Translations under genes and position numbers: made by a program | Shown here: positions 1-64,000 of the stretch, piece by piece | Position numbering within the stretch: the stretch's first letter is position 1 | How the letters are laid out: every line of letters starts with the position of its first letter | The notes under the pieces: model-generated | What the model was told of the DNA's origin: nothing | What the model saw: the letters and a program-made list of their open reading frames with translations, nothing else | The model's database searches: none | Origin: Arcanobacterium wilhelmae | Lineage (GTDB): Bacteria > Actinomycetota > Actinomycetes > Actinomycetales > Actinomycetaceae | Length of the DNA stretch: 64,000 bases | Direction: 5' to 3' | Assembly (NCBI RefSeq): GCF_029632765.1 | Contig: NZ_CP121247.1 | Span: 1,364,001-1,428,000, forward strand

Positions 1-1
1 T

Positions 2-1021
2 GCGGATATGCAATCGTTCCGCCCCACGTTCGTGCTTGCTGTTCCGCGCGTGTTCGAGAAGATCTACAACGCTGCCGATGCGAAGGCGGGCAAGGGCGCG
101 AAGCTCAAGATGTTCCGCTACTTCGCGAAGGTCGCGATCGAGTATTCGCGCGCGCTGGACACGAAGGAAGGCCCGTCGCCGTGGCTGAGGGCACAGCGCC
201 AGCTCGGCGACAAGCTCGTGTACTCAAAGATTCGCCAGATCACGGGCGGCCAGTTTGAGTGGGCCGTATCGGGCGGAGCTCCGCTTGGCGCCCGCCTGGC
301 ACACTTCTTCCGCGGGATCGGGATGCCGATCCTGGAAGGCTACGGTCTGACGGAATCCTCTGCCCCGACGTCGGTGAACCGCTGCAATCGCATGCGTATC
401 GGTTCAGTAGGCCCGGCCTACGCCGGCACGTACGTGAAGGCGAGCGAGGAAGGCGAAATCCTGATCAAGGGCGAGCACGTGTTCCACTCCTATCGCAATA
501 ATCCGCAAGCTACCGCGGAATCGTTTACCGAGGATGGCTGGTTCAAGAGCGGCGATCTGGGGCACGTGGATGAGGATGGGTTCATCTGGATCACGGGCCG
601 CAAGAAGGAACTGATCGTGACCGCCGGCGGTAAGAATGTTTCCCCGGCCGAGCTGGAGGATCGTCTGCGCGGCCACCCGCTGATCTCGCAGGTGGTGGCA
701 GTGGGTGATCAAAAGCCATTCGTCTCCGCGCTGATCACGCTGGATCCGGATATGTTGCCGGGCTGGTTGCGTAACCATAACCTGCCGCAGATGTCTCTGA
801 CAGACGCTGTGACGGATCCGCAGGTGATCGCAGCGATCGACCGTGCGGTGAAGCGCACGAACGAGCACGTCTCGCGTGCAGAGTCGATCCGCAAGTTCAC
901 GATTCTGCCCACCGATTTCACCGTGACCAACGGCTACTTGACGCCGTCGATGAAGGTGAAGCGCGCCGCGGTGCTCAAGGGCTTCGCTGCGGAGATCGAG
1001 AAGATCTACGAAGGCAAGTAA
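2..1021 (+). CDS. fadD: Long-chain acyl-CoA synthetase (AMP-forming), C-terminal part
   Basis: The fragment is open at the left edge and has about 339 codons to its stop, roughly the C-terminal 55% of a normal 600-aa FadD15-type ligase. It activates fatty acids to acyl-CoA through an acyl-adenylate in the cytosol. Visible motifs are GYGLTESS near fragment residue 112 (ANL-family motif with the acyl-AMP glutamate), the GDLGHVDEDG hinge region near residue 180, and GRKKELIVTAGGKNVSP, which holds the A8 loop and nearby adenylation residues. The frame continues upstream of the first visible ATG, so that ATG is not the start. The gene converges on clpX, with a strong hairpin between them. The exact chain-length preference cannot be read from the sequence. 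Confidence 0.9.
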   Translation, partial: ADMQSFRPTFVLAVPRVFEKIYNAADAKAGKGAKLKMFRYFAKVAIEYSRALDTKEGPSPWLRAQRQLGDKLVYSKIRQITGGQFEWAVSGGAPLGARLAHFFRGIGMPILEGYGLTESSAPTSVNRCNRMRIGSVGPAYAGTYVKASEEGEILIKGEHVFHSYRNNPQATAESFTEDGWFKSGDLGHVDEDGFIWITGRKKELIVTAGGKNVSPAELEDRLRGHPLISQVVAVGDQKPFVSALITLDPDMLPGWLRNHNLPQMSLTDAVTDPQVIAAIDRAVKRTNEHVSRAESIRKFTILPTDFTVTNGYLTPSMKVKRAAVLKGFAAEIEKIYEGK

Positions 1022-1034
1022 GCGAAAATCGAAC

Positions 1035-1071
1035 GGAGGGCCGGTTCGGGATTTTCCCGAACCGGCCCTCC
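1035..1071. terminator. Hairpin between convergent fadD and clpX
   Basis: A 16-bp perfect GC-rich inverted repeat with an ATTTT loop lies just after the fadD stop and upstream of the clpX stop. There is no long U-tract on either side, so it would be an actinobacterial-style U-poor terminator that may work in both directions. Confidence 0.7.
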
Positions 1072-1154
1072 GGCGTTCTGTGCGGCGTGTCCGCCCCGCG
1101 CGGCGATCGCCCGTTGTGGCCGACGCCCACAACCCGGCGCGCGTCCGTCAGCGC

Positions 1155-2429
1155 TTACGCCGACGCCGAGGCGCGGTTTGAGAGCACGAGGGTGGGCTCC
1201 GCCTTCCCGGAGAGCACTTCGCCGCTGATCACGACCTTCTCAACGTCCTCGCGCGAGGGGATCTCAAACATCAGCTCACCAAGCACACGCTCCATGATCG
1301 ATCGCAGGCCACGCGCACCAGTGCCGCGCTCCATCGCCTCCTTCGCGATCGCACTCAAAGCATCGGCCGTCATCTCGAGCTTCACACCGTCGATCTCGAA
1401 CATCTTCTGGTATTGCTTGAGCAGCGCGTTCTTCGGCGTGGTCAAAATCTGAACCAGATCCTCTTCCTCGAGCGGATCGACCACCGCCGTCACTGGCAGG
1501 CGGCCCACGAGCTCAGGGATCAGACCAAACTTGTGCAGATCCTCAGGCGTGACCTCGTGGAAAACTTCCGCACCGCGGTCGGCGTCGTGCAACTCTGCGC
1601 CGAAGCCGATGCCTCGGCGGCCCGTGCGGGAGGAAATAATATCCTCCATGCCCGCAAACGCGCCGGCCACAATGAACAAAATGTTCGACGTATCGAGATC
1701 GATGAACTCTTGCTGTGGATGCTTGCGCCCGCCCTGCGGCGGCACAGAAGCGACCGTACCCTCGATGATCTTCAACAGCGCCTGCTGCACGCCCTCGCCG
1801 GAAACGTCGCGCGTAATCGACGGGTTCTCGCTCTTGCGCGAAATCTTGTCGATCTCGTCGATGTAAATAATGCCGCGCTGGGCACGCGCCACATCGTTAT
1901 CCGCGGCCTGGATGATCTTGAGCAGAATGTTCTCCACATCCTCGCCCACGTAACCGGCCTCGGTGAGCGCAGTGGCGTCTGCAATCGCGAACGGCACGTC
2001 GAGCATCTTTGCCAGCGACTGCGCCAAATACGTTTTGCCCGTACCCGTGGGGCCGATCATCAAAATGTTGGACTTGCCGATTTCCACATCGTCGCGATCG
2101 AGGCTCTTGCCCGCAGCCTTGAGCTTCTCTTGTGCCCGCAGACGCTTGTAGTGGTTGTACACCGCGACGGCGAGCGTGCGCTTCGCGCTGAACTGCCCCA
2201 CTACGTACTGGTTGAGGAAGTCAAAAATCTCTTGCGGCTTCGGAAGTGGCTTCTCTCCCTGCTTCGGGGCGTCGTTCGCCAGCTCCTCGGCAATGATTTC
2301 GTTACAGAGGTCAATACACTCGTTGCAGATGTACACCCCGGATCCTGTGATCAGCTTGCGCACCTGGCGCTGGCTCTTTCCACAGAACGAGCATTTGAGG
2401 GTGTCGGCTGCGTCGGCCGTGCGTGTCAT
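1155..2429 (-). CDS. clpX: ATP-dependent Clp protease ATP-binding subunit ClpX
   Basis: This AAA+ unfoldase hexamer delivers substrates to ClpP. The protein has 424 aa, normal for ClpX. An N-terminal C4 zinc finger is formed by C13, C16, C35 and C38. It is followed by Walker A GPTGTGKT, Walker [10 protein letters not shown] and sensor-2 [10 protein letters not shown]. The open frame extends 8 codons further upstream (to 2453), but the ATG at 2429 has a GGGAGG ribosome site 6 nt before it and gives the normal family N-terminus. It lies downstream of clpP1-clpP2, with a hairpin in the 175-bp gap, so it may be partly uncoupled from clpP transcription. Identification is firm. Confidence 0.97.
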
Positions 2430-2555
2430 GAAACCTCCCTTGTCCCCCACCATTTCACACCATGAACGGCGATTTTTCTATGAGCCACGCCCTAGGCTCG
2501 CAACCTGCGAGCGGGAGCACGTTTACCGAGGCCGGTGCGCGAGTTATGCAGTCGG

Positions 2556-2582
2556 CGCGAGCCGAGCCCCGGCGTCGGGAAT
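2556..2582 (+). repeat. Dispersed intergenic repeat, copy A
   Basis: A 27-bp GC-rich sequence lies between clpX and clpP2. It is identical except for one base to 19311-19337. It belongs to a loose family of intergenic sequences sharing a CGACGYCGG core. Confidence 0.6.
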
Positions 2583-2587
2583 GCACT

Positions 2588-2613
2588 GAGGGCGGGGCCA
2601 AAACCCCGCCCTC
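2588..2613 (-). terminator. Hairpin between clpP2 and clpX
   Basis: A perfect 10-bp stem (GAGGGCGGGG / CCCCGCCCTC) with a 6-nt loop sits 15 nt after the clpP2 stop. It has no U-tract. It is a likely terminator or attenuator separating clpP1P2 from clpX. Confidence 0.6.
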
Positions 2614-2628
2614 AACGCCACGTGACTC

Positions 2629-3324
2629 TCAGGCGCCCGGAAGCTGCTCCGGGGTTGCCTTACGCGAAACCAGCACCTGATCCACCAGGCCATACTCCTT
2701 AGCCTGCTGGGCGGTGAGGATCTTGTCGCGGGAGACGTCCTTCTTCACCTGCTCCGGATCCTGGCCGGTGTGTGTGGCGATCGTGTCGATGATCCAGCGG
2801 TTCATACGATCCACCTCATCAGCGATGATCTCCAGATCCGAGGCCTGGCCTTGTGCGCCCTGCATTGCCGGCTCGTGAATGAGGATACGAGCGTTCGGCA
2901 GTGCGAGGCGACGACCGGGCGAACCAGCAGCGAGCAGAACGGCTGCGGCCGACGCGGCCTGGCCGAGACAGACCGTCTGGATCTGCGGCTTGATGTACTG
3001 CATCGTGTCGTAGATCGCGGTGAGCGCCGTGAAGGAGCCGCCCGGGGAGTTGATGTACATCGTGATCGGAGCATCGGGATCGAGCGACTCGAGAACGAGG
3101 AGCTGGGCCATGATGTCATCTGCGGAGGCATCGTCAACCTGCACGCCGAGGAAGATGATGCGATCTTCGAACAGCTTGGCGTACGGATCTTGGCGCTTGT
3201 AGCCGTAAGGCGTGCGCTCCTCGAAGTTCGGAAGGATGTAACGGTTGGTGGGCATGGCCGGCGCGAGACCGCCCGGCTGGGCCTGGCCCGCCGCAATATT
3301 CGAGAGGTTAAAGTTGTTCATCAT
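2629..3324 (-). CDS. clpP2: ATP-dependent Clp protease proteolytic subunit ClpP2
   Basis: This serine peptidase subunit, with ClpP1, forms the mixed double-ring ClpP1P2 of actinobacteria. The protein has 231 aa. Catalytic residues visible are Ser125 (in GQAASAAA), His150 (in LIHEP) and Asp200 (in VSRDK). INSPGG, the oxyanion-hole region, is present. The N-terminal leader and the YILPNFEERTP segment resemble mycobacterial ClpP2. A GAGAGGAGA ribosome site precedes two adjacent ATGs (3324 and 3321), and either could be used. The gene starts 14 bp after the clpP1 stop, so the two are co-transcribed. Confidence 0.95.
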   Translation of the reverse strand: MMNNFNLSNIAAGQAQPGGLAPAMPTNRYILPNFEERTPYGYKRQDPYAKLFEDRIIFLGVQVDDASADDIMAQLLVLESLDPDAPITMYINSPGGSFTALTAIYDTMQYIKPQIQTVCLGQAASAAAVLLAAGSPGRRLALPNARILIHEPAMQGAQGQASDLEIIADEVDRMNRWIIDTIATHTGQDPEQVKKDVSRDKILTAQQAKEYGLVDQVLVSRKATPEQLPGA

Positions 3325-3338
3325 GCGCGTTTCTCCTC

Positions 3339-3980
3339 TCAGTTTTCACCTTGGTTGCCGTGGCCTTCGGCCACGCCGCCGCCACCGATCACGGAGGTGG
3401 ACGATTCGATAATGTGATCCACGAACCCGTACTCGAGGGCTTCGGTTGCGGTGAACCAGTGGTCACGATCCGAATCGCGCAGGATTTCCTCGAGCGTGTG
3501 GCCTGTGTGGTCCGCGTTGAGCTGCGAGAGCTCCTGCTTCATCTGCAGGATCAGATCGGCGTTGATGCGGATCTCGGTGGCGGTTCCGCCGACGCCGCCG
3601 AGCGGCTGGTGCATCAGCACACGAGTGTGTGGGGTGATGTAGCGCTTGCCTTTTGCACCTGCGGTGAGCAGGAACTGGCCCATCGAAGCGGCCATACCCA
3701 TGCCCACGGTTGCCACATCCGGCTTCACATACTGCATGGTGTCGTAGATCGCCATGCCAGCGGTGACGGAGCCACCGGGGGAATTGATGTACAGGTAGAT
3801 GTCCTTGTCCGGATCTTCCGCCGAGAGCAGCAGAAGCTGTGCACAGATCACGTTTGCGGACTGGTCAGTAACTTCCGATCCGAGCCAGATGATCCGCTCT
3901 TTGAGCAGACGGTTGTAGATCGAATCTCCAAGGCCGAATGCGCCCTGAGGGCCTTCGCCGGCATTGGTTGGAACGCTCAC
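3339..3980 (-). CDS. clpP1: ATP-dependent Clp protease proteolytic subunit ClpP1
   Basis: This is the second ClpP paralogue, 213 aa. The catalytic triad is Ser99 (MGMAASMGQ), His124 (VLMHQP) and Asp173 (SDRDHW). It begins at a GTG with a strong AAAGGAGG site 5 nt upstream. The C-terminus carries a Gly-rich tail. Two clpP genes in tandem with tig upstream and clpX downstream is the classic actinobacterial order. ClpP1 and ClpP2 normally need each other for activity, which fits their operon arrangement. Confidence 0.96.
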
Positions 3981-4021
3981 GTTTCCTCCTTTTAAAAACT
4001 ATTGCTTCACCGAGTATAACG

Positions 4022-4053
4022 AGTGGAGGGAAGGATTCCTCCTTCCCTCCACT
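4022..4053. terminator. Hairpin downstream of tig
   Basis: A perfect 14-bp inverted repeat with a TTCC loop lies in the tig-clpP1 gap. It has no clear U-tract. A TATACT hexamer follows it on the minus strand and could serve as a separate clpP1 -10 element. Confidence 0.6.
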
Positions 4054-4084
4054 GTTAGCGAATTGTGACGCGCGTTAGGCGCTC

Positions 4085-5671
4085 TCAGGCCTTGGCGAGG
4101 ATGGTCTTGCGACCCTTGCCCTCTTCCTCAGCCTTAATCACGCGGGCCTTCTCGGCGTCGTCTGCGGACTCGAGGTAAGCGAGCACTTCGTCTACCTTGT
4201 GGTCGGCCGGATCGAAATCGCCAGCGGCGGCCTTCTTCTCAGCCTTGGCCGGCTTATCGGCCTTCGTCTCCTCGGCCTTCTTCTCAGCCTTGGCCGGCTT
4301 ATCAGCCTTCCTCTCGGCCTTAGGAGCCTTGGCCGACACCTTGCGGGTAGCCTTCTGGGCGCCGAAGTCGAAATCCTTCTCCTTCTCGTCGCGCTCGCCG
4401 ATCACCTCGGCAACGTCGAACTTCTCGCCCTTGGCATCCACGACGTTCGCGAAGCGAAGAGCGGTGAGGAGAGCCTTGTTGCGGGCAACCTCGCCGGCGA
4501 ACACGTTCACCTGGTTGGTCTGAACTGCGGCCTGGATGAACTGGTTCGGATCCATGCCGTAGGCCTGTGCCTGCTGGACGAGGAAGTTGAGCAGCTCGTC
4601 CTGCTCCACCTGCACGCCGAACGCCTCAGCGTACTCGTCAAGGAGGAGCTGGGTGCGCAGTGCCTCTTCGACGTCGCCACGGATCTCGTCCGCGTGAGCG
4701 TCGTCGGCAGTCTTGCCTTCCTGCTTGAGGTGGTTGGCGATCTCAGCCTCAACCACGCCCTCCGGAAGTGCGAAATCGGATGCCTCGAGGAGCTGCTTGA
4801 GGAGCTCGGTCTGAGCGTCCACAATCTGAGCCTCGGCCTTGTTGTTCTTGGCGGTCTCAGCGAGGTCCTTCTTGAGCTCGTCGATGGTGTCGAACTCGGA
4901 AGCCATCTGAGCGAAATCGTCGTCAGCTTCCGGGAGCTCCTGCTCCTTGACCGAGTGCACCGTGATCTTGACGTCGCCCTCTTCGCCTTCGTGCTCGCCG
5001 CCCTTCATCGCGGCTGTGAACTCCACGACGTCGCCAGCCTTGGCACCGGTGAGCGCCTCATCCTGACCGTCGAGCATCGAACCGTCGCCGATCTTGTAGG
5101 AGATGCCGGAGACATCGTCGATCTCTTCACCGTCGATCGTCGCAACGAGATCGATGTTGACGAAGTCGCCTTCTTTAGCGGCGCGCTTGACGTCCTTCAG
5201 CGAAGCAAAACGCTGGCGAAGATCCGTGAGCTCGTTCTCCACATCCTCGTCGGTCACGTCGGTGGACTCGAGGGTGAGGGTCACGTCTGCCGGGTTCGGC
5301 ATGATGATCTCGGGGCGCACAACCACGTTGATGAGCACGCGCAACGGGTTGTCGTCCGACTTGCCGGTCATCTCCGGGTGCGAATCGAGATCGACTTCCG
5401 GCTGAGCCATCGGCACGAGGCCGAGCTCATTCATGGCGGTCTGGTAGTACTTGTCCAGGTTGTCGTTGATCGTCTGATCGATCAGGTAGTGCTTGTCCAG
5501 GTTCGCCTCGAGCACGCGGCGCGGGGCCTTGCCCTTACGGAAGCCGGGGATCGTGATCTGCTTGCCGGCCTCCTTCACGCTCTTGTCGTAGGCTGCTGCA
5601 AACTCGTCCGCCGCAACCTCGATGGTCACGTTGGCGCGAGTGGCGCTGAGGAACTCAACGGAATTCTTCAC
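4085..5671 (-). CDS. tig: Trigger factor, ribosome-associated chaperone and PPIase
   Basis: Trigger factor binds ribosomal protein L23 at the exit tunnel and shields nascent chains. The N-terminal domain carries the ribosome-binding signature GFRKGKAPRRV near residues 43-53. It is followed by an FKBP-like PPIase domain (about 150-245) and the helical SurA-like C-domain to about 420. At 528 aa it is about 90 aa longer than E. coli Tig (432). The extra tail has a Lys/Ala/Glu/Pro-rich linker with two copies of ADKPAKAEKKA-like sequence. It ends in a compact segment with DEVLAYLESADDAEKARVI. The gene heads the tig-clpP1-clpP2-clpX block. Confidence 0.95.
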   Translation of the reverse strand: MKNSVEFLSATRANVTIEVAADEFAAAYDKSVKEAGKQITIPGFRKGKAPRRVLEANLDKHYLIDQTINDNLDKYYQTAMNELGLVPMAQPEVDLDSHPEMTGKSDDNPLRVLINVVVRPEIIMPNPADVTLTLESTDVTDEDVENELTDLRQRFASLKDVKRAAKEGDFVNIDLVATIDGEEIDDVSGISYKIGDGSMLDGQDEALTGAKAGDVVEFTAAMKGGEHEGEEGDVKITVHSVKEQELPEADDDFAQMASEFDTIDELKKDLAETAKNNKAEAQIVDAQTELLKQLLEASDFALPEGVVEAEIANHLKQEGKTADDAHADEIRGDVEEALRTQLLLDEYAEAFGVQVEQDELLNFLVQQAQAYGMDPNQFIQAAVQTNQVNVFAGEVARNKALLTALRFANVVDAKGEKFDVAEVIGERDEKEKDFDFGAQKATRKVSAKAPKAERKADKPAKAEKKAEETKADKPAKAEKKAAAGDFDPADHKVDEVLAYLESADDAEKARVIKAEEEGKGRKTILAKA

Positions 5672-5850
5672 GGATTAACTCCACTCAGTATGTTGGGGAC
5701 TTTTCGTCCATTGCTTTTCTTCTCGGCGCGATCTTGCCGCGACCGAGTTGGTCTAAGGCGCGGTAATTACACGCATACTGCTCCATAATAAACCATTGGC
5801 GCGGCTTTTCGCGCATTCGGGTTGATGTTTCTCACCACGTTCGCCGGCGG

Positions 5851-5893
5851 AAAAAGAAAGGCCCGGTATCCGTGTTTCAACGAATAACCGGGC
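5851..5893 (-). terminator. Intrinsic terminator of tRNA-Pro
   Basis: On the minus strand a GCCCGGT...ACCGGGC stem is followed by CTTTCTTTTT, 12 nt after the tRNA 3' end. Confidence 0.8.
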
Positions 5894-5904
5894 TTTTCAG
5901 CTGG

Positions 5905-5978
5905 TCGGGATAGCGGGATTTGAACCCACGACCTTCCGCTCCCAAAGCGGACGCGCTACCAACCTGCGCTATATCCCG
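5905..5978 (-). tRNA. tRNA-Pro (anticodon TGG)
   Basis: The cloverleaf reads on the minus strand: acceptor CGGGATA paired with TATCCCG, anticodon loop TTTGGGA, and T-loop GTTCAAATC. The CCA end is not encoded. Confidence 0.95.
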
Positions 5979-6191
5979 TGTGTTTTGCGATCGACTCTCC
6001 CTCGAAAACGAAATGACAAGAGAGAATCTGTCACTAACGTCGGCAAGCATAACAGTGCCGGAAAAGGCCCGCAAATTTTCATTTGCCCAGGGCGCACGAT
6101 TTCAATCAGTGTTAGAATGACACTGCCGGCGATAAAAGGGTCAGGGATCCTTTTCCGATTGCTCCGAAGGGTGCGGGAGGATAGCCGGCCT

Positions 6192-6848
6192 TTAACGTTT
6201 ACGCGTACCCCACGGAAACCGAACGCTATTGGTCGAGGGCTGAATCCACTGCACATCTTGAGCGATCGGTTTCCCTTTGATCCGGCGCTGTGTCGCCCAC
6301 AGCAGATAATCGGCAGCCTGCAACCCCCACGCCGAATCCGAATCCCAAAAACACGGGGTTATTTGTTGAGGCATCTGGTTCACGATATCGACAAATGCAA
6401 CTTTCGCCGATTCTCTAAAGCTTTTCGTCGAGATAGTTGCCAAAACAACGTAAAGGCGGTCTCCGGGAGAAAGCACTTCCGTGCACAAATATTTCAGATG
6501 CAGATATAGCGCCATCTTATATAGACGCGCTTTCCCTTCTTCCTTGACATAACCACATGCATTGTCTTTGCAGAGAAGAGTTGCGTCGAAACTCAATTTA
6601 TGTTGAGCGATGAGCGCAAAGACCTCGCTCCTGGTCGCCCAGGTATCGTTCTTCGCATGAAAGCCGTGAGGAGTAGCAACTCCACGATCTTCCAGAGAGG
6701 CCCTCAGAACATGCGCGTCCCAGATCGCAGATCCGTGCTCCCCGGAATAAATCACCGATCCAAAGCCGAAATATGGAAGCTCATTCCCTCCAGAATGCGA
6801 ATAGTCCGGAGTACCAGTCTCATCAAGATAGATGAAGTAATCAGACAT
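6192..6848 (-). CDS. DUF3800 domain-containing protein
   Basis: This is a 218-aa soluble protein. It begins with an acidic strand, FIYLDETGTPDY (Asp9, Glu10). It ends with a helix bearing LQAADYLLWATQRR, whose Asp is the second conserved acidic position of DUF3800. The family is thought to have a nuclease-like RNase H fold and is frequent in mobile and defence neighbourhoods; its biochemical role is unsettled. The gene stands alone between tRNA-Pro and tRNA-Gly and is clearly lower in GC than its neighbours, which suggests horizontal acquisition at a tRNA hotspot. It has no co-directional partner. Confidence 0.75.
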   Translation of the reverse strand: MSDYFIYLDETGTPDYSHSGGNELPYFGFGSVIYSGEHGSAIWDAHVLRASLEDRGVATPHGFHAKNDTWATRSEVFALIAQHKLSFDATLLCKDNACGYVKEEGKARLYKMALYLHLKYLCTEVLSPGDRLYVVLATISTKSFRESAKVAFVDIVNQMPQQITPCFWDSDSAWGLQAADYLLWATQRRIKGKPIAQDVQWIQPSTNSVRFPWGTRKR

Positions 6849-7068
6849 ATATTAATGGTAACAAACACATTCATACTGTCTATATTCACAGAATAAACAG
6901 CGCATGCGCCATAAGCACACCTCGAGAAAAGGTGGATTGAGTCAAGAAACTTTGAAGGCCATACTCCGCAAAACTGTGGAGCTTTGTAACCAAAACGAGT
7001 GCCGCACACGAGCCTGCGCACCGAATCTATACACCCCCAGAACGGTTGGTGTAACGAGGCAAAAAGAG

Positions 7069-7139
7069 AGCGAGTGACGAGAATCGAACTCGCGTCATCT
7101 GCTTGGAAGGCAGAGGCTTTACCATTAAGCTACACTCGC
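7069..7139 (-). tRNA. tRNA-Gly (anticodon TCC)
   Basis: A minus-strand cloverleaf: acceptor GCGAGTG paired with CACTCGC, anticodon loop CTTCCAA, T-loop GTTCGATTC. It lies about 110 bp upstream of the tracrRNA promoter on the opposite strand. Confidence 0.95.
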
Positions 7140-7245
7140 ATGCTGGCGAACCAGCGTGAACGATTTTAACAGCATTCCGACGCCGGAGCACAACTTGGGC
7201 AGTGATCTACGGCTCACCGACGGTGCGACTCGCACAATATAACAC

Positions 7246-7275
7246 TTGACGTCACGGAAATAGCGGGAATATATT
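7246..7275 (+). promoter_or_regulatory. Promoter of tracrRNA
   Basis: A -35 TTGACG (7246-7251) and a -10 TATATT (7270-7275) are separated by 18 bp. Transcription would start near 7282, exactly at the beginning of the anti-repeat. Confidence 0.65.
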
Positions 7276-7281
7276 TGGAGG

Positions 7282-7360
7282 GAACTAATTCTCAGTAAGG
7301 GTTCTCCGAGTTTGAGATCCTGAATGCTCCATAGAGGCGCCAATGGCGCCTCTATTTTTT
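7282..7360 (+). ncRNA. tracrRNA of the type II-C CRISPR system
   Basis: The anti-repeat at 7282-7295 (GAACTAATTCTCAG) pairs with the first 14-15 nt of the crRNA repeat, with one G-U wobble. It is followed by TAAGG, a small imperfect hairpin around GGTTCTC/GAGATCC, and the segment TGAATGCTCC. The RNA ends in a perfect 11-bp terminator stem (7331-7355) followed by T5. The layout matches the tracrRNA used by Corynebacterium diphtheriae Cas9 as I recall it, including the AGTAAG and TGCTCC blocks. It is transcribed in the same direction as cas9. The 5' end is inferred from the promoter; a longer form starting upstream is possible. Confidence 0.85.
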
Positions 7361-7394
7361 CGCGTGTCGCAAACCTTCTGTAGCTCACGTCACA

Positions 7395-7400
7395 TACAAT
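7395..7400 (+). promoter_or_regulatory. -10 element for leaderless cas9 mRNA
   Basis: TACAAT ends 6 nt before the cas9 ATG and there is no Shine-Dalgarno sequence. Transcription would start at or next to the A of the ATG. No good -35 was seen. Confidence 0.5.
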
Positions 7401-7406
7401 TTCTTC

Positions 7407-10400
7407 ATGCACAATACTTTAGATTTCCTTTGCGGCATTGATGTCGGTTCTAATTCTGTTGGCATGGTTGCCATCGCTGTCGATGGGAGCGGTCTGCCAA
7501 CAAAAATTTTGAACTCCGTGGTGATGATCCATGACGGCGGTGTTGATCCAGAGCAAGCCAAGGCGGCGGTTACGCGCCTCGCAAGTTCTGGCGTCGCGCG
7601 CCGCACTCGCCGCCTCATTCAACGACGCCGGAAGAGGCTCGACCGACTCGACCGGCGAATCGCGAAGCTTGGATGGCCAATTGTCGACCTCGAAAGCTCA
7701 AAAGATCCGTACCTTCCTTGGAACACACGAGCTCAGCTTGTGCGGGAGAAGCTTGAAGGCGACGATCTCAACCGTGCACTGTCCATCGCAGTTCGCCATA
7801 TGGCGCGTCATCGCGGCTGGCGTAGCCCGTACGCAAGCATCGAAAGCTTGTTCACAGAGAAGCCTGCCAGTGCCCAGATGGACACGTACAAGGAGAATGT
7901 GACGAAGCAGAGTGGTGTTGTTTTCGATGAGGATGCCACCCCTGCTGAAGTCGCAGTTGAACTTGGCCTTAACCCGTCGAACCGCTTGCGAAACGCCGCT
8001 GGTGCGAAGTATGGCGCGAAGGCTCTCATCGACGGGAAGTCTGTATCCGGCCAGGACAAGCTCGGCGTGCTCGGCGGCAAGCTGATGCAGTCCGACAATG
8101 CGGCAGAACTAATGAAGATTGGCCGCGTTCAAGGGCTGAGCGATGAGCTTGTGAAAGATTTAATCCGTTGGGTGTTCGAGTCCGAGTCACCGAAGAGCAA
8201 GGCGGGTGAACGCGCTGGTTTCGATGCCCTCCCTGGCCAAGGAAGGAAGCACCGTGCAGAGAAAGCGTCCCTGGAGTTCCAGGAGTTCCGCATCGTTTCT
8301 GTGGTGGCTAACCTTCGAATCGGGCTCGAGGGCGGCGGTAGCCGTCTACTCTCCTCCGACGAGATCGACAGAGTTGTCACTTTCTTGATGAACGATTCCG
8401 GCGACGACGGCGTGACGTGGAACGACGTCGCGCAAGTATTGGGAGTCAGCAGAGGAATGCTTCTCGGTACCGCATCGCTCTCCCCCGAGGGCGAACGCGC
8501 ATCGAGCTTCCCTCCGTCGAACACAACTAATCGTGCGATTTATCGTTCGAAGATCAAAGAACTCACATCGTGGTGGGATGCTGCAGAACCTGAGGAAAAG
8601 TCTGCGATGGTGACCGCACTGTCGAACGCAGACGAACTCAAGGAAGATGCCCCCGGAGCTGAAGCTGTACGGGAGTTCTTGGGAACTTTAGGCGAGGACC
8701 AACTAGGCAAGCTCGACGATGTTTCGCTCCCGAAGGGTCGCGCCGCATATTCGGCAGATTCTCTCGTCAGGCTCACGAAGGTGATGCGCGAAAACCATGT
8801 TGATCTTCATGAGGCCCGAAAGATCGAGTTCGGGGTGGACAATGATTGGACTCCCCCAGCTGATCCGATTGGAAAGCCGGTTGGGAACCCGGCGGTAGAT
8901 CGCGTTCTCAAGATCGTGAGCCGCTGGCTCCTTGCAATTGAGAAGAAGTACGGCACTCCCGCGTCAATCAATATCGAGCATGTTCGTTCAGGCTTTCTCT
9001 CGGAGTCGAGCGTGCGAGAGTACGAGCGCGAGTTGAAGAAGCACCGGGAACAGAATCTGAAACTAGTTGCCGAGATGCATGCGAACCTCGGCATTTCGGG
9101 CGAAGTTCGTAGCTCTGATATCCGCAGATATGCGGCGATCCGTCGGCAAAATTGCCAATGCGCTTATTGCGGGTCAGTGATCACTTACGAATCATCCGAA
9201 ATGGATCATATCGTTCCCCGCAAGGGCGAAGGCTCCACAAACACCCGAGACAATCTGGTGGCAGTTTGCGAGCCCTGTAACAAAGCGAAGTCGAACACTC
9301 CGTTTGCTGTGTGGGCGGAACACACCACGCGCCCAGGAGTGAGCCTGGACGGTGCAATTGAACGCGTGAAGTTCTGGATTGATGAACCGGGCTTGGGTAA
9401 GAAGCAAAACTTCAATTTCCGCAGTGATGTTATTGCCCGGCTGCGTCGCACCTCCGCTGACGAGCCTTTGGATAGCCGTTCCATCGAATCAGTGGCATGG
9501 ATGGCGAACGAACTTCGTGATCGAGTTGAGGCGCATTTCAAACCGGCGGGTACGAAGGTGCGCGTATTCCGTGGTGCAATCACCGCAGCAGCGCGCAAAG
9601 CTTCGGGTTTCGAAGGAAAAGTGGAGCTGATTGGAGGAAACGGAAAGACCCGTTTCGATCGCCGCCATCATGCGATGGACGCATCTGTCATCGCCTTGAT
9701 GCGTCAGTCTGTTGCCCAGGTTTTGGTGGAGCGTGAGAGCAAGCGTCAGGCAGCGTTCCTCACGTCAGACCATAACTCGAATTGGCGAGACTACCGTGGC
9801 AGCTCTACCGAGGCGAAGATCAACTACGGCAAGTGGCTCAACAATATGAATCGGCTCGTCGTACTTTTCAATGCCGCGTTAGCAAACGATGAAATCCCCG
9901 TCATGCAGAATCTGCGGCTTCGGCTGGGGAACTCAACTGCTCACGACGCGACAATCCGTAAGTTTGCAACGAAACGCGTGGGCGATGCATGGACACGCGA
10001 CGAGATTGATCGAGCGAGCACACCTCAGATGTGGGTCGCTCTTTCTCGCGATCCTGATTTTTCAGATACAGACGGGCTCCCCGAGAATCCTTCACGCGAA
10101 TTGCGGATAAAAAATATCTGGTACGCCGCAAACGATGACGTGAAGATCTTGCCGAAGAAGATCGCGGCTATCGCCGTGCGCGGCGGATGGGCCGAGGTTG
10201 GTAGTTCCATTCATCATGCACGAATTTACCGTTTCAAAGGAAAGGGAGGAAAAGAGGCCTACGGAATGATCCGCGTGTTCACGCCCGACCTTGTGAAACA
10301 TCAGACCGAGGATCTTTTCAACGTTCCACTCGGCCCTGAAACTTTGTCAATGCGCGATGCAAAACCAGCAGCTCGCGATGCGGTGCTGAGAGGCAACGCC

Positions 10401-10757
10401 GAATACCTCACGTGGCTGACACCTGGCATTGAGCTTTCTTCGGGGCAAATTAAGTCTTCGAAGCCCGATGCTTTTGGTACCTTCATTTCAAGATTCCCTG
10501 ACACGAGGCGTTGGGTTGTCACAGGATTTGAAACCAACACAATTGTCAACGTTAAGCCACGCTATCTCGCAGTGGAAGGGGCACAAAACTTAAAGCTTAG
10601 TGACGACATCGTGAAGTTCTTGACTCGTGGATGGCGGCCATCTATTGGCGTCTTGACTTCATTACCTGATCTAAGGACCGTAATCCGAACAACGCTTGGC
10701 ACACCAAGACAAGATTCAACACACTTACCCGCTTCAAAGCCAATTTCTGGAGACTGA
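7407..10757 (+). CDS. cas9: CRISPR-associated endonuclease Cas9, type II-C
   Basis: Cas9 is the RNA-guided DNA nuclease that cuts both strands next to a PAM. At 1116 aa it is close to the compact Actinomyces naeslundii and C. diphtheriae enzymes. RuvC-I is GIDVGSNSVG with Asp12. An Arg-rich bridge helix (RRTRRLIQRRRKRLDRLDRR) follows near residues 67-86. RuvC-II is SINIEHVRSG with Glu524. The HNH domain has MDHIVPR with His601, flanked by CAYCG and CEPCN, so this is a zinc-binding HNH. RuvC-III is HHAMDASVIA with His754/His755 and Asp758. All catalytic residues are present, so the enzyme should be active. The start has no ribosome site and is probably leaderless. cas1 follows with 2 bp between. 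Confidence 0.97.
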   Translation: MHNTLDFLCGIDVGSNSVGMVAIAVDGSGLPTKILNSVVMIHDGGVDPEQAKAAVTRLASSGVARRTRRLIQRRRKRLDRLDRRIAKLGWPIVDLESSKDPYLPWNTRAQLVREKLEGDDLNRALSIAVRHMARHRGWRSPYASIESLFTEKPASAQMDTYKENVTKQSGVVFDEDATPAEVAVELGLNPSNRLRNAAGAKYGAKALIDGKSVSGQDKLGVLGGKLMQSDNAAELMKIGRVQGLSDELVKDLIRWVFESESPKSKAGERAGFDALPGQGRKHRAEKASLEFQEFRIVSVVANLRIGLEGGGSRLLSSDEIDRVVTFLMNDSGDDGVTWNDVAQVLGVSRGMLLGTASLSPEGERASSFPPSNTTNRAIYRSKIKELTSWWDAAEPEEKSAMVTALSNADELKEDAPGAEAVREFLGTLGEDQLGKLDDVSLPKGRAAYSADSLVRLTKVMRENHVDLHEARKIEFGVDNDWTPPADPIGKPVGNPAVDRVLKIVSRWLLAIEKKYGTPASINIEHVRSGFLSESSVREYERELKKHREQNLKLVAEMHANLGISGEVRSSDIRRYAAIRRQNCQCAYCGSVITYESSEMDHIVPRKGEGSTNTRDNLVAVCEPCNKAKSNTPFAVWAEHTTRPGVSLDGAIERVKFWIDEPGLGKKQNFNFRSDVIARLRRTSADEPLDSRSIESVAWMANELRDRVEAHFKPAGTKVRVFRGAITAAARKASGFEGKVELIGGNGKTRFDRRHHAMDASVIALMRQSVAQVLVERESKRQAAFLTSDHNSNWRDYRGSSTEAKINYGKWLNNMNRLVVLFNAALANDEIPVMQNLRLRLGNSTAHDATIRKFATKRVGDAWTRDEIDRASTPQMWVALSRDPDFSDTDGLPENPSRELRIKNIWYAANDDVKILPKKIAAIAVRGGWAEVGSSIHHARIYRFKGKGGKEAYGMIRVFTPDLVKHQTEDLFNVPLGPETLSMRDAKPAARDAVLRGNAEYLTWLTPGIELSSGQIKSSKPDAFGTFISRFPDTRRWVVTGFETNTIVNVKPRYLAVEGAQNLKLSDDIVKFLTRGWRPSIGVLTSLPDLRTVIRTTLGTPRQDSTHLPASKPISGD

Positions 10758-10759
10758 TA

Positions 10760-11674
10760 ATGGAGCAGTGGCGAATCCTCGATTGCTCAACGATGCGAGG
10801 GAAGCTCTGCACGAAACGTGGAGCCCTCTCCGTTGAGCGCGAGGATTCGCCACCAGTTCTACTGCCAGTTGCTGATATAGCGGTTGCTCTGATCGGGATC
10901 TCCGTCTCTTTCTCTGCGGCAGTTATCCACCAGCTCGCTAAGCACGATGTTGCAATCGTCTTCTGCGATTGGAAGGGAGTTCCAGAGTCAGCCGCTTACA
11001 GCTGGTCAGAGCATGGTCGTGTCGGTGCCCGCCATCGCGCGCAAGCTTCACTGCCGGAATCTCGCCGAAAAAGCGCATGGGCGCAAATCATTCGTGCGAA
11101 AGTGAAGGGCCAAGCGAACGTACTCGCTAAGGCAGGCTCGCCAAGATCAGCATTGTTGAGGAAGCTCGCCTCCTCTGTACGCTCAGGCGACCCCGCAAAT
11201 GTCGAAGCACAAGCAGCTCGGGCCTATTGGCAAGAACTCTGGGGCGACGAGGGATTCCATCGAATTCCCGGTGGGAATGCTGAAGCTACCGATCCACGTA
11301 ACGCTTATCTTGACTATGCATACACCGTGCTACGTGGGCACGGTATCCGTGCTGTAATCGGTGCCGGCCTCTGCCCGACGCTCGGAATTTTTCATAAAGG
11401 CCGAGGAAACAACTTCGCACTCGTCGATGATCTGATTGAACCGTTCCGCCCCGCAATCGACTCCGCGATTCTGGAACTTAAACCGGATCTTCCGATCGAA
11501 GATCCTCACGTACGCCGAGCACTAGTGGAAGCCTCGTCTCAGACTTTTCTTCAAGACGGCACTACGATCGCGTCAGCATTCGGTGATCTCGCACAGCATT
11601 ACGCTCGCTATGTTGAGGGCGACGTCGATCGGCTGACAGTTCCCCATTGGCGAGGTGATCTCAAGGATGGCTGA
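10760..11674 (+). CDS. cas1: CRISPR-associated endonuclease Cas1
   Basis: Cas1 is the integrase subunit of the spacer-acquisition complex, 304 aa. The metal-binding residues are Glu149 (VEAQAARAYW), His212 (LGIFHKG) and Asp224 (LVDDLIEPFRP). The gene starts 2 nt after the cas9 stop and overlaps the cas2 region, so cas9-cas1-cas2 form one operon. No csn2 or cas4 is present, which places the locus in subtype II-C. Confidence 0.96.
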   Translation: MEQWRILDCSTMRGKLCTKRGALSVEREDSPPVLLPVADIAVALIGISVSFSAAVIHQLAKHDVAIVFCDWKGVPESAAYSWSEHGRVGARHRAQASLPESRRKSAWAQIIRAKVKGQANVLAKAGSPRSALLRKLASSVRSGDPANVEAQAARAYWQELWGDEGFHRIPGGNAEATDPRNAYLDYAYTVLRGHGIRAVIGAGLCPTLGIFHKGRGNNFALVDDLIEPFRPAIDSAILELKPDLPIEDPHVRRALVEASSQTFLQDGTTIASAFGDLAQHYARYVEGDVDRLTVPHWRGDLKDG

Positions 11675-11987
11675 TGGTCCGATGTGGTGCATCGTAATGT
11701 TCGATCTACCAGTAAAAACAAAAGAGCAACGAAAACGATACTCTGATTTCAGGAACATGCTCCTCGACAACGGCTTTGTTCGCGCGCAATACAGCATCTA
11801 CGCAAAGTATTCGCCCTCGGGTGTGTTGGGTCAGCGAGTGATTAGCCTCATCAAGCTCTCCGTTCCTCCTCAGGGCGAGGTTCGTATTATGCATATCACA
11901 GATCGTGCGTGGGCAAATACAGTCCGATTTTTCAATTCCGCAGAAGAGAAACCGGAAGAAACACCTGAGCAACTCGCGTTTTTCTAA
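11667..11987 (+). CDS. cas2: CRISPR-associated endoribonuclease Cas2
   Basis: Cas2 is the structural partner of Cas1 in adaptation, 106 aa from the ATG at 11667. The N-terminal beta strand CIVMFDLPVKT carries the conserved Asp. The body has FRNMLLDNGFVRAQYSIYAK, typical of type II Cas2. The frame also opens at a GTG at 11655, but the ATG has a GAGGTG site 9 nt upstream and matches the family N-terminus. It overlaps the cas1 stop by 8 nt, implying translational coupling. It is the last cas gene; the array begins 50 bp further on. Confidence 0.93.
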   Translation: MADGPMWCIVMFDLPVKTKEQRKRYSDFRNMLLDNGFVRAQYSIYAKYSPSGVLGQRVISLIKLSVPPQGEVRIMHITDRAWANTVRFFNSAEEKPEETPEQLAFF

Positions 11988-12020
11988 ACGAAAATTAGCT
12001 ACATTTCCTTTAGATTCCAA

Positions 12021-12058
12021 GGAAAAGTCTTCCCCCTGAAGTCTATCAGGGGGAAGAC
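12021..12058 (-). terminator. Terminator of the crRNA precursor formed by the last repeat
   Basis: On the minus strand the last repeat supplies GTCTTCCCCCTGA and the unique flank supplies its perfect 13-nt complement. The 6-nt loop is TAGACT, and TTTTCC follows. This makes an intrinsic terminator that stops array transcription before it runs antisense into cas2. Confidence 0.75.
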
Positions 12059-14317
12059 GAACTAATTCCCAGCGTGTCGCCCTTGATGCGGAAAGTGATG
12101 GGAAGTCTATCAGGGGGAAGACGAACTAATTCCCAGCAGCTTCTGCAATCTACCCATGATCTCGCGAAGTCTATCAGGGGGAAGACGAACTAATTCCCAG
12201 CGCGACGCAGGATGGCGCGTCGGATACTGGAAGTCTATCAGGGGGAAGACGAACTAATTCCCAGCTGCTGGGCGTGTGCAGCGTTATGTGGTGGAAGTCT
12301 ATCAGGGGGAAGACGAACTAATTCCCAGCCACTTTACCGGGTGCGCTTGACCAGAGCGAAGTCTATCAGGGGGAAGACGAACTAATTCCCAGCTGCCGCA
12401 GTGTCGGTTGACCGTGCCGCTGAAGTCTATCAGGGGGAAGACGAACTAATTCCCAGCCCGGTGATGGTTGCGAATCCGGCTGTGAGAAGTCTATCAGGGG
12501 GAAGACGAACTAATTCCCAGCTCATTCACGAACTGGAGATTCAGGCCAAGAAGTCTATCAGGGGGAAGACGAACTAATTCCCAGCGGATTCACACTCACC
12601 GCCTCGTTGCGTTGAAGTCTATCAGGGGGAAGACGAACTAATTCCCAGCACAAAGAGCTCGCGAAGCGCGCAGGGCTGAAGTCTATCAGGGGGAAGACGA
12701 ACTAATTCCCAGCGAGCCGGTCGAAGGCTTCCTCGATTTCGGGAAGTCTATCAGGGGGAAGACGAACTAATTCCCAGCGGGTAGCCGTCACGGTCGCGTT
12801 CGGTACGAAGTCTATCAGGGGGAAGACGAACTAATTCCCAGCATCCGGCCCATGCGTGTTTCTGCGACCTGAAGTCTATCAGGGGGAAGACGAACTAATT
12901 CCCAGCCGCGTCGCCAGCGGTCTTTCCCTCCACAGAAGTCTATCAGGGGGAAGACGAACTAATTCCCAGCGACGAGGTGGTAGGCGCCGATGAGGTGGGA
13001 AGTCTATCAGGGGGAAGACGAACTAATTCCCAGCCCTGATTTTGATGGCGAGTGGGATTACAGAAGTCTATCAGGGGGAAGACGAACTAATTCCCAGCAC
13101 GTCGCAATTGTGGGATGCGAACGTGCGAAGTCTATCAGGGGGAAGACGAACTAATTCCCAGCCCGTCTGCTCGTGGTGGTCGTGTGACAAGGAAGTCTAT
13201 CAGGGGGAAGACGAACTAATTCCCAGCAGATCGCTGTGATTGATGCGCTCATTTTGAAGTCTATCAGGGGGAAGACGAACTAATTCCCAGCGATGTTTCC
13301 GCGCTCCAGTTGGAGTATGGAAGTCTATCAGGGGGAAGACGAACTAATTCCCAGCTGTGACGCGGATGCGGTGAACGCCGTAATGAAGTCTATCAGGGGG
13401 AAGACGAACTAATTCCCAGCCGCGTTGATTTTGACACTGCGACGATCGGAAGTCTATCAGGGGGAAGACGAACTAATTCCCAGCTCTTCGTGTCGGTCAC
13501 GCGCGTGAATCCGAAGTCTATCAGGGGGAAGACGAACTAATTCCCAGCTTAGGCCGCTGGAGTTTTTCGGTGTTGGAAGTCTATCAGGGGGAAGACGAAC
13601 TAATTCCCAGCTTCTCGAGTGTGGCAAGCATCGTGGGCCGAAGTCTATCAGGGGGAAGACGAACTAATTCCCAGCAGCGGGTTGCATTCAGTGTGGCTAG
13701 ATCGAAGTCTATCAGGGGGAAGACGAACTAATTCCCAGCTACAGGGTCGCACGCCTGGCGAGGTTGAGAAGTCTATCAGGGGGAAGACGAACTAATTCCC
13801 AGCCTGTCGTGCGTAAGGCCGGCGTGAATATGAAGTCTATCAGGGGGAAGACGAACTAATTCCCAGCTCAGTGCAGGAATTGGAGCTAGCGCAATGAAGT
13901 CTATCAGGGGGAAGACGAACTAATTCCCAGCGGGTCGGACGTGTTGGAGAACTTGATGGGAAGTCTATCAGGGGGAAGACGAACTAATTCCCAGCACCGG
14001 CGTTGTGTTGGCGATCGTATCGGGAAGTCTATCAGGGGGAAGACGAACTAATTCCCAGCGGGACGGGAGGCTCCAAGCGCGCGTGCAGGAAGTCTATCAG
14101 GGGGAAGACGAACTAATTCCCAGCAAGCCGGCCTCTTCCACATCGAGGTTCGGAAGTCTATCAGGGGGAAGACGAACTAATTCCCAGCCGCGTCAGAGAC
14201 CCCGGTGCGCACCTCGGAAGTCTATCAGGGGGAAGACGAACTAATTCCCAGCGAACCCGTCGTAGCTTGGTTGATCGGATTGAAGTCTATCAGGGGGAAG
14301 ACGAACTAATTCCCAGC
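12038..14317 (-). CRISPR. Type II-C CRISPR array: 36 repeats, 35 spacers
   Basis: 36 copies of a 36-bp repeat were located one by one. On the plus strand it starts GAAGTCTATCAGGGGG and ends GAACTAATTCCCAGC. All looked identical, with no degenerate end repeat. Spacers are 28 nt (29 cases), 29 nt (5) or 27 nt (1). The tracrRNA anti-repeat fixes the crRNA sense as the minus strand, where the repeat begins GCTGGGAATTAGTTC and ends TGATAGACTTC. That end is an extended -10 element. This is the same repeat family as C. diphtheriae type II-C. The array converges on cas9-cas1-cas2. Spacer targets cannot be identified here. Confidence 0.99.
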
Positions 14318-14456
14318 TGTGGCGCGCACATACCCCAGCGAACGATTTTGGCTTCCCGCCGAGTCCCTCCCTCAAGAAGATGCCCGAGTCTAGATTTGCC
14401 GAGCAGCCCGCGGTATCCTTGGAAGTGTTCTCAGACGTAACCGATATGAGGTTCTC
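14318..14456 (-). other. Probable CRISPR leader / array-TA spacer
   Basis: These 139 bp lie at the upstream end of the array in crRNA sense, so new spacers should be added here. Immediately outside the first repeat is GCTGGGGTATGT, loosely like the repeat start. No convincing -35/-10 pair was found. A GAGG site at 14448-14451 already belongs to the next gene. Confidence 0.45.
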
Positions 14457-14738
14457 GTGCGTGTTCTCATTCATCCCCATGCGTTCAAACACGGGCTATC
14501 CCCTGATCAGATTCTTGCTGCATTCACAACAGGAATTGACACAGGAATTGTGCGTAGCCGCGATCGCAATACAGACCCGCCACGATTCGCCTCGATCGGT
14601 TTCGACAACGAGGGCAGAGCGATCGAATTTGTGTGCGCAAAACTCGTGGACGAGACGGTCCTGATTTTTCACGCAAACTATCTCACGGCAGGCTTCAGAA
14701 AGGAGTACCGCAATGGCATACACCGCAGCAACCGGTGA
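14457..14738 (+). CDS. BrnT-like toxin of a toxin-antitoxin pair
   Basis: This is a 93-aa basic protein starting at GTG, with GAGG 5 nt upstream. It has AFKHGLSPDQILAAF near the N-terminus. It ends in GRAIEFVCAKL...ILVFH-type strands and LTAGFRKEY. That order (KHG motif, R..IGFD..GR strands, terminal Arg/Lys/Tyr helix) is like BrnT, a RelE-fold ribonuclease toxin. The next gene overlaps it by 26 bp and encodes a ribbon-helix-helix protein, matching the toxin-first brnTA order. The family call is by pattern only; another RelE-like toxin family is possible. Confidence 0.55.
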   Translation: MRVLIHPHAFKHGLSPDQILAAFTTGIDTGIVRSRDRNTDPPRFASIGFDNEGRAIEFVCAKLVDETVLIFHANYLTAGFRKEYRNGIHRSNR

Positions 14739-14976
14739 ACAATTTACCGACGACGACGTGCGCCGCTGGGCTCAGGAGGCCGAGAATGGTTTCCCAGACT
14801 CCACCGTCGAATGGGTACAAGGCCGCGCATGGGAGGGTAAGCGCCAACCGCTCACAGCTAAGAGCGTGCGAGCCCCTCAGGCAGTATGGAAGCTGGTCGC
14901 GGAAAAGGCGGCACTGGAAGGCATCACCGAATCAGAGTGGGTCCGCAATGCGTTGATCCGCGCCGCCCTCGCCTAG
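14713..14976 (+). CDS. BrnA-like ribbon-helix-helix antitoxin
   Basis: An 87-aa protein with an acidic N-terminal half (GEQFTDDDVRRWAQEAE) and a C-terminal RHH-like segment. The latter is a short strand KSVRAPQAVW followed by two helices ending EWVRNALIRAAL. It overlaps the toxin gene by 26 bp and has AAGGAG (14699-14704) 8 nt upstream of its ATG. By analogy with BrnA it would bind the toxin and repress the operon. Its stop codon abuts the stop of the convergent downstream gene. Confidence 0.6.
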   Translation: MAYTAATGEQFTDDDVRRWAQEAENGFPDSTVEWVQGRAWEGKRQPLTAKSVRAPQAVWKLVAEKAALEGITESEWVRNALIRAALA

Positions 14977-15582
14977 TCAGCCCACCACCCGCTCCTTCAG
15001 ATCTCGCTCGCTGAGCCATGCCCCGAACAGCCGCCCGTCGGCATTGAACAGCTCCGCAGCATCAGCCGGGATCGGCACGGGCGCGAAGCCGAAGCGCCGC
15101 ACCAACTCGCTGGCAACCGCGAGCGCGCGTTCGTCGTCGGCGCGGACGGCAACGGCACGCGGCTCGCTCCCCTTCGCGGGGTGCGAATCGGCCACGAGCT
15201 CCTCGTACGAAATATGGTTGAGCGTGCGCGCGATCGGCAGCTCGGGGTGTGCCTCGAGCGGTGGCGTGATCCCGGAAGCGGCCGTGTCGGTGGCTTCCCA
15301 CGGGTTGGTGGCGTCCACGATCACGCCGCGAACCGCCGCAAGATCGAGTTGCGCGGTCACCGGGTGCGGCACGGCCAGGACGACGACGTCGGCGCGCTCG
15401 GCGAGCTCCTCGAAGGTCACGAGTTGCGCCGCGGGCAGCACCGAACCGAGCACCAGCTCCAGCATCGGGTTCGACCGCGAGTAGACGAGCACCTCGAGCC
15501 CGCTCGCCGCTGCGATCCTGCCGATCGCCGTGCCGAGCTTGCCGGCGCCCACAATACCTACGGTTCGAATCTGCGTGTTCAT
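14977..15582 (-). CDS. NAD(P)-binding reductase of the F420-dependent NADP reductase type
   Basis: This is a 201-aa single-domain Rossmann protein. It begins with a dinucleotide motif, VGIVGAGKLGTAIGRIAA (residues 8-25), then VVVLAVPHP, and VIVDATNPW after the fourth strand. This is the COG2085 pattern, predicted to pass hydride to or from NADP; whether the partner is F420 is unknown. The open frame runs 48 codons further upstream through repeat-like GC-rich DNA. The ATG at 15582 gives the natural family N-terminus, but its ribosome site is weak (AGAAAG). It converges on the antitoxin gene with no gap. Confidence 0.65.
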   Translation of the reverse strand: MNTQIRTVGIVGAGKLGTAIGRIAAASGLEVLVYSRSNPMLELVLGSVLPAAQLVTFEELAERADVVVLAVPHPVTAQLDLAAVRGVIVDATNPWEATDTAASGITPPLEAHPELPIARTLNHISYEELVADSHPAKGSEPRAVAVRADDERALAVASELVRRFGFAPVPIPADAAELFNADGRLFGAWLSERDLKERVVG

Positions 15583-15650
15583 ACTTTCTACAATGCCACG
15601 CACACCGAAGAAAATTCCCGACGTCGGGGCGCAGCTTGGTGGACAACTTT

Positions 15651-15701
15651 CGCGACGTCGGTGCTCGGCCCGCGACGTCGGTGCTCGGCCCGCGACGTCG
15701 G
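15651..15701 (+). repeat. 20-bp tandem repeat, about 2.5 copies
   Basis: The unit CGCGACGTCGGTGCTCGGCC occurs at 15651-15670 and 15671-15690, with a partial third copy to 15701. Its core matches the dispersed CGACGYCGG family found in other gaps of this window. Confidence 0.8.
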
Positions 15702-15792
15702 GACAGCTACTCCGGACGCTACTCACACCCTGGCGTCGGTGGAAATGCGAAAACGACAGGAATAGAAACCGGTAGTTCGCGTTTCAACTACC

Positions 15793-16821
15793 ATGACGAC
15801 GATTAATCCAGCAGATATTCATTTCGGGCTCGACACCTTCGGTGACGTGCACAATAACGATCCTATCCAGTCGCTCAAGGACGTGGTGGAGCAGGCCAAG
15901 CTCGCGGACGAGGTTGGTATCTACGCGTTTAACCTGGGCGAACACCATCGCGACGACTTCGCGATTTCTTCCCCGCACACCGTGCTGGCAAACATCGCGG
16001 CCGTGACCACGCAGATCAAGCTCGGCACCGCAGTGGTGGTACTTTCCTCGGATGATCCGGTTCGCGTGTACGAACAGTTCTCCACGATCCACGCACTCTC
16101 GGACGGGCGCGCCGAGCTCACGGTGGGCCGCGGCTCGTTTATCGAGTCGTTCCCGCTCTTCGGCTACGACCTGTCCGACTACGAGCCGCTTTTCGAGGAG
16201 AAACTCGAAATGCTCGTGAACCTGTGGAAAAACCGCCCCTTCGATTGGAACGGCAAGCTCACGCAGTCCCTCACACATCAGCATCTGTTCCCGCCGATGG
16301 ACGCCGAAACCTTGCCGATCTTCGTGGCAGTTGGTGGCTCCCCACAGTCGGTGGTGCGCGCGGCACGGCACGACGTCGGGCTGCGGCTCGCGATCATTGG
16401 TGGACAGCCGGAGCGCTTCGCTCCGTTCGCGGATCTGTACCGCAACGCGCAGGAGCAGTTCGGCCACACCACACCGCGATCGATCGGCTTCCACTCCCCT
16501 GGCCTCGTGGCCGATACGGACGAGGAAGCGATCGAGGCGTTCAAGGCCGAGCACATGGCACACAACGCCCGCGTTGGCGCTGAGCGTGGCTGGCCGGCAA
16601 TGACGGAGGCACGCTTCGCTAGCGAACTCACAAACGGCGCGCTGTTCGTCGGCTCGGTGGAGACCGTCTCCCAGAAGCTTGCCAAGGCGATTAAGGTCCT
16701 CGGCGCGGACACGTTCGATCTGAAGATCGGTACCGGCTCGCATTCCGCCCAGATGAAGTCGATCGAGCTGTACGGCACTCAGGTGGTGCCGCGGGTGCGT
16801 GAGCTTCTCGCAGAGAACTGA
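15793..16821 (+). CDS. LLM-class flavin-dependent oxidoreductase
   Basis: A 342-aa bacterial luciferase-like monooxygenase with a TIM-barrel fold using FMN or F420. Characteristic stretches are HFGLDTFGD at the first strand, VGIYAFNLGEHHRDDFA (the LGEHH motif), KLGTAVVVLSSDDPVRVYEQF, and AELTVGRGSFIESFPLFGYD. The substrate cannot be predicted. The gene is monocistronic and ends in a strong terminator. Its neighbours are other oxidoreductases. Confidence 0.85.
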   Translation: MTTINPADIHFGLDTFGDVHNNDPIQSLKDVVEQAKLADEVGIYAFNLGEHHRDDFAISSPHTVLANIAAVTTQIKLGTAVVVLSSDDPVRVYEQFSTIHALSDGRAELTVGRGSFIESFPLFGYDLSDYEPLFEEKLEMLVNLWKNRPFDWNGKLTQSLTHQHLFPPMDAETLPIFVAVGGSPQSVVRAARHDVGLRLAIIGGQPERFAPFADLYRNAQEQFGHTTPRSIGFHSPGLVADTDEEAIEAFKAEHMAHNARVGAERGWPAMTEARFASELTNGALFVGSVETVSQKLAKAIKVLGADTFDLKIGTGSHSAQMKSIELYGTQVVPRVRELLAEN

Positions 16822-16833
16822 TTGCCGCAGGGC

Positions 16834-16869
16834 AAAACGCCGGCGCGGGTTTCCCCGCGCCGGCGTTTT
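16834..16869 (+). terminator. Intrinsic terminator of the LLM oxidoreductase gene
   Basis: A perfect stem of 12 GC-rich base pairs, extended by 4 A-T pairs, with a TTTC loop and a terminal T-run. The A-run on the other side lets it also serve the convergent rclA-like gene. Confidence 0.9.
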
Positions 16870-16909
16870 TACATGAATCCCTGCGGCACGAATCCTCGCG
16901 CCGCACCAA

Positions 16910-18253
16910 TCACTGGATCACACCATTGAATACTTCAGTCGAAGCCGGATGGGTCCAGATGCCGTCACGTAGCGTGGCGGCCGGCGCACCCAGGCGCATC
17001 GCGAGCGCCACCGTGTTGATGAGCTCCTGCGAATCGATCGAGTACAGCACGGCGCCAAGAATCTCGTCCGTATCCGCATCGATCATGAACTTCGCCATGC
17101 CTGCCGGGTTGCCCACGATCTTCGGGCGAGGCATCACCGGGATCTCAGCGATCTTCTTCGAATCCACGCGCACAGTGCGGCCCGTTTCCTTCGCTTCCTT
17201 CTCGCTCATGCCAACAGTGGCGAGCGGCGGGTTGATGAACGTAGCCGTCGGCACGGCCACGCGATCCGCAGTAGAGCGCGTGCCGTCACCGAGCAGTTCG
17301 TCAGCCAAAATACGGTGATCATCGAAGGAAATATAGGTGAACTGCGGGCCGCCATTGACGTCACCCACGGCATACACGCCATCAACGTTCGTGCGAAGGT
17401 GGTCATCAACCTTCACGAACCCGCGCTCGTCCGTGGCAATACCGGCAGCCTCCAAGCCGAGCCCCGCCGTCGCCGGCGTGCGACCAACCGCGAGCAGAAC
17501 GGCATCGGCGTTCACGCGCCCGCCGTCGAACACCACATCCAGCCCGTCGTCCGCCTTCTCGATAGCGCTCGCGCGATGCCCGAAGGAAAACTCGATCCCC
17601 TGCGCCTGCATCGTCTCGAGCGCGAGCTGTGCAACGTCGTCGTCAAGGCGCGGGAAAAGCCGCTCCCCCGGCGTCACCACGGTGACCTGCGAACCGAACT
17701 CGTTGAACATCGTCGCAAACTCAAGCCCGATGGTTCCACCACCCACGATCGCCAAGCGCGCCGGGAACGGCTGCGCGTGCTGAATCGTCGTGGAATCGTA
17801 CACACCCTCCAGGTCCGTGCCCGGAATGTTTGGAACCGCGGGCACGGCGCCCGTGTTGATAATGATCGTCTCAGCCTTCAGCGTCACTTCGTCAGTGCCG
17901 CCGTTGGTTGGCGTAATACGCACCTCGTGCGGGCCAACGAACTCTGCGCGGCCGTCAAACAAGGCAACCTTGCCCTCGAGCATGCCGTGGTTGGCAGAGT
18001 TCAGCTTCGAAATCAGCGCATCGCGCTTGGCCACCGATGTCTCAAAGTACGCCGCCGGATCGTCGCCCTCGCGGCGCGCCTCAGCCGCCGTGATCAGCGT
18101 TTTCGTGGGCACACAGGCCACATTGATGCAGGTGCCGCCGTACATCGTGGCCGACTGCTCTACCAGCGCCACCTTCTTGCCGGCCGCGACGAGCTTCCCC
18201 GCCACCGACTTTCCGGCCTTCCCCCAGCCGATCACCAACACGTCAAATTCCAT
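16910..18253 (-). CDS. RclA-like FAD-dependent pyridine nucleotide-disulfide oxidoreductase
   Basis: A 447-aa flavoprotein. It has the FAD-binding VLVIGWGKAGKSVAGKLV at the N-terminus and the redox disulfide C42-xxxx-C47 in GGTCINVACVPTKT. An NAD(P)-binding LAIVGGGTIGLEFA sits mid-protein. The N-terminal GWGKAGKS and the FTYISFDDHRI segment are typical of RclA, the hypochlorous-acid-induced copper(II) reductase, rather than lipoamide dehydrogenase or mercuric reductase. An ATG at 18253 has AAAGGA 7 nt upstream; the longer open frame is discarded. It is divergent from the aldo/keto reductase, so the two may share control. MerA-like activity cannot be excluded. Confidence 0.8.
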   Translation of the reverse strand: MEFDVLVIGWGKAGKSVAGKLVAAGKKVALVEQSATMYGGTCINVACVPTKTLITAAEARREGDDPAAYFETSVAKRDALISKLNSANHGMLEGKVALFDGRAEFVGPHEVRITPTNGGTDEVTLKAETIIINTGAVPAVPNIPGTDLEGVYDSTTIQHAQPFPARLAIVGGGTIGLEFATMFNEFGSQVTVVTPGERLFPRLDDDVAQLALETMQAQGIEFSFGHRASAIEKADDGLDVVFDGGRVNADAVLLAVGRTPATAGLGLEAAGIATDERGFVKVDDHLRTNVDGVYAVGDVNGGPQFTYISFDDHRILADELLGDGTRSTADRVAVPTATFINPPLATVGMSEKEAKETGRTVRVDSKKIAEIPVMPRPKIVGNPAGMAKFMIDADTDEILGAVLYSIDSQELINTVALAMRLGAPAATLRDGIWTHPASTEVFNGVIQ

Positions 18254-18413
18254 CGGATTCCTTTCTCGATACGGGAAAAGTGTAGTTTCACCGCCCGACG
18301 CCGCAGCGCAAGTTACGCCCGTAGCCTGCGGTAATTTCACTCAGGACGGAACGCGAAAGAAACCGGGCCCATTCCCGTTATCCTGAACAGAGTTTTGATG
18401 AAAGGAGAACCAT

Positions 18414-19241
18414 ATGGCTACCCCTACTTTGACATTGAACGATTCCCGAATCATTCCGCAGATCGGTTACGGCACGTTCCTCGTGCCGCCGAAGGACACT
18501 GTTGAGCGCGTCACCTCTGCTCTTGCGGCAGGCTACCGCCATATCGATACGGCAGCGATCTATGGCAACGAAGCCGAAGTTGGCAAGGCGATCGCCGAAT
18601 CCGGCATCCCGCGTGAGGAGCTGTGGGTCACCACGAAACTGTGGAATGATCGCCGCGGAAAGTCCCAGACTCGCTCCGCGCTCGAAGAGTCGCTCGAGAA
18701 GCTCGGCCTGGATTACGTGGATCTCTACCTCATTCACTGGCCCACCCCCAAGCAGGGCCCGATCCAGGAAACCTGGGAGACGTTCGGCCAGCTGCGCGCC
18801 GAGGGCCTGACGAAGTCAGTGGGCGTTTCAAACTTCGATGAGCGCTACCTGCCCGCGATCCTCGAAACCGGCCTGGTGCCGGCCGTGGATCAGATTGAGC
18901 TTCACCCGCAGTTCCAGCAGCGCCCGGCCACGGATCTCGCGGGCGAGCACAACATTGCGATCGAGGCGTGGGGTCCGCTCGGCCAGGGCAAGGTCGATTA
19001 CACCGGCGGAGCGATCGGCGAGATCGCCGCAGCTCACGGCATCACGTGGGCTCAGACAGTTCTGGCATGGCACGTGGCGAAGGGCCACATCGTGTTCCCC
19101 AAGTCCTCCACCCCGGAGCGCATGGCCGAGAATCTTGCCTCCGGAGAAGTCACGCTCACATCCGAGGAAGTGGCACGCATCGACGCCCTCGATAAGGGCG
19201 CCGAGGGTCGAGTTTCTGCCGACCCCGCCGAACTGAACTAA
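18414..19241 (+). CDS. Aldo/keto reductase
   Basis: A 275-aa NADPH-dependent reductase of small aldehydes and keto compounds, of the 2,5-diketo-D-gluconate reductase type. The catalytic tetrad is complete: Asp45 and Tyr50 (YRHIDTAAIYGNE), Lys75 (VTTKLWND) and His108 (LIHWP). The cofactor-binding PKSSTPERMAENL is near the C-terminus. AAAGGAGA lies 5 nt before the ATG. It is divergent from the rclA-like gene across 160 bp. The physiological substrate is unknown; the neighbourhood suggests detoxification of reactive carbonyls. Confidence 0.9.
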   Translation: MATPTLTLNDSRIIPQIGYGTFLVPPKDTVERVTSALAAGYRHIDTAAIYGNEAEVGKAIAESGIPREELWVTTKLWNDRRGKSQTRSALEESLEKLGLDYVDLYLIHWPTPKQGPIQETWETFGQLRAEGLTKSVGVSNFDERYLPAILETGLVPAVDQIELHPQFQQRPATDLAGEHNIAIEAWGPLGQGKVDYTGGAIGEIAAAHGITWAQTVLAWHVAKGHIVFPKSSTPERMAENLASGEVTLTSEEVARIDALDKGAEGRVSADPAELN

Positions 19242-19310
19242 CAGCGCCGACGCCGGAGCACGCCGAGCCCACCAGCGTCAGTTGCGCACCGGCGTCGCCG
19301 AATTCGTCAA

Positions 19311-19337
19311 CGCGAGCCGAGCCCCGGCGTCGCGAAT
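19311..19337 (+). repeat. Dispersed intergenic repeat, copy B
   Basis: This matches 2556-2582 at 26 of 27 positions. Just before it, at 19248-19262, is a second family member (CGACGCCGGAGCAC), also seen at 7170-7185 upstream of the tracrRNA promoter. Confidence 0.6.
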
Positions 19338-19346
19338 CACAACGCA

Positions 19347-19378
19347 AAAGTGCCAGGCGGTTTTCCGCCTGGCACTTT
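19347..19378. terminator. Bidirectional terminator
   Basis: A perfect 14-bp stem (AAAGTGCCAGGCGG / CCGCCTGGCACTTT) with a TTTT loop lies between the convergent aldo/keto reductase and lipoprotein genes. Confidence 0.85.
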
Positions 19379-19395
19379 CGTTGAACTCAGCCTTC

Positions 19396-20022
19396 TTACG
19401 CGGCCTTACCGTTGAGCTTCGCGCTGGTTGCGATCTTCTCTCCCGCGCCGAAACCAGCCTGGTCAGCGGCCTTGACCGTGACCTCGTAGGCGATCCCGCG
19501 ATGTTCAAACACGTAGATTTTCGCGGCCGGCTTGGCGTCCGTCTTACTCGTCACGTCGAACATCCAGGCGACGGCTCCTGAGATCGTCACATCCGCCCCT
19601 TCGCTCACCAGGTACTCCTTGAAGGATTCACCCTTGGACAACAAATCCAGGTAGTCGGCCTTCGTCGTCTCACCCAGCGGCTTGCCGAGCTTCGAGAGCA
19701 ACACCTGGGTTTCGCCGGCCTGCAACCAGACCTCCGACAGCGGGTTCGTGCCCTTCGTCAGCGCGCGAAAATCAGCAGGCGCAGTGAGCGTAACCGCGCC
19801 ATCCACAGTGGTGTAGGCAGTCCCGCCCTCGGTGGGTTCCACCTTCAGTTCGCGAGTTGCGGGCAGATCCGGATACTTCTTCTGCGCCGGTTTCGCGCTC
19901 GCCGACGCGCTCGCCGACGCCGGGGCGCCACTTTGCGTCGTCGCGGCCGGCTGGCTCGCCGTCGAACATGCGCCAAGCGCGAGGGAACACACAGCGGCAA
20001 TCACCGCACAACTTTTCTTCAT
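19396..20022 (-). CDS. Putative lipoprotein
   Basis: A 208-aa exported protein. A Lys-rich start and hydrophobic core end in the lipobox LALGAC, with Cys19 as the lipidation site. It is followed by a low-complexity Ala/Ser linker (residues 20-47) that would span the cell wall. The remaining 160 aa look like a folded domain with alternating strands and no catalytic motif I recognise. It is monocistronic and separate from the downstream cluster. Function unknown. Confidence 0.8.
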   Translation of the reverse strand: MKKSCAVIAAVCSLALGACSTASQPAATTQSGAPASASASASAKPAQKKYPDLPATRELKVEPTEGGTAYTTVDGAVTLTAPADFRALTKGTNPLSEVWLQAGETQVLLSKLGKPLGETTKADYLDLLSKGESFKEYLVSEGADVTISGAVAWMFDVTSKTDAKPAAKIYVFEHRGIAYEVTVKAADQAGFGAGEKIATSAKLNGKAA

Positions 20023-20058
20023 AGGGTCAATCCTAAAACGTTGCGGGAGCCCGCTGAC

Positions 20059-21363
20059 TCATCCGACGGGCTCAATTTTCTTCCACACCATGAGTTTGCC
20101 GAGTATGGCGGCTCGTTTCAGGGCCAACGCCGGTGTACGGTTCGACGCCCACACTCCGCTCGGAAACGCCGAATCGACGAGGAAATCGTTGCCAAGCGTC
20201 CGCGGGTTCAGGAGGTCAGCTGCGAACAGCATCGCCATGATTGAGGCGGTGCCATCGGCTGGGAATGAGGTGATACCAAACGCACCGATTCCGCGATAGG
20301 CGGCTTTGAGGATGGGCGTATCGAGCACCGAATGGGTTTGCGCGAGCGGTGCAACATGGTAGGAGACGCGTTTACCGCGGGCACGCAGGTCCGTTGCCCG
20401 CCAACGGCCGATTCGCTTTGCCGCCAGGTAGTTCGGGCCTTGGAGGGGAATCACGGCGTCGAAAACTCCCCCGGCCATCGCCCCGTTTCCACGGGGCCGT
20501 CCGCTCCACTCGGCACCGCCGGGTTGGAGGTGTGAAGGGAGAACGAAGGCGTCGAGTGGGGAACCGAGGTAGCTCACGAGCACGTCGCGTGCCTCGGTGA
20601 CCATGCGGATCACCTGGTCCGCTCCGATCGCGGCCGCGAGGAACTTTGCTCCGGGCGCGTACAGGCACTCAAGAATCGCTTCGACGTCGTTCTCGATCAG
20701 CCATCCGGCGATCACTTCAGGTTCCGTGGCGACGTCGCCAACGGCAGGCACGTGGAGAGTGCCAGGAAGTTCGCTGGTTTCGGCGATCAGCCCCGCAAGG
20801 CGGGGCGATTGCGGCCGAATCACTGCGAACACATCTGCTCCGCGCGAGAGCAGGAAACGCGTTGGCGCGAGCTCCGCGCCGGCCCCGATCACCGCAATCT
20901 TTCGGCCAGACAGATCGAGACCATCGAACGCGGCCCAGGTGAGCCGGTCCGCAGCCGACGTCGTGATCGCATTCGCATGCCGCCAATCCGGCAGGGAACG
21001 CACGAACGCCCCTGGAGAAAGTTCTTCGCCGTCGAAGGGGATTGACAGCTCGCCCACGCGGCCGGTACCGACGTATGTTTGTGTTGCGGGCGTTGCGGCG
21101 GGGACGATGTCGGCGAGCGTTCCCTCACCGCTTCGCAACGCGCCGAGGAACGCGAGCCCGCGGCGGGCGACGTCGGGGCCCTTGGAGGGATCGTCCCAAC
21201 GAGTCAGTTCGAGCGCGAGTGCGCCGTATTCCTTGCGCCAGTTCGTGATCCCTGCGCTCACCTTCGCCGCAGGAGCGACGCCCGCAAGCGCGGCCTCCAT
21301 CATTCCGCGGCTCACCGCACTCGACGACGGCTTTCCGTTGACCAGTGGAAATTCAACGCCCAT
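20059..21363 (-). CDS. Unrecognised Rossmann-fold protein
   Basis: A 434-aa soluble protein I cannot assign. Near residues 153-170 it has KIAVIGAGAELAPTRFLL, a G-x-G-x-x-x-x-P dinucleotide-binding-like loop after a predicted strand, and then ADVFAVIRPQSP. This suggests an NAD(P)- or SAM-binding domain. The C-terminal third has RVSYHVAPLAQTHSVLDTP and ADGTASIMAMLFAADLLNP. There is no signal peptide or membrane helix. The ATG has AAGGGG 7 nt upstream. It stands alone between the lipoprotein gene and rpmF. An acyl or aldehyde reductase is possible but unproven. Confidence 0.6.
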   Translation of the reverse strand: MGVEFPLVNGKPSSSAVSRGMMEAALAGVAPAAKVSAGITNWRKEYGALALELTRWDDPSKGPDVARRGLAFLGALRSGEGTLADIVPAATPATQTYVGTGRVGELSIPFDGEELSPGAFVRSLPDWRHANAITTSAADRLTWAAFDGLDLSGRKIAVIGAGAELAPTRFLLSRGADVFAVIRPQSPRLAGLIAETSELPGTLHVPAVGDVATEPEVIAGWLIENDVEAILECLYAPGAKFLAAAIGADQVIRMVTEARDVLVSYLGSPLDAFVLPSHLQPGGAEWSGRPRGNGAMAGGVFDAVIPLQGPNYLAAKRIGRWRATDLRARGKRVSYHVAPLAQTHSVLDTPILKAAYRGIGAFGITSFPADGTASIMAMLFAADLLNPRTLGNDFLVDSAFPSGVWASNRTPALALKRAAILGKLMVWKKIEPVG

Positions 21364-21459
21364 CTCGGCCCCTTTCGTTCATCTCCAGTGTATGCCAAAC
21401 GCACAGCGTGCTGTGATCACGCGTTGTGTCATCGGCCGCGCAAACCTTGCTGGGCAAGA

Positions 21460-21491
21460 AAAAATCCCGATCAGAACTGATCGGGATTTTT
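21460..21491. terminator. Bidirectional terminator after rpmF
   Basis: A near-perfect A5...T5-flanked stem (ATCCCGATCAG / CTGATCGGGAT), just downstream of rpmF on the minus strand. Confidence 0.9.
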
Positions 21492-21506
21492 CACAACTCG
21501 TAACGC

Positions 21507-21674
21507 TCAGGCGAGATCGAGCTTGCCCTGCTGAGCAGCCTTCGCCAGACGACGCGGGATGCGAACCTCGCGGCCACCAGCGTTGACCACCTGAAGCTCC
21601 GTGAGCTTGGCCTTCCACTGGGAACGGCGAGAGCGGGTGTTGCTGCGGGACATCTTGCGCTTGGGTACTGCCAT
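21507..21674 (-). CDS. rpmF: 50S ribosomal protein L32
   Basis: A 55-aa basic protein starting [20 protein letters not shown], the L32 signature. It lacks the four zinc-ligand cysteines, so it is the C-minus (zinc-independent) form. An ATG at 21674 has AAGGAG 9 nt upstream; the longer open frame is discarded. Confidence 0.96.
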
Positions 21675-21858
21675 GATCTCCGCTCCTTCCACTACTCCAG
21701 GCCGGCGGTTCCGGCCAAGTCTTTCCAGTTGCTCATTATCGAGCACACATCGGGATAGTCTAGCCGATTCGCTCCCCTCGCGCTAACCTGCGCAGGTGAT
21801 GTGTGTCCAACCACACCGACGTCGTCGCGAGCATGGCATGGACTGCAATAATAGACGT

Positions 21859-22503
21859 ATGTCTTTACTCCTTGCGCGCCAGAACTTGGAGCTCGCCGGC
21901 GAGCTCGAAATCAAGCGTTCGCGGTTCATCACCCGTATTCGGCGGGTCTCCAGCGCCGACGAGGCACGCGCCCTTGTGTCGGATTGCCGCGCCGAGTTCC
22001 CTGACGCCCGCCACCACTGCTCCGCGTTCGTCGTCTCGGTACCAGGAGCCCAGCCACTCCAACACTCCTCCGACGACGGCGAACCCTCCGGAACTGCAGG
22101 ACGCCCGATGCTCGACGTCCTCACGGGAGCCGACCTGACCGACGTCGCCGCCGTCGTCGTACGCTACTTCGGCGGCACTTTGCTCGGTACGGGTGGGCTC
22201 GTACGCACCTACACCGACGCCGTCGCGGGCACGCTCGCGGGAGCCGCTGTTGTTCAGCGGGTTCCGTACGTAAGGGCGCGAGTTGCACTCATGCACTCGG
22301 TTGCCGGCAAGGTTGAGGCAGATCTGCGTGCCGCAGGCTACGAAATCGCGGATGTGAGATACGAAGCATCTCGGGTGCAGCTCGAGGTGGCCGTCGAGAG
22401 CCTCGATTCCTTTAATACCGCGCTTGCCGAGCTCACCTCAGGAGCCGCGAGCGCCACAGATGCTGGGGAAATTTGGGCCGAAGAACCAGCCGGAACCCTT
22501 TGA
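21859..22503 (+). CDS. yigZ: YigZ / IMPACT family protein
   Basis: A 214-aa two-domain protein. The N-terminal UPF0029 (IMPACT) domain has FPDARHHCSAFVV, then SDDGEPSGTAGRPML and VVVRYFGGTLLGTGGLVRTY. The C-terminal domain has a ferredoxin-like fold. The family is linked to translation or nucleic-acid metabolism, with no agreed reaction. The open frame extends 21 codons upstream, but the ATG at 21859 is preferred: it matches the family N-terminus and has AATAAT ending 6 nt upstream, the leaderless spacing. Confidence 0.88.
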   Translation: MSLLLARQNLELAGELEIKRSRFITRIRRVSSADEARALVSDCRAEFPDARHHCSAFVVSVPGAQPLQHSSDDGEPSGTAGRPMLDVLTGADLTDVAAVVVRYFGGTLLGTGGLVRTYTDAVAGTLAGAAVVQRVPYVRARVALMHSVAGKVEADLRAAGYEIADVRYEASRVQLEVAVESLDSFNTALAELTSGAASATDAGEIWAEEPAGTL

Positions 22504-22523
22504 CATTTGAATCATTCCGATTA

Positions 22524-22540
22524 AACTACCGAATGTAGTT
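22524..22540. promoter_or_regulatory. Candidate operator upstream of cysK
   Basis: A perfect inverted repeat AACTAC-CGAAT-GTAGTT in an AT-rich patch upstream of the leader peptide. It could bind a dimeric regulator of cysteine synthesis. Confidence 0.4.
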
Positions 22541-22572
22541 GAAAGTTGTTACATCTGGAAGGTGGTGTTGAG

Positions 22573-22620
22573 ATGACCGCGATGAACGTAGCCTCCACCA
22601 CCCGTTGCCAGTGTCTGTAG
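22573..22620 (+). CDS. Candidate cysteine leader peptide (15 aa)
   Basis: A 15-codon ORF lies 103 bp upstream of cysK. It encodes MTAMNVASTTRCQCL, with two Cys codons (22606 and 22612) close together just before the stop. GGAAGG lies 10 nt before its ATG. GTGTC at 22611-22615, covering the second Cys codon, can pair with GACAC at 22716-22720 beside the cysK ribosome site. The arrangement resembles the cysteine-responsive small uORFs of mycobacteria, where stalling at Cys codons under cysteine shortage opens the downstream ribosome site. Translation of this ORF is inferred, not shown. Confidence 0.55.
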   Translation: MTAMNVASTTRCQCL

Positions 22621-22723
22621 GGCGTCGGGCTTTTCCCGTGCGCTGATGCGCTCGCTCGCCGCTCATTACTTCGCAACCCCCATTATTTTGCGCGCAACGC
22701 GCACTGACTTTGAAGGACACAAG

Positions 22724-23653
22724 ATGACTATTTACAACAACGCAACCGAACTCGTCGGCCGCACCCCTCTCGTCCGCATTAACCGCCTGGGCGACGGCAA
22801 CGCCAACATCATTGGCAAGCTCGAGTTCTTCAACCCCGCAAACTCGGTCAAGGATCGCATCGGCGTGGCGATCATCGACGCCGCCGAGAAGTCCGGTGCA
22901 CTCAAGCCGGGCGGAATGATCGTTGAAGGCACCTCAGGCAACACAGGCATCGCACTCGCCTGGGTGGGCGCGGCTCGCGGCTACAAGGTGGTGCTCACCA
23001 TGCCGTCGTCGATGTCGAAGGAGCGCCGTGCGCTTCTGCGCGGCTTCGGTGCCGAACTCGAACTCACGGACCCCGCCAAGGGCATGCAGGGCGCCGTGGA
23101 CCGCGCCAAGGAGATCGTGGCTGAGAACCCTGGTTCGATCCTCGCCTCCCAGTTCGCCAACGAGGCAAACTCTGCGATCCACGAGGCAACCACCGGCCCG
23201 GAGATCTGGAACGACACCGAGGGCAACATCGATATTTTCATCGCAGGCATCGGCACCGGCGGCACCATCACCGGCACCGGCCACTACCTGAAGTCGCAGA
23301 ACCCGGACGTTCAGGTGATCGCCGTTGAGCCGGCAGAATCGCCGTTGCTTTCCACCGGCACAGCCGGCTCCCACAAGATCCAGGGCCTCGGCGCAAACTT
23401 CGTGCCCGAGGTTCTCGACACGAACGTTTACGACGAGATCGTCACCGTGAAGTCCGACGACGCGATCGCTATGGCGCGCCGCGCAGCTCACGAAGAGGGC
23501 CTGATGGTGGGCATCTCCGCCGGCGCTGCACTCCAGGCCGCTGTCGAGGTAGCCGCACGCCCCGAGAATAAGGGCAAGAACATCGTGGCGATCATCCCCG
23601 ATTTCGGTGAGCGCTACGTTTCTACCGCCCTCTTCGAGGGCCTGGTGGACTAA
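22724..23653 (+). CDS. cysK: Cysteine synthase A (O-acetylserine sulfhydrylase)
   Basis: CysK makes L-cysteine from O-acetylserine and sulfide with PLP. The protein has 309 aa. The PLP lysine is Lys43 in NSVKDRIG, followed by EGTSGNTGIALAWV (substrate loop). GIGTGGTITGTG binds the PLP phosphate, and the C-terminal serine-loop region is PDFGERYVST. AAGGA lies 6 nt before the ATG. The frame extends upstream through the leader region, but that would remove the leader. cysE follows 84 bp downstream, making a cysKE unit. Confidence 0.96.
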   Translation: MTIYNNATELVGRTPLVRINRLGDGNANIIGKLEFFNPANSVKDRIGVAIIDAAEKSGALKPGGMIVEGTSGNTGIALAWVGAARGYKVVLTMPSSMSKERRALLRGFGAELELTDPAKGMQGAVDRAKEIVAENPGSILASQFANEANSAIHEATTGPEIWNDTEGNIDIFIAGIGTGGTITGTGHYLKSQNPDVQVIAVEPAESPLLSTGTAGSHKIQGLGANFVPEVLDTNVYDEIVTVKSDDAIAMARRAAHEEGLMVGISAGAALQAAVEVAARPENKGKNIVAIIPDFGERYVSTALFEGLVD

Positions 23654-23671
23654 AACGCATAGGCATACGTA

Positions 23672-23708
23672 AGGAGTGGTGGAATACTGTGAGTATTCCA
23701 CCACTCCT
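23672..23708 (+). terminator. Hairpin between cysK and cysE
   Basis: A perfect 16-bp inverted repeat with a TGTGA loop. No U-tract follows, so it more likely attenuates or protects the cysK message than fully terminates it. Confidence 0.6.
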
Positions 23709-23737
23709 CGTCGGCTAAACAAAAGAAAGGGTCCCAC

Positions 23738-24298
23738 ATGGGCATTCTCGCCAGGATGCGAGGCGATCTCGCCGCAGCGATGGACAACGATCCAGCGGCG
23801 CGTAACCGCCTCGAAGTGGCGCTGACCTATTCGGGTGTCCATGCCGTGTGGGGATACCGGCTCGCTCACTCCCTGTGGAAACACAACGCCAAATTCGCCG
23901 CACGTGTGGTCTCACAAGGTGCCCGATTCTTGTCCGGCATCGAAATTCACCCCGGGGCTACGCTCGGTGAACGCCTCTTCATCGATCACGGCATGGGAGT
24001 TGTGATCGGCGAAACCGCCGAAGTTGGCGACGACGTGGTGATCTACCACGGCACCACACTTGGCGGAACCTCACGAAACGGCGGCAAGCGCCACCCCACC
24101 GTCGGCAACCGCGTAGTGATCGGCTCCGGAGCGAAAGTGCTCGGCCCGATCACCGTCGGCGACGATGCCCAAATCGGCGCCAACGCCGTCGTCGTCAAGG
24201 ATGTGCCAGCTGGAAACACCGCCGTCGGCGTACCAGCGAAAAACCGCCCACAATCAAAGCCAGACGATCCGCTTATCGACCCAGCCCTGTGGATCTAA
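23738..24298 (+). CDS. cysE: Serine O-acetyltransferase
   Basis: CysE transfers acetyl from acetyl-CoA to serine, giving the O-acetylserine used by CysK. The protein has 186 aa, the short form lacking most of the N-terminal helical domain. A left-handed beta-helix of hexapeptide repeats runs from about residue 60, with the active-site [18 protein letters not shown] and [20 protein letters not shown]. The C-terminal tail ends in Ile, as needed for docking into CysK in the cysteine synthase complex. AAAGG lies 9 nt before the ATG. Confidence 0.95.
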
Positions 24299-24303
24299 AA
24301 AAC

Positions 24304-24332
24304 GGGCCCGGAAGCTTACGCTCCCGGGCCCG
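24304..24332. terminator. Hairpin between convergent cysE and rpiB
   Basis: A CGGGCCCGG / CCGGGCCCG stem, extended by AGC/GCT after one mismatch, lies between the two stops. Confidence 0.65.
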
Positions 24333-24344
24333 AAACTTCACTGT

Positions 24345-24791
24345 TTACTTGTTTTCATAGTCGCTCATCATCTCGATACGCGACTGGTGACGCGAGCTCG
24401 GATCAAACTCGAGCGAGAGGAAAATATCCACAAAACGCGTCGCCTCCTCGATCGAATGCTGGCGGGCACCAATCGAAATCACGTTCGCGTTGTTGTGTTC
24501 GCGGGCAAGCGTGGCAATCTCCTCGTTCCACACGAGCGCCGCACGCACACCCTTCACCTTATTCGCCGCCATCTGCTCGCCATTACCGGAACCCCCGATC
24601 ACGATTCCGAGAGAACCCGGATCCGCCACAGTCGCCTCGCCACACGCGATACACACCGGCGGGTAGGCATCCAGCTTGTCGTATGTTTCGTAGCCGTGAT
24701 CCACAACCTCGTGGCCGGCTGCTGTCAGATGCTCAACGAGGTGAGCCTTCAATTCAAAACCTGCATGATCTGCAGCAATATGTACGCGCAT
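24345..24791 (-). CDS. rpiB: Ribose-5-phosphate isomerase B
   Basis: RpiB interconverts ribose-5-phosphate and ribulose-5-phosphate in the pentose phosphate pathway. The protein has 148 aa, normal length. It starts MRVHIAADHAGFELK with the conserved ADHAG phosphate-binding loop, and has the active-site IVIGGSGNGEQMAANKV and NNANVISIGAR. The frame is open a further 48 codons upstream, into the M13 peptidase promoter and gene, so that extension is rejected. AGGAG overlaps the 6 nt between a TATGCT hexamer and the ATG. Confidence 0.93.
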   Translation of the reverse strand: MRVHIAADHAGFELKAHLVEHLTAAGHEVVDHGYETYDKLDAYPPVCIACGEATVADPGSLGIVIGGSGNGEQMAANKVKGVRAALVWNEEIATLAREHNNANVISIGARQHSIEEATRFVDIFLSLEFDPSSRHQSRIEMMSDYENK

Positions 24792-24797
24792 GCTCCT

Positions 24798-24848
24798 AGC
24801 ATAACCCGTGCTGGCAACTGTTCTCATCCACTTTGCCCCATGTACACT
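24798..24848. promoter_or_regulatory. Divergent rpiB / M13 peptidase promoters
   Basis: The 63-bp gap holds TATGCT (24798-24803, minus strand) and TACACT (24843-24848, plus strand). Each ends 6 nt before its start codon, so both mRNAs would start at or next to the ATG. Confidence 0.5.
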
Positions 24849-24854
24849 CTTTTC

Positions 24855-26852
24855 ATGGATATTGATGCAACTACCAAAGAAGTTCTTGCCGGCCTCGATC
24901 ACTCCGTGCGCCCGCAAGACGATCTTTTTCGCCACGTCAACGGTGAGTGGTTGAAGACCGCCACCATTCCCGCTGATCAGTCCTCCACGGGCTCGTTCAT
25001 CGATCTGCGCAACCAGTCCGAAGTGGATGTTCGTGCGATTATCGAAGAGCTCAGCGCAGATTCTTCAGATCCGGAAGAAGCACAGATCGCAGGCCTGTAC
25101 GAGTCGTTTATGGACGAAGTGCGCGTGAACGCGCTCGGCGCCGCTCCCCTCACCGAGGATTTCGATCTCATCAACGGCGCCACCTCGAAGGATGAGCTCG
25201 CCACGGTTCTCGGCGGGCTCCTGCCCACCGGCGTGGACGTTCCGGCCTACCCATACGTCTCGAACGATAAGAACAACCCGGATTTCAACGCGGTCTACCT
25301 CTACCAGTCAGGCCTGGGCCTGCCGGACGAATCCTTCTACCGCGAGGAGCAGTACGCGGAGATTCTCGCGGCCTACCGCGAATTCGTGCCGGTGCTGTGG
25401 GCACTGACGACGGGCGCTGAAGCTGAGGTTGCACAAGAGGCCGCAGCCGCGATTTTGCGCGTTGAATCCGCTTTCGCTTCGCATCACCTCACGCCGGTGC
25501 AGATGCGCGACGCCGAAAAGACCAACAACGTCATGGCCTTCGGCGAGTTTGTGGCGAGCGCTCCGGGCTTTGCGTGGGCACCGTTCTTCGCGGCAGCCGG
25601 CCTGAGCGAAGAGAACATGGCGAAGTTGATCGTCACCTCGCCGTCGACGATGGCCGGTTTCGCCACCGAGTGGGAGAAGGCGGACCTTCAGGATCTGCGC
25701 ACGTACGCCACCTGGCACGCGATCCTCGCCCGTGCCCCGTACCTGTCGGAAGAGATCTCGCAGGCGAACTTCAACTTCTACGGCAAGGTGCTCTCGGGTT
25801 CGGAGGTGCAGCGCGATCGTTGGAAGCGCGCCGTCGGCTTCGTGAACGGTGCTGTGGGCGAGGCCGTGGGTAAGCGTTACGTGGCTAAGCACTTCCCGCC
25901 GCGCTCGAAGGAGCTCATGGACCAGCTGGTGGCCGATCTTCTCCAGGCTTACCGCGAGTCGATCACCACGCTCGATTGGATGACGGAAGAAACGAAGGCA
26001 AAGGCTCTCGACAAGCTCGAGCACTTCACCACGAAGATCGGATACCCGGAAAAGTGGATCGATTACTCGGCGCTCGAGGTGAACGCCGAGGATCTCGTGG
26101 GTAACGTGCGCGCGTCGGCTCGCTTCGATTGGGCGCGCCAGATCGACGAGCTTTCGAAGCCGGTCGACCGCTCGAAGTGGCTGATGACCCCGCAAACGGT
26201 CAACGCCTACTACATGCCACCCACCAACGAGATCGCGTTCCCGGCCGCTATTTTGCAACCGCCGTTCTTCCAGCCGGATGCCGATCCGGCCTGGAACTAT
26301 GGCGCAATCGGCGCAGTGATCGGCCACGAGATCGGCCACGGCTTCGACGATCAGGGCTCGAAATACGATGGCACCGGCCAGCTCAACAACTGGTGGACCG
26401 ACGCCGATCGCACCGAGTTCGAAAAGCGCACGGCCGCCCTTGTGGGCCAATACGATGCCTACGTTCCTGCCCAGCTCGGTGAGGATAGCCCGCACCACGT
26501 GCAGGGCGCCCTCACCCTCGGCGAGAACATCGGCGATCTTGGCGGCCTGAGCATTGGTCTGAAAGCGTACGATATCGCCTGCAAGCGCGCGGGCCTGGCT
26601 GGCTCTGCGGATGCTCCGGTGATCGAAGGCTACACGGGCGTCCAGCGCGTCCTCCTCTCCTACGGCCGCATTTGGCAGGAAATCCGCCGCGACGAGCTGA
26701 TGATTCAGCGAGTCGCCACCGATCCACATTCGCCGGCGGAGTTCCGCGCGAACGGCGTGGTGAAGAACGTCGATGCCTTCGCTGAAGCGTTTGACGTGAA
26801 GGAAGGCGACGCCCTGTACCTTCCTCCGGAAGATCGCGTGCGCATCTGGTAA
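24855..26852 (+). CDS. pepO: M13 family zinc metallopeptidase (PepO / neprilysin type)
   Basis: A 665-aa zinc endopeptidase cleaving short peptides. It has the zinc motif GHEIGHGFDDQGSKYD near residue 490, the substrate-binding NAYYMP before it, and the third-ligand motif GENIGDLGGL. The C-terminal tail has the short, Trp-terminated M13 end. There is no signal peptide or anchor, so a cytosolic PepO-like role in peptide use is likely. The frame is open far upstream through rpiB; the ATG at 24855 is chosen from the conserved N-terminus and the -10 element 6 nt before it. Confidence 0.92.
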   Translation: MDIDATTKEVLAGLDHSVRPQDDLFRHVNGEWLKTATIPADQSSTGSFIDLRNQSEVDVRAIIEELSADSSDPEEAQIAGLYESFMDEVRVNALGAAPLTEDFDLINGATSKDELATVLGGLLPTGVDVPAYPYVSNDKNNPDFNAVYLYQSGLGLPDESFYREEQYAEILAAYREFVPVLWALTTGAEAEVAQEAAAAILRVESAFASHHLTPVQMRDAEKTNNVMAFGEFVASAPGFAWAPFFAAAGLSEENMAKLIVTSPSTMAGFATEWEKADLQDLRTYATWHAILARAPYLSEEISQANFNFYGKVLSGSEVQRDRWKRAVGFVNGAVGEAVGKRYVAKHFPPRSKELMDQLVADLLQAYRESITTLDWMTEETKAKALDKLEHFTTKIGYPEKWIDYSALEVNAEDLVGNVRASARFDWARQIDELSKPVDRSKWLMTPQTVNAYYMPPTNEIAFPAAILQPPFFQPDADPAWNYGAIGAVIGHEIGHGFDDQGSKYDGTGQLNNWWTDADRTEFEKRTAALVGQYDAYVPAQLGEDSPHHVQGALTLGENIGDLGGLSIGLKAYDIACKRAGLAGSADAPVIEGYTGVQRVLLSYGRIWQEIRRDELMIQRVATDPHSPAEFRANGVVKNVDAFAEAFDVKEGDALYLPPEDRVRIW

Positions 26853-26870
26853 ACACGCCGAATTTGCTTC

Positions 26871-26912
26871 GTGGGGAGCGTTCCAGCAATGGCTGGAGCG
26901 CTCCCCACTTTT
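26871..26912 (+). terminator. Intrinsic terminator of the M13 peptidase gene
   Basis: A 17-bp stem with one mismatch and an AATG-containing loop, followed by TTTT. Confidence 0.85.
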
Positions 26913-27130
26913 GCGGCGGTGACGCCGAAACCTCTAGGCCGACGCCGAGGCACCGCCACCGCGCGAACCCACCAGTGCCCTACGCTCGCCGGCGGGACGC
27001 AACCCTCCCGAAAAGAAACTTGCGCCGGGCGGGCGCAACTTGGGCACCGCCGTCGGCGGAAAAATTCGCCCTTCACCTACTTTCACGCGTACCCTGGAAG
27101 GGATTTCGTTTTTCTCGTGAAAGGACGTCC

Positions 27131-29680
27131 ATGCCAGGCGAAAACTTAACCCGTATCGAAGCCGAGGCGCGTGCCGCTGTCGTCGCCAACCCGGGGTACC
27201 ACATCGATCTTGATCTGGTGGGCTCGGAACACACTTTCCGTTCGATCACCACAATGACCTTTGATGCCGCCGCTGGCGAGTCCACGTTCGTGGACCTGCT
27301 CGCGAAGTCGGTGGAGAAGATTACGCTCAACGGCGCCGACGTACCGGCAGAAGCTTTCGACGGCGCTCGCATTGCCCTCGAAGGCCTCGCCGAGCACAAC
27401 ACGCTCGTCGTGGATGCCACGATGGAATACTCGCACACCGGCGAGGGCCTGCACCGCACAGTCGATCCGGCCGACGGCGAAGTCTACCTCTACTCCCAGT
27501 TCGAGGTGCCCGATGCACGCCGCGTTTTCGCCGTGTTTGAGCAGCCGGATCTGAAGGCCCAGTTCGAGTTCTCGGTGCGCGTGCCGAAGGGCTGGCGCGT
27601 GTTCTCTGTCTCGCCCACCCCAGAGCCGGTGGAGGTCGATAGCGAAACTGCCCGTTTCGATTTCACGCCCACAGAGAAGATTTCGTCCTACCTCAACGCG
27701 ATCGTCACCGGCCCGTACGTGGGCGGCGAAGACACTGCAACCTCGCGCGATGGTCGCGTGATCCCCATGGGTGTGTACGCACGCGCCTCGCTTGCCGAGT
27801 ACCTTGATTGGCAGGAAATCATTGATATCACGAAGGCTGGCCTCGATTTCTACGAGGACGCTTTCGATGTGAACTACCCGTTCCGCAAGTACGATCAGAT
27901 TTTCGTGCCCGAGTACAACGCGGGCGCGATGGAGAATCCCGGCTGTGTGACGATCCTGGACGATTACGTGTTCCGCTCCCGCGCCACCGGCGCCCTGATC
28001 GAGCGCCGCGCCGTGACGGTCCTGCACGAGCTCGCCCACATGTGGTTCGGCGATCTGGTCACCATGAAGTGGTGGAACGATCTGTGGCTGAACGAGTCGT
28101 TCGCCGAGTTCATGAGCCATGTGGCCACCGCCGAAGCAACGCGTTGGACGGACGCATGGGTCACCTTTAACGCCTCGGAGAAGCAGTGGGCGATGGCTCA
28201 GGATCAGCTTCCCTCCACTCACCCGATCGCGGCGGAGATCCGCGATCTGGAGGACGTGCAGGTGAACTTCGACGGCATCACCTACGGCAAGGGCGCCTCA
28301 GTGTTCCAGCAGCTCGTGGCTTACGTGGGCTGGGATGCGTTCATTGGTGGCGTGTCCGCTTACCTGAAGAAGATGAGCTGGGGCAACGCCACGCTTGCCG
28401 ATCTACTCTCGGAGCTCGAGAAGGCGTCGGGCCGCGATCTTGCCTCGTGGTCGAAGCTGTGGCTCGAGGAGTCAGGTATTAACACGCTCTCGCCGAAGCT
28501 CGAGGTTGGCGACGACGGCGTGATCACTGCTTTGTCGATCGAGCAGGGCTCGGACGGGCGTGCGTCGCTTCGCCCGCATCGCGTGGGCGTTGGCGGCTAT
28601 TCGCTCGAGGGCGGCAAGCTCGTGCGCGTGCTCCACACGGAGCTGGACGTGGACGGCGCTTCGACGCCGGTGGAGGAGTTTGTGGGCAAGGCACGCCCGG
28701 ATATTATCCTGATCAACGACGGCGATCTGACGTACGCGAAGGTCCGCCTGGATGCAAATTCGCTCGCGTTCGCCGCCGAGCACATTAACGATTTTGAGGA
28801 GAAGCTCCCCCGCACGCTCGTGCTCGCTGCCGCGTGGGATATGACTCGCGACGGCGAGATGCCGGCGTCGCAGTACGCTGAGCTGGCTCTCGAGGCGCTC
28901 AAGACGGAAGATCACGGAACTGTTCTTCGTTACGTGCTCTCGCAGCTTGAGACTGCAACGAACCTCTACTCGTCGGTAGCGAAGCGCGATGCCCTGAAGG
29001 CACGCGTGGCGGCGGCAATGTTCGAGCTGGTTGCTGGTACCGAGCCGGAGTCGGATCGTCAGTTGCAGATCGCGATGTCGGCAGTGAATCTTGCAGATTC
29101 GGATGCAGAGTTGGATCGCATTGCAGGCTGGCTCGAGGGCACGGAGGTTCCGGCGGGTTTGGCGGTTGACGCTAACTTCCGCTGGGTCATCCTGCGCCGT
29201 CTCGCAGCCGCTGGCCGCATTGGCGAGGCCGAGATCGAAGCGGAGCGCACCGAGCGTGACAACACGGCTTCTGGCGCCGCTGGTGCAGCTCGCGCTCGCG
29301 CGTCGGTATGCGACGCCGGCGTGAAGGATCGCGTGTGGAACGACATCCTCGGCGGCGAGGTTCCGAACACGGTTCAGCGCAACCTGGCACTCGGTTTCGC
29401 TGGCGGTAGCGTCGAGCTTCTCGTGCCGTTCGTGGATCGCTACTTCGCGTCCCTCGAGCAGGTATGGAACGATCGCACGCTGGAGATCGCCTCGAACATG
29501 ATTTCCTACACGTTCCCCACGAAGCTTGTGGGCCACGAGGATCTTGGTGAGGATGTTGTGGCTCGCGGCCAGCAGTGGCTCGCAGATCACAAGGGCGCAG
29601 CACCGGCACTGCTCCGCCTCGTCTCGGAGGAAGTGGATCGCGCCGAGCGCGCAGCGAAGGCGCAAGCAGCCGACGCCTAA
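27131..29680 (+). CDS. pepN: Aminopeptidase N (M1 family)
   Basis: An 849-aa zinc aminopeptidase. The exopeptidase motif GAMEN is near residue 266. The zinc motif HELAHMWFGDLVTMKWWNDLWLNE is near residue 298, with Glu of NESFAE as the third ligand, and the transition-state Tyr lies in ITYGKG. A C-terminal ERAP1-like helical domain follows. The ATG has AAAGGA 7 nt upstream; the longer open frame into the intergenic region is rejected. It follows the M13 peptidase gene but has its own upstream region after a terminator. Confidence 0.94.
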   Translation: MPGENLTRIEAEARAAVVANPGYHIDLDLVGSEHTFRSITTMTFDAAAGESTFVDLLAKSVEKITLNGADVPAEAFDGARIALEGLAEHNTLVVDATMEYSHTGEGLHRTVDPADGEVYLYSQFEVPDARRVFAVFEQPDLKAQFEFSVRVPKGWRVFSVSPTPEPVEVDSETARFDFTPTEKISSYLNAIVTGPYVGGEDTATSRDGRVIPMGVYARASLAEYLDWQEIIDITKAGLDFYEDAFDVNYPFRKYDQIFVPEYNAGAMENPGCVTILDDYVFRSRATGALIERRAVTVLHELAHMWFGDLVTMKWWNDLWLNESFAEFMSHVATAEATRWTDAWVTFNASEKQWAMAQDQLPSTHPIAAEIRDLEDVQVNFDGITYGKGASVFQQLVAYVGWDAFIGGVSAYLKKMSWGNATLADLLSELEKASGRDLASWSKLWLEESGINTLSPKLEVGDDGVITALSIEQGSDGRASLRPHRVGVGGYSLEGGKLVRVLHTELDVDGASTPVEEFVGKARPDIILINDGDLTYAKVRLDANSLAFAAEHINDFEEKLPRTLVLAAAWDMTRDGEMPASQYAELALEALKTEDHGTVLRYVLSQLETATNLYSSVAKRDALKARVAAAMFELVAGTEPESDRQLQIAMSAVNLADSDAELDRIAGWLEGTEVPAGLAVDANFRWVILRRLAAAGRIGEAEIEAERTERDNTASGAAGAARARASVCDAGVKDRVWNDILGGEVPNTVQRNLALGFAGGSVELLVPFVDRYFASLEQVWNDRTLEIASNMISYTFPTKLVGHEDLGEDVVARGQQWLADHKGAAPALLRLVSEEVDRAERAAKAQAADA

Positions 29681-29698
29681 TCACGCGTGATTCGCCAC

Positions 29699-29745
29699 AA
29701 GGCGGCGGGTTTGGTTCAACGACCAAACCCGCCGCCTTGTTTTTG
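29699..29745 (+). terminator. Intrinsic terminator of pepN
   Basis: A perfect 17-bp stem with loop TCAACG, then GTTTTT. Confidence 0.92.
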
Positions 29746-29774
29746 GGCCTTTAATCCGCGTTGTTTTCGTTAAG

Positions 29775-29943
29775 AAAAATCGAGGCGGGGAGGCTCACCA
29801 TCCTCCCCGCCTCGTGACACTCAAACGTGCGTACACGTGCGTGTCCGCCGGGTTTCCCCGGGCGAGCTGCCATCGGCGGAGGCTAAGCCTGCAACGCTTC
29901 TGACGAATCGGCAACTCCCCAACTCACCACTAGGAGCGCCGAT
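29775..29943 (-). ncRNA. Candidate structured small RNA
   Basis: An extended -10 (TGCTACGAT, 29950-29958) predicts a minus-strand start near 29943. An intrinsic terminator (12-bp GAGGCGGGGAGG stem, 29782-29813, then ATTTTTCTT) ends it near 29775. Between them CGCCGATG (29937-29944) can pair with CATCGGCG (29871-29878) to close a long domain. A CCGGG-GAAA-CCCGG tetraloop hairpin follows. A 29-codon signal-peptide-like ORF (29883-29972, starting MKKLCATIMASALLVVSWG) overlaps the promoter and has no ribosome site; it may be a relic. I could not match the RNA to a known family. Confidence 0.4.
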
Positions 29944-29958
29944 GCCATAATCGTAGCA

Positions 29959-30287
29959 CACAGTTTTTTCATTTGGCTAGTGCAATTTCACAGATTTTTC
30001 ACTCACGACAGGAAGAAAATGACGCCAGATAAAGGTTCCGTCACGATCGCTCGCAAAGATTCAAAAGAGTCCTGAAACAGATCCTCAAAATCGTTCTATT
30101 CATTAAACAGTTCACTGACAACTCTGAACAAAAGGAACTTTTTCTGACACACCCGAAAGAAAAATATCCACATTGTGTTTGAGGAAATCCTCTCAGCCGA
30201 TGACACACCCACGTCACACGATCACACGTTCCGTGTGGAACAGCCCAGCGAAATAGCTCAAAGCTTTGTGAGGACGCCGAATACGCT
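29959..30287. other. Non-coding AT-rich gap
   Basis: About 330 bp between the candidate RNA and the malQ hairpin. It is much lower in GC than the rest of the window. No supported ORF, no clear repeat, and no recognised motif were seen, apart from the start of the 29-codon ORF noted with the RNA. Confidence 0.6.
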
Positions 30288-30327
30288 GATGGGAGTGTGC
30301 AGGTCTAGTGCCCTGCACACTCCCATC
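30288..30327 (-). terminator. Hairpin downstream of malQ
   Basis: A perfect 16-bp stem (GATGGGAGTGTGCAGG and complement) with an 8-nt loop, 28 bp after the malQ stop. Confidence 0.75.
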
Positions 30328-30355
30328 GCCAGTATCGCGAAATCGCGTACGCCTC

Positions 30356-32497
30356 TCAGTGGCGCTTCGCTTCCTCTTCAGCCATGGCGGCATTCAAGGT
30401 GGAAACCAGCGACTGCAGACGCGGGTTCGTGGAAAGATCCTCCGTGAGAACCACTTCCTCGGTGCCGTCCGCGAGCGGGATACACCAGTTGGGGTACTCG
30501 TTGAATGTGCCCGGCTGGTTCTGAGCGCGACGTTCACCAACGGCGTCGACGAGCGACACGCAAACGAGCGGAGCCGGTGTACGAGCCACATACACGTGCA
30601 AAGCCTCAACGATCTCACGCTCGGACGGGTTCTCCCCCACCAATCCGTACTCACGCAGACGGTGAAGCACCTGCTCCTTCTCAAGCTCCGCATCGGCCCG
30701 GACCTTCTCCACTGGCTCAACAAGCAATCCGAGACGCTCGCGCAGTTCCACGTGCTCGCCCGCAAGATATCCAGCGGCCGGGGGAAGATCGTGCGTATCA
30801 ACCGAAGCCAGAACATCCGAACGGTACTGCTCAGGCGGGAGCGGCATGCCGTCGTCGCTCTTCTCGAACCAGAACACAGACGTACCGAAGATGCCGCGCT
30901 CCTTGAGATAATCGCGGGTCCAGGGTTCAACCGTGCCCAGGTCCTCGCCCACCACGATCGCGCCAGCACGCTGCGCCTCCAGCAGCAGCACGCCAACCAT
31001 TGCCTCGTGGTTGAAGTACACGTACGTGCCCTTCGCTGCCGAAGCACCAACCGGGATCCACCACAGGCGGAACAAGCCAGCGACGTGGTCCACGCGGATC
31101 ATGCCAGCATGGCGGAGCACCGTGCGAGCCATGTCGCGAAGCGGCGAGTACGCCATCTTCTCCAGGGAATCTGGGCGCCACGGCGGCTGCGACCAGTTCT
31201 GGCCCTGCTGGTTGTACATATCCGCAGGAGCGCCCACTTCAACGCCATTCGCAAACGCCTCAGGGATCGTCCAGCGATCCGATCCGGCCGAGTGCACACC
31301 AACGGCAAGATCGTGGGCGATACCGAAGCGCATGCCAGCGCGCGTTGCGAGCTCTTGAGCATCCTCAAGCTGGGAATCCATCACCCACTGGAGCCACATC
31401 CAGAACTGCACGCGGTCCGCGAGCTCGCGCCGCTCACGCGCCACGTATGGCGACTTGATATCGCGCAACTTCTCCGGGAAAGCCCCTTCGTAGTGCTCAA
31501 CAATTGCGCACCAGAGCGCGAAATCTGCCAGGCCCTGGCCTTCCATCTCGCAGTAGCGCTCAAACTCGCGCTGGCGCGACTGTGAACGCCCAGCAGCGTA
31601 GATCACCTCGAGGGCCTTGCGCTTCGCACTCCATGAAGCATTGCGATCAATATGCTCATTCTTCAGCGACGCCTTCTTCACGTCCTCGCCAGCCCATGCC
31701 ACCAACGAGCGATCCGGGCCGGAAAGGTAGGCAACCTCAGGGATATCCTCCGGGCGGATGTACATCGGGTTGAAGAAACGACGGGTAGTCGGAAGGTAGG
31801 GAGAGTTCTCGAGCGGCTCGATCGGCTCCGCGGCGTGCAGCGGGTTCACGAGCAGGTAATCCGCGCCAAGAGCACCGAAGGTGGACGCCATTTCCGCGAG
31901 ATCACGCGTATCACCAATACCCCACGATTCGGCGGAGCGCACCGAGTACAGCTGGGCCATCATGCCCCAGGATCGACGCTCATTGAGCGTCGAGTTATCC
32001 AGGCGCGCAGGGGTGACGATCAGCGGAGCTGAATCGTGGCGAACCTCAGAATCCTCAAACGATACCTCAGCGTGAAGGGTGTGATAGCCGGTTGCTGTTC
32101 CCGCGGGCACGAGGAAACGAGCCTGACCGATCATGTGTCCGTCAATGTTACGCGGCGGCGTGAAATCGTCGGCCTGCGGCAACGTGATCGTGGTGCCGTC
32201 CTCGAGGTATGCTTCGAGCTTCACCGACCAACCGTCTGGCACGTGCACGAGCACAGAGTAGTCCTGATCGTCGCGAGCAACCGTACAGGTAGGAAGAATC
32301 TGGCGCCACGGAGCTTCGTCTTTCGCCTTGAGCGCCGCATCCGCGGCCTCGTCCGACGACGTATCAACACCCATAGCTGCAAGGACTGCGGAGAGGGTCT
32401 CATCCTCTACCTGGGTAAGATTTCCATCAAAATCCCAATACTCTGTGGCAACGCGGTAGGCGTTTGCCAATGAAAGTAATTTCTCGCGAGAGGCCAT
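30356..32497 (-). CDS. malQ: 4-alpha-glucanotransferase (amylomaltase)
   Basis: A GH77 enzyme that transfers alpha-1,4-glucan segments in maltodextrin and glycogen metabolism. The protein has 713 aa, typical of the actinobacterial form with an N-terminal beta-sandwich extension of about 170 aa. GH77 signatures are SWGIGDTRDL, MRFGIAHDLAVGVHSAGSD (nucleophile Asp), GMIRVDHVAGLFRLWWIPVG and IVVGEDLGTVEP (acid/base Glu), and VDTHDLPP. The ATG at 32497 has AGGAG 6 nt upstream. No other maltose genes are adjacent. Confidence 0.95.
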   Translation of the reverse strand: MASREKLLSLANAYRVATEYWDFDGNLTQVEDETLSAVLAAMGVDTSSDEAADAALKAKDEAPWRQILPTCTVARDDQDYSVLVHVPDGWSVKLEAYLEDGTTITLPQADDFTPPRNIDGHMIGQARFLVPAGTATGYHTLHAEVSFEDSEVRHDSAPLIVTPARLDNSTLNERRSWGMMAQLYSVRSAESWGIGDTRDLAEMASTFGALGADYLLVNPLHAAEPIEPLENSPYLPTTRRFFNPMYIRPEDIPEVAYLSGPDRSLVAWAGEDVKKASLKNEHIDRNASWSAKRKALEVIYAAGRSQSRQREFERYCEMEGQGLADFALWCAIVEHYEGAFPEKLRDIKSPYVARERRELADRVQFWMWLQWVMDSQLEDAQELATRAGMRFGIAHDLAVGVHSAGSDRWTIPEAFANGVEVGAPADMYNQQGQNWSQPPWRPDSLEKMAYSPLRDMARTVLRHAGMIRVDHVAGLFRLWWIPVGASAAKGTYVYFNHEAMVGVLLLEAQRAGAIVVGEDLGTVEPWTRDYLKERGIFGTSVFWFEKSDDGMPLPPEQYRSDVLASVDTHDLPPAAGYLAGEHVELRERLGLLVEPVEKVRADAELEKEQVLHRLREYGLVGENPSEREIVEALHVYVARTPAPLVCVSLVDAVGERRAQNQPGTFNEYPNWCIPLADGTEEVVLTEDLSTNPRLQSLVSTLNAAMAEEEAKRH

Positions 32498-32653
32498 ATT
32501 GACTCCTAATTGTGGAACTTCACTGATCCTTGCCTTAATCATGCCAAGAATTGCAAAATCTTGCAGTCTCGGAGAGGGGTTTTGAGCAACTCAATTCCAC
32601 GAATTTCCCGCTAGTGTGGAAAGCGCGAGTAGTAGACGACGATGGGAGAGCAA

Positions 32654-33553
32654 ATGGCAACGTACCTGACGATGCCGCAGACCGACGCTGAACCGCTTGG
32701 TTCCGTGTTACGAACGTTGCAGTTGCGCGAGATTTCGTTCGGCACGTACGAGGGCAACAACCTCAACCAGGTCACGGGGCGTGTTTACGGCGGGCAGGTG
32801 TTTGCACAGGCAGTGATCGCCGCGGCAGCGACGCTCGGCAACGGCGAATCTGACCGTGAGATTCATTCGATTAATGCGGCGTTCCTCCGTCCTGGCGATT
32901 TGCGTGAACCCGTCCATTTCGAGGTTGAGGAAATCCTCGACGGCCGCTCGTTTTCCACTCGCATCGTCCATGCCTCGCAGGGTGGGCGAATGATTTTCAA
33001 TGCACGAGCTTCGTTTCAGGAGGTCCAGCCCGGCGTTGAGCACGAGTCGCCGACGCCGCACGCACCGGACCCGGTGTCGCTTGCGTCGTCGACAGACTTC
33101 TTTGCGAACCTGGATCTGCCGGTTGCACGAATGATGAATTCGACGAACGCCGTGGATATTCGGCATGTCCAGCCGCCGCTGTGGGTGCGTCCTGCTCCCG
33201 CCACCTCGGAGCCGAATCTGATTTGGTTCCGGCTCCGTTCACCTCTGCCCGAGGCAGGTCAAACGTTACAGCGAGCACTGCTTGCTTACGCGACCGACCA
33301 GTTCATGCTCGAGCCGATCATGCGCATGCATGGCATGTTCTGGCTCGATCCGGCGGTTTCTCTGGCAACACTAGATCACCAGATTTGGTGGCACCGCGAT
33401 GTTGACATGTCGGATTGGGTTCTTGCGGAGCTTTCATCCCCATCGGCGCAGGGCGGTCGCGGACTGGCCGTAGCGAAGTTCTTCCAAAAGGGCCGTCATG
33501 TTGCCACGATGAGCCAGGAGGGGATGGTCCGACGCAAAGACTCGAGGGGTTAG
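32654..33553 (+). CDS. tesB: Acyl-CoA thioesterase II
   Basis: A 299-aa double-hotdog thioesterase hydrolysing acyl-CoA. Typical segments are GRVYGGQVFAQAVIAA (first hotdog), IHSINAAFLRPGD, GRSFSTRIVHASQGG and, in the second half, LLAYATDQFMLEPIMR with the catalytic Asp. The C-terminus has HRDVDMSDWVL. Start: ATG at 32654 with GGGAG 5 nt upstream; an in-frame ATG at 32642 is less likely. It is divergent from malQ. Confidence 0.92.
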   Translation: MATYLTMPQTDAEPLGSVLRTLQLREISFGTYEGNNLNQVTGRVYGGQVFAQAVIAAAATLGNGESDREIHSINAAFLRPGDLREPVHFEVEEILDGRSFSTRIVHASQGGRMIFNARASFQEVQPGVEHESPTPHAPDPVSLASSTDFFANLDLPVARMMNSTNAVDIRHVQPPLWVRPAPATSEPNLIWFRLRSPLPEAGQTLQRALLAYATDQFMLEPIMRMHGMFWLDPAVSLATLDHQIWWHRDVDMSDWVLAELSSPSAQGGRGLAVAKFFQKGRHVATMSQEGMVRRKDSRG

Positions 33554-33629
33554 TTCCGCTTTCCAGCCCTCGTCAGTAACATGGGCCGGAGCGAAAACCG
33601 GCACCGCGCCAGGTCTGTGAACTGTCTCG

Positions 33630-33680
33630 AATAAGAAAACGGATGGTGGTGTTGAGCCCGAGAGCTCAACACCACCATCC
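33630..33680 (-). terminator. Intrinsic terminator of ettA
   Basis: A perfect 16-bp stem (GGATGGTGGTGTTGAG and complement) with an 8-nt loop; on the minus strand it is followed by GTTTTCTTATT. Confidence 0.88.
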
Positions 33681-33696
33681 GTATCTGCACGAAGTG

Positions 33697-35379
33697 TTAG
33701 TCGCGAGTCAGCTTGCGGTAGACCTGCGCTCCGGCACGGTTCGCATCCGGGCCGAGACGCTCCACCTTATTCTTCTCGTACGATTCGAAGTTTCCTTCAA
33801 ACCAGTACCACGACGCTGGATTCTCTTCGGTTCCTTCCCACGCCAAGATATGGGTGGCTACGCGGTCGAGGAACCAGCGATCGTGGGTAATGACCACCGA
33901 ACAACCCGCAAAGTTCAACAGAGCGTTCTCGAGGGAACCGAGGGTTTCCACATCGAGATCGTTGGTGGGCTCGTCCAGAAGGATGAGGTTTCCGCCCTGC
34001 TTGAGCGTAAGCGCGAGATTGAGGCGGTTGCGTTCACCACCGGAGAGGATGCCCGCCTTCTTCTGCTGGTCTGCGCCCTTGAAGCCGAATGCGGAAACGT
34101 AGGCGCGCGACGGCATTTCCACGTTGCCAACCTGGATGTAGTCCAGGCCGTCCGAGACAACCTCCCAAAGAGTCTTTTCCGGATCGATACCAGCACGGTT
34201 CTGGTCCACGTACGAGAGCTTCACCGTTTCACCGATCTTCAAGTTTCCGCCATCGAGCGGCTCGAGGCCGACGATGGTTTTGAACAGGGTGGACTTGCCA
34301 ACGCCGTTCGGGCCAATGATTCCCACGATACCGTTGCGCGGAAGTGAGAATGAGAGGTCCTTGATCAAGGTACGGCCGTCGAAGCCCTTCTCCAGATCGG
34401 TTGCTTCGAGCACCACGTTGCCAAGGCGCGGCCCTGGCGGGATCTGAATTTCTTCGAAATCGAGCTTGCGTTGCGATTCAGCTTCGGCCGCCATCTCCTC
34501 GTAGCGAGCAAGACGCGCCTTCGACTTCGCCTGGCGGCCCTTCGCACTCTGGCGGACCCATTCGAGTTCGTCCTTCAGGCGCTTCTTGAGCTTGGCGTCC
34601 TTCTTGCCCTGGACTTCGAGACGGGCAGCCTTCGTATCCAAGTAGGTGGAGTAGTTACCCTCATACGGATAGAGGTGACCGCGATCAACCTCAGCAATCC
34701 ATTGCGCCACGTGATCGAGGAAGTAACGATCGTGGGTCACGGCGATGACTGCACCGGCGTACTTCTGGAGGTGCTGCTCGAGCCAGAGCACCGACTCCGC
34801 GTCCAGGTGGTTGGTCGGCTCGTCAAGGAGCAACAGATCCGGAGCTTCAAGGAGAAGTTTGCACAGTGCCACACGACGGCGCTCGCCGCCAGAAAGCACG
34901 TTGACCGGCATATCACCGGGCGGGCAACGCAGAGCATCCATCGCCTGCTGAAGCTGCGAATCAAGATCCCACGCGTTCGCCGCGTCGATCTCCGACTGGA
35001 GCTTGCCCATCTCTTCCATCAGCGCATCGAAATCGGCATCCGGTTCGCCCATTTCGAGGCCAATCTGGTTGAAACGCTGCACCTTCTGAAACATTTCGCC
35101 CATACCTTCCTGGACGTTCTCCAGGACGGTCTTTTCCTCGTTCAGGGGCGGCTCCTGCTGCAGGATGCCCACCGTGTAACCCGGCGAGAGGCGCGCCTCC
35201 CCGTTGGAGGGCTCATCCAAGCCGGCCATGATCTTCAAGATGGTCGACTTGCCAGCACCGTTCGGACCGACCATGCCGATCTTCGCCCCGGGGAAGAACG
35301 ACATCGATACGTCGTCAAGGATCACTTTGTCGCCGACAACCTTGCGGGCACGGCTCATCGTGTAAATAAATTCAGCCAC
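33697..35379 (-). CDS. ettA: Energy-dependent translational throttle protein EttA (ABC-F ATPase)
   Basis: A 560-aa soluble ABC-F protein that binds the ribosomal E site and gates the first elongation step by ATP/ADP ratio. It has two ABC domains. The first has GPNGAGKST, LSGGERRRVALCK and LLLLDEPTNHLD. The second has GPNGVGKST, LSGGERNRLNLALTL and LILLDEPTNDLD. A P-site tRNA interaction linker with charged helices lies between them. The EttA-type arm and length fit better than Uup or drug-resistance ABC-Fs. It starts at a GTG with GGAG upstream. Monocistronic. Confidence 0.95.
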   Translation of the reverse strand: MAEFIYTMSRARKVVGDKVILDDVSMSFFPGAKIGMVGPNGAGKSTILKIMAGLDEPSNGEARLSPGYTVGILQQEPPLNEEKTVLENVQEGMGEMFQKVQRFNQIGLEMGEPDADFDALMEEMGKLQSEIDAANAWDLDSQLQQAMDALRCPPGDMPVNVLSGGERRRVALCKLLLEAPDLLLLDEPTNHLDAESVLWLEQHLQKYAGAVIAVTHDRYFLDHVAQWIAEVDRGHLYPYEGNYSTYLDTKAARLEVQGKKDAKLKKRLKDELEWVRQSAKGRQAKSKARLARYEEMAAEAESQRKLDFEEIQIPPGPRLGNVVLEATDLEKGFDGRTLIKDLSFSLPRNGIVGIIGPNGVGKSTLFKTIVGLEPLDGGNLKIGETVKLSYVDQNRAGIDPEKTLWEVVSDGLDYIQVGNVEMPSRAYVSAFGFKGADQQKKAGILSGGERNRLNLALTLKQGGNLILLDEPTNDLDVETLGSLENALLNFAGCSVVITHDRWFLDRVATHILAWEGTEENPASWYWFEGNFESYEKNKVERLGPDANRAGAQVYRKLTRD

Positions 35380-35487
35380 GTTTCTCCACTCATCGTTTCG
35401 CGGATATTCTCGTAACTCACCCTAGCGAAAAAAGCGCGGTTATCCCAGCCCAAAACCGCTAAATACTGGGAGATTATGCCCACGTCA

Positions 35488-35523
35488 GAGCGTGTGGGCG
35501 GCGCCGCGGCCGCCCACACGCTC
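35488..35523 (-). terminator. Hairpin downstream of ssb
   Basis: A perfect 15-bp GC-rich stem (GAGCGTGTGGGCGGC and complement) lies 5 bp after the ssb stop. It has no U-tract. Confidence 0.7.
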
Positions 35524-35527
35524 CCGG

Positions 35528-36079
35528 CTAGACATGGGCAAGATTATCCGCGACGTCGGTGGTGCGAGCCTGTGGCCCCTCGCCCATCTCCTGTGCCGAA
35601 ACCTCCCCCTCGAGCACCTCGCCGGTAGCTTCATCTACTGATTCCTCTCGCGGTGCTCCAGGTTCGCCCTTAACACCCGGCAAAGGCTCACGCCGGCGCT
35701 TCACCAAACGTCCAGTTCCCGAATTCAAATCGAGCCCCACGCTATCAGCGATAATGACGTTATCGGAACGCATGGTTCCCTCACTGTCTTTGTACTGACG
35801 CACGGTGAACCGGCCGCGCACCATCAAAGCCGTGCCCCGGGTGACCGATTCCTCAACGTTATCCGCGAGCGCGCCGTACGTGCGCACGGTGTACCAAGCA
35901 GTCTCGCCGTTACGGAAATCCTTCGCTTGCGTCGAATAGTATGAAGGGGTTACCCCGATCCGAAAAACGGTGCATTTACGCTCGAAGCTCTCACCAGACT
36001 CCGCATTGATGGCATTGGTGTAGACCTGAGGGTCGGCCGCAGCGAAACCGCGGACTGAAATGATGGTGTCGTTCGACAT
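35528..36079 (-). CDS. Single-stranded DNA-binding protein
   Basis: A 183-aa protein with an N-terminal OB fold (about residues 1-115). It has ISVRGFAAADPQVY, CTVFRIGVTPSYY, WYTVRTYGALADNV and ALMVRGRFTVRQY. A Pro/Glu/Gly-rich acidic tail follows. It lacks the D-D-D-I-P-F tip of canonical replicative SSB, so this is probably a paralogue (SsbB-like). An ATG at 36079 has GAAGGAGA 5 nt upstream. It follows the GTPase pair after a terminator. Confidence 0.88.
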   Translation of the reverse strand: MSNDTIISVRGFAAADPQVYTNAINAESGESFERKCTVFRIGVTPSYYSTQAKDFRNGETAWYTVRTYGALADNVEESVTRGTALMVRGRFTVRQYKDSEGTMRSDNVIIADSVGLDLNSGTGRLVKRRREPLPGVKGEPGAPREESVDEATGEVLEGEVSAQEMGEGPQARTTDVADNLAHV

Positions 36080-36138
36080 GGTGTCTCCTTCGAATCTAAT
36101 TGTGTTGACACCCCAAGTCTGGACGCCTGCACGGCGCA

Positions 36139-36180
36139 ACAAAACGGGTGCCGGCTCCCCTGTGGAAAGAACCGGCACCC
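36139..36180 (-). terminator. Intrinsic terminator after the GTPase pair
   Basis: A GGGTGCCGG / CCGGCACCC stem, then CGTTTTGTTG on the minus strand. It separates the GTPase operon from ssb. Confidence 0.8.
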
Positions 36181-36201
36181 GCTTGAAATGTGGATAAGTT
36201 T

Positions 36202-37641
36202 TTAGAAGCTGAGAGCCTCACGAGTCACGCGGTGGCGTTCAAGGAACGTATCGACCCCGTCAACGAGATTCTCACGCGTTACGCCGACAATTGCCTGGCG
36301 TACCTCTTTCTCGTAACGCTCAGCCGCCTGACGCGCAAAGTGTGCGAGCCTGCGCTTCGCTAGCCACCAGTACACTCCAAACGCCAGTACGCCGAACACT
36401 GCGAACGCGAAACGACCCACGACGTCGTCGAAGGGAACGCCAATAATCGCCAATACGAGCCCCGCCACCATGAAAATCACGCCCAGTGCAACCAGCACAA
36501 TCGACGGGAAACGGCTAATCGACGGCAATGGCACCGAACGCAACGCGCCGCCGATCGCGCGTCGCAAGCGTTCAGCGCTCGCTACCTCCCCAGCAACAGC
36601 GTTCTGCCACGGAATCGGTAACCCCTCACGAACGTGCGCCATCCACGTATCACGGATCGCAGTGACCATGGTGTTCGACGGCTGTTCGGGCATCACCAGA
36701 GCTGAATCCGTGAGCCCCTGCGAATCTCGAATCGACTCGACGACTGCACCAACACCGGACGCACGAACAATCCGCTCAGAAATCTCGTCAATCGCATCTT
36801 CGTCCATCCTCGGCTCCGACTCACCCAAATTCGCACGCAACCGAGACGCGATCGCATTAAGCTCCGCCGCAGCCGTCCGCGCAGTCATCGACTCCGCAGA
36901 AACAGCGTCCTCCAAGCGGTCGCGGATCGCATCGATGCCCTGCCCATGCAGCGCCGATGCCGTCATCACGGGAACGCCGGGCAAGCCGTCACGTTCGAGC
37001 AAAGCCTTGACGTCTGCAACCAGCGCCTCACGCCCGGATTCGGGAACCGTATCAATCTGGTTCAACACCACAACCATCGAATCCGCACGCGAAACGAGGG
37101 CGGACAAAAAGCCGCGGTGCAGAACCTCGTCAGCATACTTTTGAGGATCAAGCACCCAGATCAGGAGATCGACCATCGGCACCAAACGCTCCACAAGCAC
37201 CGAATGCCCCACCGCCACCGAATCGTGATCGGGCAGATCGAGTAGCACCAGCCCGTCAAGCCTGTCGGTACCAGCCGTCAAAATCGAACCATGCTCGATC
37301 CGGCGATCCTCGCTGACCTCAAGGTAATCCAGCAACACGTGCGAATCCGCGTTCCACGTGCACGCTGCAGCACGCTCCGTCGTCGGGCGAAGCTCGCCCG
37401 CATCCGCAAAATCAAGCCCTGTGATCGCGTTGAACATCGTCGACTTGCCGGAACCTGTACCACCCACCAGCGCCGCAACAGTCAGATTCGCACCAAGTTC
37501 CATGCGCTCCTCGGCTCGCCGCAGGTCGTCTTGCGCACGAGCAGAGACGAATGGGTCAAAAAATTCACCACCCGAATTCACCGCCACCTGCAAGCGACGC
37601 AGGCGCTCACTGAGCTCACTAGTGACTTCCTTGGCCATCAT
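36202..37641 (-). CDS. Membrane-associated dynamin-like GTPase, second of a pair
   Basis: A 479-aa protein with a GTPase domain near residues 50-235: P-loop GGTGSGKST, switch region TTERAAACTW, G3 LLDLPDHDS, G4 NQID (a variant of NKxD). The C-terminal third has two hydrophobic helices (IVLVALGVIFMVAGLVLAI and FAFAVFGVLAFGVYWWLA), then a basic helix. It overlaps the upstream GTPase gene by 4 bp, so the two are translationally coupled. Paired GTPases of this kind resemble actinobacterial dynamin-like partners (DynA/DynB in Streptomyces). A membrane-remodelling role is an inference. Confidence 0.8.
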   Translation of the reverse strand: MMAKEVTSELSERLRRLQVAVNSGGEFFDPFVSARAQDDLRRAEERMELGANLTVAALVGGTGSGKSTMFNAITGLDFADAGELRPTTERAAACTWNADSHVLLDYLEVSEDRRIEHGSILTAGTDRLDGLVLLDLPDHDSVAVGHSVLVERLVPMVDLLIWVLDPQKYADEVLHRGFLSALVSRADSMVVVLNQIDTVPESGREALVADVKALLERDGLPGVPVMTASALHGQGIDAIRDRLEDAVSAESMTARTAAAELNAIASRLRANLGESEPRMDEDAIDEISERIVRASGVGAVVESIRDSQGLTDSALVMPEQPSNTMVTAIRDTWMAHVREGLPIPWQNAVAGEVASAERLRRAIGGALRSVPLPSISRFPSIVLVALGVIFMVAGLVLAIIGVPFDDVVGRFAFAVFGVLAFGVYWWLAKRRLAHFARQAAERYEKEVRQAIVGVTRENLVDGVDTFLERHRVTREALSF

Positions 37642-39200
37642 GCCCTCTCAACCATGTGTTCGATATCCAACAATTCACTTGCCCTCAGGCGCAACGCTCG
37701 GGCGTCCCCGACCGAAATTTCATCGAGCGCTCCAGTATATGCGGAGGTGACCTCATCGAGCGCCTCGCGCACATGCGAGGCGAGCGAGGCGCGCGCAGCC
37801 TCCACCTGGCTCCCATACCCGAGTTCTGCCGCGGCCTTCTGCGCGCCAGCAACCCCGCCAGCTGCGGCACCGATCAACGCCGCAACACCGACGCCGGAGA
37901 GCCAGGCGTTGTCCTTCGAACCAGATGCACGAAGATCACGTGCCCACGCAGCAAGTGTACGATCCGCGATTTCGTCTGGATTTACCGAGGCCGACGCGGC
38001 CTTCGCGAGCTCATCAAGGTTCGCAATATCCTCACGCCAAGCCGTTTCCACATTTCCCCGAGCCGCCAAGATCCCCTGGACAAGAGCCACACGCGCGGAC
38101 GAGAGAACCGCATCGAAAATCGCCGACATGGCATTATCGCGCTCGCCGCCCCTCCGCTTCGCGAAAAGACCCGGCTTCCTTCCCGCAACCAGCGACGCCA
38201 GCGGGCCGCCTGTAGACGCGAGGGAGAGCCACGACGTCGTTGGCGCACCACGCCCGAAACGCCCGTGTTCGATGTTGGTTGCCAACTTCTCAAGTGGCGC
38301 GGAAGTGGCCTCGCGAGCCTTGTCCTTTAAATCGGTAATCGCGTTGGACTGCATCTCTACAGCCTCAGCGAGCACAGTCAAGTCGGTGCGCAGATGCGGC
38401 AGCGTGGCCGCCGTCGTACGGTCAACCAACGCCTCCCCCATCTTGCGCGCTGCGATCGTCTCCAACCAACCGCGGAACTCGGCAACGACATTCGCGGGTA
38501 GTAGCCCCTCGTGCGGACCCTGATCCGGGATAATAAACAGCGGCGAATCGGCAAGATCCATCTGGGCCATCCGGCTCACCAGATCTTCACGCACCGGCGC
38601 GAAAGCGCGCTCCGAAACGCGATCAAGCACAACCGCAGTGGTGATGCCACGACGGCGAGCAGTCTCCAGCGTGGACCAGGCAACGGCATCACCATAACGC
38701 GAAGCTGTGGTGACGAAAACCCACAAATCCGCCGAATCCATCAGGCGTGCGGAAAGCTCACGGTTCGATTCATCTACCGAATCTAGATCCGGGGCATCGA
38801 CGAACGCGATTCCCGGGATTCCGCCCGCCACCTCAACAAACTTGCCGTAATTGCCAATGCCATGACGGCTCATCGAGCGCTTGTCACTGGGGTGAATCGC
38901 GATCACTGGGGTGCGAGTTGTGGGCCGTAGCACGCCCGCCTCGCTCGCCTCCTCGCCAAGAACTGAGTTGAACAGCGTCGATTTCCCTGCACCCGACGAG
39001 CCGCCCAACACCACGATCGTGGGAACTTCAGTTTCACGCAGGTGCGGCAAGATACGGGACTCGAGCTGGGCAAGCAACTGGCGGCGAGTGGTGTTCAATT
39101 CGTTAGCGCCGGGCATGTCCAAAGGCAAAGTAACTCCCTTAAGTGCGCCAACAGTGCGCTCAACAAGGGCCACAAGTTCCGAATTCGATGCAGTATTCAC
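37638..39200 (-). CDS. Dynamin-like GTPase, first of a pair
   Basis: A 520-aa protein from the GTG at 39200. P-loop GGSSGAGKSTLFNSVLG near residue 66, switch region RPTTRTPV, G3 VDAPDLDSVD; the G4 motif looks degenerate (VLDRVS). Helical C-terminal half with one Gly/Ala-rich hydrophobic stretch (GVGVAALIGAAAGGVAGA). The frame is open 32 codons further up, but the GTG has CATAAT ending 7 nt before it, the leaderless spacing, and the extra residues look unconserved in character. The stop overlaps the next GTPase start. Confidence 0.78.
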   Translation of the reverse strand: MNTASNSELVALVERTVGALKGVTLPLDMPGANELNTTRRQLLAQLESRILPHLRETEVPTIVVLGGSSGAGKSTLFNSVLGEEASEAGVLRPTTRTPVIAIHPSDKRSMSRHGIGNYGKFVEVAGGIPGIAFVDAPDLDSVDESNRELSARLMDSADLWVFVTTASRYGDAVAWSTLETARRRGITTAVVLDRVSERAFAPVREDLVSRMAQMDLADSPLFIIPDQGPHEGLLPANVVAEFRGWLETIAARKMGEALVDRTTAATLPHLRTDLTVLAEAVEMQSNAITDLKDKAREATSAPLEKLATNIEHGRFGRGAPTTSWLSLASTGGPLASLVAGRKPGLFAKRRGGERDNAMSAIFDAVLSSARVALVQGILAARGNVETAWREDIANLDELAKAASASVNPDEIADRTLAAWARDLRASGSKDNAWLSGVGVAALIGAAAGGVAGAQKAAAELGYGSQVEAARASLASHVREALDEVTSAYTGALDEISVGDARALRLRASELLDIEHMVERA

Positions 39201-39336
39201 AACTTCTATTATGCTTGAAAATACGCCTATAAGTGGTGTTCGACGCGGCATTTTCTCACCACATTTGCCATGATCACTCTCAGCCAAGCCGCTCAAGTTT
39301 CAGCCGCACCCACTTCCCCACTACACTGGCTACTGC

Positions 39337-39409
39337 GCCTCCATAGCTCAACGGATAGAGCAACAGACTTCTAATCTGCAGGTTTCCGGTTCGAATCCGG
39401 ATGGGGGCA
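39337..39409 (+). tRNA. tRNA-Arg (anticodon TCT)
   Basis: Acceptor GCCTCCA pairs with TGGGGGC (one T-G), anticodon loop CTTCTAA, T-loop GTTCGAATC. The anticodon stem has one terminal A-C mismatch. It lies 24 bp upstream of orn. Confidence 0.93.
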
Positions 39410-39433
39410 CTGAGGGCTGGTAAAATAGGGCGC

Positions 39434-40084
39434 GTGAGTAATTTTCCTGCGCAAAATACGCCAATTGTTTGGATTGATTGTGAAATGACGGGCCTCGACC
39501 TGGAAAAGGACGCGCTCGTCGAAATCGCCGTTGTGGTCACCGATTCGGAACTCAACCCGCTCGATGCCGGCTTGGACCTCGTGATGAAGCCCACCCCCGG
39601 CTCGGTTGAGCATATGGACGATTTTGTCCGCAACATGCACACCGTTACCGGCCTGATTAACAAATGGGACGACGGGCTGGAGATGGCCGACGCCGAAGCT
39701 CAGGTGATCGAATACATCTCTCGTTTCGTCGAAAAAGGCAAAGCTCCGCTCGGCGGCAACTCGGTGGGAACTGATCGCATGTTCCTGTACCGCGATATGC
39801 CGGCGCTTGTGGACTACCTTCACTACCGCATCGTGGACGTCTCGTCGATTAAGGAGCTCGCGAAACGCTGGTATCCGCGCGCATACTTCGCTGCTCCGGA
39901 GAAGTCGGGCAACCACCAGGCACTAGGCGATATCTACGATTCGATCGACGAATTGCGCTACTACCGCGCAGTCCTCATGCCGAAGGGCGACGGCCCTACC
40001 TCCGAGGAAGCTCGCGCGGCAGCAGCTGACGTTCTCAACAACCTCACCCGCACACGAGCCGACCAAGCTCACGAAGCCAACTAA
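39434..40084 (+). CDS. orn: Oligoribonuclease
   Basis: A 216-aa 3'-5' exoribonuclease of the DEDDh family that degrades 2-5-nt RNAs, including pGpG. Motifs: WIDCEMTGLDLEKD (Asp, Glu), GNSVGTDRMF (Asp), and HQALGDIYDS (His, Asp). The C-terminal tail is longer than in E. coli. Start: GTG at 39434 with TAAAAT ending 7 nt before it and no ribosome site, so probably leaderless. The longer open frame runs into the tRNA gene and is rejected. Confidence 0.95.
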   Translation: MSNFPAQNTPIVWIDCEMTGLDLEKDALVEIAVVVTDSELNPLDAGLDLVMKPTPGSVEHMDDFVRNMHTVTGLINKWDDGLEMADAEAQVIEYISRFVEKGKAPLGGNSVGTDRMFLYRDMPALVDYLHYRIVDVSSIKELAKRWYPRAYFAAPEKSGNHQALGDIYDSIDELRYYRAVLMPKGDGPTSEEARAAAADVLNNLTRTRADQAHEAN

Positions 40085-40098
40085 TCGGCGTCGTAAAA

Positions 40099-40138
40099 AA
40101 TAAAAATCCCCAGCACTTTCGTGCTGGGGATTTTTATT
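40099..40138. terminator. Bidirectional terminator between orn and tRNA-His
   Basis: A perfect 17-bp stem centred on AATCCCCAGCAC, with loop TTTC and T5ATT on both strands. Confidence 0.93.
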
Positions 40139-40140
40139 GG

Positions 40141-40214
40141 GGTGGCTGACGGGACTTGAACCCGCGACCTCCTGGACCACAACCAGGCGTTCTGCCAGCT
40201 GAACTACAGCCACC
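40141..40214 (-). tRNA. tRNA-His (anticodon GTG)
   Basis: On the minus strand: acceptor GTGGCTG paired with CAGCCAC, with an encoded G-1 opposite C73, the histidine identity element. Anticodon loop TTGTGGT, T-loop GTTCAAGTC. Confidence 0.95.
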
Positions 40215-40317
40215 ATTGCGTTGTTCCCATGGGAACGAAGAACAACTATAGCAGGCACATTGGTGCGAGCGAAATTCGAGGCGCGTGATGCACCTCACCA
40301 GCACGAATGCCCCTCAA

Positions 40318-41250
40318 TTAGCGATCAAACACGCGCACTTGGATCGCATTCGCAAAACGATCGAGGTGTTCGTCGCTGGAACCAAGGTAGAGAGATCCGT
40401 CAATCAAGGAAATCTCCATCACATAGAAATCCTCAGGAGAGTCTGGCCCACCCTGGACAACATCCACCCGATTGAAAAGCAAGAGTTCATCGTGCCCAGC
40501 AAACTTGCGCAGCTCCGAGTGGAGGGCCTGACGAATCCGTTCACCCCAGTGCCAGTACTTCTCCGATGGTGCCGCAGCATGCACCACCTCGTCAGCAATC
40601 GAGGAATCCATGGCCGACCGGTAGCGCGGGTGAAGCATTGCCGCCTTCTCCACCTGATGAGACGCGAGCCCATTGAAGTAGATCAGGGATGTCTCACCCG
40701 AATGATCGATTTCGGACAGGTATCGCTGGACCATCACCGTACGCCCACGCTCAAGCTCATACTGCGCATGCAAGATCGCTTCTGCGCGCGACTTCGCGTC
40801 GGTGGCCGTGTAACGCCCCGTTCCACGGCCGCCCGAGGACACAGCCGGCTTGACCACAAAATCACCCCACGCAGGGAAACGGGAGTGGATCTGCTGCTTC
40901 GAGAGCTTCTGCTCCGGCTCGAGCCAGGTAGTCGGAATCGTCGGGAGGCCCACCTCTTGTAGGCCCTTCAGGTAGTGCTTGTCGAGATTCCATTCCATCG
41001 CCCACGGCGAGTTGAAAACACGAGGAAGCGATTTTGCCCAGCCAATGAACCCCTTCGGATCGCGAGCATAATCGCGAGTGGACCGCACGATCACCGTGCC
41101 AGCTTCAGCCCAGTTCACCGACGGATCGTTCCACACCGCAATACGCGGCTCCATGCCACGCTCTCGCAGAGCATCAGGCAGATTCTGATCGTCAGAATCG
41201 AGATGCGGAAATTCTTCTGCCGTTGCCAGTGTGACGATCGGTGCTGCCAC
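40318..41250 (-). CDS. ATP-grasp domain protein
   Basis: A 310-aa protein starting at GTG (41250), with GGGAGG 5 nt upstream. ATP-grasp features: DKHYLKGLQEVGLPTIPTTWL (N-terminal lobe), DFVVKPAVSSGGRGTGRY (ATP-binding Lys and glycine loop), RTVMVQRYLSEI, and a terminal EISLIDGSLYLG with acidic and polar metal ligands. The family ligates a carboxylate to an amine or thiol. The substrate is unknown and there are no biosynthetic neighbours. The longer open frame upstream has no ribosome site. Confidence 0.75.
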   Translation of the reverse strand: MAAPIVTLATAEEFPHLDSDDQNLPDALRERGMEPRIAVWNDPSVNWAEAGTVIVRSTRDYARDPKGFIGWAKSLPRVFNSPWAMEWNLDKHYLKGLQEVGLPTIPTTWLEPEQKLSKQQIHSRFPAWGDFVVKPAVSSGGRGTGRYTATDAKSRAEAILHAQYELERGRTVMVQRYLSEIDHSGETSLIYFNGLASHQVEKAAMLHPRYRSAMDSSIADEVVHAAAPSEKYWHWGERIRQALHSELRKFAGHDELLLFNRVDVVQGGPDSPEDFYVMEISLIDGSLYLGSSDEHLDRFANAIQVRVFDR

Positions 41251-41448
41251 GTTGCCTCCCTTTGCTCTACGCCAATTCGCTCCCCAGTTTAGCGGGAAAG
41301 CACCCCCACGGCTCCCCAATGCTTGATTCATGCCAGAAAACACCATGTGCGAGAGGTCACAGCAAAATAAGGGCGAACGAATTTGCATTCACCAGCGAAG
41401 AGGTCTAAAGTATTTTTTCGTTGCGAGGCAATCAACGCAAAGCAACGA

Positions 41449-41521
41449 GCACCGCTAGCTCAACTGGCAGAGCATCTGACTCTTAATCAGAGGGTTCTGG
41501 GTTCAAGTCCCAGGCGGTGTA
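41449..41521 (+). tRNA. tRNA-Lys (anticodon CTT)
   Basis: Anticodon loop CTCTTAA with TCTGA/TCAGA stem, D-stem GCTC/GAGC, T-loop TTCAAGT. Acceptor GCACCGC pairs with GCGGTGT, with a G-U first pair. Confidence 0.93.
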
Positions 41522-41528
41522 CGAATCG

Positions 41529-41558
41529 AAAATGACCAACCGAAAGGTTGGTCATTTT
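41529..41558 (+). terminator. Intrinsic terminator of tRNA-Lys
   Basis: AAAATGACCAACC / GGTTGGTCATTTT stem with a GAAA tetraloop, 7 bp after the tRNA. Confidence 0.9.
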
Positions 41559-41589
41559 CGTATCCACTCCTCACATTTTCAGGACCCTC

Positions 41590-42675
41590 ATGAAGAAAAT
41601 TGCCATCGCACTGGTTCCGCTCACTGTGGTCACGGCGTTGATCGCCGTCGGGTGGTGGATCATCGCCGCTACTCGCCCTGGTTCGACCACCTCGAGCAAA
41701 AAGGAGCCTCTCGACGTCGTTCTCCTTGGCGATTCTTACGCGTCCGGCAATGGCGCGGGCGAATATACCGACACTGATTGCTGGCGCTCTCCTTTCAACT
41801 ACGGCGCCCTAGTTGCCACGGCACTCAACGCACGCTTCACCGACGCGTCCTGCTCTTCTGCGGTGCTCGATTCCATCACGTCCGCTCCGCAGAAGCTCGG
41901 AAACTTCACACACGAAACACGCACCTTCACGATCACGGAGGCAAACGATCCGTGGAAGGAATGGCAGGAGCGTGCTCGTTCCGAGGGAGTATGTGCAACG
42001 AAAAGCGCGAATCTGGATATCTCGATGTCTCTGAGCGCACAATCCAACCACGGAAATGACTACACAGCGACGGCGTGGTGCTCAGCGACGAACAAAACGC
42101 AGGTCAGCGCCGTAACGAAGACCACCGACGTCGTACTCGTGAGCATCGGTGGCAACGACGCCGGTTTCGCCGCAATCGCCGCAGGATGTCTCACAGCCCG
42201 CTCAGCTCGCGCCTGCAACGTTGCACTCTCCCACGCCGAAAACTACGTGAGCGGAGAGTTTCGTAGCGAACTCACGCGCACGCTCACCGGCATCTCCGAA
42301 GCGTCTGGAAGCAACACGCAGGTCTTCCTCGTTGGCTACCCCACACTCCTCGGCAATGACCATTTCACACTCGGTGGCACCATTGCTCCGAAAGTGGACG
42401 TGAGCAAGCGCCTGACTGCCCTCCAAAACGCTGCGGACCAAGCAGGGGAAGCTGCCGCTGCGAGCGCGGGAGCCAATGTCCACTTCGTCTCTACCCGCTC
42501 CGCCCTCGCAAAGCACTCCTTCGACCCCGAAGCGCCAGAGGACTCGTGGATCATCGGCCCGTTCGGCACGTGGAATGTGCGCGAGTATTTCCATCCGACG
42601 CGCGAGGGCTGGGCGGCGATCGCCAGCGTCGTCGAGAAGCAGGTGCGCGAAACGCTCCAGTTACCCGCAAAGTGA
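41590..42675 (+). CDS. Secreted or membrane-anchored SGNH/GDSL hydrolase
   Basis: A 361-aa protein with an N-terminal hydrophobic helix (about residues 4-28) acting as signal or anchor. Block I is VLLGDSYASGNGAG with nucleophile Ser49; block III is VSIGGNDAGFA; the block V histidine is in REYFHPTREGW, where the usual Asp of DxxH is replaced. The ectodomain has several cysteines that could form disulfides, as in Streptomyces lipases of this type. The ATG at 41590 has AGGA 6 nt upstream. Substrate (lipid, or acetylated cell-wall sugar) unknown. Confidence 0.85.
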   Translation: MKKIAIALVPLTVVTALIAVGWWIIAATRPGSTTSSKKEPLDVVLLGDSYASGNGAGEYTDTDCWRSPFNYGALVATALNARFTDASCSSAVLDSITSAPQKLGNFTHETRTFTITEANDPWKEWQERARSEGVCATKSANLDISMSLSAQSNHGNDYTATAWCSATNKTQVSAVTKTTDVVLVSIGGNDAGFAAIAAGCLTARSARACNVALSHAENYVSGEFRSELTRTLTGISEASGSNTQVFLVGYPTLLGNDHFTLGGTIAPKVDVSKRLTALQNAADQAGEAAAASAGANVHFVSTRSALAKHSFDPEAPEDSWIIGPFGTWNVREYFHPTREGWAAIASVVEKQVRETLQLPAK

Positions 42676-42738
42676 CACAGCTCCCGACGTCGGTGCCCGC
42701 CGACGTCGGCGAGAAGCCGTTTGCGTAGAATAGACGTT

Positions 42739-45399
42739 ATGAACGACTCCCTGAACCGCGCACTTGACGCGCTCGAAGATACCCACGGCCTCACTCCCCC
42801 GCCGGAGGCGATCGCGGAGGCGTTCGAGAATTGGGTGGCCTCCACCGGCAAAGAAATGTACCCTCACCAGGCGCAGGCCCTGTTGGATATCGTCTCGGGC
42901 GATCACGTGATCGTTGCAACCCCCACGGGCTCGGGCAAGTCGATGATCGCCATGCAGGCACTGTTCTGTGCGCTCGCCACAGGGAAAACTGCCTACTATA
43001 CGGCTCCGCTCAAGGCCCTCGTTTCGGAGAAGTTTTTCGAACTGATCGGCTCATTTGGCGCCCACAACGTCGGCATGGTGACGGGCGATTCGTCGATCAA
43101 CGCGGGCGCACCGATCGTGTGCGCAACGGCCGAGATTTTGGCGAATATCGCGCTCCGCGACGGCGATGATGCCGACGCCGACGTCGTGGTGATGGACGAG
43201 TTCCACTTCTACGGGGATCCGCAGCGCGGGTGGGCCTGGCAGGTTCCGTTGCTCGAAATCACTCACGCACAACAGATCCTGCTCTCGGCCACACTTGGCG
43301 ATACCTCTGCTCTCGAAGCGGATCTCGAGCGCCGCTCCGGCCGCCCCGTCTCGGTCGTGTCCGAGGCGCAGCGCCCGGTTCCTCTCCACTACACGTGGTC
43401 GACGGAGCCAATCGCCGAGGTCATCAAGGAGCTCGTCGATACGCACATGGCGCCCGTGTACGTGGTGCATTTTTCGCAGCGCGAGGCCGTCGCACAGGCG
43501 ATGGCGCTGCAGTCGATCTCCGCGATTTCGAAGGAGGCGAAGGAAAAGATCGCCACGGCGCTCGGGAACTACAAGTTTTCCCCCGGCTTCGGGAAAACGC
43601 TTTCCAAGCTCCTGCGTTCCGGAATCGGCGTCCACCACGCGGGTCTTCTTCCCCGCTACCGCAGGCTGGTCGAACGTCTCGCGCAGGCGGGCCTGCTGTC
43701 CGTGATCTGCGGGACCGATACCCTCGGCGTCGGGATCAACGTGCCGATCCGTACGGTACTTGTCACGTCGCTCGTGAAGTTTGACGGCGCTGGGATGCGC
43801 CACCTCCAGGCGCGCGAATTCCACCAAATCGCGGGCCGCGCGGGCCGCGCGGGCTTCGATACGATGGGTTTCGTCGTCGTGCAGGCTCCCGAGCACGAGA
43901 TCGAGAACGCGCGCCGTCTGCGCAAGGCTGGCGACGATCCGGCGAAAATCAAGCGCGTGCAGAAAGTGAAAGCCCCGGAGGGGCTGTCGTGGTCAGAGAA
44001 GACGTACGAGCGGATCATCGAGGCCGAGCCGGAGAAGCTTTCGTCGCAGATGCGCGTCAACCACGCGATGATCTTGAACTTGCTCCAGCGCACACGCCCC
44101 GTGGAGGCGATCTGGCAACTCCTGACGGACAACCACCAGCCGAAAGAGCCACGCAACCCGCTCCTGCGCCAGGCACTGTCAATCCTTGCCTCTCTCGAAC
44201 AGGCGGGCGTGATCCGCCACGAGAGGCGCGATTGGCGTGCCGCGCATCCCGGCGACAATGCCGTCCACTTCACCCGCGACGTCCCAGACGATTTTGCGCT
44301 GAATTCCCCTCTCGCGCCTTTCGCACTCGCCGCGCTCGACCTCCTCGACAAAGAGAGCGAAACCTACGCCCTCGACGTCGTCTCCGTGATCGAATCCGTG
44401 CAGGAGGATCCGTGCCCAGTGCTGTACGCCCAGCGCAACGCCGCGAAGGGTGAGCTGATCGGCAAACTGAAGGCGGAAGGGATGGACTACAACGAGCGGA
44501 TGGCGCTGGCTGATGAGGTCACGTGGCCGAAGCCGCTCGCAGAGCTCCTCGAGCCTGCCTTGGAAACCTACGCGCAGACGAACCCGTGGGTTCTGGGGCA
44601 TGATCTGAGCCCGAAGTCGGTGGTGCGTGCAATGATCGAAGAGGCGATGACGTTCTCGGAGCTGGTTTCGCGTTACGATCTGGCGCGTTCCGAGGGCGTG
44701 TTACTTCGTTACCTCACCGACACGTACCGCGCGATGCGCCAGACGTTGCCGAACGAAGCCCGCACCGATGAGGTCGAGGACATCATTGACTGGCTCGGAC
44801 GGCTCGTGCGTTCGATCGACTCCTCGCTCCTCGACGAGTGGGAGGCCCTTGCCGATGGTAAAGTCACGCCCGGCGAGCTGGCGCTCCTTTCCGACGACGA
44901 CGCTACCGACGGCGAGGAGGCAGCTTTCGGCGCCGACGCCGATGGCAACGTCGCGTTCACGCGCAACCGTTTTGCGTTGCGCAAGGCGGTGCGAAGGGCA
45001 ATGTTCACGCGTGTAGAGGCGATCGACCGTGAGGATTGGGACGCGCTCGGCGCGCTCGATGGCGGCGCCGGATGGGACGCAGACCGCTGGGCCGATTCTT
45101 TCGACCCGTACTGGGACGACTACGAGTACGTTGGCACGGACACGTCCGCCCGCGGGGAGGCGTTCTTTGCGGTGCTCGAGGATCCGTCATACGCGGATTT
45201 GCTCACGGCTGGCATGAGCGAGGACGACGCGGCTGCCCTGCTCGAGGCGCACGCGCCCGGGCGCGTGTGGCTAGTGACGCAAACAATCGACGACGGCGAA
45301 GGCGACGGCGATTGGGCGCTGTGGGCGTACGTTGATCTCGATGCCTCCGACGAGGCACACTCGCTGGCACTTCACTTGATTAAGGTGGGAGCACGATGA
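42739..45399 (+). CDS. Ski2-like DEAD/DEAH-box RNA helicase (DUF3516 type)
   Basis: An 886-aa superfamily-2 helicase. Motif I ATPTGSGKS, Ia TAPLKALVSEKF, II VVMDEFHFY (DEFH), III LLSATLGD, V GTDTLGVGINVP, VI QIAGRAGRAG. The C-terminal half matches the DUF3516-type extension of actinobacterial Ski2/HelY-like helicases and has an acidic stretch near residue 720. Probable role in RNA processing or decay. ATG at 42739 with TAGAAT ending 7 nt upstream and no ribosome site, so probably leaderless. Overlaps yggS by 4 bp. Confidence 0.9.
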   Translation: MNDSLNRALDALEDTHGLTPPPEAIAEAFENWVASTGKEMYPHQAQALLDIVSGDHVIVATPTGSGKSMIAMQALFCALATGKTAYYTAPLKALVSEKFFELIGSFGAHNVGMVTGDSSINAGAPIVCATAEILANIALRDGDDADADVVVMDEFHFYGDPQRGWAWQVPLLEITHAQQILLSATLGDTSALEADLERRSGRPVSVVSEAQRPVPLHYTWSTEPIAEVIKELVDTHMAPVYVVHFSQREAVAQAMALQSISAISKEAKEKIATALGNYKFSPGFGKTLSKLLRSGIGVHHAGLLPRYRRLVERLAQAGLLSVICGTDTLGVGINVPIRTVLVTSLVKFDGAGMRHLQAREFHQIAGRAGRAGFDTMGFVVVQAPEHEIENARRLRKAGDDPAKIKRVQKVKAPEGLSWSEKTYERIIEAEPEKLSSQMRVNHAMILNLLQRTRPVEAIWQLLTDNHQPKEPRNPLLRQALSILASLEQAGVIRHERRDWRAAHPGDNAVHFTRDVPDDFALNSPLAPFALAALDLLDKESETYALDVVSVIESVQEDPCPVLYAQRNAAKGELIGKLKAEGMDYNERMALADEVTWPKPLAELLEPALETYAQTNPWVLGHDLSPKSVVRAMIEEAMTFSELVSRYDLARSEGVLLRYLTDTYRAMRQTLPNEARTDEVEDIIDWLGRLVRSIDSSLLDEWEALADGKVTPGELALLSDDDATDGEEAAFGADADGNVAFTRNRFALRKAVRRAMFTRVEAIDREDWDALGALDGGAGWDADRWADSFDPYWDDYEYVGTDTSARGEAFFAVLEDPSYADLLTAGMSEDDAAALLEAHAPGRVWLVTQTIDDGEGDGDWALWAYVDLDASDEAHSLALHLIKVGAR

Positions 45400-46112
45400 G
45401 CATTCCAGACAACATTTCCGTCGTGCGCGAACGCATTGCCGCTGCCGAGGCTGTAGCGGGACGCGACACCGGGAGCGTCGTCTTGCAACTTGCCGCGAAG
45501 TATCAACCAGTAACGGCTCTGCTCGAGGCACTCGAGGCGGGAGTGACAGATTTCGGGCATAACATGATCCAGCAGCTTGTCGAGGCAGAGACCGGGCTCA
45601 GTGACGCACACGCCCCACGCCACTCAACGACGGTGATCGGGCACGTACAGTCGAACAAGCTTGCCACAGCGATGGAATACGCTACGCGCATCGATACCGT
45701 CGATTCCGTGAAAATTGCTGAACGAATTGCGCGTCGACAGGGGGTACGGATCGCCGAGGGGACGGCGAAAGGCCCTTACTCCGTCTTGTTGCAAATTAAC
45801 GCCTCTGGCGCACAGTCTCAGTTCGGGATCGAACCGGATACTGCCCGGGCAGTTGCCGAAAAGATCGCAGCAATCAGCCTTGTGCGCGTGGACGGGCTGA
45901 TGACCATCGGTGCGCATACAGATGACGAGCGTGCGATTGCACGTTCTTTCGCGGCGACTCGCGCGCTACTCGAGGACATGCACTCCGACGGGACCGTCGC
46001 GGGCAACGTGCTGTCCATGGGGATGACCAGCGATCTTGAGATTGCGATCGCGGAGGGTTCGACCCTTGTGCGTGTTGGGACTGCGGTGTTCGGGCCACGC
46101 CCGCGCGCATAG
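45396..46112 (+). CDS. yggS: YggS-family PLP-binding protein
   Basis: A 238-aa PLP-homeostasis protein (YBL036C/PROSC family), an alanine-racemase-like barrel without known catalysis. PLP lysine in LQLAAKYQPV, then FGHNMIQQL (family usually GENxxQE), HVQSNK, LSMGMTSDLEIAI and STLVRVGTAVFG. The ATG overlaps the helicase stop (ATGA), so the two are coupled. Its last codons lie inside a 28-bp sequence repeated 60 bp downstream. Confidence 0.9.
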   Translation: MSIPDNISVVRERIAAAEAVAGRDTGSVVLQLAAKYQPVTALLEALEAGVTDFGHNMIQQLVEAETGLSDAHAPRHSTTVIGHVQSNKLATAMEYATRIDTVDSVKIAERIARRQGVRIAEGTAKGPYSVLLQINASGAQSQFGIEPDTARAVAEKIAAISLVRVDGLMTIGAHTDDERAIARSFAATRALLEDMHSDGTVAGNVLSMGMTSDLEIAIAEGSTLVRVGTAVFGPRPRA

Positions 46113-46175
46113 TTCCAGCCACCCGCCCCGTATGAGCCTGGCATGGAGTTCGGGCCACGCCCGCGCGCATAGTTC
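46088..46175 (+). repeat. Direct duplication of the yggS 3' end
   Basis: 28 identical bases at 46088-46115 (last codons and stop of yggS) recur at 46148-46175, exactly 60 bp on. They begin GTTCGGGCCACGCCC and end GCGCATAGTTC. The 32 bp between are unique. Confidence 0.85.
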
Positions 46176-46202
46176 TGTGACCGCACCGACGCTCCGGGAG
46201 AT

Positions 46203-46237
46203 GGCAAAACAAATGTGGGTGGGCACTGCCCACCCAC
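46203..46237 (-). terminator. Terminator of the pfl operon
   Basis: A perfect GTGGGTGGGC / GCCCACCCAC stem with a 3-nt loop; on the minus strand ATTTGTTTTG follows. Confidence 0.8.
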
Positions 46238-46272
46238 AACACGTATTGTGACGCTCGCACAGAAACGATCGG

Positions 46273-47169
46273 CTAGTAGACCGTCTTTCCGTACTTGCGG
46301 AAGACTTCGCGCACCGCTTCCGTCGCTTCCTTCGACGGCGGCTCGACATCCTTGAGCTGGTATTCCAGACCCAGGTTCGACCACTTATCCTTCGCCATCT
46401 GGTGGAACGGAAGGACCTCTATTCGGGAAACAGTGGCGATCGACGACGCGAGCTTTGCGACGTTCTCAATATTCTGCGGATCGTCAGTAAGCCCCGGGAT
46501 CAGAACGAAACGCACCCAAACTTCGACGCCGGCTGCCTCGAGCCGCTTTGCAAAATCGATGGTTGGCTGAAGCGAACGTCCCGTGACCCGCTGGTATGTT
46601 TCTTCGTCCCCCGATTTGATGTCCAAGAGAACCATGTCGACGTTCTCCATCATCTCGTCCGTCAAGTTGCGGCCGAGGAAGCCAGACGTATCAAGTGCGA
46701 CATGTACCCCCCATTCCTTCAACGGCTTGAGCACGCGCTTGAGGAAGGCAGGTTGCATGAGGACTTCCCCACCGGAGAATGTCACTCCGCCGTTCGACGC
46801 TTTGAACACAGGAACGTAACGCTTGATGCGATCGAGAAGGTCTTGAGCACGAATCGCCGTGCCATCCTTCATCTTGAACGTATCGGGATTGTGGCAGTAA
46901 AGGCAACGAAGCGGGCAACCGGCCATGAACACCGTCATACGGGTGCCGGGGCCGTCCATCGCTGTAACGAGCTCCCATGAGTGGATCGAGCCGATCTCGC
47001 CAGCGCGCACGGCAGCGAGATGTTCCTCGTGGCTCATCTCTCCTGCAGCCTCGATGCCTGCGGTTCCAGCGCCGCTCAGGCGCGGAACCTCATAATCGAG
47101 AGGATCGGGACGATATTCTCCGGTTGATCCTTCAGAGCCAAAATAAACTCGAGCATCAAATTCGGTCAT
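46273..47169 (-). CDS. pflA: Pyruvate formate-lyase activating enzyme (radical SAM)
   Basis: PflA uses SAM and a [4Fe-4S] cluster to generate the glycyl radical on PFL. The protein has 298 aa; the cluster motif is C85-xxx-C89-xx-C92 in GCPLRCLYCHNPD. SGGEVLMQP (the SAM-binding GGE motif) follows, with DTSG and DMVLLDIKS further on. The first 55 residues are an extension relative to E. coli PflA (246 aa). AAAGGA lies 8 nt before the ATG. It is 58 bp downstream of the glycyl-radical subunit in the same operon. Confidence 0.95.
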   Translation of the reverse strand: MTEFDARVYFGSEGSTGEYRPDPLDYEVPRLSGAGTAGIEAAGEMSHEEHLAAVRAGEIGSIHSWELVTAMDGPGTRMTVFMAGCPLRCLYCHNPDTFKMKDGTAIRAQDLLDRIKRYVPVFKASNGGVTFSGGEVLMQPAFLKRVLKPLKEWGVHVALDTSGFLGRNLTDEMMENVDMVLLDIKSGDEETYQRVTGRSLQPTIDFAKRLEAAGVEVWVRFVLIPGLTDDPQNIENVAKLASSIATVSRIEVLPFHQMAKDKWSNLGLEYQLKDVEPPSKEATEAVREVFRKYGKTVY

Positions 47170-47227
47170 ATCGTCCCGATCCTTTCGTTATGTGTTGGTT
47201 AGCTTAACGCTACTTCGAATCCAGGAA

Positions 47228-47476
47228 TCACATGCCCTGGTGGAAGGTGCGGGAAAGCACGTCGAGCTGCTGCTCGCGGGTGAGCTTCACAAAGTTCACC
47301 GCGTAGCCCGACACGCGAACGGTCAGCTGCGGGTACTTCTCCGGGTTCTCCATGGCGTCCTCGAGGGTCTCACGGTTGAGAACGTTGATGTTCGCGTGGT
47401 AAAGACCCTGAACTCCACCGTTCTCGACGCGGGCTGCCTTCATCTCTTCGAGGCGCTCTGCATAGGTCTTGGTCAT
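47228..47476 (-). CDS. grcA: Separate glycyl-radical subunit of pyruvate formate-lyase (GrcA-like)
   Basis: An 82-aa protein equal to the C-terminal piece missing from PflB. It has [20 protein letters not shown], then [10 protein letters not shown] with the radical Gly57, ending RTFHQGM, closely like the last 60 residues of E. coli PflB and like YfiD/GrcA. The open frame could begin at a TTG at 47485 overlapping pflB, but the ATG at 47476 has AAGGA 9 nt upstream. It starts 5 nt after the pflB stop, so equal synthesis of both parts is likely. Without it PflB would be inactive. Confidence 0.92.
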
Positions 47477-47481
47477 AATTA

Positions 47482-49575
47482 TCAATCCTTCTTAATGAAG
47501 CCGGCATCCATGATGCCAACAAGGTTGGTGACTTGTTCGTCCAGCGTGCGTCCGAGCGAGGACGGCACGATGGTGTTTGTCAGGGAGATGCCGTCGAGGG
47601 CGTCCTGATAGTTGAGCTTACCCACCGAAAGCATCGAGGAGAGCATTCCGTGAGTATCCATGCCGTTCTCCGGGTTTGCACCAGGTGCGAACGGCGTTCC
47701 CGCACGGTGTCCCGACGGGAAGTTTCCGGTGTTCTTACCGTAGACCACGTTCGACGTAATGGTCAGCACGGACTGAGTCGGAAGAGCGTTGCGGTAAAGC
47801 TTGATCGCGCGGATCTTCTGCATCACCGTGTGGACAACCGTTGCGGCGATGTCGTCAGCGCGGTCATCATCGTTGCCGTAGAGCGGGAAATCGCCCTCGG
47901 TCTTGTAGTCGACCACGAGGCCGGTCTCGTCGCGGATCGGGGTCACCTTCGCGTACTTGATCGCGGAGAGCGAGTCAGCCACGATCGACAGACCTGCAAT
48001 GCCACAACCCATGGTGCGCAGGATCTTCGAATCGTGCAGAGCCATCTCGAGCGACTCGTAAGCGTAGCGATCATGGGTGTAGTGGATGATGTTGAGAGCC
48101 TCAACGTAGGTACCAACGACCCAGTCGAGCATCTTCTCGTACTTGTCCCAGACCTCGTCGAAGTCGAGCGGGCCATCACCCTGAATCGGCTCGAAACCGC
48201 TAACGATCTGCTTTCCAGACATCTCATCGCGGCCACCGTTGATAGCGTACAGAAGAGCCTTCGCCGAGTTCACGCGAGCACCGAAGAGCTGCATCTGCTT
48301 GCCAACGCGCATCGGGGACACGCAGCACGCGATCGCGGCGTCATCGCCCCACTGAGCGGTGATCTGCTCATCGGACTCGTACTGCACCGAGGAAGTCTCG
48401 ATCGACACCTTTGCACAGAACTCCTTGTAGCCCTCCGGGAGCTTCTTCGACCAGAAGATCGTGATGTTCGGCTCCGGAGCCGGACCGAGGTTCATGAGGG
48501 TCTGGAGGAGACGGAAGGAGGTCTTCGTCACCAGGGTGCGGCCATCTTCGCCGGTACCGCCGTCGGACCAGGTAGCCCAGTACGGATCGCCGGAGAAGAT
48601 CTGATCGTAGGCCTCGGTACGAAGGAAGCGCACGATGCGCAGCTTCACAACGAGAGCCTCAATGATCTCCTGAGCCTCAGACTCGGTCAGAATTCCACGA
48701 GCGAAATCACGCTCGAAGTAGGAATCGAAGAAGCCGGAAAGTCGGCCGAACGACATAGCTGCGCCGTCCTGCGACTTCACCGAGCCGAGGTAAGCGAAGT
48801 AGGTCCACTGGACTGCTTCCTTCGCAGTGGTTGCCGGGCCCGAAATGTCGAAACCGTAATCAGCAGCCATCTTCTTGAGTTTCTTCAGAGCCTTGATCTG
48901 CTCCGAGATCTCCTCACGATCGCGTGCCCAGTGCTCGCTAAACGGCTCGTCAGCGTTAAGATCCTTATCCTTCAGCTTCTCGTTGATGAGGTAATCCACA
49001 CCGTAGAGAGCTACACGTCGATAATCACCGATGATACGGCCACGACCGTATGCGTCCGGAAGGCCAGTGATGATGTGCGACGAACGAGCCGCGCGAATGT
49101 TCGGAGTGTAGATATCGAACACACCGTCATTGTGGGTCTTGCGGTACTTGGTAAAGATCTTCTCGACGTCCGGATCGACTTCCTTGCCAGCCTCGGCAAG
49201 AGCGGTCGCAACCATGCGCCAGCCACCGTTCGGCATCATGACGCGCTTGAGCGGAGTATCGGACTGCAGGCCGACGATCACATCGTCGTCTTCCGAGATA
49301 TAGCCAGGCTTGAAAGCATCAATATCGGCCGGAGTGTGCGTATCAACGTCGTAAACGCGGCGCTTACGCTCAACCGACAGGTAGTTCTTCTCGAGATGAT
49401 CCCAGAGGCGCAGGGTCTTCTCGGTGGAAGGAGCGAGGAACGACGCATCGCCCTCGTACGGGGTGTAGTTCTTCTGGATGAAGTCGCGGACATCCACGGC
49501 CTCCTGCCAGTGGCCGCCCTGGAAGCCTTCCCACGCCTCAGCGTACTTGGCATCGGCTTCAACAGTTGCACTCAT
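47482..49575 (-). CDS. pflB: Pyruvate formate-lyase core without glycyl-radical domain
   Basis: PFL converts pyruvate and CoA to acetyl-CoA and formate under anaerobiosis. The 697 aa match E. coli PflB (760 aa) from the N-terminus ([11 protein letters not shown]) through the two catalytic cysteines in [13 protein letters not shown] near residue 418. It continues to the [18 protein letters not shown] segment and then stops at [14 protein letters not shown], exactly where the glycyl-radical loop would begin. That loop is encoded by the next gene. It lies first in a pflB-grcA-pflA operon; two palindromes upstream may be operators. Confidence 0.95.
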
Positions 49576-49617
49576 GAGCTTTCTCCTTTGGACTCGACGT
49601 GCTTCGTGTTCATTTCC

Positions 49618-49730
49618 ATTCTTATGAGAATTTTTGGTTTAGTCCAGAAAAAACCGTGTAAGCCACGATACTTTTTCTTACCGATCGCACTTTGGGCATG
49701 TTCCGCATCACACGATATGGACTCAAGTCC
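49618..49730 (-). promoter_or_regulatory. pflB upstream region with two palindromes
   Basis: ATTCT-TATG-AGAAT (49618-49631) and GGACT-CA-AGTCC (49719-49730) lie in the AT-rich 210-bp region before pflB. They are candidate binding sites for a redox or oxygen regulator. No Rex or FNR consensus was recognised. Confidence 0.35.
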
Positions 49731-49788
49731 CAAATAGTCCTCTCGGACACATTGCACGCATTGGCGCAAAACATGTGCTAGTACCGCC

Positions 49789-49823
49789 AAAAAAGTGGGG
49801 GCGTTCGCGTACGAACACCCCCA
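49789..49823 (-). terminator. Intrinsic terminator of ilvE
   Basis: A 13-bp GTGGGGG... stem with one mismatch and a short loop, followed on the minus strand by CTTTTTTGG. Confidence 0.88.
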
Positions 49824-49847
49824 CCAACAGCCCCAGGACTTTCTGCC

Positions 49848-50972
49848 CTAGCAGATCCGATAGCACCATCCGAAGCGGTCCTCCACACGGCCCATCTGGA
49901 TACCTACCAACTCCTCGTACACCGACTGGACGACGTCACCTCCGGGTAGACGTACATCGAAATCGTCCGACGCGAGCCGACCGATCGGCGCCACCACAGC
50001 CGCCGTTCCGCAGGCAAACATTTCAGCAACGTCACCAGACTTGACGCCGTCAATCACCGACTGGAGCGAAATAGTGGTTTCACGCGCATCGACACCTCGG
50101 GCGCGGAGAAGCTGAAGAATCGACGATCTTGTGGCTCCCGGCAAGATATTGCCGGATAACGCCGGGGTCTCAACATGGCCATCGGCATACACAACGAACA
50201 CGTTCATGCCACCGAGCTCGTCGAGGTTCGTGTTCGTTGCAGCGTCCAGGAACAGCACCTCATCAAAGCCGGCGTCGTGGCTCACCAACTTCGGCAGAAG
50301 CGACGCAGCGTAGTTACCGCCCGTCTTCACGTTTCCCATACCACCCGGGCCCGCACGATGGTACGTGCGATCCACCCATACGTCAATCGCCTTCACTCCA
50401 TCGCCAAAATAGGCAGACGCTGGAGACGCCACGACCATGTACTCGTACTTCGTCGCTGCACGCACGCCAAGAAATGCCTCCGACGCGAAGGTGAATGGGC
50501 GAAGATAGAGCGACGTCCCCATCTCGGACGGCACCCAACGCTCGTTAGCCCGCACGACCGAGACGATCGAGGCAACAAAATCTTCCACTGGAAGCTCCGG
50601 GATCGCCAGGCGCCGGGCCGACATGTTCAAGCGTGCAGCGTTATAAGTTGGCCGGAACGTCCACACCGAACCATCCTCGTGTCGGTATGCCTTCAAGCCC
50701 TCGAAGATCTCCTGTCCGTAGTGGAGGACAGAGCCTGCGGGGTCAAGCGAAATTGGCCCATACGGTACAACCGACGGGTTCTCCCACTGCTGGCCCGTCC
50801 ACGTTGCACGCGCCATATAGTCGGCGAAAGCGTTGCCGAAACCAGGGTTCGCCTTCAGCTCGCGCACGACGTCGTCCGAGGCTTCCTGCCCCTGAACAAA
50901 CATAAACTTCTGCGCGAGGGAATCAGCCGAAGCGATCGGCCTAGCAGAAATATTTTCCAGCTCTTCTTGCAC
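49848..50972 (-). CDS. ilvE: Branched-chain amino acid aminotransferase
   Basis: A class IV PLP aminotransferase for Leu, Ile and Val, 374 aa from the GTG at 50972. PLP lysine in GNVKTGGNYAASLLP; YGQEIFEGLKAYR and LYLRPF are in the N-terminal domain. DEVLFLDAATNTNLDELGGMN and CGTAAVVAPIG are in the C-terminal domain. An ATG 12 nt upstream (50984) is in frame but has no ribosome site, whereas the GTG has GGAG 6 nt before it. Monocistronic. Confidence 0.93.
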   Translation of the reverse strand: MQEELENISARPIASADSLAQKFMFVQGQEASDDVVRELKANPGFGNAFADYMARATWTGQQWENPSVVPYGPISLDPAGSVLHYGQEIFEGLKAYRHEDGSVWTFRPTYNAARLNMSARRLAIPELPVEDFVASIVSVVRANERWVPSEMGTSLYLRPFTFASEAFLGVRAATKYEYMVVASPASAYFGDGVKAIDVWVDRTYHRAGPGGMGNVKTGGNYAASLLPKLVSHDAGFDEVLFLDAATNTNLDELGGMNVFVVYADGHVETPALSGNILPGATRSSILQLLRARGVDARETTISLQSVIDGVKSGDVAEMFACGTAAVVAPIGRLASDDFDVRLPGGDVVQSVYEELVGIQMGRVEDRFGWCYRIC

Positions 50973-51118
50973 TTGTCTCTCCATATCGCCCGAACGGATC
51001 GTTACGAGTTAGCGTATACGACGATCCTGGAGAACATCGCAGGGAACGCCCGAGGGAGAAATTTCGTGAAGAGCGTCGCAAAGTCAGGCGACCCGTGTGG
51101 CCGGTATCCTACCGAAGA

Positions 51119-53323
51119 TCACGGACGCCAGCGATAAAGTGCGACTCCAGCGCCCGCACCGGTCAGTACCACCACGGCGGCCGCGCCAATAAGCAATGGG
51201 GTAGCGGCCGAGTCCAGGCTACGCGACGCCTTCGGACCGTCAAAGACAAGCACCGCTGGCTGCGGGCCAGCCTGGGTAGAGGTATTATCACCCTGCTTCG
51301 TCACAGCGAGATGATCTTTAGCCCCGCTCGACACTGGGTCTGCTGCCTGAATGCGCTGGTGGGCACCCGCGCGAGTTTGCGTATCACCTCGTAATGGGCT
51401 GTCCGCCGCGTTATCGCCGCGATCAGCGACATCTGCGGTGGCGTTCTGGTCAACTGTTCCCACTTCCTCAGGACCATGCGGCTGGTGATCAGCCTGTGAC
51501 TGTGCAGACCCAGCGGACGAGTTTCCGATTCCTTGAAGTGTTTCCCCAGACGGAATATGCGCACCCGCCCCCTGCTCGTGAGGAACGTCCGCGCCCGCAT
51601 GCGAAGCCTGCGTGGAGCCGCCCTGGTGGGCGCCCGCATTCTGATCGCCTGCGACAGCCCCACCAGCCGGTTGAGCCGGTCGTAGCTGAGGATCCTGTTG
51701 CTGGGCAGGTTGCTCAGAGTGCGACTGCGACTGCTGCGCGGGCAGCGACTGCTGAGCCAGTGTCGGCCGAGCTGGAATCGGACGGGCATGCCCGCGCTTG
51801 GGCGTATCCGTCTTCTTCGAGGCATCGAAAGTCAAGACAACCTCTGGCGACGAAGGCTGGGCCTGCGCACCGCTCTCAGAGGGGGCGGAAGGTGCGAGAG
51901 ACTCGCCCGCAGGCGCAGGAACGATCGTCGCCCACGGGGTCGACGCCGGAGTCTGCGCCGGGGTAAGCGGAATCAACGGAGTCCCCGACGGCGCCGTCGT
52001 CGGCGCAGAAACCGTTGGCTCAACGGTGACAGCAGGCGCAGACGGCGCGCCTGTATCGGCCGGTGTCAGTGGAACAAGTGGCGTGTCCGACGGGCCCTCG
52101 GTAGCGGCATCTGTCGGAGAAGCCGAAGCCTGCGAGGTTGGGGTTGGCATAATCGGCTGCACAGGAGCGCTCGGAGACTCGCTGGCACCCGGAATCGGAG
52201 TAGCCGGAACAAGATCAATCCACGGAACAAACACCGAAGCCGACTCGCTCGGAGCAGGCTCAGTCGGCTCAACAGAAACCGTTGGCTCAACGGGCACAGT
52301 CGGCTCAACGGGCACAGTCGGTTCAACAGAAACGGTGGGCTCAACAGAAACGGTTGGCTCAGCCGTCACGTTTGGAGTTTCCGTCACACCCGGAATCGGA
52401 GTAGCCGGAACAAGATCAATCCACGGAACAAAAACCGAAGCAGACTCGCTCGGAACGGGCACAGTCGGCTCACCGGGAACAGTCGGTTCAACAGAAACGG
52501 TGGGCTCAACAGAAACGGTTGGCTCAGCCGTCACGTTTGGAGTTTCCGTCACACCCGGAATCGGAGTAGCCGGAACAAGATCAATCCACGGGAGGCCAGC
52601 TGACTCGGTAGCCGACGGCGAAACCGACGGAGTGAGCTGTGGACCAACAACTTCCGCAGAAACCTGCGTCGATACCGGCTGGCTCGGATCATACGCAACA
52701 GAACCCGACGTCGACCCCGCCGACACCGACTCGGTAGCCGACGGCGAAACCGACGGAGTGAGCTGTGGACCAACAACTTCCGCAGAAACCTGCGTCGATA
52801 CCGGCTGGCTCGGATCATACGCAACAGAACCCGACGTCGACCCCACCGACACCGACGGCATCGTTACAGAAAACTCGCTGATCGAAAAGACATCCATTCC
52901 CACCGCGAGGACGCCGTAACGCCCCTCCGGAAGAAGACCAAAAGACGCAGTCCAGCCAGACTCAACCGCCTCAGAATCCACAACAGCAATGTGCATGCCA
53001 GTCGTAGCATCATAAAGATGGATGTATACCGGAGCGTCGCCATAATCTGCAAAGAGAGTCGAGTTGAAAAGAACAGAGACTGGCTCAGCAGCGGAAACAT
53101 CGCCAGAGAAGATGCGATCGCGGCTCATCTTGGTGGATGCCGCCTCCGTCGTATCTAGGAGCAACCGCCAATCCTCGAAAGCGCTCCGTTGCGACGCGAT
53201 CATGCTCTGTGGCATCGCAAATTCATGCGCATCAACCATGTCTGCATAGGCGACGGCACTTGGGAAGGAGAAAACGGCACACGATAACATTGCCGCAGAT
53301 ACAAAAGCGGTCTTCTTACGCAT
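51119..53323 (-). CDS. Repetitive Pro/Thr/Ser-rich surface protein
   Basis: A 734-aa exported protein. A signal peptide (KKTAFVSAAMLSCAVFSF, cleavage near AVAYA) is followed by a beta-rich domain of about 120 aa. A long low-complexity stalk follows, with two 42-aa repeats containing SVAYDPSQPVSTQVSAEVV. Three blocks of PWIDLVPATPIPG follow, with EPTVSVEPTV-type tetrapeptide runs, then a Gln/His/Gly-rich region. It ends in one membrane helix (LLIGAAAVVVLTGAGAGVA) and YRWRP. No LPxTG motif precedes the helix, so it is a membrane-anchored stalk protein rather than sortase-linked. Likely surface adhesin or ligand carrier; function unknown. Confidence 0.8.
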   Translation of the reverse strand: MRKKTAFVSAAMLSCAVFSFPSAVAYADMVDAHEFAMPQSMIASQRSAFEDWRLLLDTTEAASTKMSRDRIFSGDVSAAEPVSVLFNSTLFADYGDAPVYIHLYDATTGMHIAVVDSEAVESGWTASFGLLPEGRYGVLAVGMDVFSISEFSVTMPSVSVGSTSGSVAYDPSQPVSTQVSAEVVGPQLTPSVSPSATESVSAGSTSGSVAYDPSQPVSTQVSAEVVGPQLTPSVSPSATESAGLPWIDLVPATPIPGVTETPNVTAEPTVSVEPTVSVEPTVPGEPTVPVPSESASVFVPWIDLVPATPIPGVTETPNVTAEPTVSVEPTVSVEPTVPVEPTVPVEPTVSVEPTEPAPSESASVFVPWIDLVPATPIPGASESPSAPVQPIMPTPTSQASASPTDAATEGPSDTPLVPLTPADTGAPSAPAVTVEPTVSAPTTAPSGTPLIPLTPAQTPASTPWATIVPAPAGESLAPSAPSESGAQAQPSSPEVVLTFDASKKTDTPKRGHARPIPARPTLAQQSLPAQQSQSHSEQPAQQQDPQLRPAQPAGGAVAGDQNAGAHQGGSTQASHAGADVPHEQGAGAHIPSGETLQGIGNSSAGSAQSQADHQPHGPEEVGTVDQNATADVADRGDNAADSPLRGDTQTRAGAHQRIQAADPVSSGAKDHLAVTKQGDNTSTQAGPQPAVLVFDGPKASRSLDSAATPLLIGAAAVVVLTGAGAGVALYRWRP
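52602..52853 (-). repeat. Two 126-bp tandem repeats inside the surface protein gene
   Basis: Nearly identical units begin at 52602 and 52728 (42 codons each, one visible mismatch). Further shared blocks of about 40 bp lie at 52189, 52388 and 52553. Near identity at DNA level points to recent slippage or recombination. Confidence 0.85.
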
Positions 53324-53425
53324 ACGTCCCCCTTCCGAACCAAGAACTAATAATCGCTGAAGGCATTCTGGTGAGAAATTGAAAAAAGCCTTAAAGTTCT
53401 CCCACCAATTATGCCAGAGACATCA

Positions 53426-53563
53426 TTACATTGCCATTAATGCCGCAATCATCACACTGCCTGCAATCAATGAAACTACGGCGATTGCCGCGATAACGCG
53501 GGTGGCGATCGGGTATCTGCGCGGCTCTGAGGATTCTGAGAAATTGATGTGCTCTTCCTTCAC
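53426..53563 (-). CDS. Candidate 45-aa membrane protein
   Basis: A minus-strand ORF starting at GTG (53563). Its product has a polar N-terminus (KEEHINFSESSEPRRYP), then one hydrophobic segment (ATRVIAAIAVVSLIAGSVMI) to the C-terminus, the shape of a single-pass small membrane protein with cytosolic N-terminus. TATTGT ends 7 nt before the GTG, the leaderless spacing seen for other genes here. It lies 72 bp downstream of the methyltransferase gene on the same strand. No family recognised. Longer ORFs in the other frames here look less protein-like. Confidence 0.4.
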   Translation of the reverse strand: MKEEHINFSESSEPRRYPIATRVIAAIAVVSLIAGSVMIAALMAM

Positions 53564-53634
53564 AGAAACCACAATACATGATCGCGCACAAATGTTCTAC
53601 AGTCATGAGAATCCGCCCCTACGGAACTCTTTCC

Positions 53635-54369
53635 TCATTTTCTGTCCGAAGACCAGGAAAAAGACAGATACGGAAGCTCGATTAGGTTGTCCTCGTGGTA
53701 ACCCATTTCATCGAGGTACCGATCTAGGTTCGCACGCATTCTCGTCCGGTTTTCTCCAGTTGATTTGATCCAGGAGGCGCGTGTCGTACCTAGCTGCCGA
53801 AGCTCGTCAGGCGCAAGATACTGAACCCAGGAGTCGAGGGCGAGCGACGGCAAAGAGAAACGTCTCCCCCACTGCGGCGGCTTCGTCAGCCTATGAACAT
53901 CTCCTGATCGCATGATGCGCGTCAAACGCTTGACCCATGGGAAACTCACATCGAGTTGATTGTAGACGGCGGCGAGCTTTCCGTCCTTTTTGAGTAACCT
54001 GAATGCCTCGTTTGTGGCCTCACGAGTAGCGACCCAATGCCAAGACTGACTGAAGACCACAAGGTCGAACGCGTGACGTTCCAAAGACGTCGATTCTGCT
54101 GAAGCTTCGACGACGGCGAGACGGTCACCGAAACTCTGCTTGAGCCGATACAGACCCTCGAGCATCAGCTCCGAAGGCTCAATAGCGACCACCGAAAATC
54201 CACGCTCAAGCAACTGACGGGTGAGTTTCCCTGTGCCAGCACCCATATCGATCACGCGGGCAGATGGTGGCAGGCCAGCCACAAGTGAATCAACAAGACA
54301 CTCTGGATAGGACGGACGCACGTCCACATAAGTTCCAGCGTCGACACCGTCAAGCTGATAGGGATTCAT
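53635..54369 (-). CDS. Class I SAM-dependent methyltransferase
   Basis: A 244-aa protein. Motif I is VIDMGAGTGKLTRQLL near residue 39, acidic motif VVAIEPSELML next, then VVFSQSWHWV and LLKKDGKLAAVYN (motifs II and III). This is the UbiE/Tam-like small-molecule methyltransferase pattern; the SQSWHW segment is seen in trans-aconitate-type enzymes. Substrate unknown. It is upstream of the candidate small membrane protein. Confidence 0.85.
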   Translation of the reverse strand: MNPYQLDGVDAGTYVDVRPSYPECLVDSLVAGLPPSARVIDMGAGTGKLTRQLLERGFSVVAIEPSELMLEGLYRLKQSFGDRLAVVEASAESTSLERHAFDLVVFSQSWHWVATREATNEAFRLLKKDGKLAAVYNQLDVSFPWVKRLTRIMRSGDVHRLTKPPQWGRRFSLPSLALDSWVQYLAPDELRQLGTTRASWIKSTGENRTRMRANLDRYLDEMGYHEDNLIELPYLSFSWSSDRK

Positions 54370-54460
54370 GCAGTTCCTTCCTGTATGCAGCCACCCGTGC
54401 CTTAATGTCTGCGAGCGTTGCGTGTCAGGGTGCTGCGCAAAACCATAGTGAAATCGTATT

Positions 54461-54571
54461 GTGGACGCGGTTGTGAAACCAAAAGAAGAAGCCCGCGCGC
54501 TAGCGGCGGCTATTGTTAAACACGCAGTGACAACAGAGTTGTGGCTTGCGCGCTGGCTTGGCTGGGGATGA
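54461..54571 (+). CDS. Candidate 36-aa small protein
   Basis: A plus-strand ORF beginning at GTG and ending in TGA whose last A is the first base of a strong terminator. The product is helical and amphipathic, with PKEEARALAAAIVKHAV and ending LWLARWLGWG, rich in Trp. The exact fit of stop codon to terminator is the main reason to take it seriously. No ribosome site or clear -10 at leaderless spacing was found. No family recognised. Confidence 0.3.
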   Translation: MDAVVKPKEEARALAAAIVKHAVTTELWLARWLGWG

Positions 54572-54604
54572 AAAAGTCCCCCGCGTGTGCGGGGGACTTT
54601 TTAT
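54571..54604. terminator. Bidirectional terminator of the rRNA operon
   Basis: A perfect stem AAAAAGTCCCCCGC / GCGGGGGACTTTTT with a GTGT loop, 7 bp beyond the 5S gene. Confidence 0.93.
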
Positions 54605-54610
54605 GAAGTT

Positions 54611-54733
54611 TGATGACGGCGGTGTCCTACTCTCCCACACCCTCGCGAGTGCAGTACCATCGGCGCTGGTAGGCTTAGCTTCCGGGTTCGGAATGGGACC
54701 GGGCGGATCCCTACCGCTATAGCCACCGTCAAA
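54611..54733 (-). rRNA. rrf: 5S ribosomal RNA
   Basis: On the minus strand it begins GTTTGACGGTGGCTATAGCG and contains CCCATTCCGAACCCGGAAG, the conserved loop. It ends with the GCCGTCATC-type complement to the start. Ends are approximate. Confidence 0.95.
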
Positions 54734-54804
54734 CGGGTGGAGCAAACACTGTGTGTTTGGTGGTCCAGAATTGTATAGGGGACGCGAGGCAATCTCGTTT
54801 TATC

Positions 54805-59646
<4,842 letters not shown>

Positions 59647-60009
59647 ACAAAAACCAAAACCACAAGGGTTCCAATCAATAATTCAGAAAACCAATCGGCT
59701 CCAAAAAAACCAGACAAACTGGCATAAAAAACAGCCCAACCAAACCCACAAAAACGCGAGCCCAGCCAGACCAAACAAAAACCAACCCCAACCAAAAACA
59801 GTCAAGGTCAGACATAAAAAGCTGACACACTATTGAGATCTCAAACAACACACTCACCCCCGACAACCAGACCCACAACCAGGACCCAGCCCCCAAGGAA
59901 GCAACTTCGCTAGCCTACCAAACCCTCAAACATCCTGTCAAACCAGAACCCCAAGAACCTTGGAAAACCAACCCGCCAGAAACTCACTCGCTCCCGGCGA
60001 CAGGTAAAT
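59647..60009 (-). other. rRNA operon leader
   Basis: The transcribed leader is about 360 bp. At 59829-59856 the minus strand carries TGTTTGAGATCTCAATAGTG, close to the conserved leader element found before actinobacterial 16S genes (antitermination/processing). The stretch 59650-59830 is A/C-rich on the plus strand. No gene seen. Confidence 0.7.
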
Positions 60010-60038
60010 ACTTTAGGAGGAAATCCTGCTCGGGTCAA
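60010..60038 (-). promoter_or_regulatory. rRNA operon promoter
   Basis: On the minus strand -35 TTGACC (60033-60038) and -10 TAAAGT (60010-60015) are separated by exactly 17 bp. This is the best sigma-70-type promoter in the window. Confidence 0.8.
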
Positions 60039-60190
60039 AGCAGATTCACGTGTCGCTCTTCACGTTCCGCCTAAATCGTTGATTCATCACCAAAAACTAC
60101 CTGTGCGGCGGGCGTTACACCGTTTCAACTTGACGCAAGCGTAGGCTGTCATTCAGCGCTCGTTTTCACCGGTTTTTCGTATGAAATAGC

Positions 60191-60226
60191 GGGATGGGCC
60201 GGCGGGTTTTCCCGCCGGCCCATCCC
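60191..60226. terminator. Terminator of the gatCAB operon
   Basis: A perfect 16-bp GC-rich stem (GGGATGGGCCGGCGGG and complement) with a TTTT loop. Confidence 0.8.
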
Positions 60227-60243
60227 GTTTGCGATGAATTTAT

Positions 60244-60335
60244 TTGCTCGATCAGAATCTGAACTATGTTGCTCGATCAATCCTCGATTGATCGAGCCCC
60301 TGAGTTCAAATATGTGAACAGCGGTTGCTCGATCA
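60244..60335. repeat. Repeated TTGCTCGATCA elements with a hairpin
   Basis: TTGCTCGATCA occurs at 60244, 60269 and 60325, the last covering the gatB stop codon. The middle copy forms a perfect 12-bp hairpin with an inverted copy (60271-60282 / 60286-60297). Confidence 0.75.
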
Positions 60336-61826
60336 GAGGCCGAGCTTTTCGGCAATCAGTTCGTTGACACGCTTCGCGTCTGCCTGCCCGCGGGTTGCCT
60401 TCATGACGGCACCCACGATCGCGCCAGATGCCTTCGCATTGCCTCCCTTGATCGACTCGACGACCTTCGGATTCGCCTCCATCGCCGCCTCAATGGCTGC
60501 GATCAATGCAGAATCATCCGATACGACCTCGAGGCCGCGCTTCGCCACGACCTCCTCAGGCGAGCCCTCGCCGGCCAGTACGCCCTCGATCGCGCTACGT
60601 GCCAGGCGATCGTTGAGCTTGCCATCGGCAACCATGCGATCCACCGCCGCAACATCCTCGATCGACATCGGCACATCGGTAAGCGCGAGCTCGTTCTCCT
60701 TCGCGTAACGGGCAAGCTCACCCATCCACCACTTACGTGCACCCGCAGATGTTGCACCCGCAGTCACCGTATCTTCGATGATAGTCAGAGCCTCGGCGTT
60801 GACGATATCGCGCATCTCGAGATCCGTGATACCCCACTCGCGCTGCAAACGCTTACGCTTGGCAGCTGGGAGCTCCGGCAACGACTGGCGGATCTCCTCC
60901 ACCCATTCACGCGACGGAGCAAGAGGAACCAGATCCGGCTCCGGGAAGTAACGGTAATCGTCCGCATCCGACTTCGGGCGTCCCGGGAGTGTGCTCTGAT
61001 CGGTTTCCTGCCAGTGGCGGGTCTCCTGGAAGACCTTCTCGCCGAACTCGAGCACAGCAGCCTGGCGAGAGAGCTCGTAGCGCACTGCGTTCTCGATCGC
61101 GCGGAACGAGTTTACGTTCTTGGTCTCCGTACGAGTACCCAGCGGATCCGACGGACTCTTACGCAGCGACACGTTCACATCCGCACGGACATTCCCACGC
61201 TCCATACGCGCCTCGGACACGCCAATAGCACGAGCGATATCGCGCACGGTCTGAACGTACTTTGCGGCAACCTCTGCAGCGCGAGCACCCGTGCCCTCAA
61301 TCGGGCGAGTCACGATTTCCACCAGCGGCACGCCAGCACGGTTGTAATCCACCTGCGAATGATCCGCACCATGGATACGGCCCTCGCCACCGATGTGAGT
61401 GTTCTTTCCAGCGTCTTCCTCGACATGCGCACGCTCAATCGGAACGCGGAACACCTCGCCGTCGTCGAGCTCAACATCTAAGTAGCCGTCGTATGCGAGC
61501 GGTTCGTCCGACTGCGACGTCTGGAAGTTCTTCGCCAAATCCGGGTAGAAGTAGTTCTTACGCGCAAAACGGCACGACTCAGCGATCTTGCAGTTCAGCG
61601 CCAACCCGAGCCGAATCGCGTACTCGATCGCCTTCTTATTCACCACCGGCAACGACCCCGGAAGACCCAGCGAAACCGGGGTAATGAACGTATTCGGCTC
61701 GCCACCAAACACATTCGGCGCGGCGTCGAACATCTTCGTATCCGTCGCAAGCTCCACGTGAATCTCGATGCCCAGCACCGGATCGTAGTGTGCCACCACG
61801 TCCTCGTATTCCATCAGTTCATCCAT
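60333..61826 (-). CDS. gatB: Aspartyl/glutamyl-tRNA amidotransferase subunit B
   Basis: GatB binds mischarged Glu-tRNA(Gln) or Asp-tRNA(Asn), phosphorylates the carboxylate, and receives ammonia from GatA. The 497 aa include [17 protein letters not shown], the catalytic-domain [17 protein letters not shown] and the [17 protein letters not shown] signature. A helical domain and a YqeY tail domain at the C-terminus bind tRNA. The ATG overlaps the gatA stop (TGATG), with GGAGGAG 8 nt upstream; a slightly longer open frame is rejected. Confidence 0.96.
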
Positions 61827-63328
61827 CAGAGGTTCTCCTCCCAAGTCTCAATCGGAGTGGCGGTAGCAGACGCATCCACATCGCGCTCAATCGCGGCGCC
61901 CACCTTGTACATGCGAGCATCCTCCTTCGCAGGAGCAAGCACCTGCACGCCCACCGGAAGCCCCTCGGAAAGGCCAGCCGGAACCGTCATCGCCGGCGTA
62001 CCCGCAAGGTTCGCCGGGATCGTGGTCAGATCATTCATGTACATCGCGAGCAGATCGTCGATCTTCTCACCAAACTTGAACGCAACCGTAGGCGCCGACG
62101 GCGCAAGAAGCACATCCGCCTTCTCGAACGCCGCCTCCAGATCGCGCTGGATCAGTGTGCGCACCTTCTGCGCAGCACCATAGAAGTGATCGTAGTTACC
62201 GGCCGACAACGCGTAGGTACCAAGCAGGATACGCCGCTTTACCTCGTCGCCGAACTTCTCTCCACGCGTCGCACGCATCATCGTCTCAGCAGTAACCGGG
62301 CCCTCCTTCGGGAGCACGCGGTTACCGAAACGAACGCCGTCGTAACGGGCCAAGTTCGAACTCATCTCCGCAGGCATGATCAGATAGTACGCGCCAATCG
62401 TGTACTTGAACGACGGGCACGACACGCGAACAATTTCCGCGCCGCGAGCCTTGAGCGCATCGAGACGCGCGTGGAACACCTCGCGCACGCCCTCGTCGAT
62501 ACCCTCGCCGTCCAGTTCCTCCACCAGACCGATACGTACGCCCGACAGATCGTCCATCGCGGCGCCCGCCTCGGCAGCAACCGTGAGTCCCTCAGAAACG
62601 CCACGCAGCGACGTCGAATCAAAATGATCGTAGCCGCCAACGATCTCCTGAAGCGCAGCCGCATCCGCAACCGTGTGGGCAACCGGACCAACCTGATCCA
62701 GCGACGACGCCATTGCAATAATGCCGTAACGCGACACCGCGCCATACGTGGGCTTCGTGCCCACAGTTCCCGTGAACGCGCCCGGCTGGCGGATCGAACC
62801 ACCCGTATCCGAGCCCAACGCCCACGGCGCAAGATAGGCAGCAACCGCCGCGGCGCTACCACCACCGGAACCACCCGGAGTCAGGTTCTCGCCCCACGGA
62901 TTATGTGTGGGGCCGAACGCCGAATGCTCCGTGGACGAGCCCATCGCGAACTCGTCCATATTCGTGTGGCCAAGAATCGGAAGTCGTGCTTCCTTCAGTT
63001 TCATCACCACCGTAGCGTCGTAGGGAGGCTTCCAGCCCTCGAGCATCTTCGATGCAGCCGTGGTTGGCACGCCGTGCTCACACATATTGTCTTTGATCGC
63101 AACCGGGACACCAGCGAACGGCGGAAGCTCGACGCCGGCTACGCGATCGGCGTCGACAGCCTTCGCGGCTTCCAACGCACCCTCGCGGTTCACGAACAGG
63201 AACGCGTTCATCTTGCCATTCAGCTTCTCGATGCGCGAAAGATAGCCTTCAACAAGCTCAACCGACGTGACCTCGCCAGCGCGAAGCATCGCCGCTAGCT
63301 CGTGTGCATTCTTCTTCATCCACTCCAT
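61826..63328 (-). CDS. gatA: Aspartyl/glutamyl-tRNA amidotransferase subunit A
   Basis: GatA is the amidase that frees ammonia from glutamine. The 500 aa carry the amidase-signature triad: Lys in [10 protein letters not shown], cis-Ser in [14 protein letters not shown], and nucleophile Ser in [14 protein letters not shown]. The ATG at 63328 has AGGAG 8 nt upstream; the long open frame upstream overlaps gatC antiparallel reading and is rejected. It lies 4 nt after gatC and overlaps gatB by one base. Confidence 0.96.
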
Positions 63329-63332
63329 GGCT

Positions 63333-63629
63333 TCACTCCTCTCCCAAAATCTGAGGCACCTGGAACTTGCCATCAGCAGCATCCGGGGCCATCGCCAAAA
63401 CCTCATCACGATCCAGGGTTTCACCCACAACGTCCTCACGCATCACGTTCGTGAGCGCGATCGGGTGAGAGGTAGCCGGAACATCCGAATCTGCAACCTC
63501 TGCTACGGTGGCAACGGCGTCGGCGATCACCGAAAACTCGCCGGCCATCCGTTCTACTTCTTCTTCCGTCAGCGCGATACGCGCCAGGTCCGCCAAACGC
63601 TGGACCTCTTCTTTAGAAAATGTCGACAT
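63333..63629 (-). CDS. gatC: Aspartyl/glutamyl-tRNA amidotransferase subunit C
   Basis: A 98-aa small subunit that wraps around GatA and stabilises the complex. It has [20 protein letters not shown] at the N-terminus and a C-terminal [12 protein letters not shown] strand. It is first in the gatCAB operon. TAGAAT ends 6 nt before the ATG and there is no ribosome site, so the operon mRNA is probably leaderless. Confidence 0.95.
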
Positions 63630-63691
63630 ACCGTCATTCTAACTGCGCAATCTCATTGGTGCGAACGTGCATGGGCGCTAGACTGGAACGC

Positions 63692-64000
63692 ATGGGGAAA
63701 TTTCGCACGCGTGCATGGCCGCACATTAAAAAAGCACTCCAATGGACCGCCATCGGGGCTGCCAGTGCACAAGTCGTGGCGGCGGCGTCGATCATCGCCA
63801 TCGATTCCCACCGCAAAAAGCGAAACCCACCCACCGGAGAATTCCCGCACCTGCCTCCGCGAACCGTTGAGGTAGATGGCAACGAAATCACGGTTTACAC
63901 ATTCGGCGCAGATCTCTACGCGGACATGCTCGACGCGATCCGCGGCGCGAACCACACCGTCTACTTCGAATCGTTCATCGTCAAAGCCGACGAGGTGGGC
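63692..64000 (+). CDS. Cardiolipin synthase / phospholipase D-like protein, N-terminal part
   Basis: Open at the right edge; 103 codons visible. A basic start (GKFRTRAWPHIKKAL) is followed by a hydrophobic segment (AIGAASAQVVAAASIIAI), then NEITVYTFGADLYADML and HTVYFESFIVKADEVG. The last two match the beginning of a PLD phosphatidyltransferase domain, where the sheet precedes the first HKD motif. The HKD motifs lie outside the window. TAGACT ends 7 nt before the ATG, so the mRNA is probably leaderless. It is divergent from gatC. Confidence 0.7.
   Translation, partial: MGKFRTRAWPHIKKALQWTAIGAASAQVVAAASIIAIDSHRKKRNPPTGEFPHLPPRTVEVDGNEITVYTFGADLYADMLDAIRGANHTVYFESFIVKADEVG

Follow-up and report, generated by a model that had tools for sequence, protein, structure and literature searches.

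The CRISPR-Cas locus at 7246-14317 of the window (the stretch of 64,000 nucleotides of Arcanobacterium wilhelmae DNA that was analysed) is, judged from its sequence, almost certainly a complete type II-C immune system of the AnaCas9/CdCas9 lineage, and one whose leader and newest repeat probably act jointly to terminate the array transcripts. The leader ends in 11 bases (12027-12037) that form an inverted complement to the repeat core (12048-12058), and this leader-repeat stem covaries between species, over 32 distinct repeats representing 11 genera. The hairpin, the extended -10 element in every repeat and the assignment of crRNAs to the minus strand were not part of the initial annotation, whose coordinates for the locus are correct. 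The features are as follows.

7246-7275, plus strand: tracrRNA promoter-like site TTGACG-18-TATATT (consensus match)
7281-7360, plus strand: predicted tracrRNA with anti-repeat at 7281-7295, TAAGG, a stem-loop, TGAATGCTCCA and an intrinsic terminator at 7331-7355 with T run (sequence)
7407-10757, plus strand: cas9, 1116 aa, type II-C, zinc-type HNH (ORF, family scans, alignments)
9159-9278, plus strand: HNH zinc site, C585/C588 and C621/C624 around H601 (invariant in 119/119, aligned with AnaCas9)
10760-11674, plus strand: cas1, 304 aa, type II (family scans)
11667-11987, plus strand: cas2, 106 aa from ATG 11667 or 110 aa from GTG 11655, overlapping cas1 (family scans)
11988-12037, no strand assigned: leader, from cas2 to the first repeat (presumed end of spacer acquisition, as in other type II-C arrays)
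12027-12058, minus strand: terminator-like leader-repeat hairpin, an 11-bp stem (12027-12037/12048-12058) extended to 13 pairs by two extra, then TTTTCCTTGG (folds, terminator scan, covariation)
12038-14317, minus strand (crRNA strand): CRISPR array, 36 repeats and 35 spacers, with tracrRNA-pairing repeat 5'-GCTGGGAATTAGTTC...
12040-12048, minus strand: extended -10 element TGATAGACT in the first repeat, the same in every repeat copy

The locus comprises a predicted tracrRNA, cas9, cas1, cas2 and array, and its earlier interpretation as a complete type II-C locus is supported. NCBIfam, Pfam and PADLOC label the three proteins Cas9, Cas1 and Cas2, the type II form being assigned to Cas1 by NCBIfam and to both Cas1 and Cas2 by PADLOC, and the open reading frames of cas1 and cas2 are intact, as had been claimed. 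Neither csn2 nor cas4 lies between cas9 and the array: cas1 follows cas9 after 2 bp, cas2 overlaps cas1 and 50 bp separate cas2 from the array, which leaves no space for a further gene; the operon therefore consists of cas9-cas1-cas2 only, as in type II-C. The locus adjoins a tRNA-Gly. The tracrRNA promoter-like site scores 10/12 and is the best of 5 such sites in 6900-14500, where 3.2 are expected by shuffling. With 2 of 15 anti-repeat positions differing from the repeat, the predicted tracrRNA shows the complementarity expected of type II-C, in agreement with the matching tracrRNA annotated initially, and a similar anti-repeat with tail lies 102-264 bp 5' of cas9 in 29/34 loci examined (a few genomes counted twice). 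As a CRISPR-Cas system the locus is, by its gene content and predicted tracrRNA, a further member of type II-C and ordinary in kind.

The repeats are identical in 36/36 copies over 36 bp, as initially reported, and the 35 spacers measure 28 nt in 29 cases, 29 nt in five and 27 nt in one. Pairing with the tracrRNA fixes the minus strand as the one encoding crRNAs. TGNTANNNT occurs in the repeats of 32/32 distinct systems, a count over related repeats for which no chance level was computed. In other type II-C arrays, repeat-borne extended -10 elements have promoter activity according to PMC12080349, which also indicates which array end acquires spacers in type II-C; by analogy, the element in the repeats presumably acts as a promoter here. 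Several relatives have mutated repeats at, or close to, the array end opposite the leader.

In a scan of 6900-14500 that gave 11 terminator-like sites, no other site reached the pair number of the leader-repeat hairpin; it has the form of an intrinsic terminator, with 8 G-C among its 13 pairs and a TTTT tail. The predicted fold of the 60-nt leader-repeat RNA has an energy of -29.1 kcal/mol (z -3.68; 0/200 shuffles as good), and the repeat folded alone gives z +0.73. By leader-repeat pairs in the fold, the window has 17 versus 14.2 after shuffling (p 0.47; p 0.04 by energy), and its leader ranks fifth of 32 leaders for the window repeat. The main stem takes in repeat nt 16-28 and does not include the tracrRNA-pairing nt 1-15. 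The minimum-energy fold also pairs repeat nt 4-8, with bases beyond the T run; these bases, if transcribed, would be competitors of the tracrRNA.

These features suggest how the array might be transcribed. The extended -10 of each repeat would start a transcript in the neighbouring spacer, and transcripts would run leftwards, towards cas2, so that the leader-proximal (newest) spacer would be present in every one. Transcription would end at the leader, whose final 11 bases would fold with the newest repeat into an intrinsic terminator. Since new spacers would enter between the leader and the first repeat, duplicating the repeat, this terminator would be rebuilt after each acquisition, and the newest crRNA could still mature because the tracrRNA-pairing part (GCTGGGAATTAGTTC) of the last repeat lies outside the main stem. 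With each repeat presumed to be a promoter, the hairpin offers a simple answer to how transcription of a II-C array ends, and it could explain the favouring of the newest spacer.

Covariation was examined among relatives. The family's Cas9-bearing genomes number 39, and 31 were used for the leader-repeat statistics; left out were G123 (array N-masked), G187 and G197 (array in reverse direction), G066 and G070 (without array in the sequence examined), and G012, G080 and G198 (Cas9 matches partial or split). With 9 further loci these made 40 systems, 32 of them with distinct repeats, and the repeat boundary was placed by hand in 17/40. L011 and L230 had no array in reach, and L002/G086 and L003/G065 appear to be the same genomes, the doubles being removed by the repeat filter. 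Over the 32 distinct repeats, mean leader-repeat pairing was -17.3 kcal/mol with the own leader versus -12.5 kcal/mol with permuted leaders, and 0/20000 permutations were as good. One set of 11 systems, one per genus, had been hand-picked after the leaders were inspected; when the test was redone with random one-system-per-genus picks (11 genera), p was <=0.002 in 500/500 draws. Counted from the junction, repeat positions 17-21 include TA, AT, CG and GC pairs alike. In the 13 systems with both array ends, 0 or 1 of 20000 permutations was as good for the near leader, whereas the controls (trailer, first spacer, leader -60..-31) gave p 0.045 to 0.086.

The signal is uneven between systems. The own leader is better than the other-genera mean in only 21/32, leader-repeat pairs counted in folds give a weak signal (13.7 for own, 9.9 for shuffled and 10.3 for swapped leaders), and in G180, G190 and G072 leader and repeat scarcely form a duplex (-2.0, -2.7 and -5.0 kcal/mol). 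Outside the Actinomycetota, leader-repeat pairing was missing in 3/4 type II loci examined. On the crRNA strand 16/32 systems have a stem with a T run behind it, on the other strand 4/32, versus 0.9 expected after leader shuffling; by genus the counts are 11/11 and 3. As to whether the structure works at the RNA or the DNA level, duplex energies by strand are undecisive, whole folds favour the crRNA strand slightly (p 0.038, 20/32), and T runs favour RNA.

The crRNA-strand terminator, by our rule, is missing in 16/32 systems, including some with the longest stems (G136, G124, G152), and termination as the sole function was therefore rejected. With half of the systems lacking the T run, the stem may also have a role in spacer integration. 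The junction inverted repeat might then work in DNA, as a Cas1-Cas2 docking site at the leader end with its arms in the leader and the repeat core and the RNA hairpin as a by-product. This would be compatible with a terminator, and as the explanation of the stem we consider it unlikely, though well worth weighing. The stem sits at the insertion site, its effect fades elsewhere, it is found both with and without a T run, and in some genera it is long, with a loop of 3-7 nt around the junction; duplex energy likewise gives the crRNA strand no advantage over the other (Wilcoxon p 0.90). A DNA site does not account for T runs being four times commoner on the crRNA strand, however, and G190 carries 18 repeats behind its scarcely pairing leader, so integration seems not to depend on the stem.

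Two further readings appear less probable still. Instead of terminating transcription, the hairpin could shape the newest crRNA or the pre-crRNA end, by protecting the 3' end or by controlling how RNase III cuts the last repeat; the sparing of nt 1-15 by the main stem fits this, as does the type II-A leader-repeat hairpin, which aids maturation of the first crRNA according to PMC13187072, but the T runs would be left unexplained and nt 4-8 are paired too in the minimum-energy fold. We consider this reading quite improbable. Slightly less probable again is a mutational by-product, in which template switching that perfects palindromes, or a relic inverted repeat copy, left structure without selection. 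Some leaders do contain a long inverted repeat piece that includes the -10 region (G027, G136, L004), but in the random one-per-genus sets (11 genera) own leaders suit their repeats better than foreign ones do, each of the four pair types is seen at five positions, and T runs favour one strand over the other. Joint termination by leader and newest repeat remains the reading that we favour at this locus. Its extension to actinobacterial II-C arrays generally is put forward tentatively, as nearly but not quite an even call: the arrays would have a self-renewing terminator, half leader and half newest repeat, whose inverted repeat also marks the Cas1-Cas2 insertion site. As transcripts would begin in every repeat and all end at the leader, the newest spacer would be in all of them, so that repeat, tracrRNA anti-repeat and leader would have to coevolve. 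The hairpin would couple leader evolution to repeat evolution, and arrays or leaders transferred to another context may lack a functional element.

The Cas9 is one more compact orthologue in a large known lineage. Its annotated length of 1116 aa was confirmed by an intact ORF, and the catalytic RuvC and HNH residues reported as intact (D12, E524, D600, H601, N625, H755, D758) are unchanged in 119/119 aligned sequences, the window's Cas9 counted in, as are C585, C588, C621 and C624. Both sets match AnaCas9 4OGC positions in the PDB alignment, which bears out the two CxxC pairs noted by analogy with the A. naeslundii enzyme. The proposed comparison with AnaCas9 and CdCas9 revealed full-length sequence and fold similarity and the zinc-type HNH, which place the enzyme in their lineage; AnaCas9 (Actinomyces naeslundii, PDB 4OGC/4OGE) is a type II-C Cas9 from another host genus. 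The nearest solved structures are AnaCas9, CdCas9 and AceCas9. The window Cas9 forms one clade (SH-aLRT 100) with those of Trueperella pecoris (64% identity) and Actinotignum urinale (58%), apart from Cas9s of its own genus, and no characterised member of this clade was found in the literature searched (for PMC7606464, its main text).

The protospacer route to a PAM suggested in the initial annotation yielded no protospacer in sets of 95 and 164 loci or, with 6 spacers, in IMG/VR. Against 95 loci (1.12 Mb), the best matches of the 35 spacers had 6 mismatches (2 matches versus 0 for reversed spacers), followed by 8 versus 8 at 7 mismatches and 90 versus 45 at 8. With 168 relatives' spacers added, a search of 164 mainly prophage or viral loci (2.1 Mb) gave none at <=5 mismatches and 8 at 6, versus 0 for reversed spacers. 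The only window spacer among these 8 was spacer 29, whose match in L064 was judged to be chance; the target ORF reads as a membrane transporter. The whole IMG/VR collection was searched with 6 of the 35 spacers, by exact 20-nt end for spacers 1-4 and by degenerate pattern for spacers 16 and 17, and gave 0 matches. PMC6488586 names six residues of CdCas9 (Corynebacterium diphtheriae, PDB 6JOO) that contact the PAM, and only R1042 among them is kept (window R1074); F1011, K1015, R1017 and L1046 are replaced by E, I, N and R and P1043 lies opposite a gap, and the CdCas9 PAM NNRHHHY should not be carried over to the window Cas9. The PAM triad E1044/R1088/R1091 (PMC7733487) of AceCas9 (Acidothermus cellulolyticus, PDB 6WBR; PAM NNNCC), about one third identical overall, aligns with window E1042/R1074/R1077, whereas AnaCas9 has D/K at the positions of E1042/R1074. 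This triad occurs in 1/119 sequences, the window itself, with about 1.5/119 expected from column frequencies, so its agreement could be chance, and an AceCas9-like NNNCC PAM is a guess from the alignment that we think rather unlikely to be right.

Leader-repeat hairpins are known from type II-A and type VI systems, where they block extraneous crRNA (Liao 2022, via PMC12080349 and PMC13187072; PMC13187072). The window hairpin resembles those that these sources describe, in that the leader pairs with its neighbouring repeat, part of which it covers. The II-A and VI hairpins lie upstream on the transcript, at its 5' end and on the repeat of the extraneous crRNA, whereas the window hairpin would lie at the downstream, 3' end, on the repeat of the leader-proximal, newest spacer, and has a T run behind it. 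According to a paper of 2025 on type II-C, no leader-repeat hairpin was identified there, in passages that concern the opposite array end. Rho-independent terminators of type II-C arrays are placed by PMC12080349 upstream of the oldest repeat, where they insulate the array. The window likewise has an intrinsic terminator-like site near a II-C array, but unlike those terminators it is located on the leader side of the array, with the repeat supplying half of it.

The locus was described in the initial annotation as a complete type II-C CRISPR-Cas system with a zinc-binding HNH Cas9, and this finding was right; as a CRISPR-Cas system, it is ordinary. The part deserving specialist attention is a predicted, covarying terminator formed by the leader and the first repeat. 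The matching tracrRNA claimed earlier was also found, by sequence; three elements lie within 7246-7355:

7246-7275: promoter-like site, directly before the anti-repeat
7281-7295: anti-repeat
7331-7355: terminator

Of 34 loci (a few being the same genome twice), 29 have a like element 102-264 bp upstream of cas9; a 30th match, 1.1 kb distant in one relative (G112), was left out of this count. The anti-repeat pairs with the minus-strand reading of the repeat, which places crRNA synthesis on the minus strand, running towards cas2. On the crRNA strand, TGNTANNNT is present near the 3' end of 32 of 32 repeats, as expected of putative repeat-borne extended -10 promoters. In two loci of genus g10 (L222 and L221, from genomes G197 and G187), the first array past cas2 is oppositely oriented, with repeat-like pieces ahead of it.

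Where the leader ends, its 11 terminal bases (12027-12037) match bases 11-21 of the first repeat (12048-12058) as a perfect inverted complement; read on the minus strand, the two arms give a hairpin whose 13-pair stem precedes TTTTCC. Scanned by consensus, 6900-14500 contains 11 terminator-like sites against 8.5 ± 3.0 expected from shuffling, so the count alone is unremarkable; the leader-repeat hairpin ranks first among these sites by number of pairs, ahead of the tracrRNA terminator in second place. The minus-strand fold of 12014-12073 reached -29.1 kcal/mol (z -3.68), with repeat nucleotides 4-8 additionally paired with bases beyond the T run, and the repeat alone folded no better than its own shuffles (z +0.73). 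In folds, leader-repeat pairs numbered 17 for the window's system versus 14.2 after shuffling (p 0.47; energy p 0.04), and over the systems compared 13.7 with the own leader, 9.9 shuffled and 10.3 swapped.

Covariation was examined in the leader and first repeat of 40 type II-C systems, comprising 32 distinct repeats from 11 genera. Duplexes between the own leader and the repeat core averaged -17.3 kcal/mol versus -12.5 (sd 0.49) with leaders permuted among systems, and none of 20000 permutations reached the own value; the same held with the leader extended to 60 nt (-18.9 versus -13.7 kcal/mol; 0/20000). Over 500 draws of one random system per genus, p never exceeded 0.002. A duplex of at least 8 pairs falls inside the final 30 nt of the leader in 26 of 32 systems, and repeat positions 17-21, counted from the junction, show TA, AT, CG and GC pairs alike. 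In the 13 systems with sequence for both array ends, the real order was matched by 0 of 20000 permutations for the last 40 nt of the leader and by 1 for the last 30 nt. The corresponding counts were 904 for the trailer against the repeat core and 1514 against the whole repeat, 1709 with the first spacer and 1715 with leader sequence farther out. Own duplexes reached -15 kcal/mol in 17 of 32 systems (permuted mean 6.8, maximum 12). Against covariation, the other 15 duplexes are weaker, the own leader surpassed the mean of other genera in only 21 of 32 systems, the leaders of G180, G190 and G072 hardly pair with their own repeats, the window's own leader comes only fifth among the 32 for the window's repeat because other C-rich leaders also fit it, and the plain pair count given above is a weak measure. 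Outside Actinomycetota, three of four plasmid-borne loci showed no leader-repeat pairing; the Pasteurella multocida duplex has -19.5 kcal/mol (p 0.007, mononucleotide shuffling), but the fold favors a hairpin within the leader instead.

Of the 32 systems, 16 have a stem with a T run behind it on the crRNA strand and 4 have one on the opposite strand (0.9 expected with leaders shuffled); such a stem is confined to the crRNA strand in 14 and to the other in 2 (binomial p 0.004, the systems not being independent). Thirteen of the 16 crRNA-strand stems extend into the repeat, that of G060 including just a few repeat bases, and 3 are confined to the leader. This strand bias, read from sequence, favors a putative role in transcription termination in about half of the systems, that of the window included. 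The remaining systems have no T run under the rule used, yet some of their stems are very long, therefore there is room for a second role, or a role of the DNA at the insertion site, which these systems may have. The strands were not separated by duplex energy and were separated weakly by whole folds. In a Corynebacterium locus (L004, ~12466-12561), the leader pairs on the crRNA strand with the final 16 nt of the repeat, and the pairing runs on into the leader's own hairpin as a 24-pair stem followed by CTTTTTCT.

Two of nine genomes in the genus, with the host included, carry a relative of this Cas9. Placed in a tree of 65 proteins, the window's Cas9 clusters with its counterparts from Trueperella pecoris and Actinotignum urinale (SH-aLRT 100), apart from those of Arcanobacterium haemolyticum, A. 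buesumense, A. hippocoleae, A. ihumii and A. bovis. The genes tig, tRNA-Pro and tRNA-Gly are also grouped in three relatives (G002, G003 and G006), and the stretches compared there contain no counterpart of the CRISPR region. The locus likely arrived horizontally next to a tRNA gene. In G002, the nearest relative, about 5.7 kb without match to the window (L249, 11431-17158) occupy its place after tRNA-Gly. Between tRNA-Pro and tRNA-Gly, the window encodes a DUF3800 protein (6192-6848, minus strand; E 3e-11); the two tRNA genes are about 30 bp apart in G002, so this gene also looks inserted. Directly after the array, two small overlapping ORFs (14457-14976, plus strand) look like a toxin-antitoxin pair: DUF4258 is matched weakly (E 0.004) and so are small DNA-binding families, in each case under the cut-off. 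P. multocida NZ_CP113523 likewise has, behind its type II cas genes and array, a gene for a DUF4258 protein and one for a CopG antitoxin.

The PAM had been noted as unknown, with a spacer search against phages and plasmids as the way to it; spacer searches yielded no convincing protospacer among the sequences covered. Compared with known enzymes, the contact residues of CdCas9 (PMC6488586) are mostly not conserved, and the AceCas9 triad (PMC7733487) is kept as E1042/R1074/R1077. With about 1.5 such triads expected from column frequencies among 119 sequences, and 1 seen, the likeness is a lead only. The start of the repeat, GCTGG, would fail to match NNNCC, the PAM of AceCas9, as self-avoidance demands.

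Among the matches listed, in a search whose coverage leaves out most subscription journals, no title concerned an acquisition-end hairpin of type II-C arrays. PMC12080349, on type II-C arrays, states that no leader-repeat hairpin was identified, although the text considered here deals with sequence on the upstream side of the oldest repeat, where many arrays have a terminator; in the window, by contrast, the oldest repeat (14282-14317) is unmutated, and the consensus scan listed no minus-strand terminator-like site upstream of it up to 14500. Leader-repeat hairpins of Cas13 systems are described in PMC13187072, which also recalls those of type II-A.
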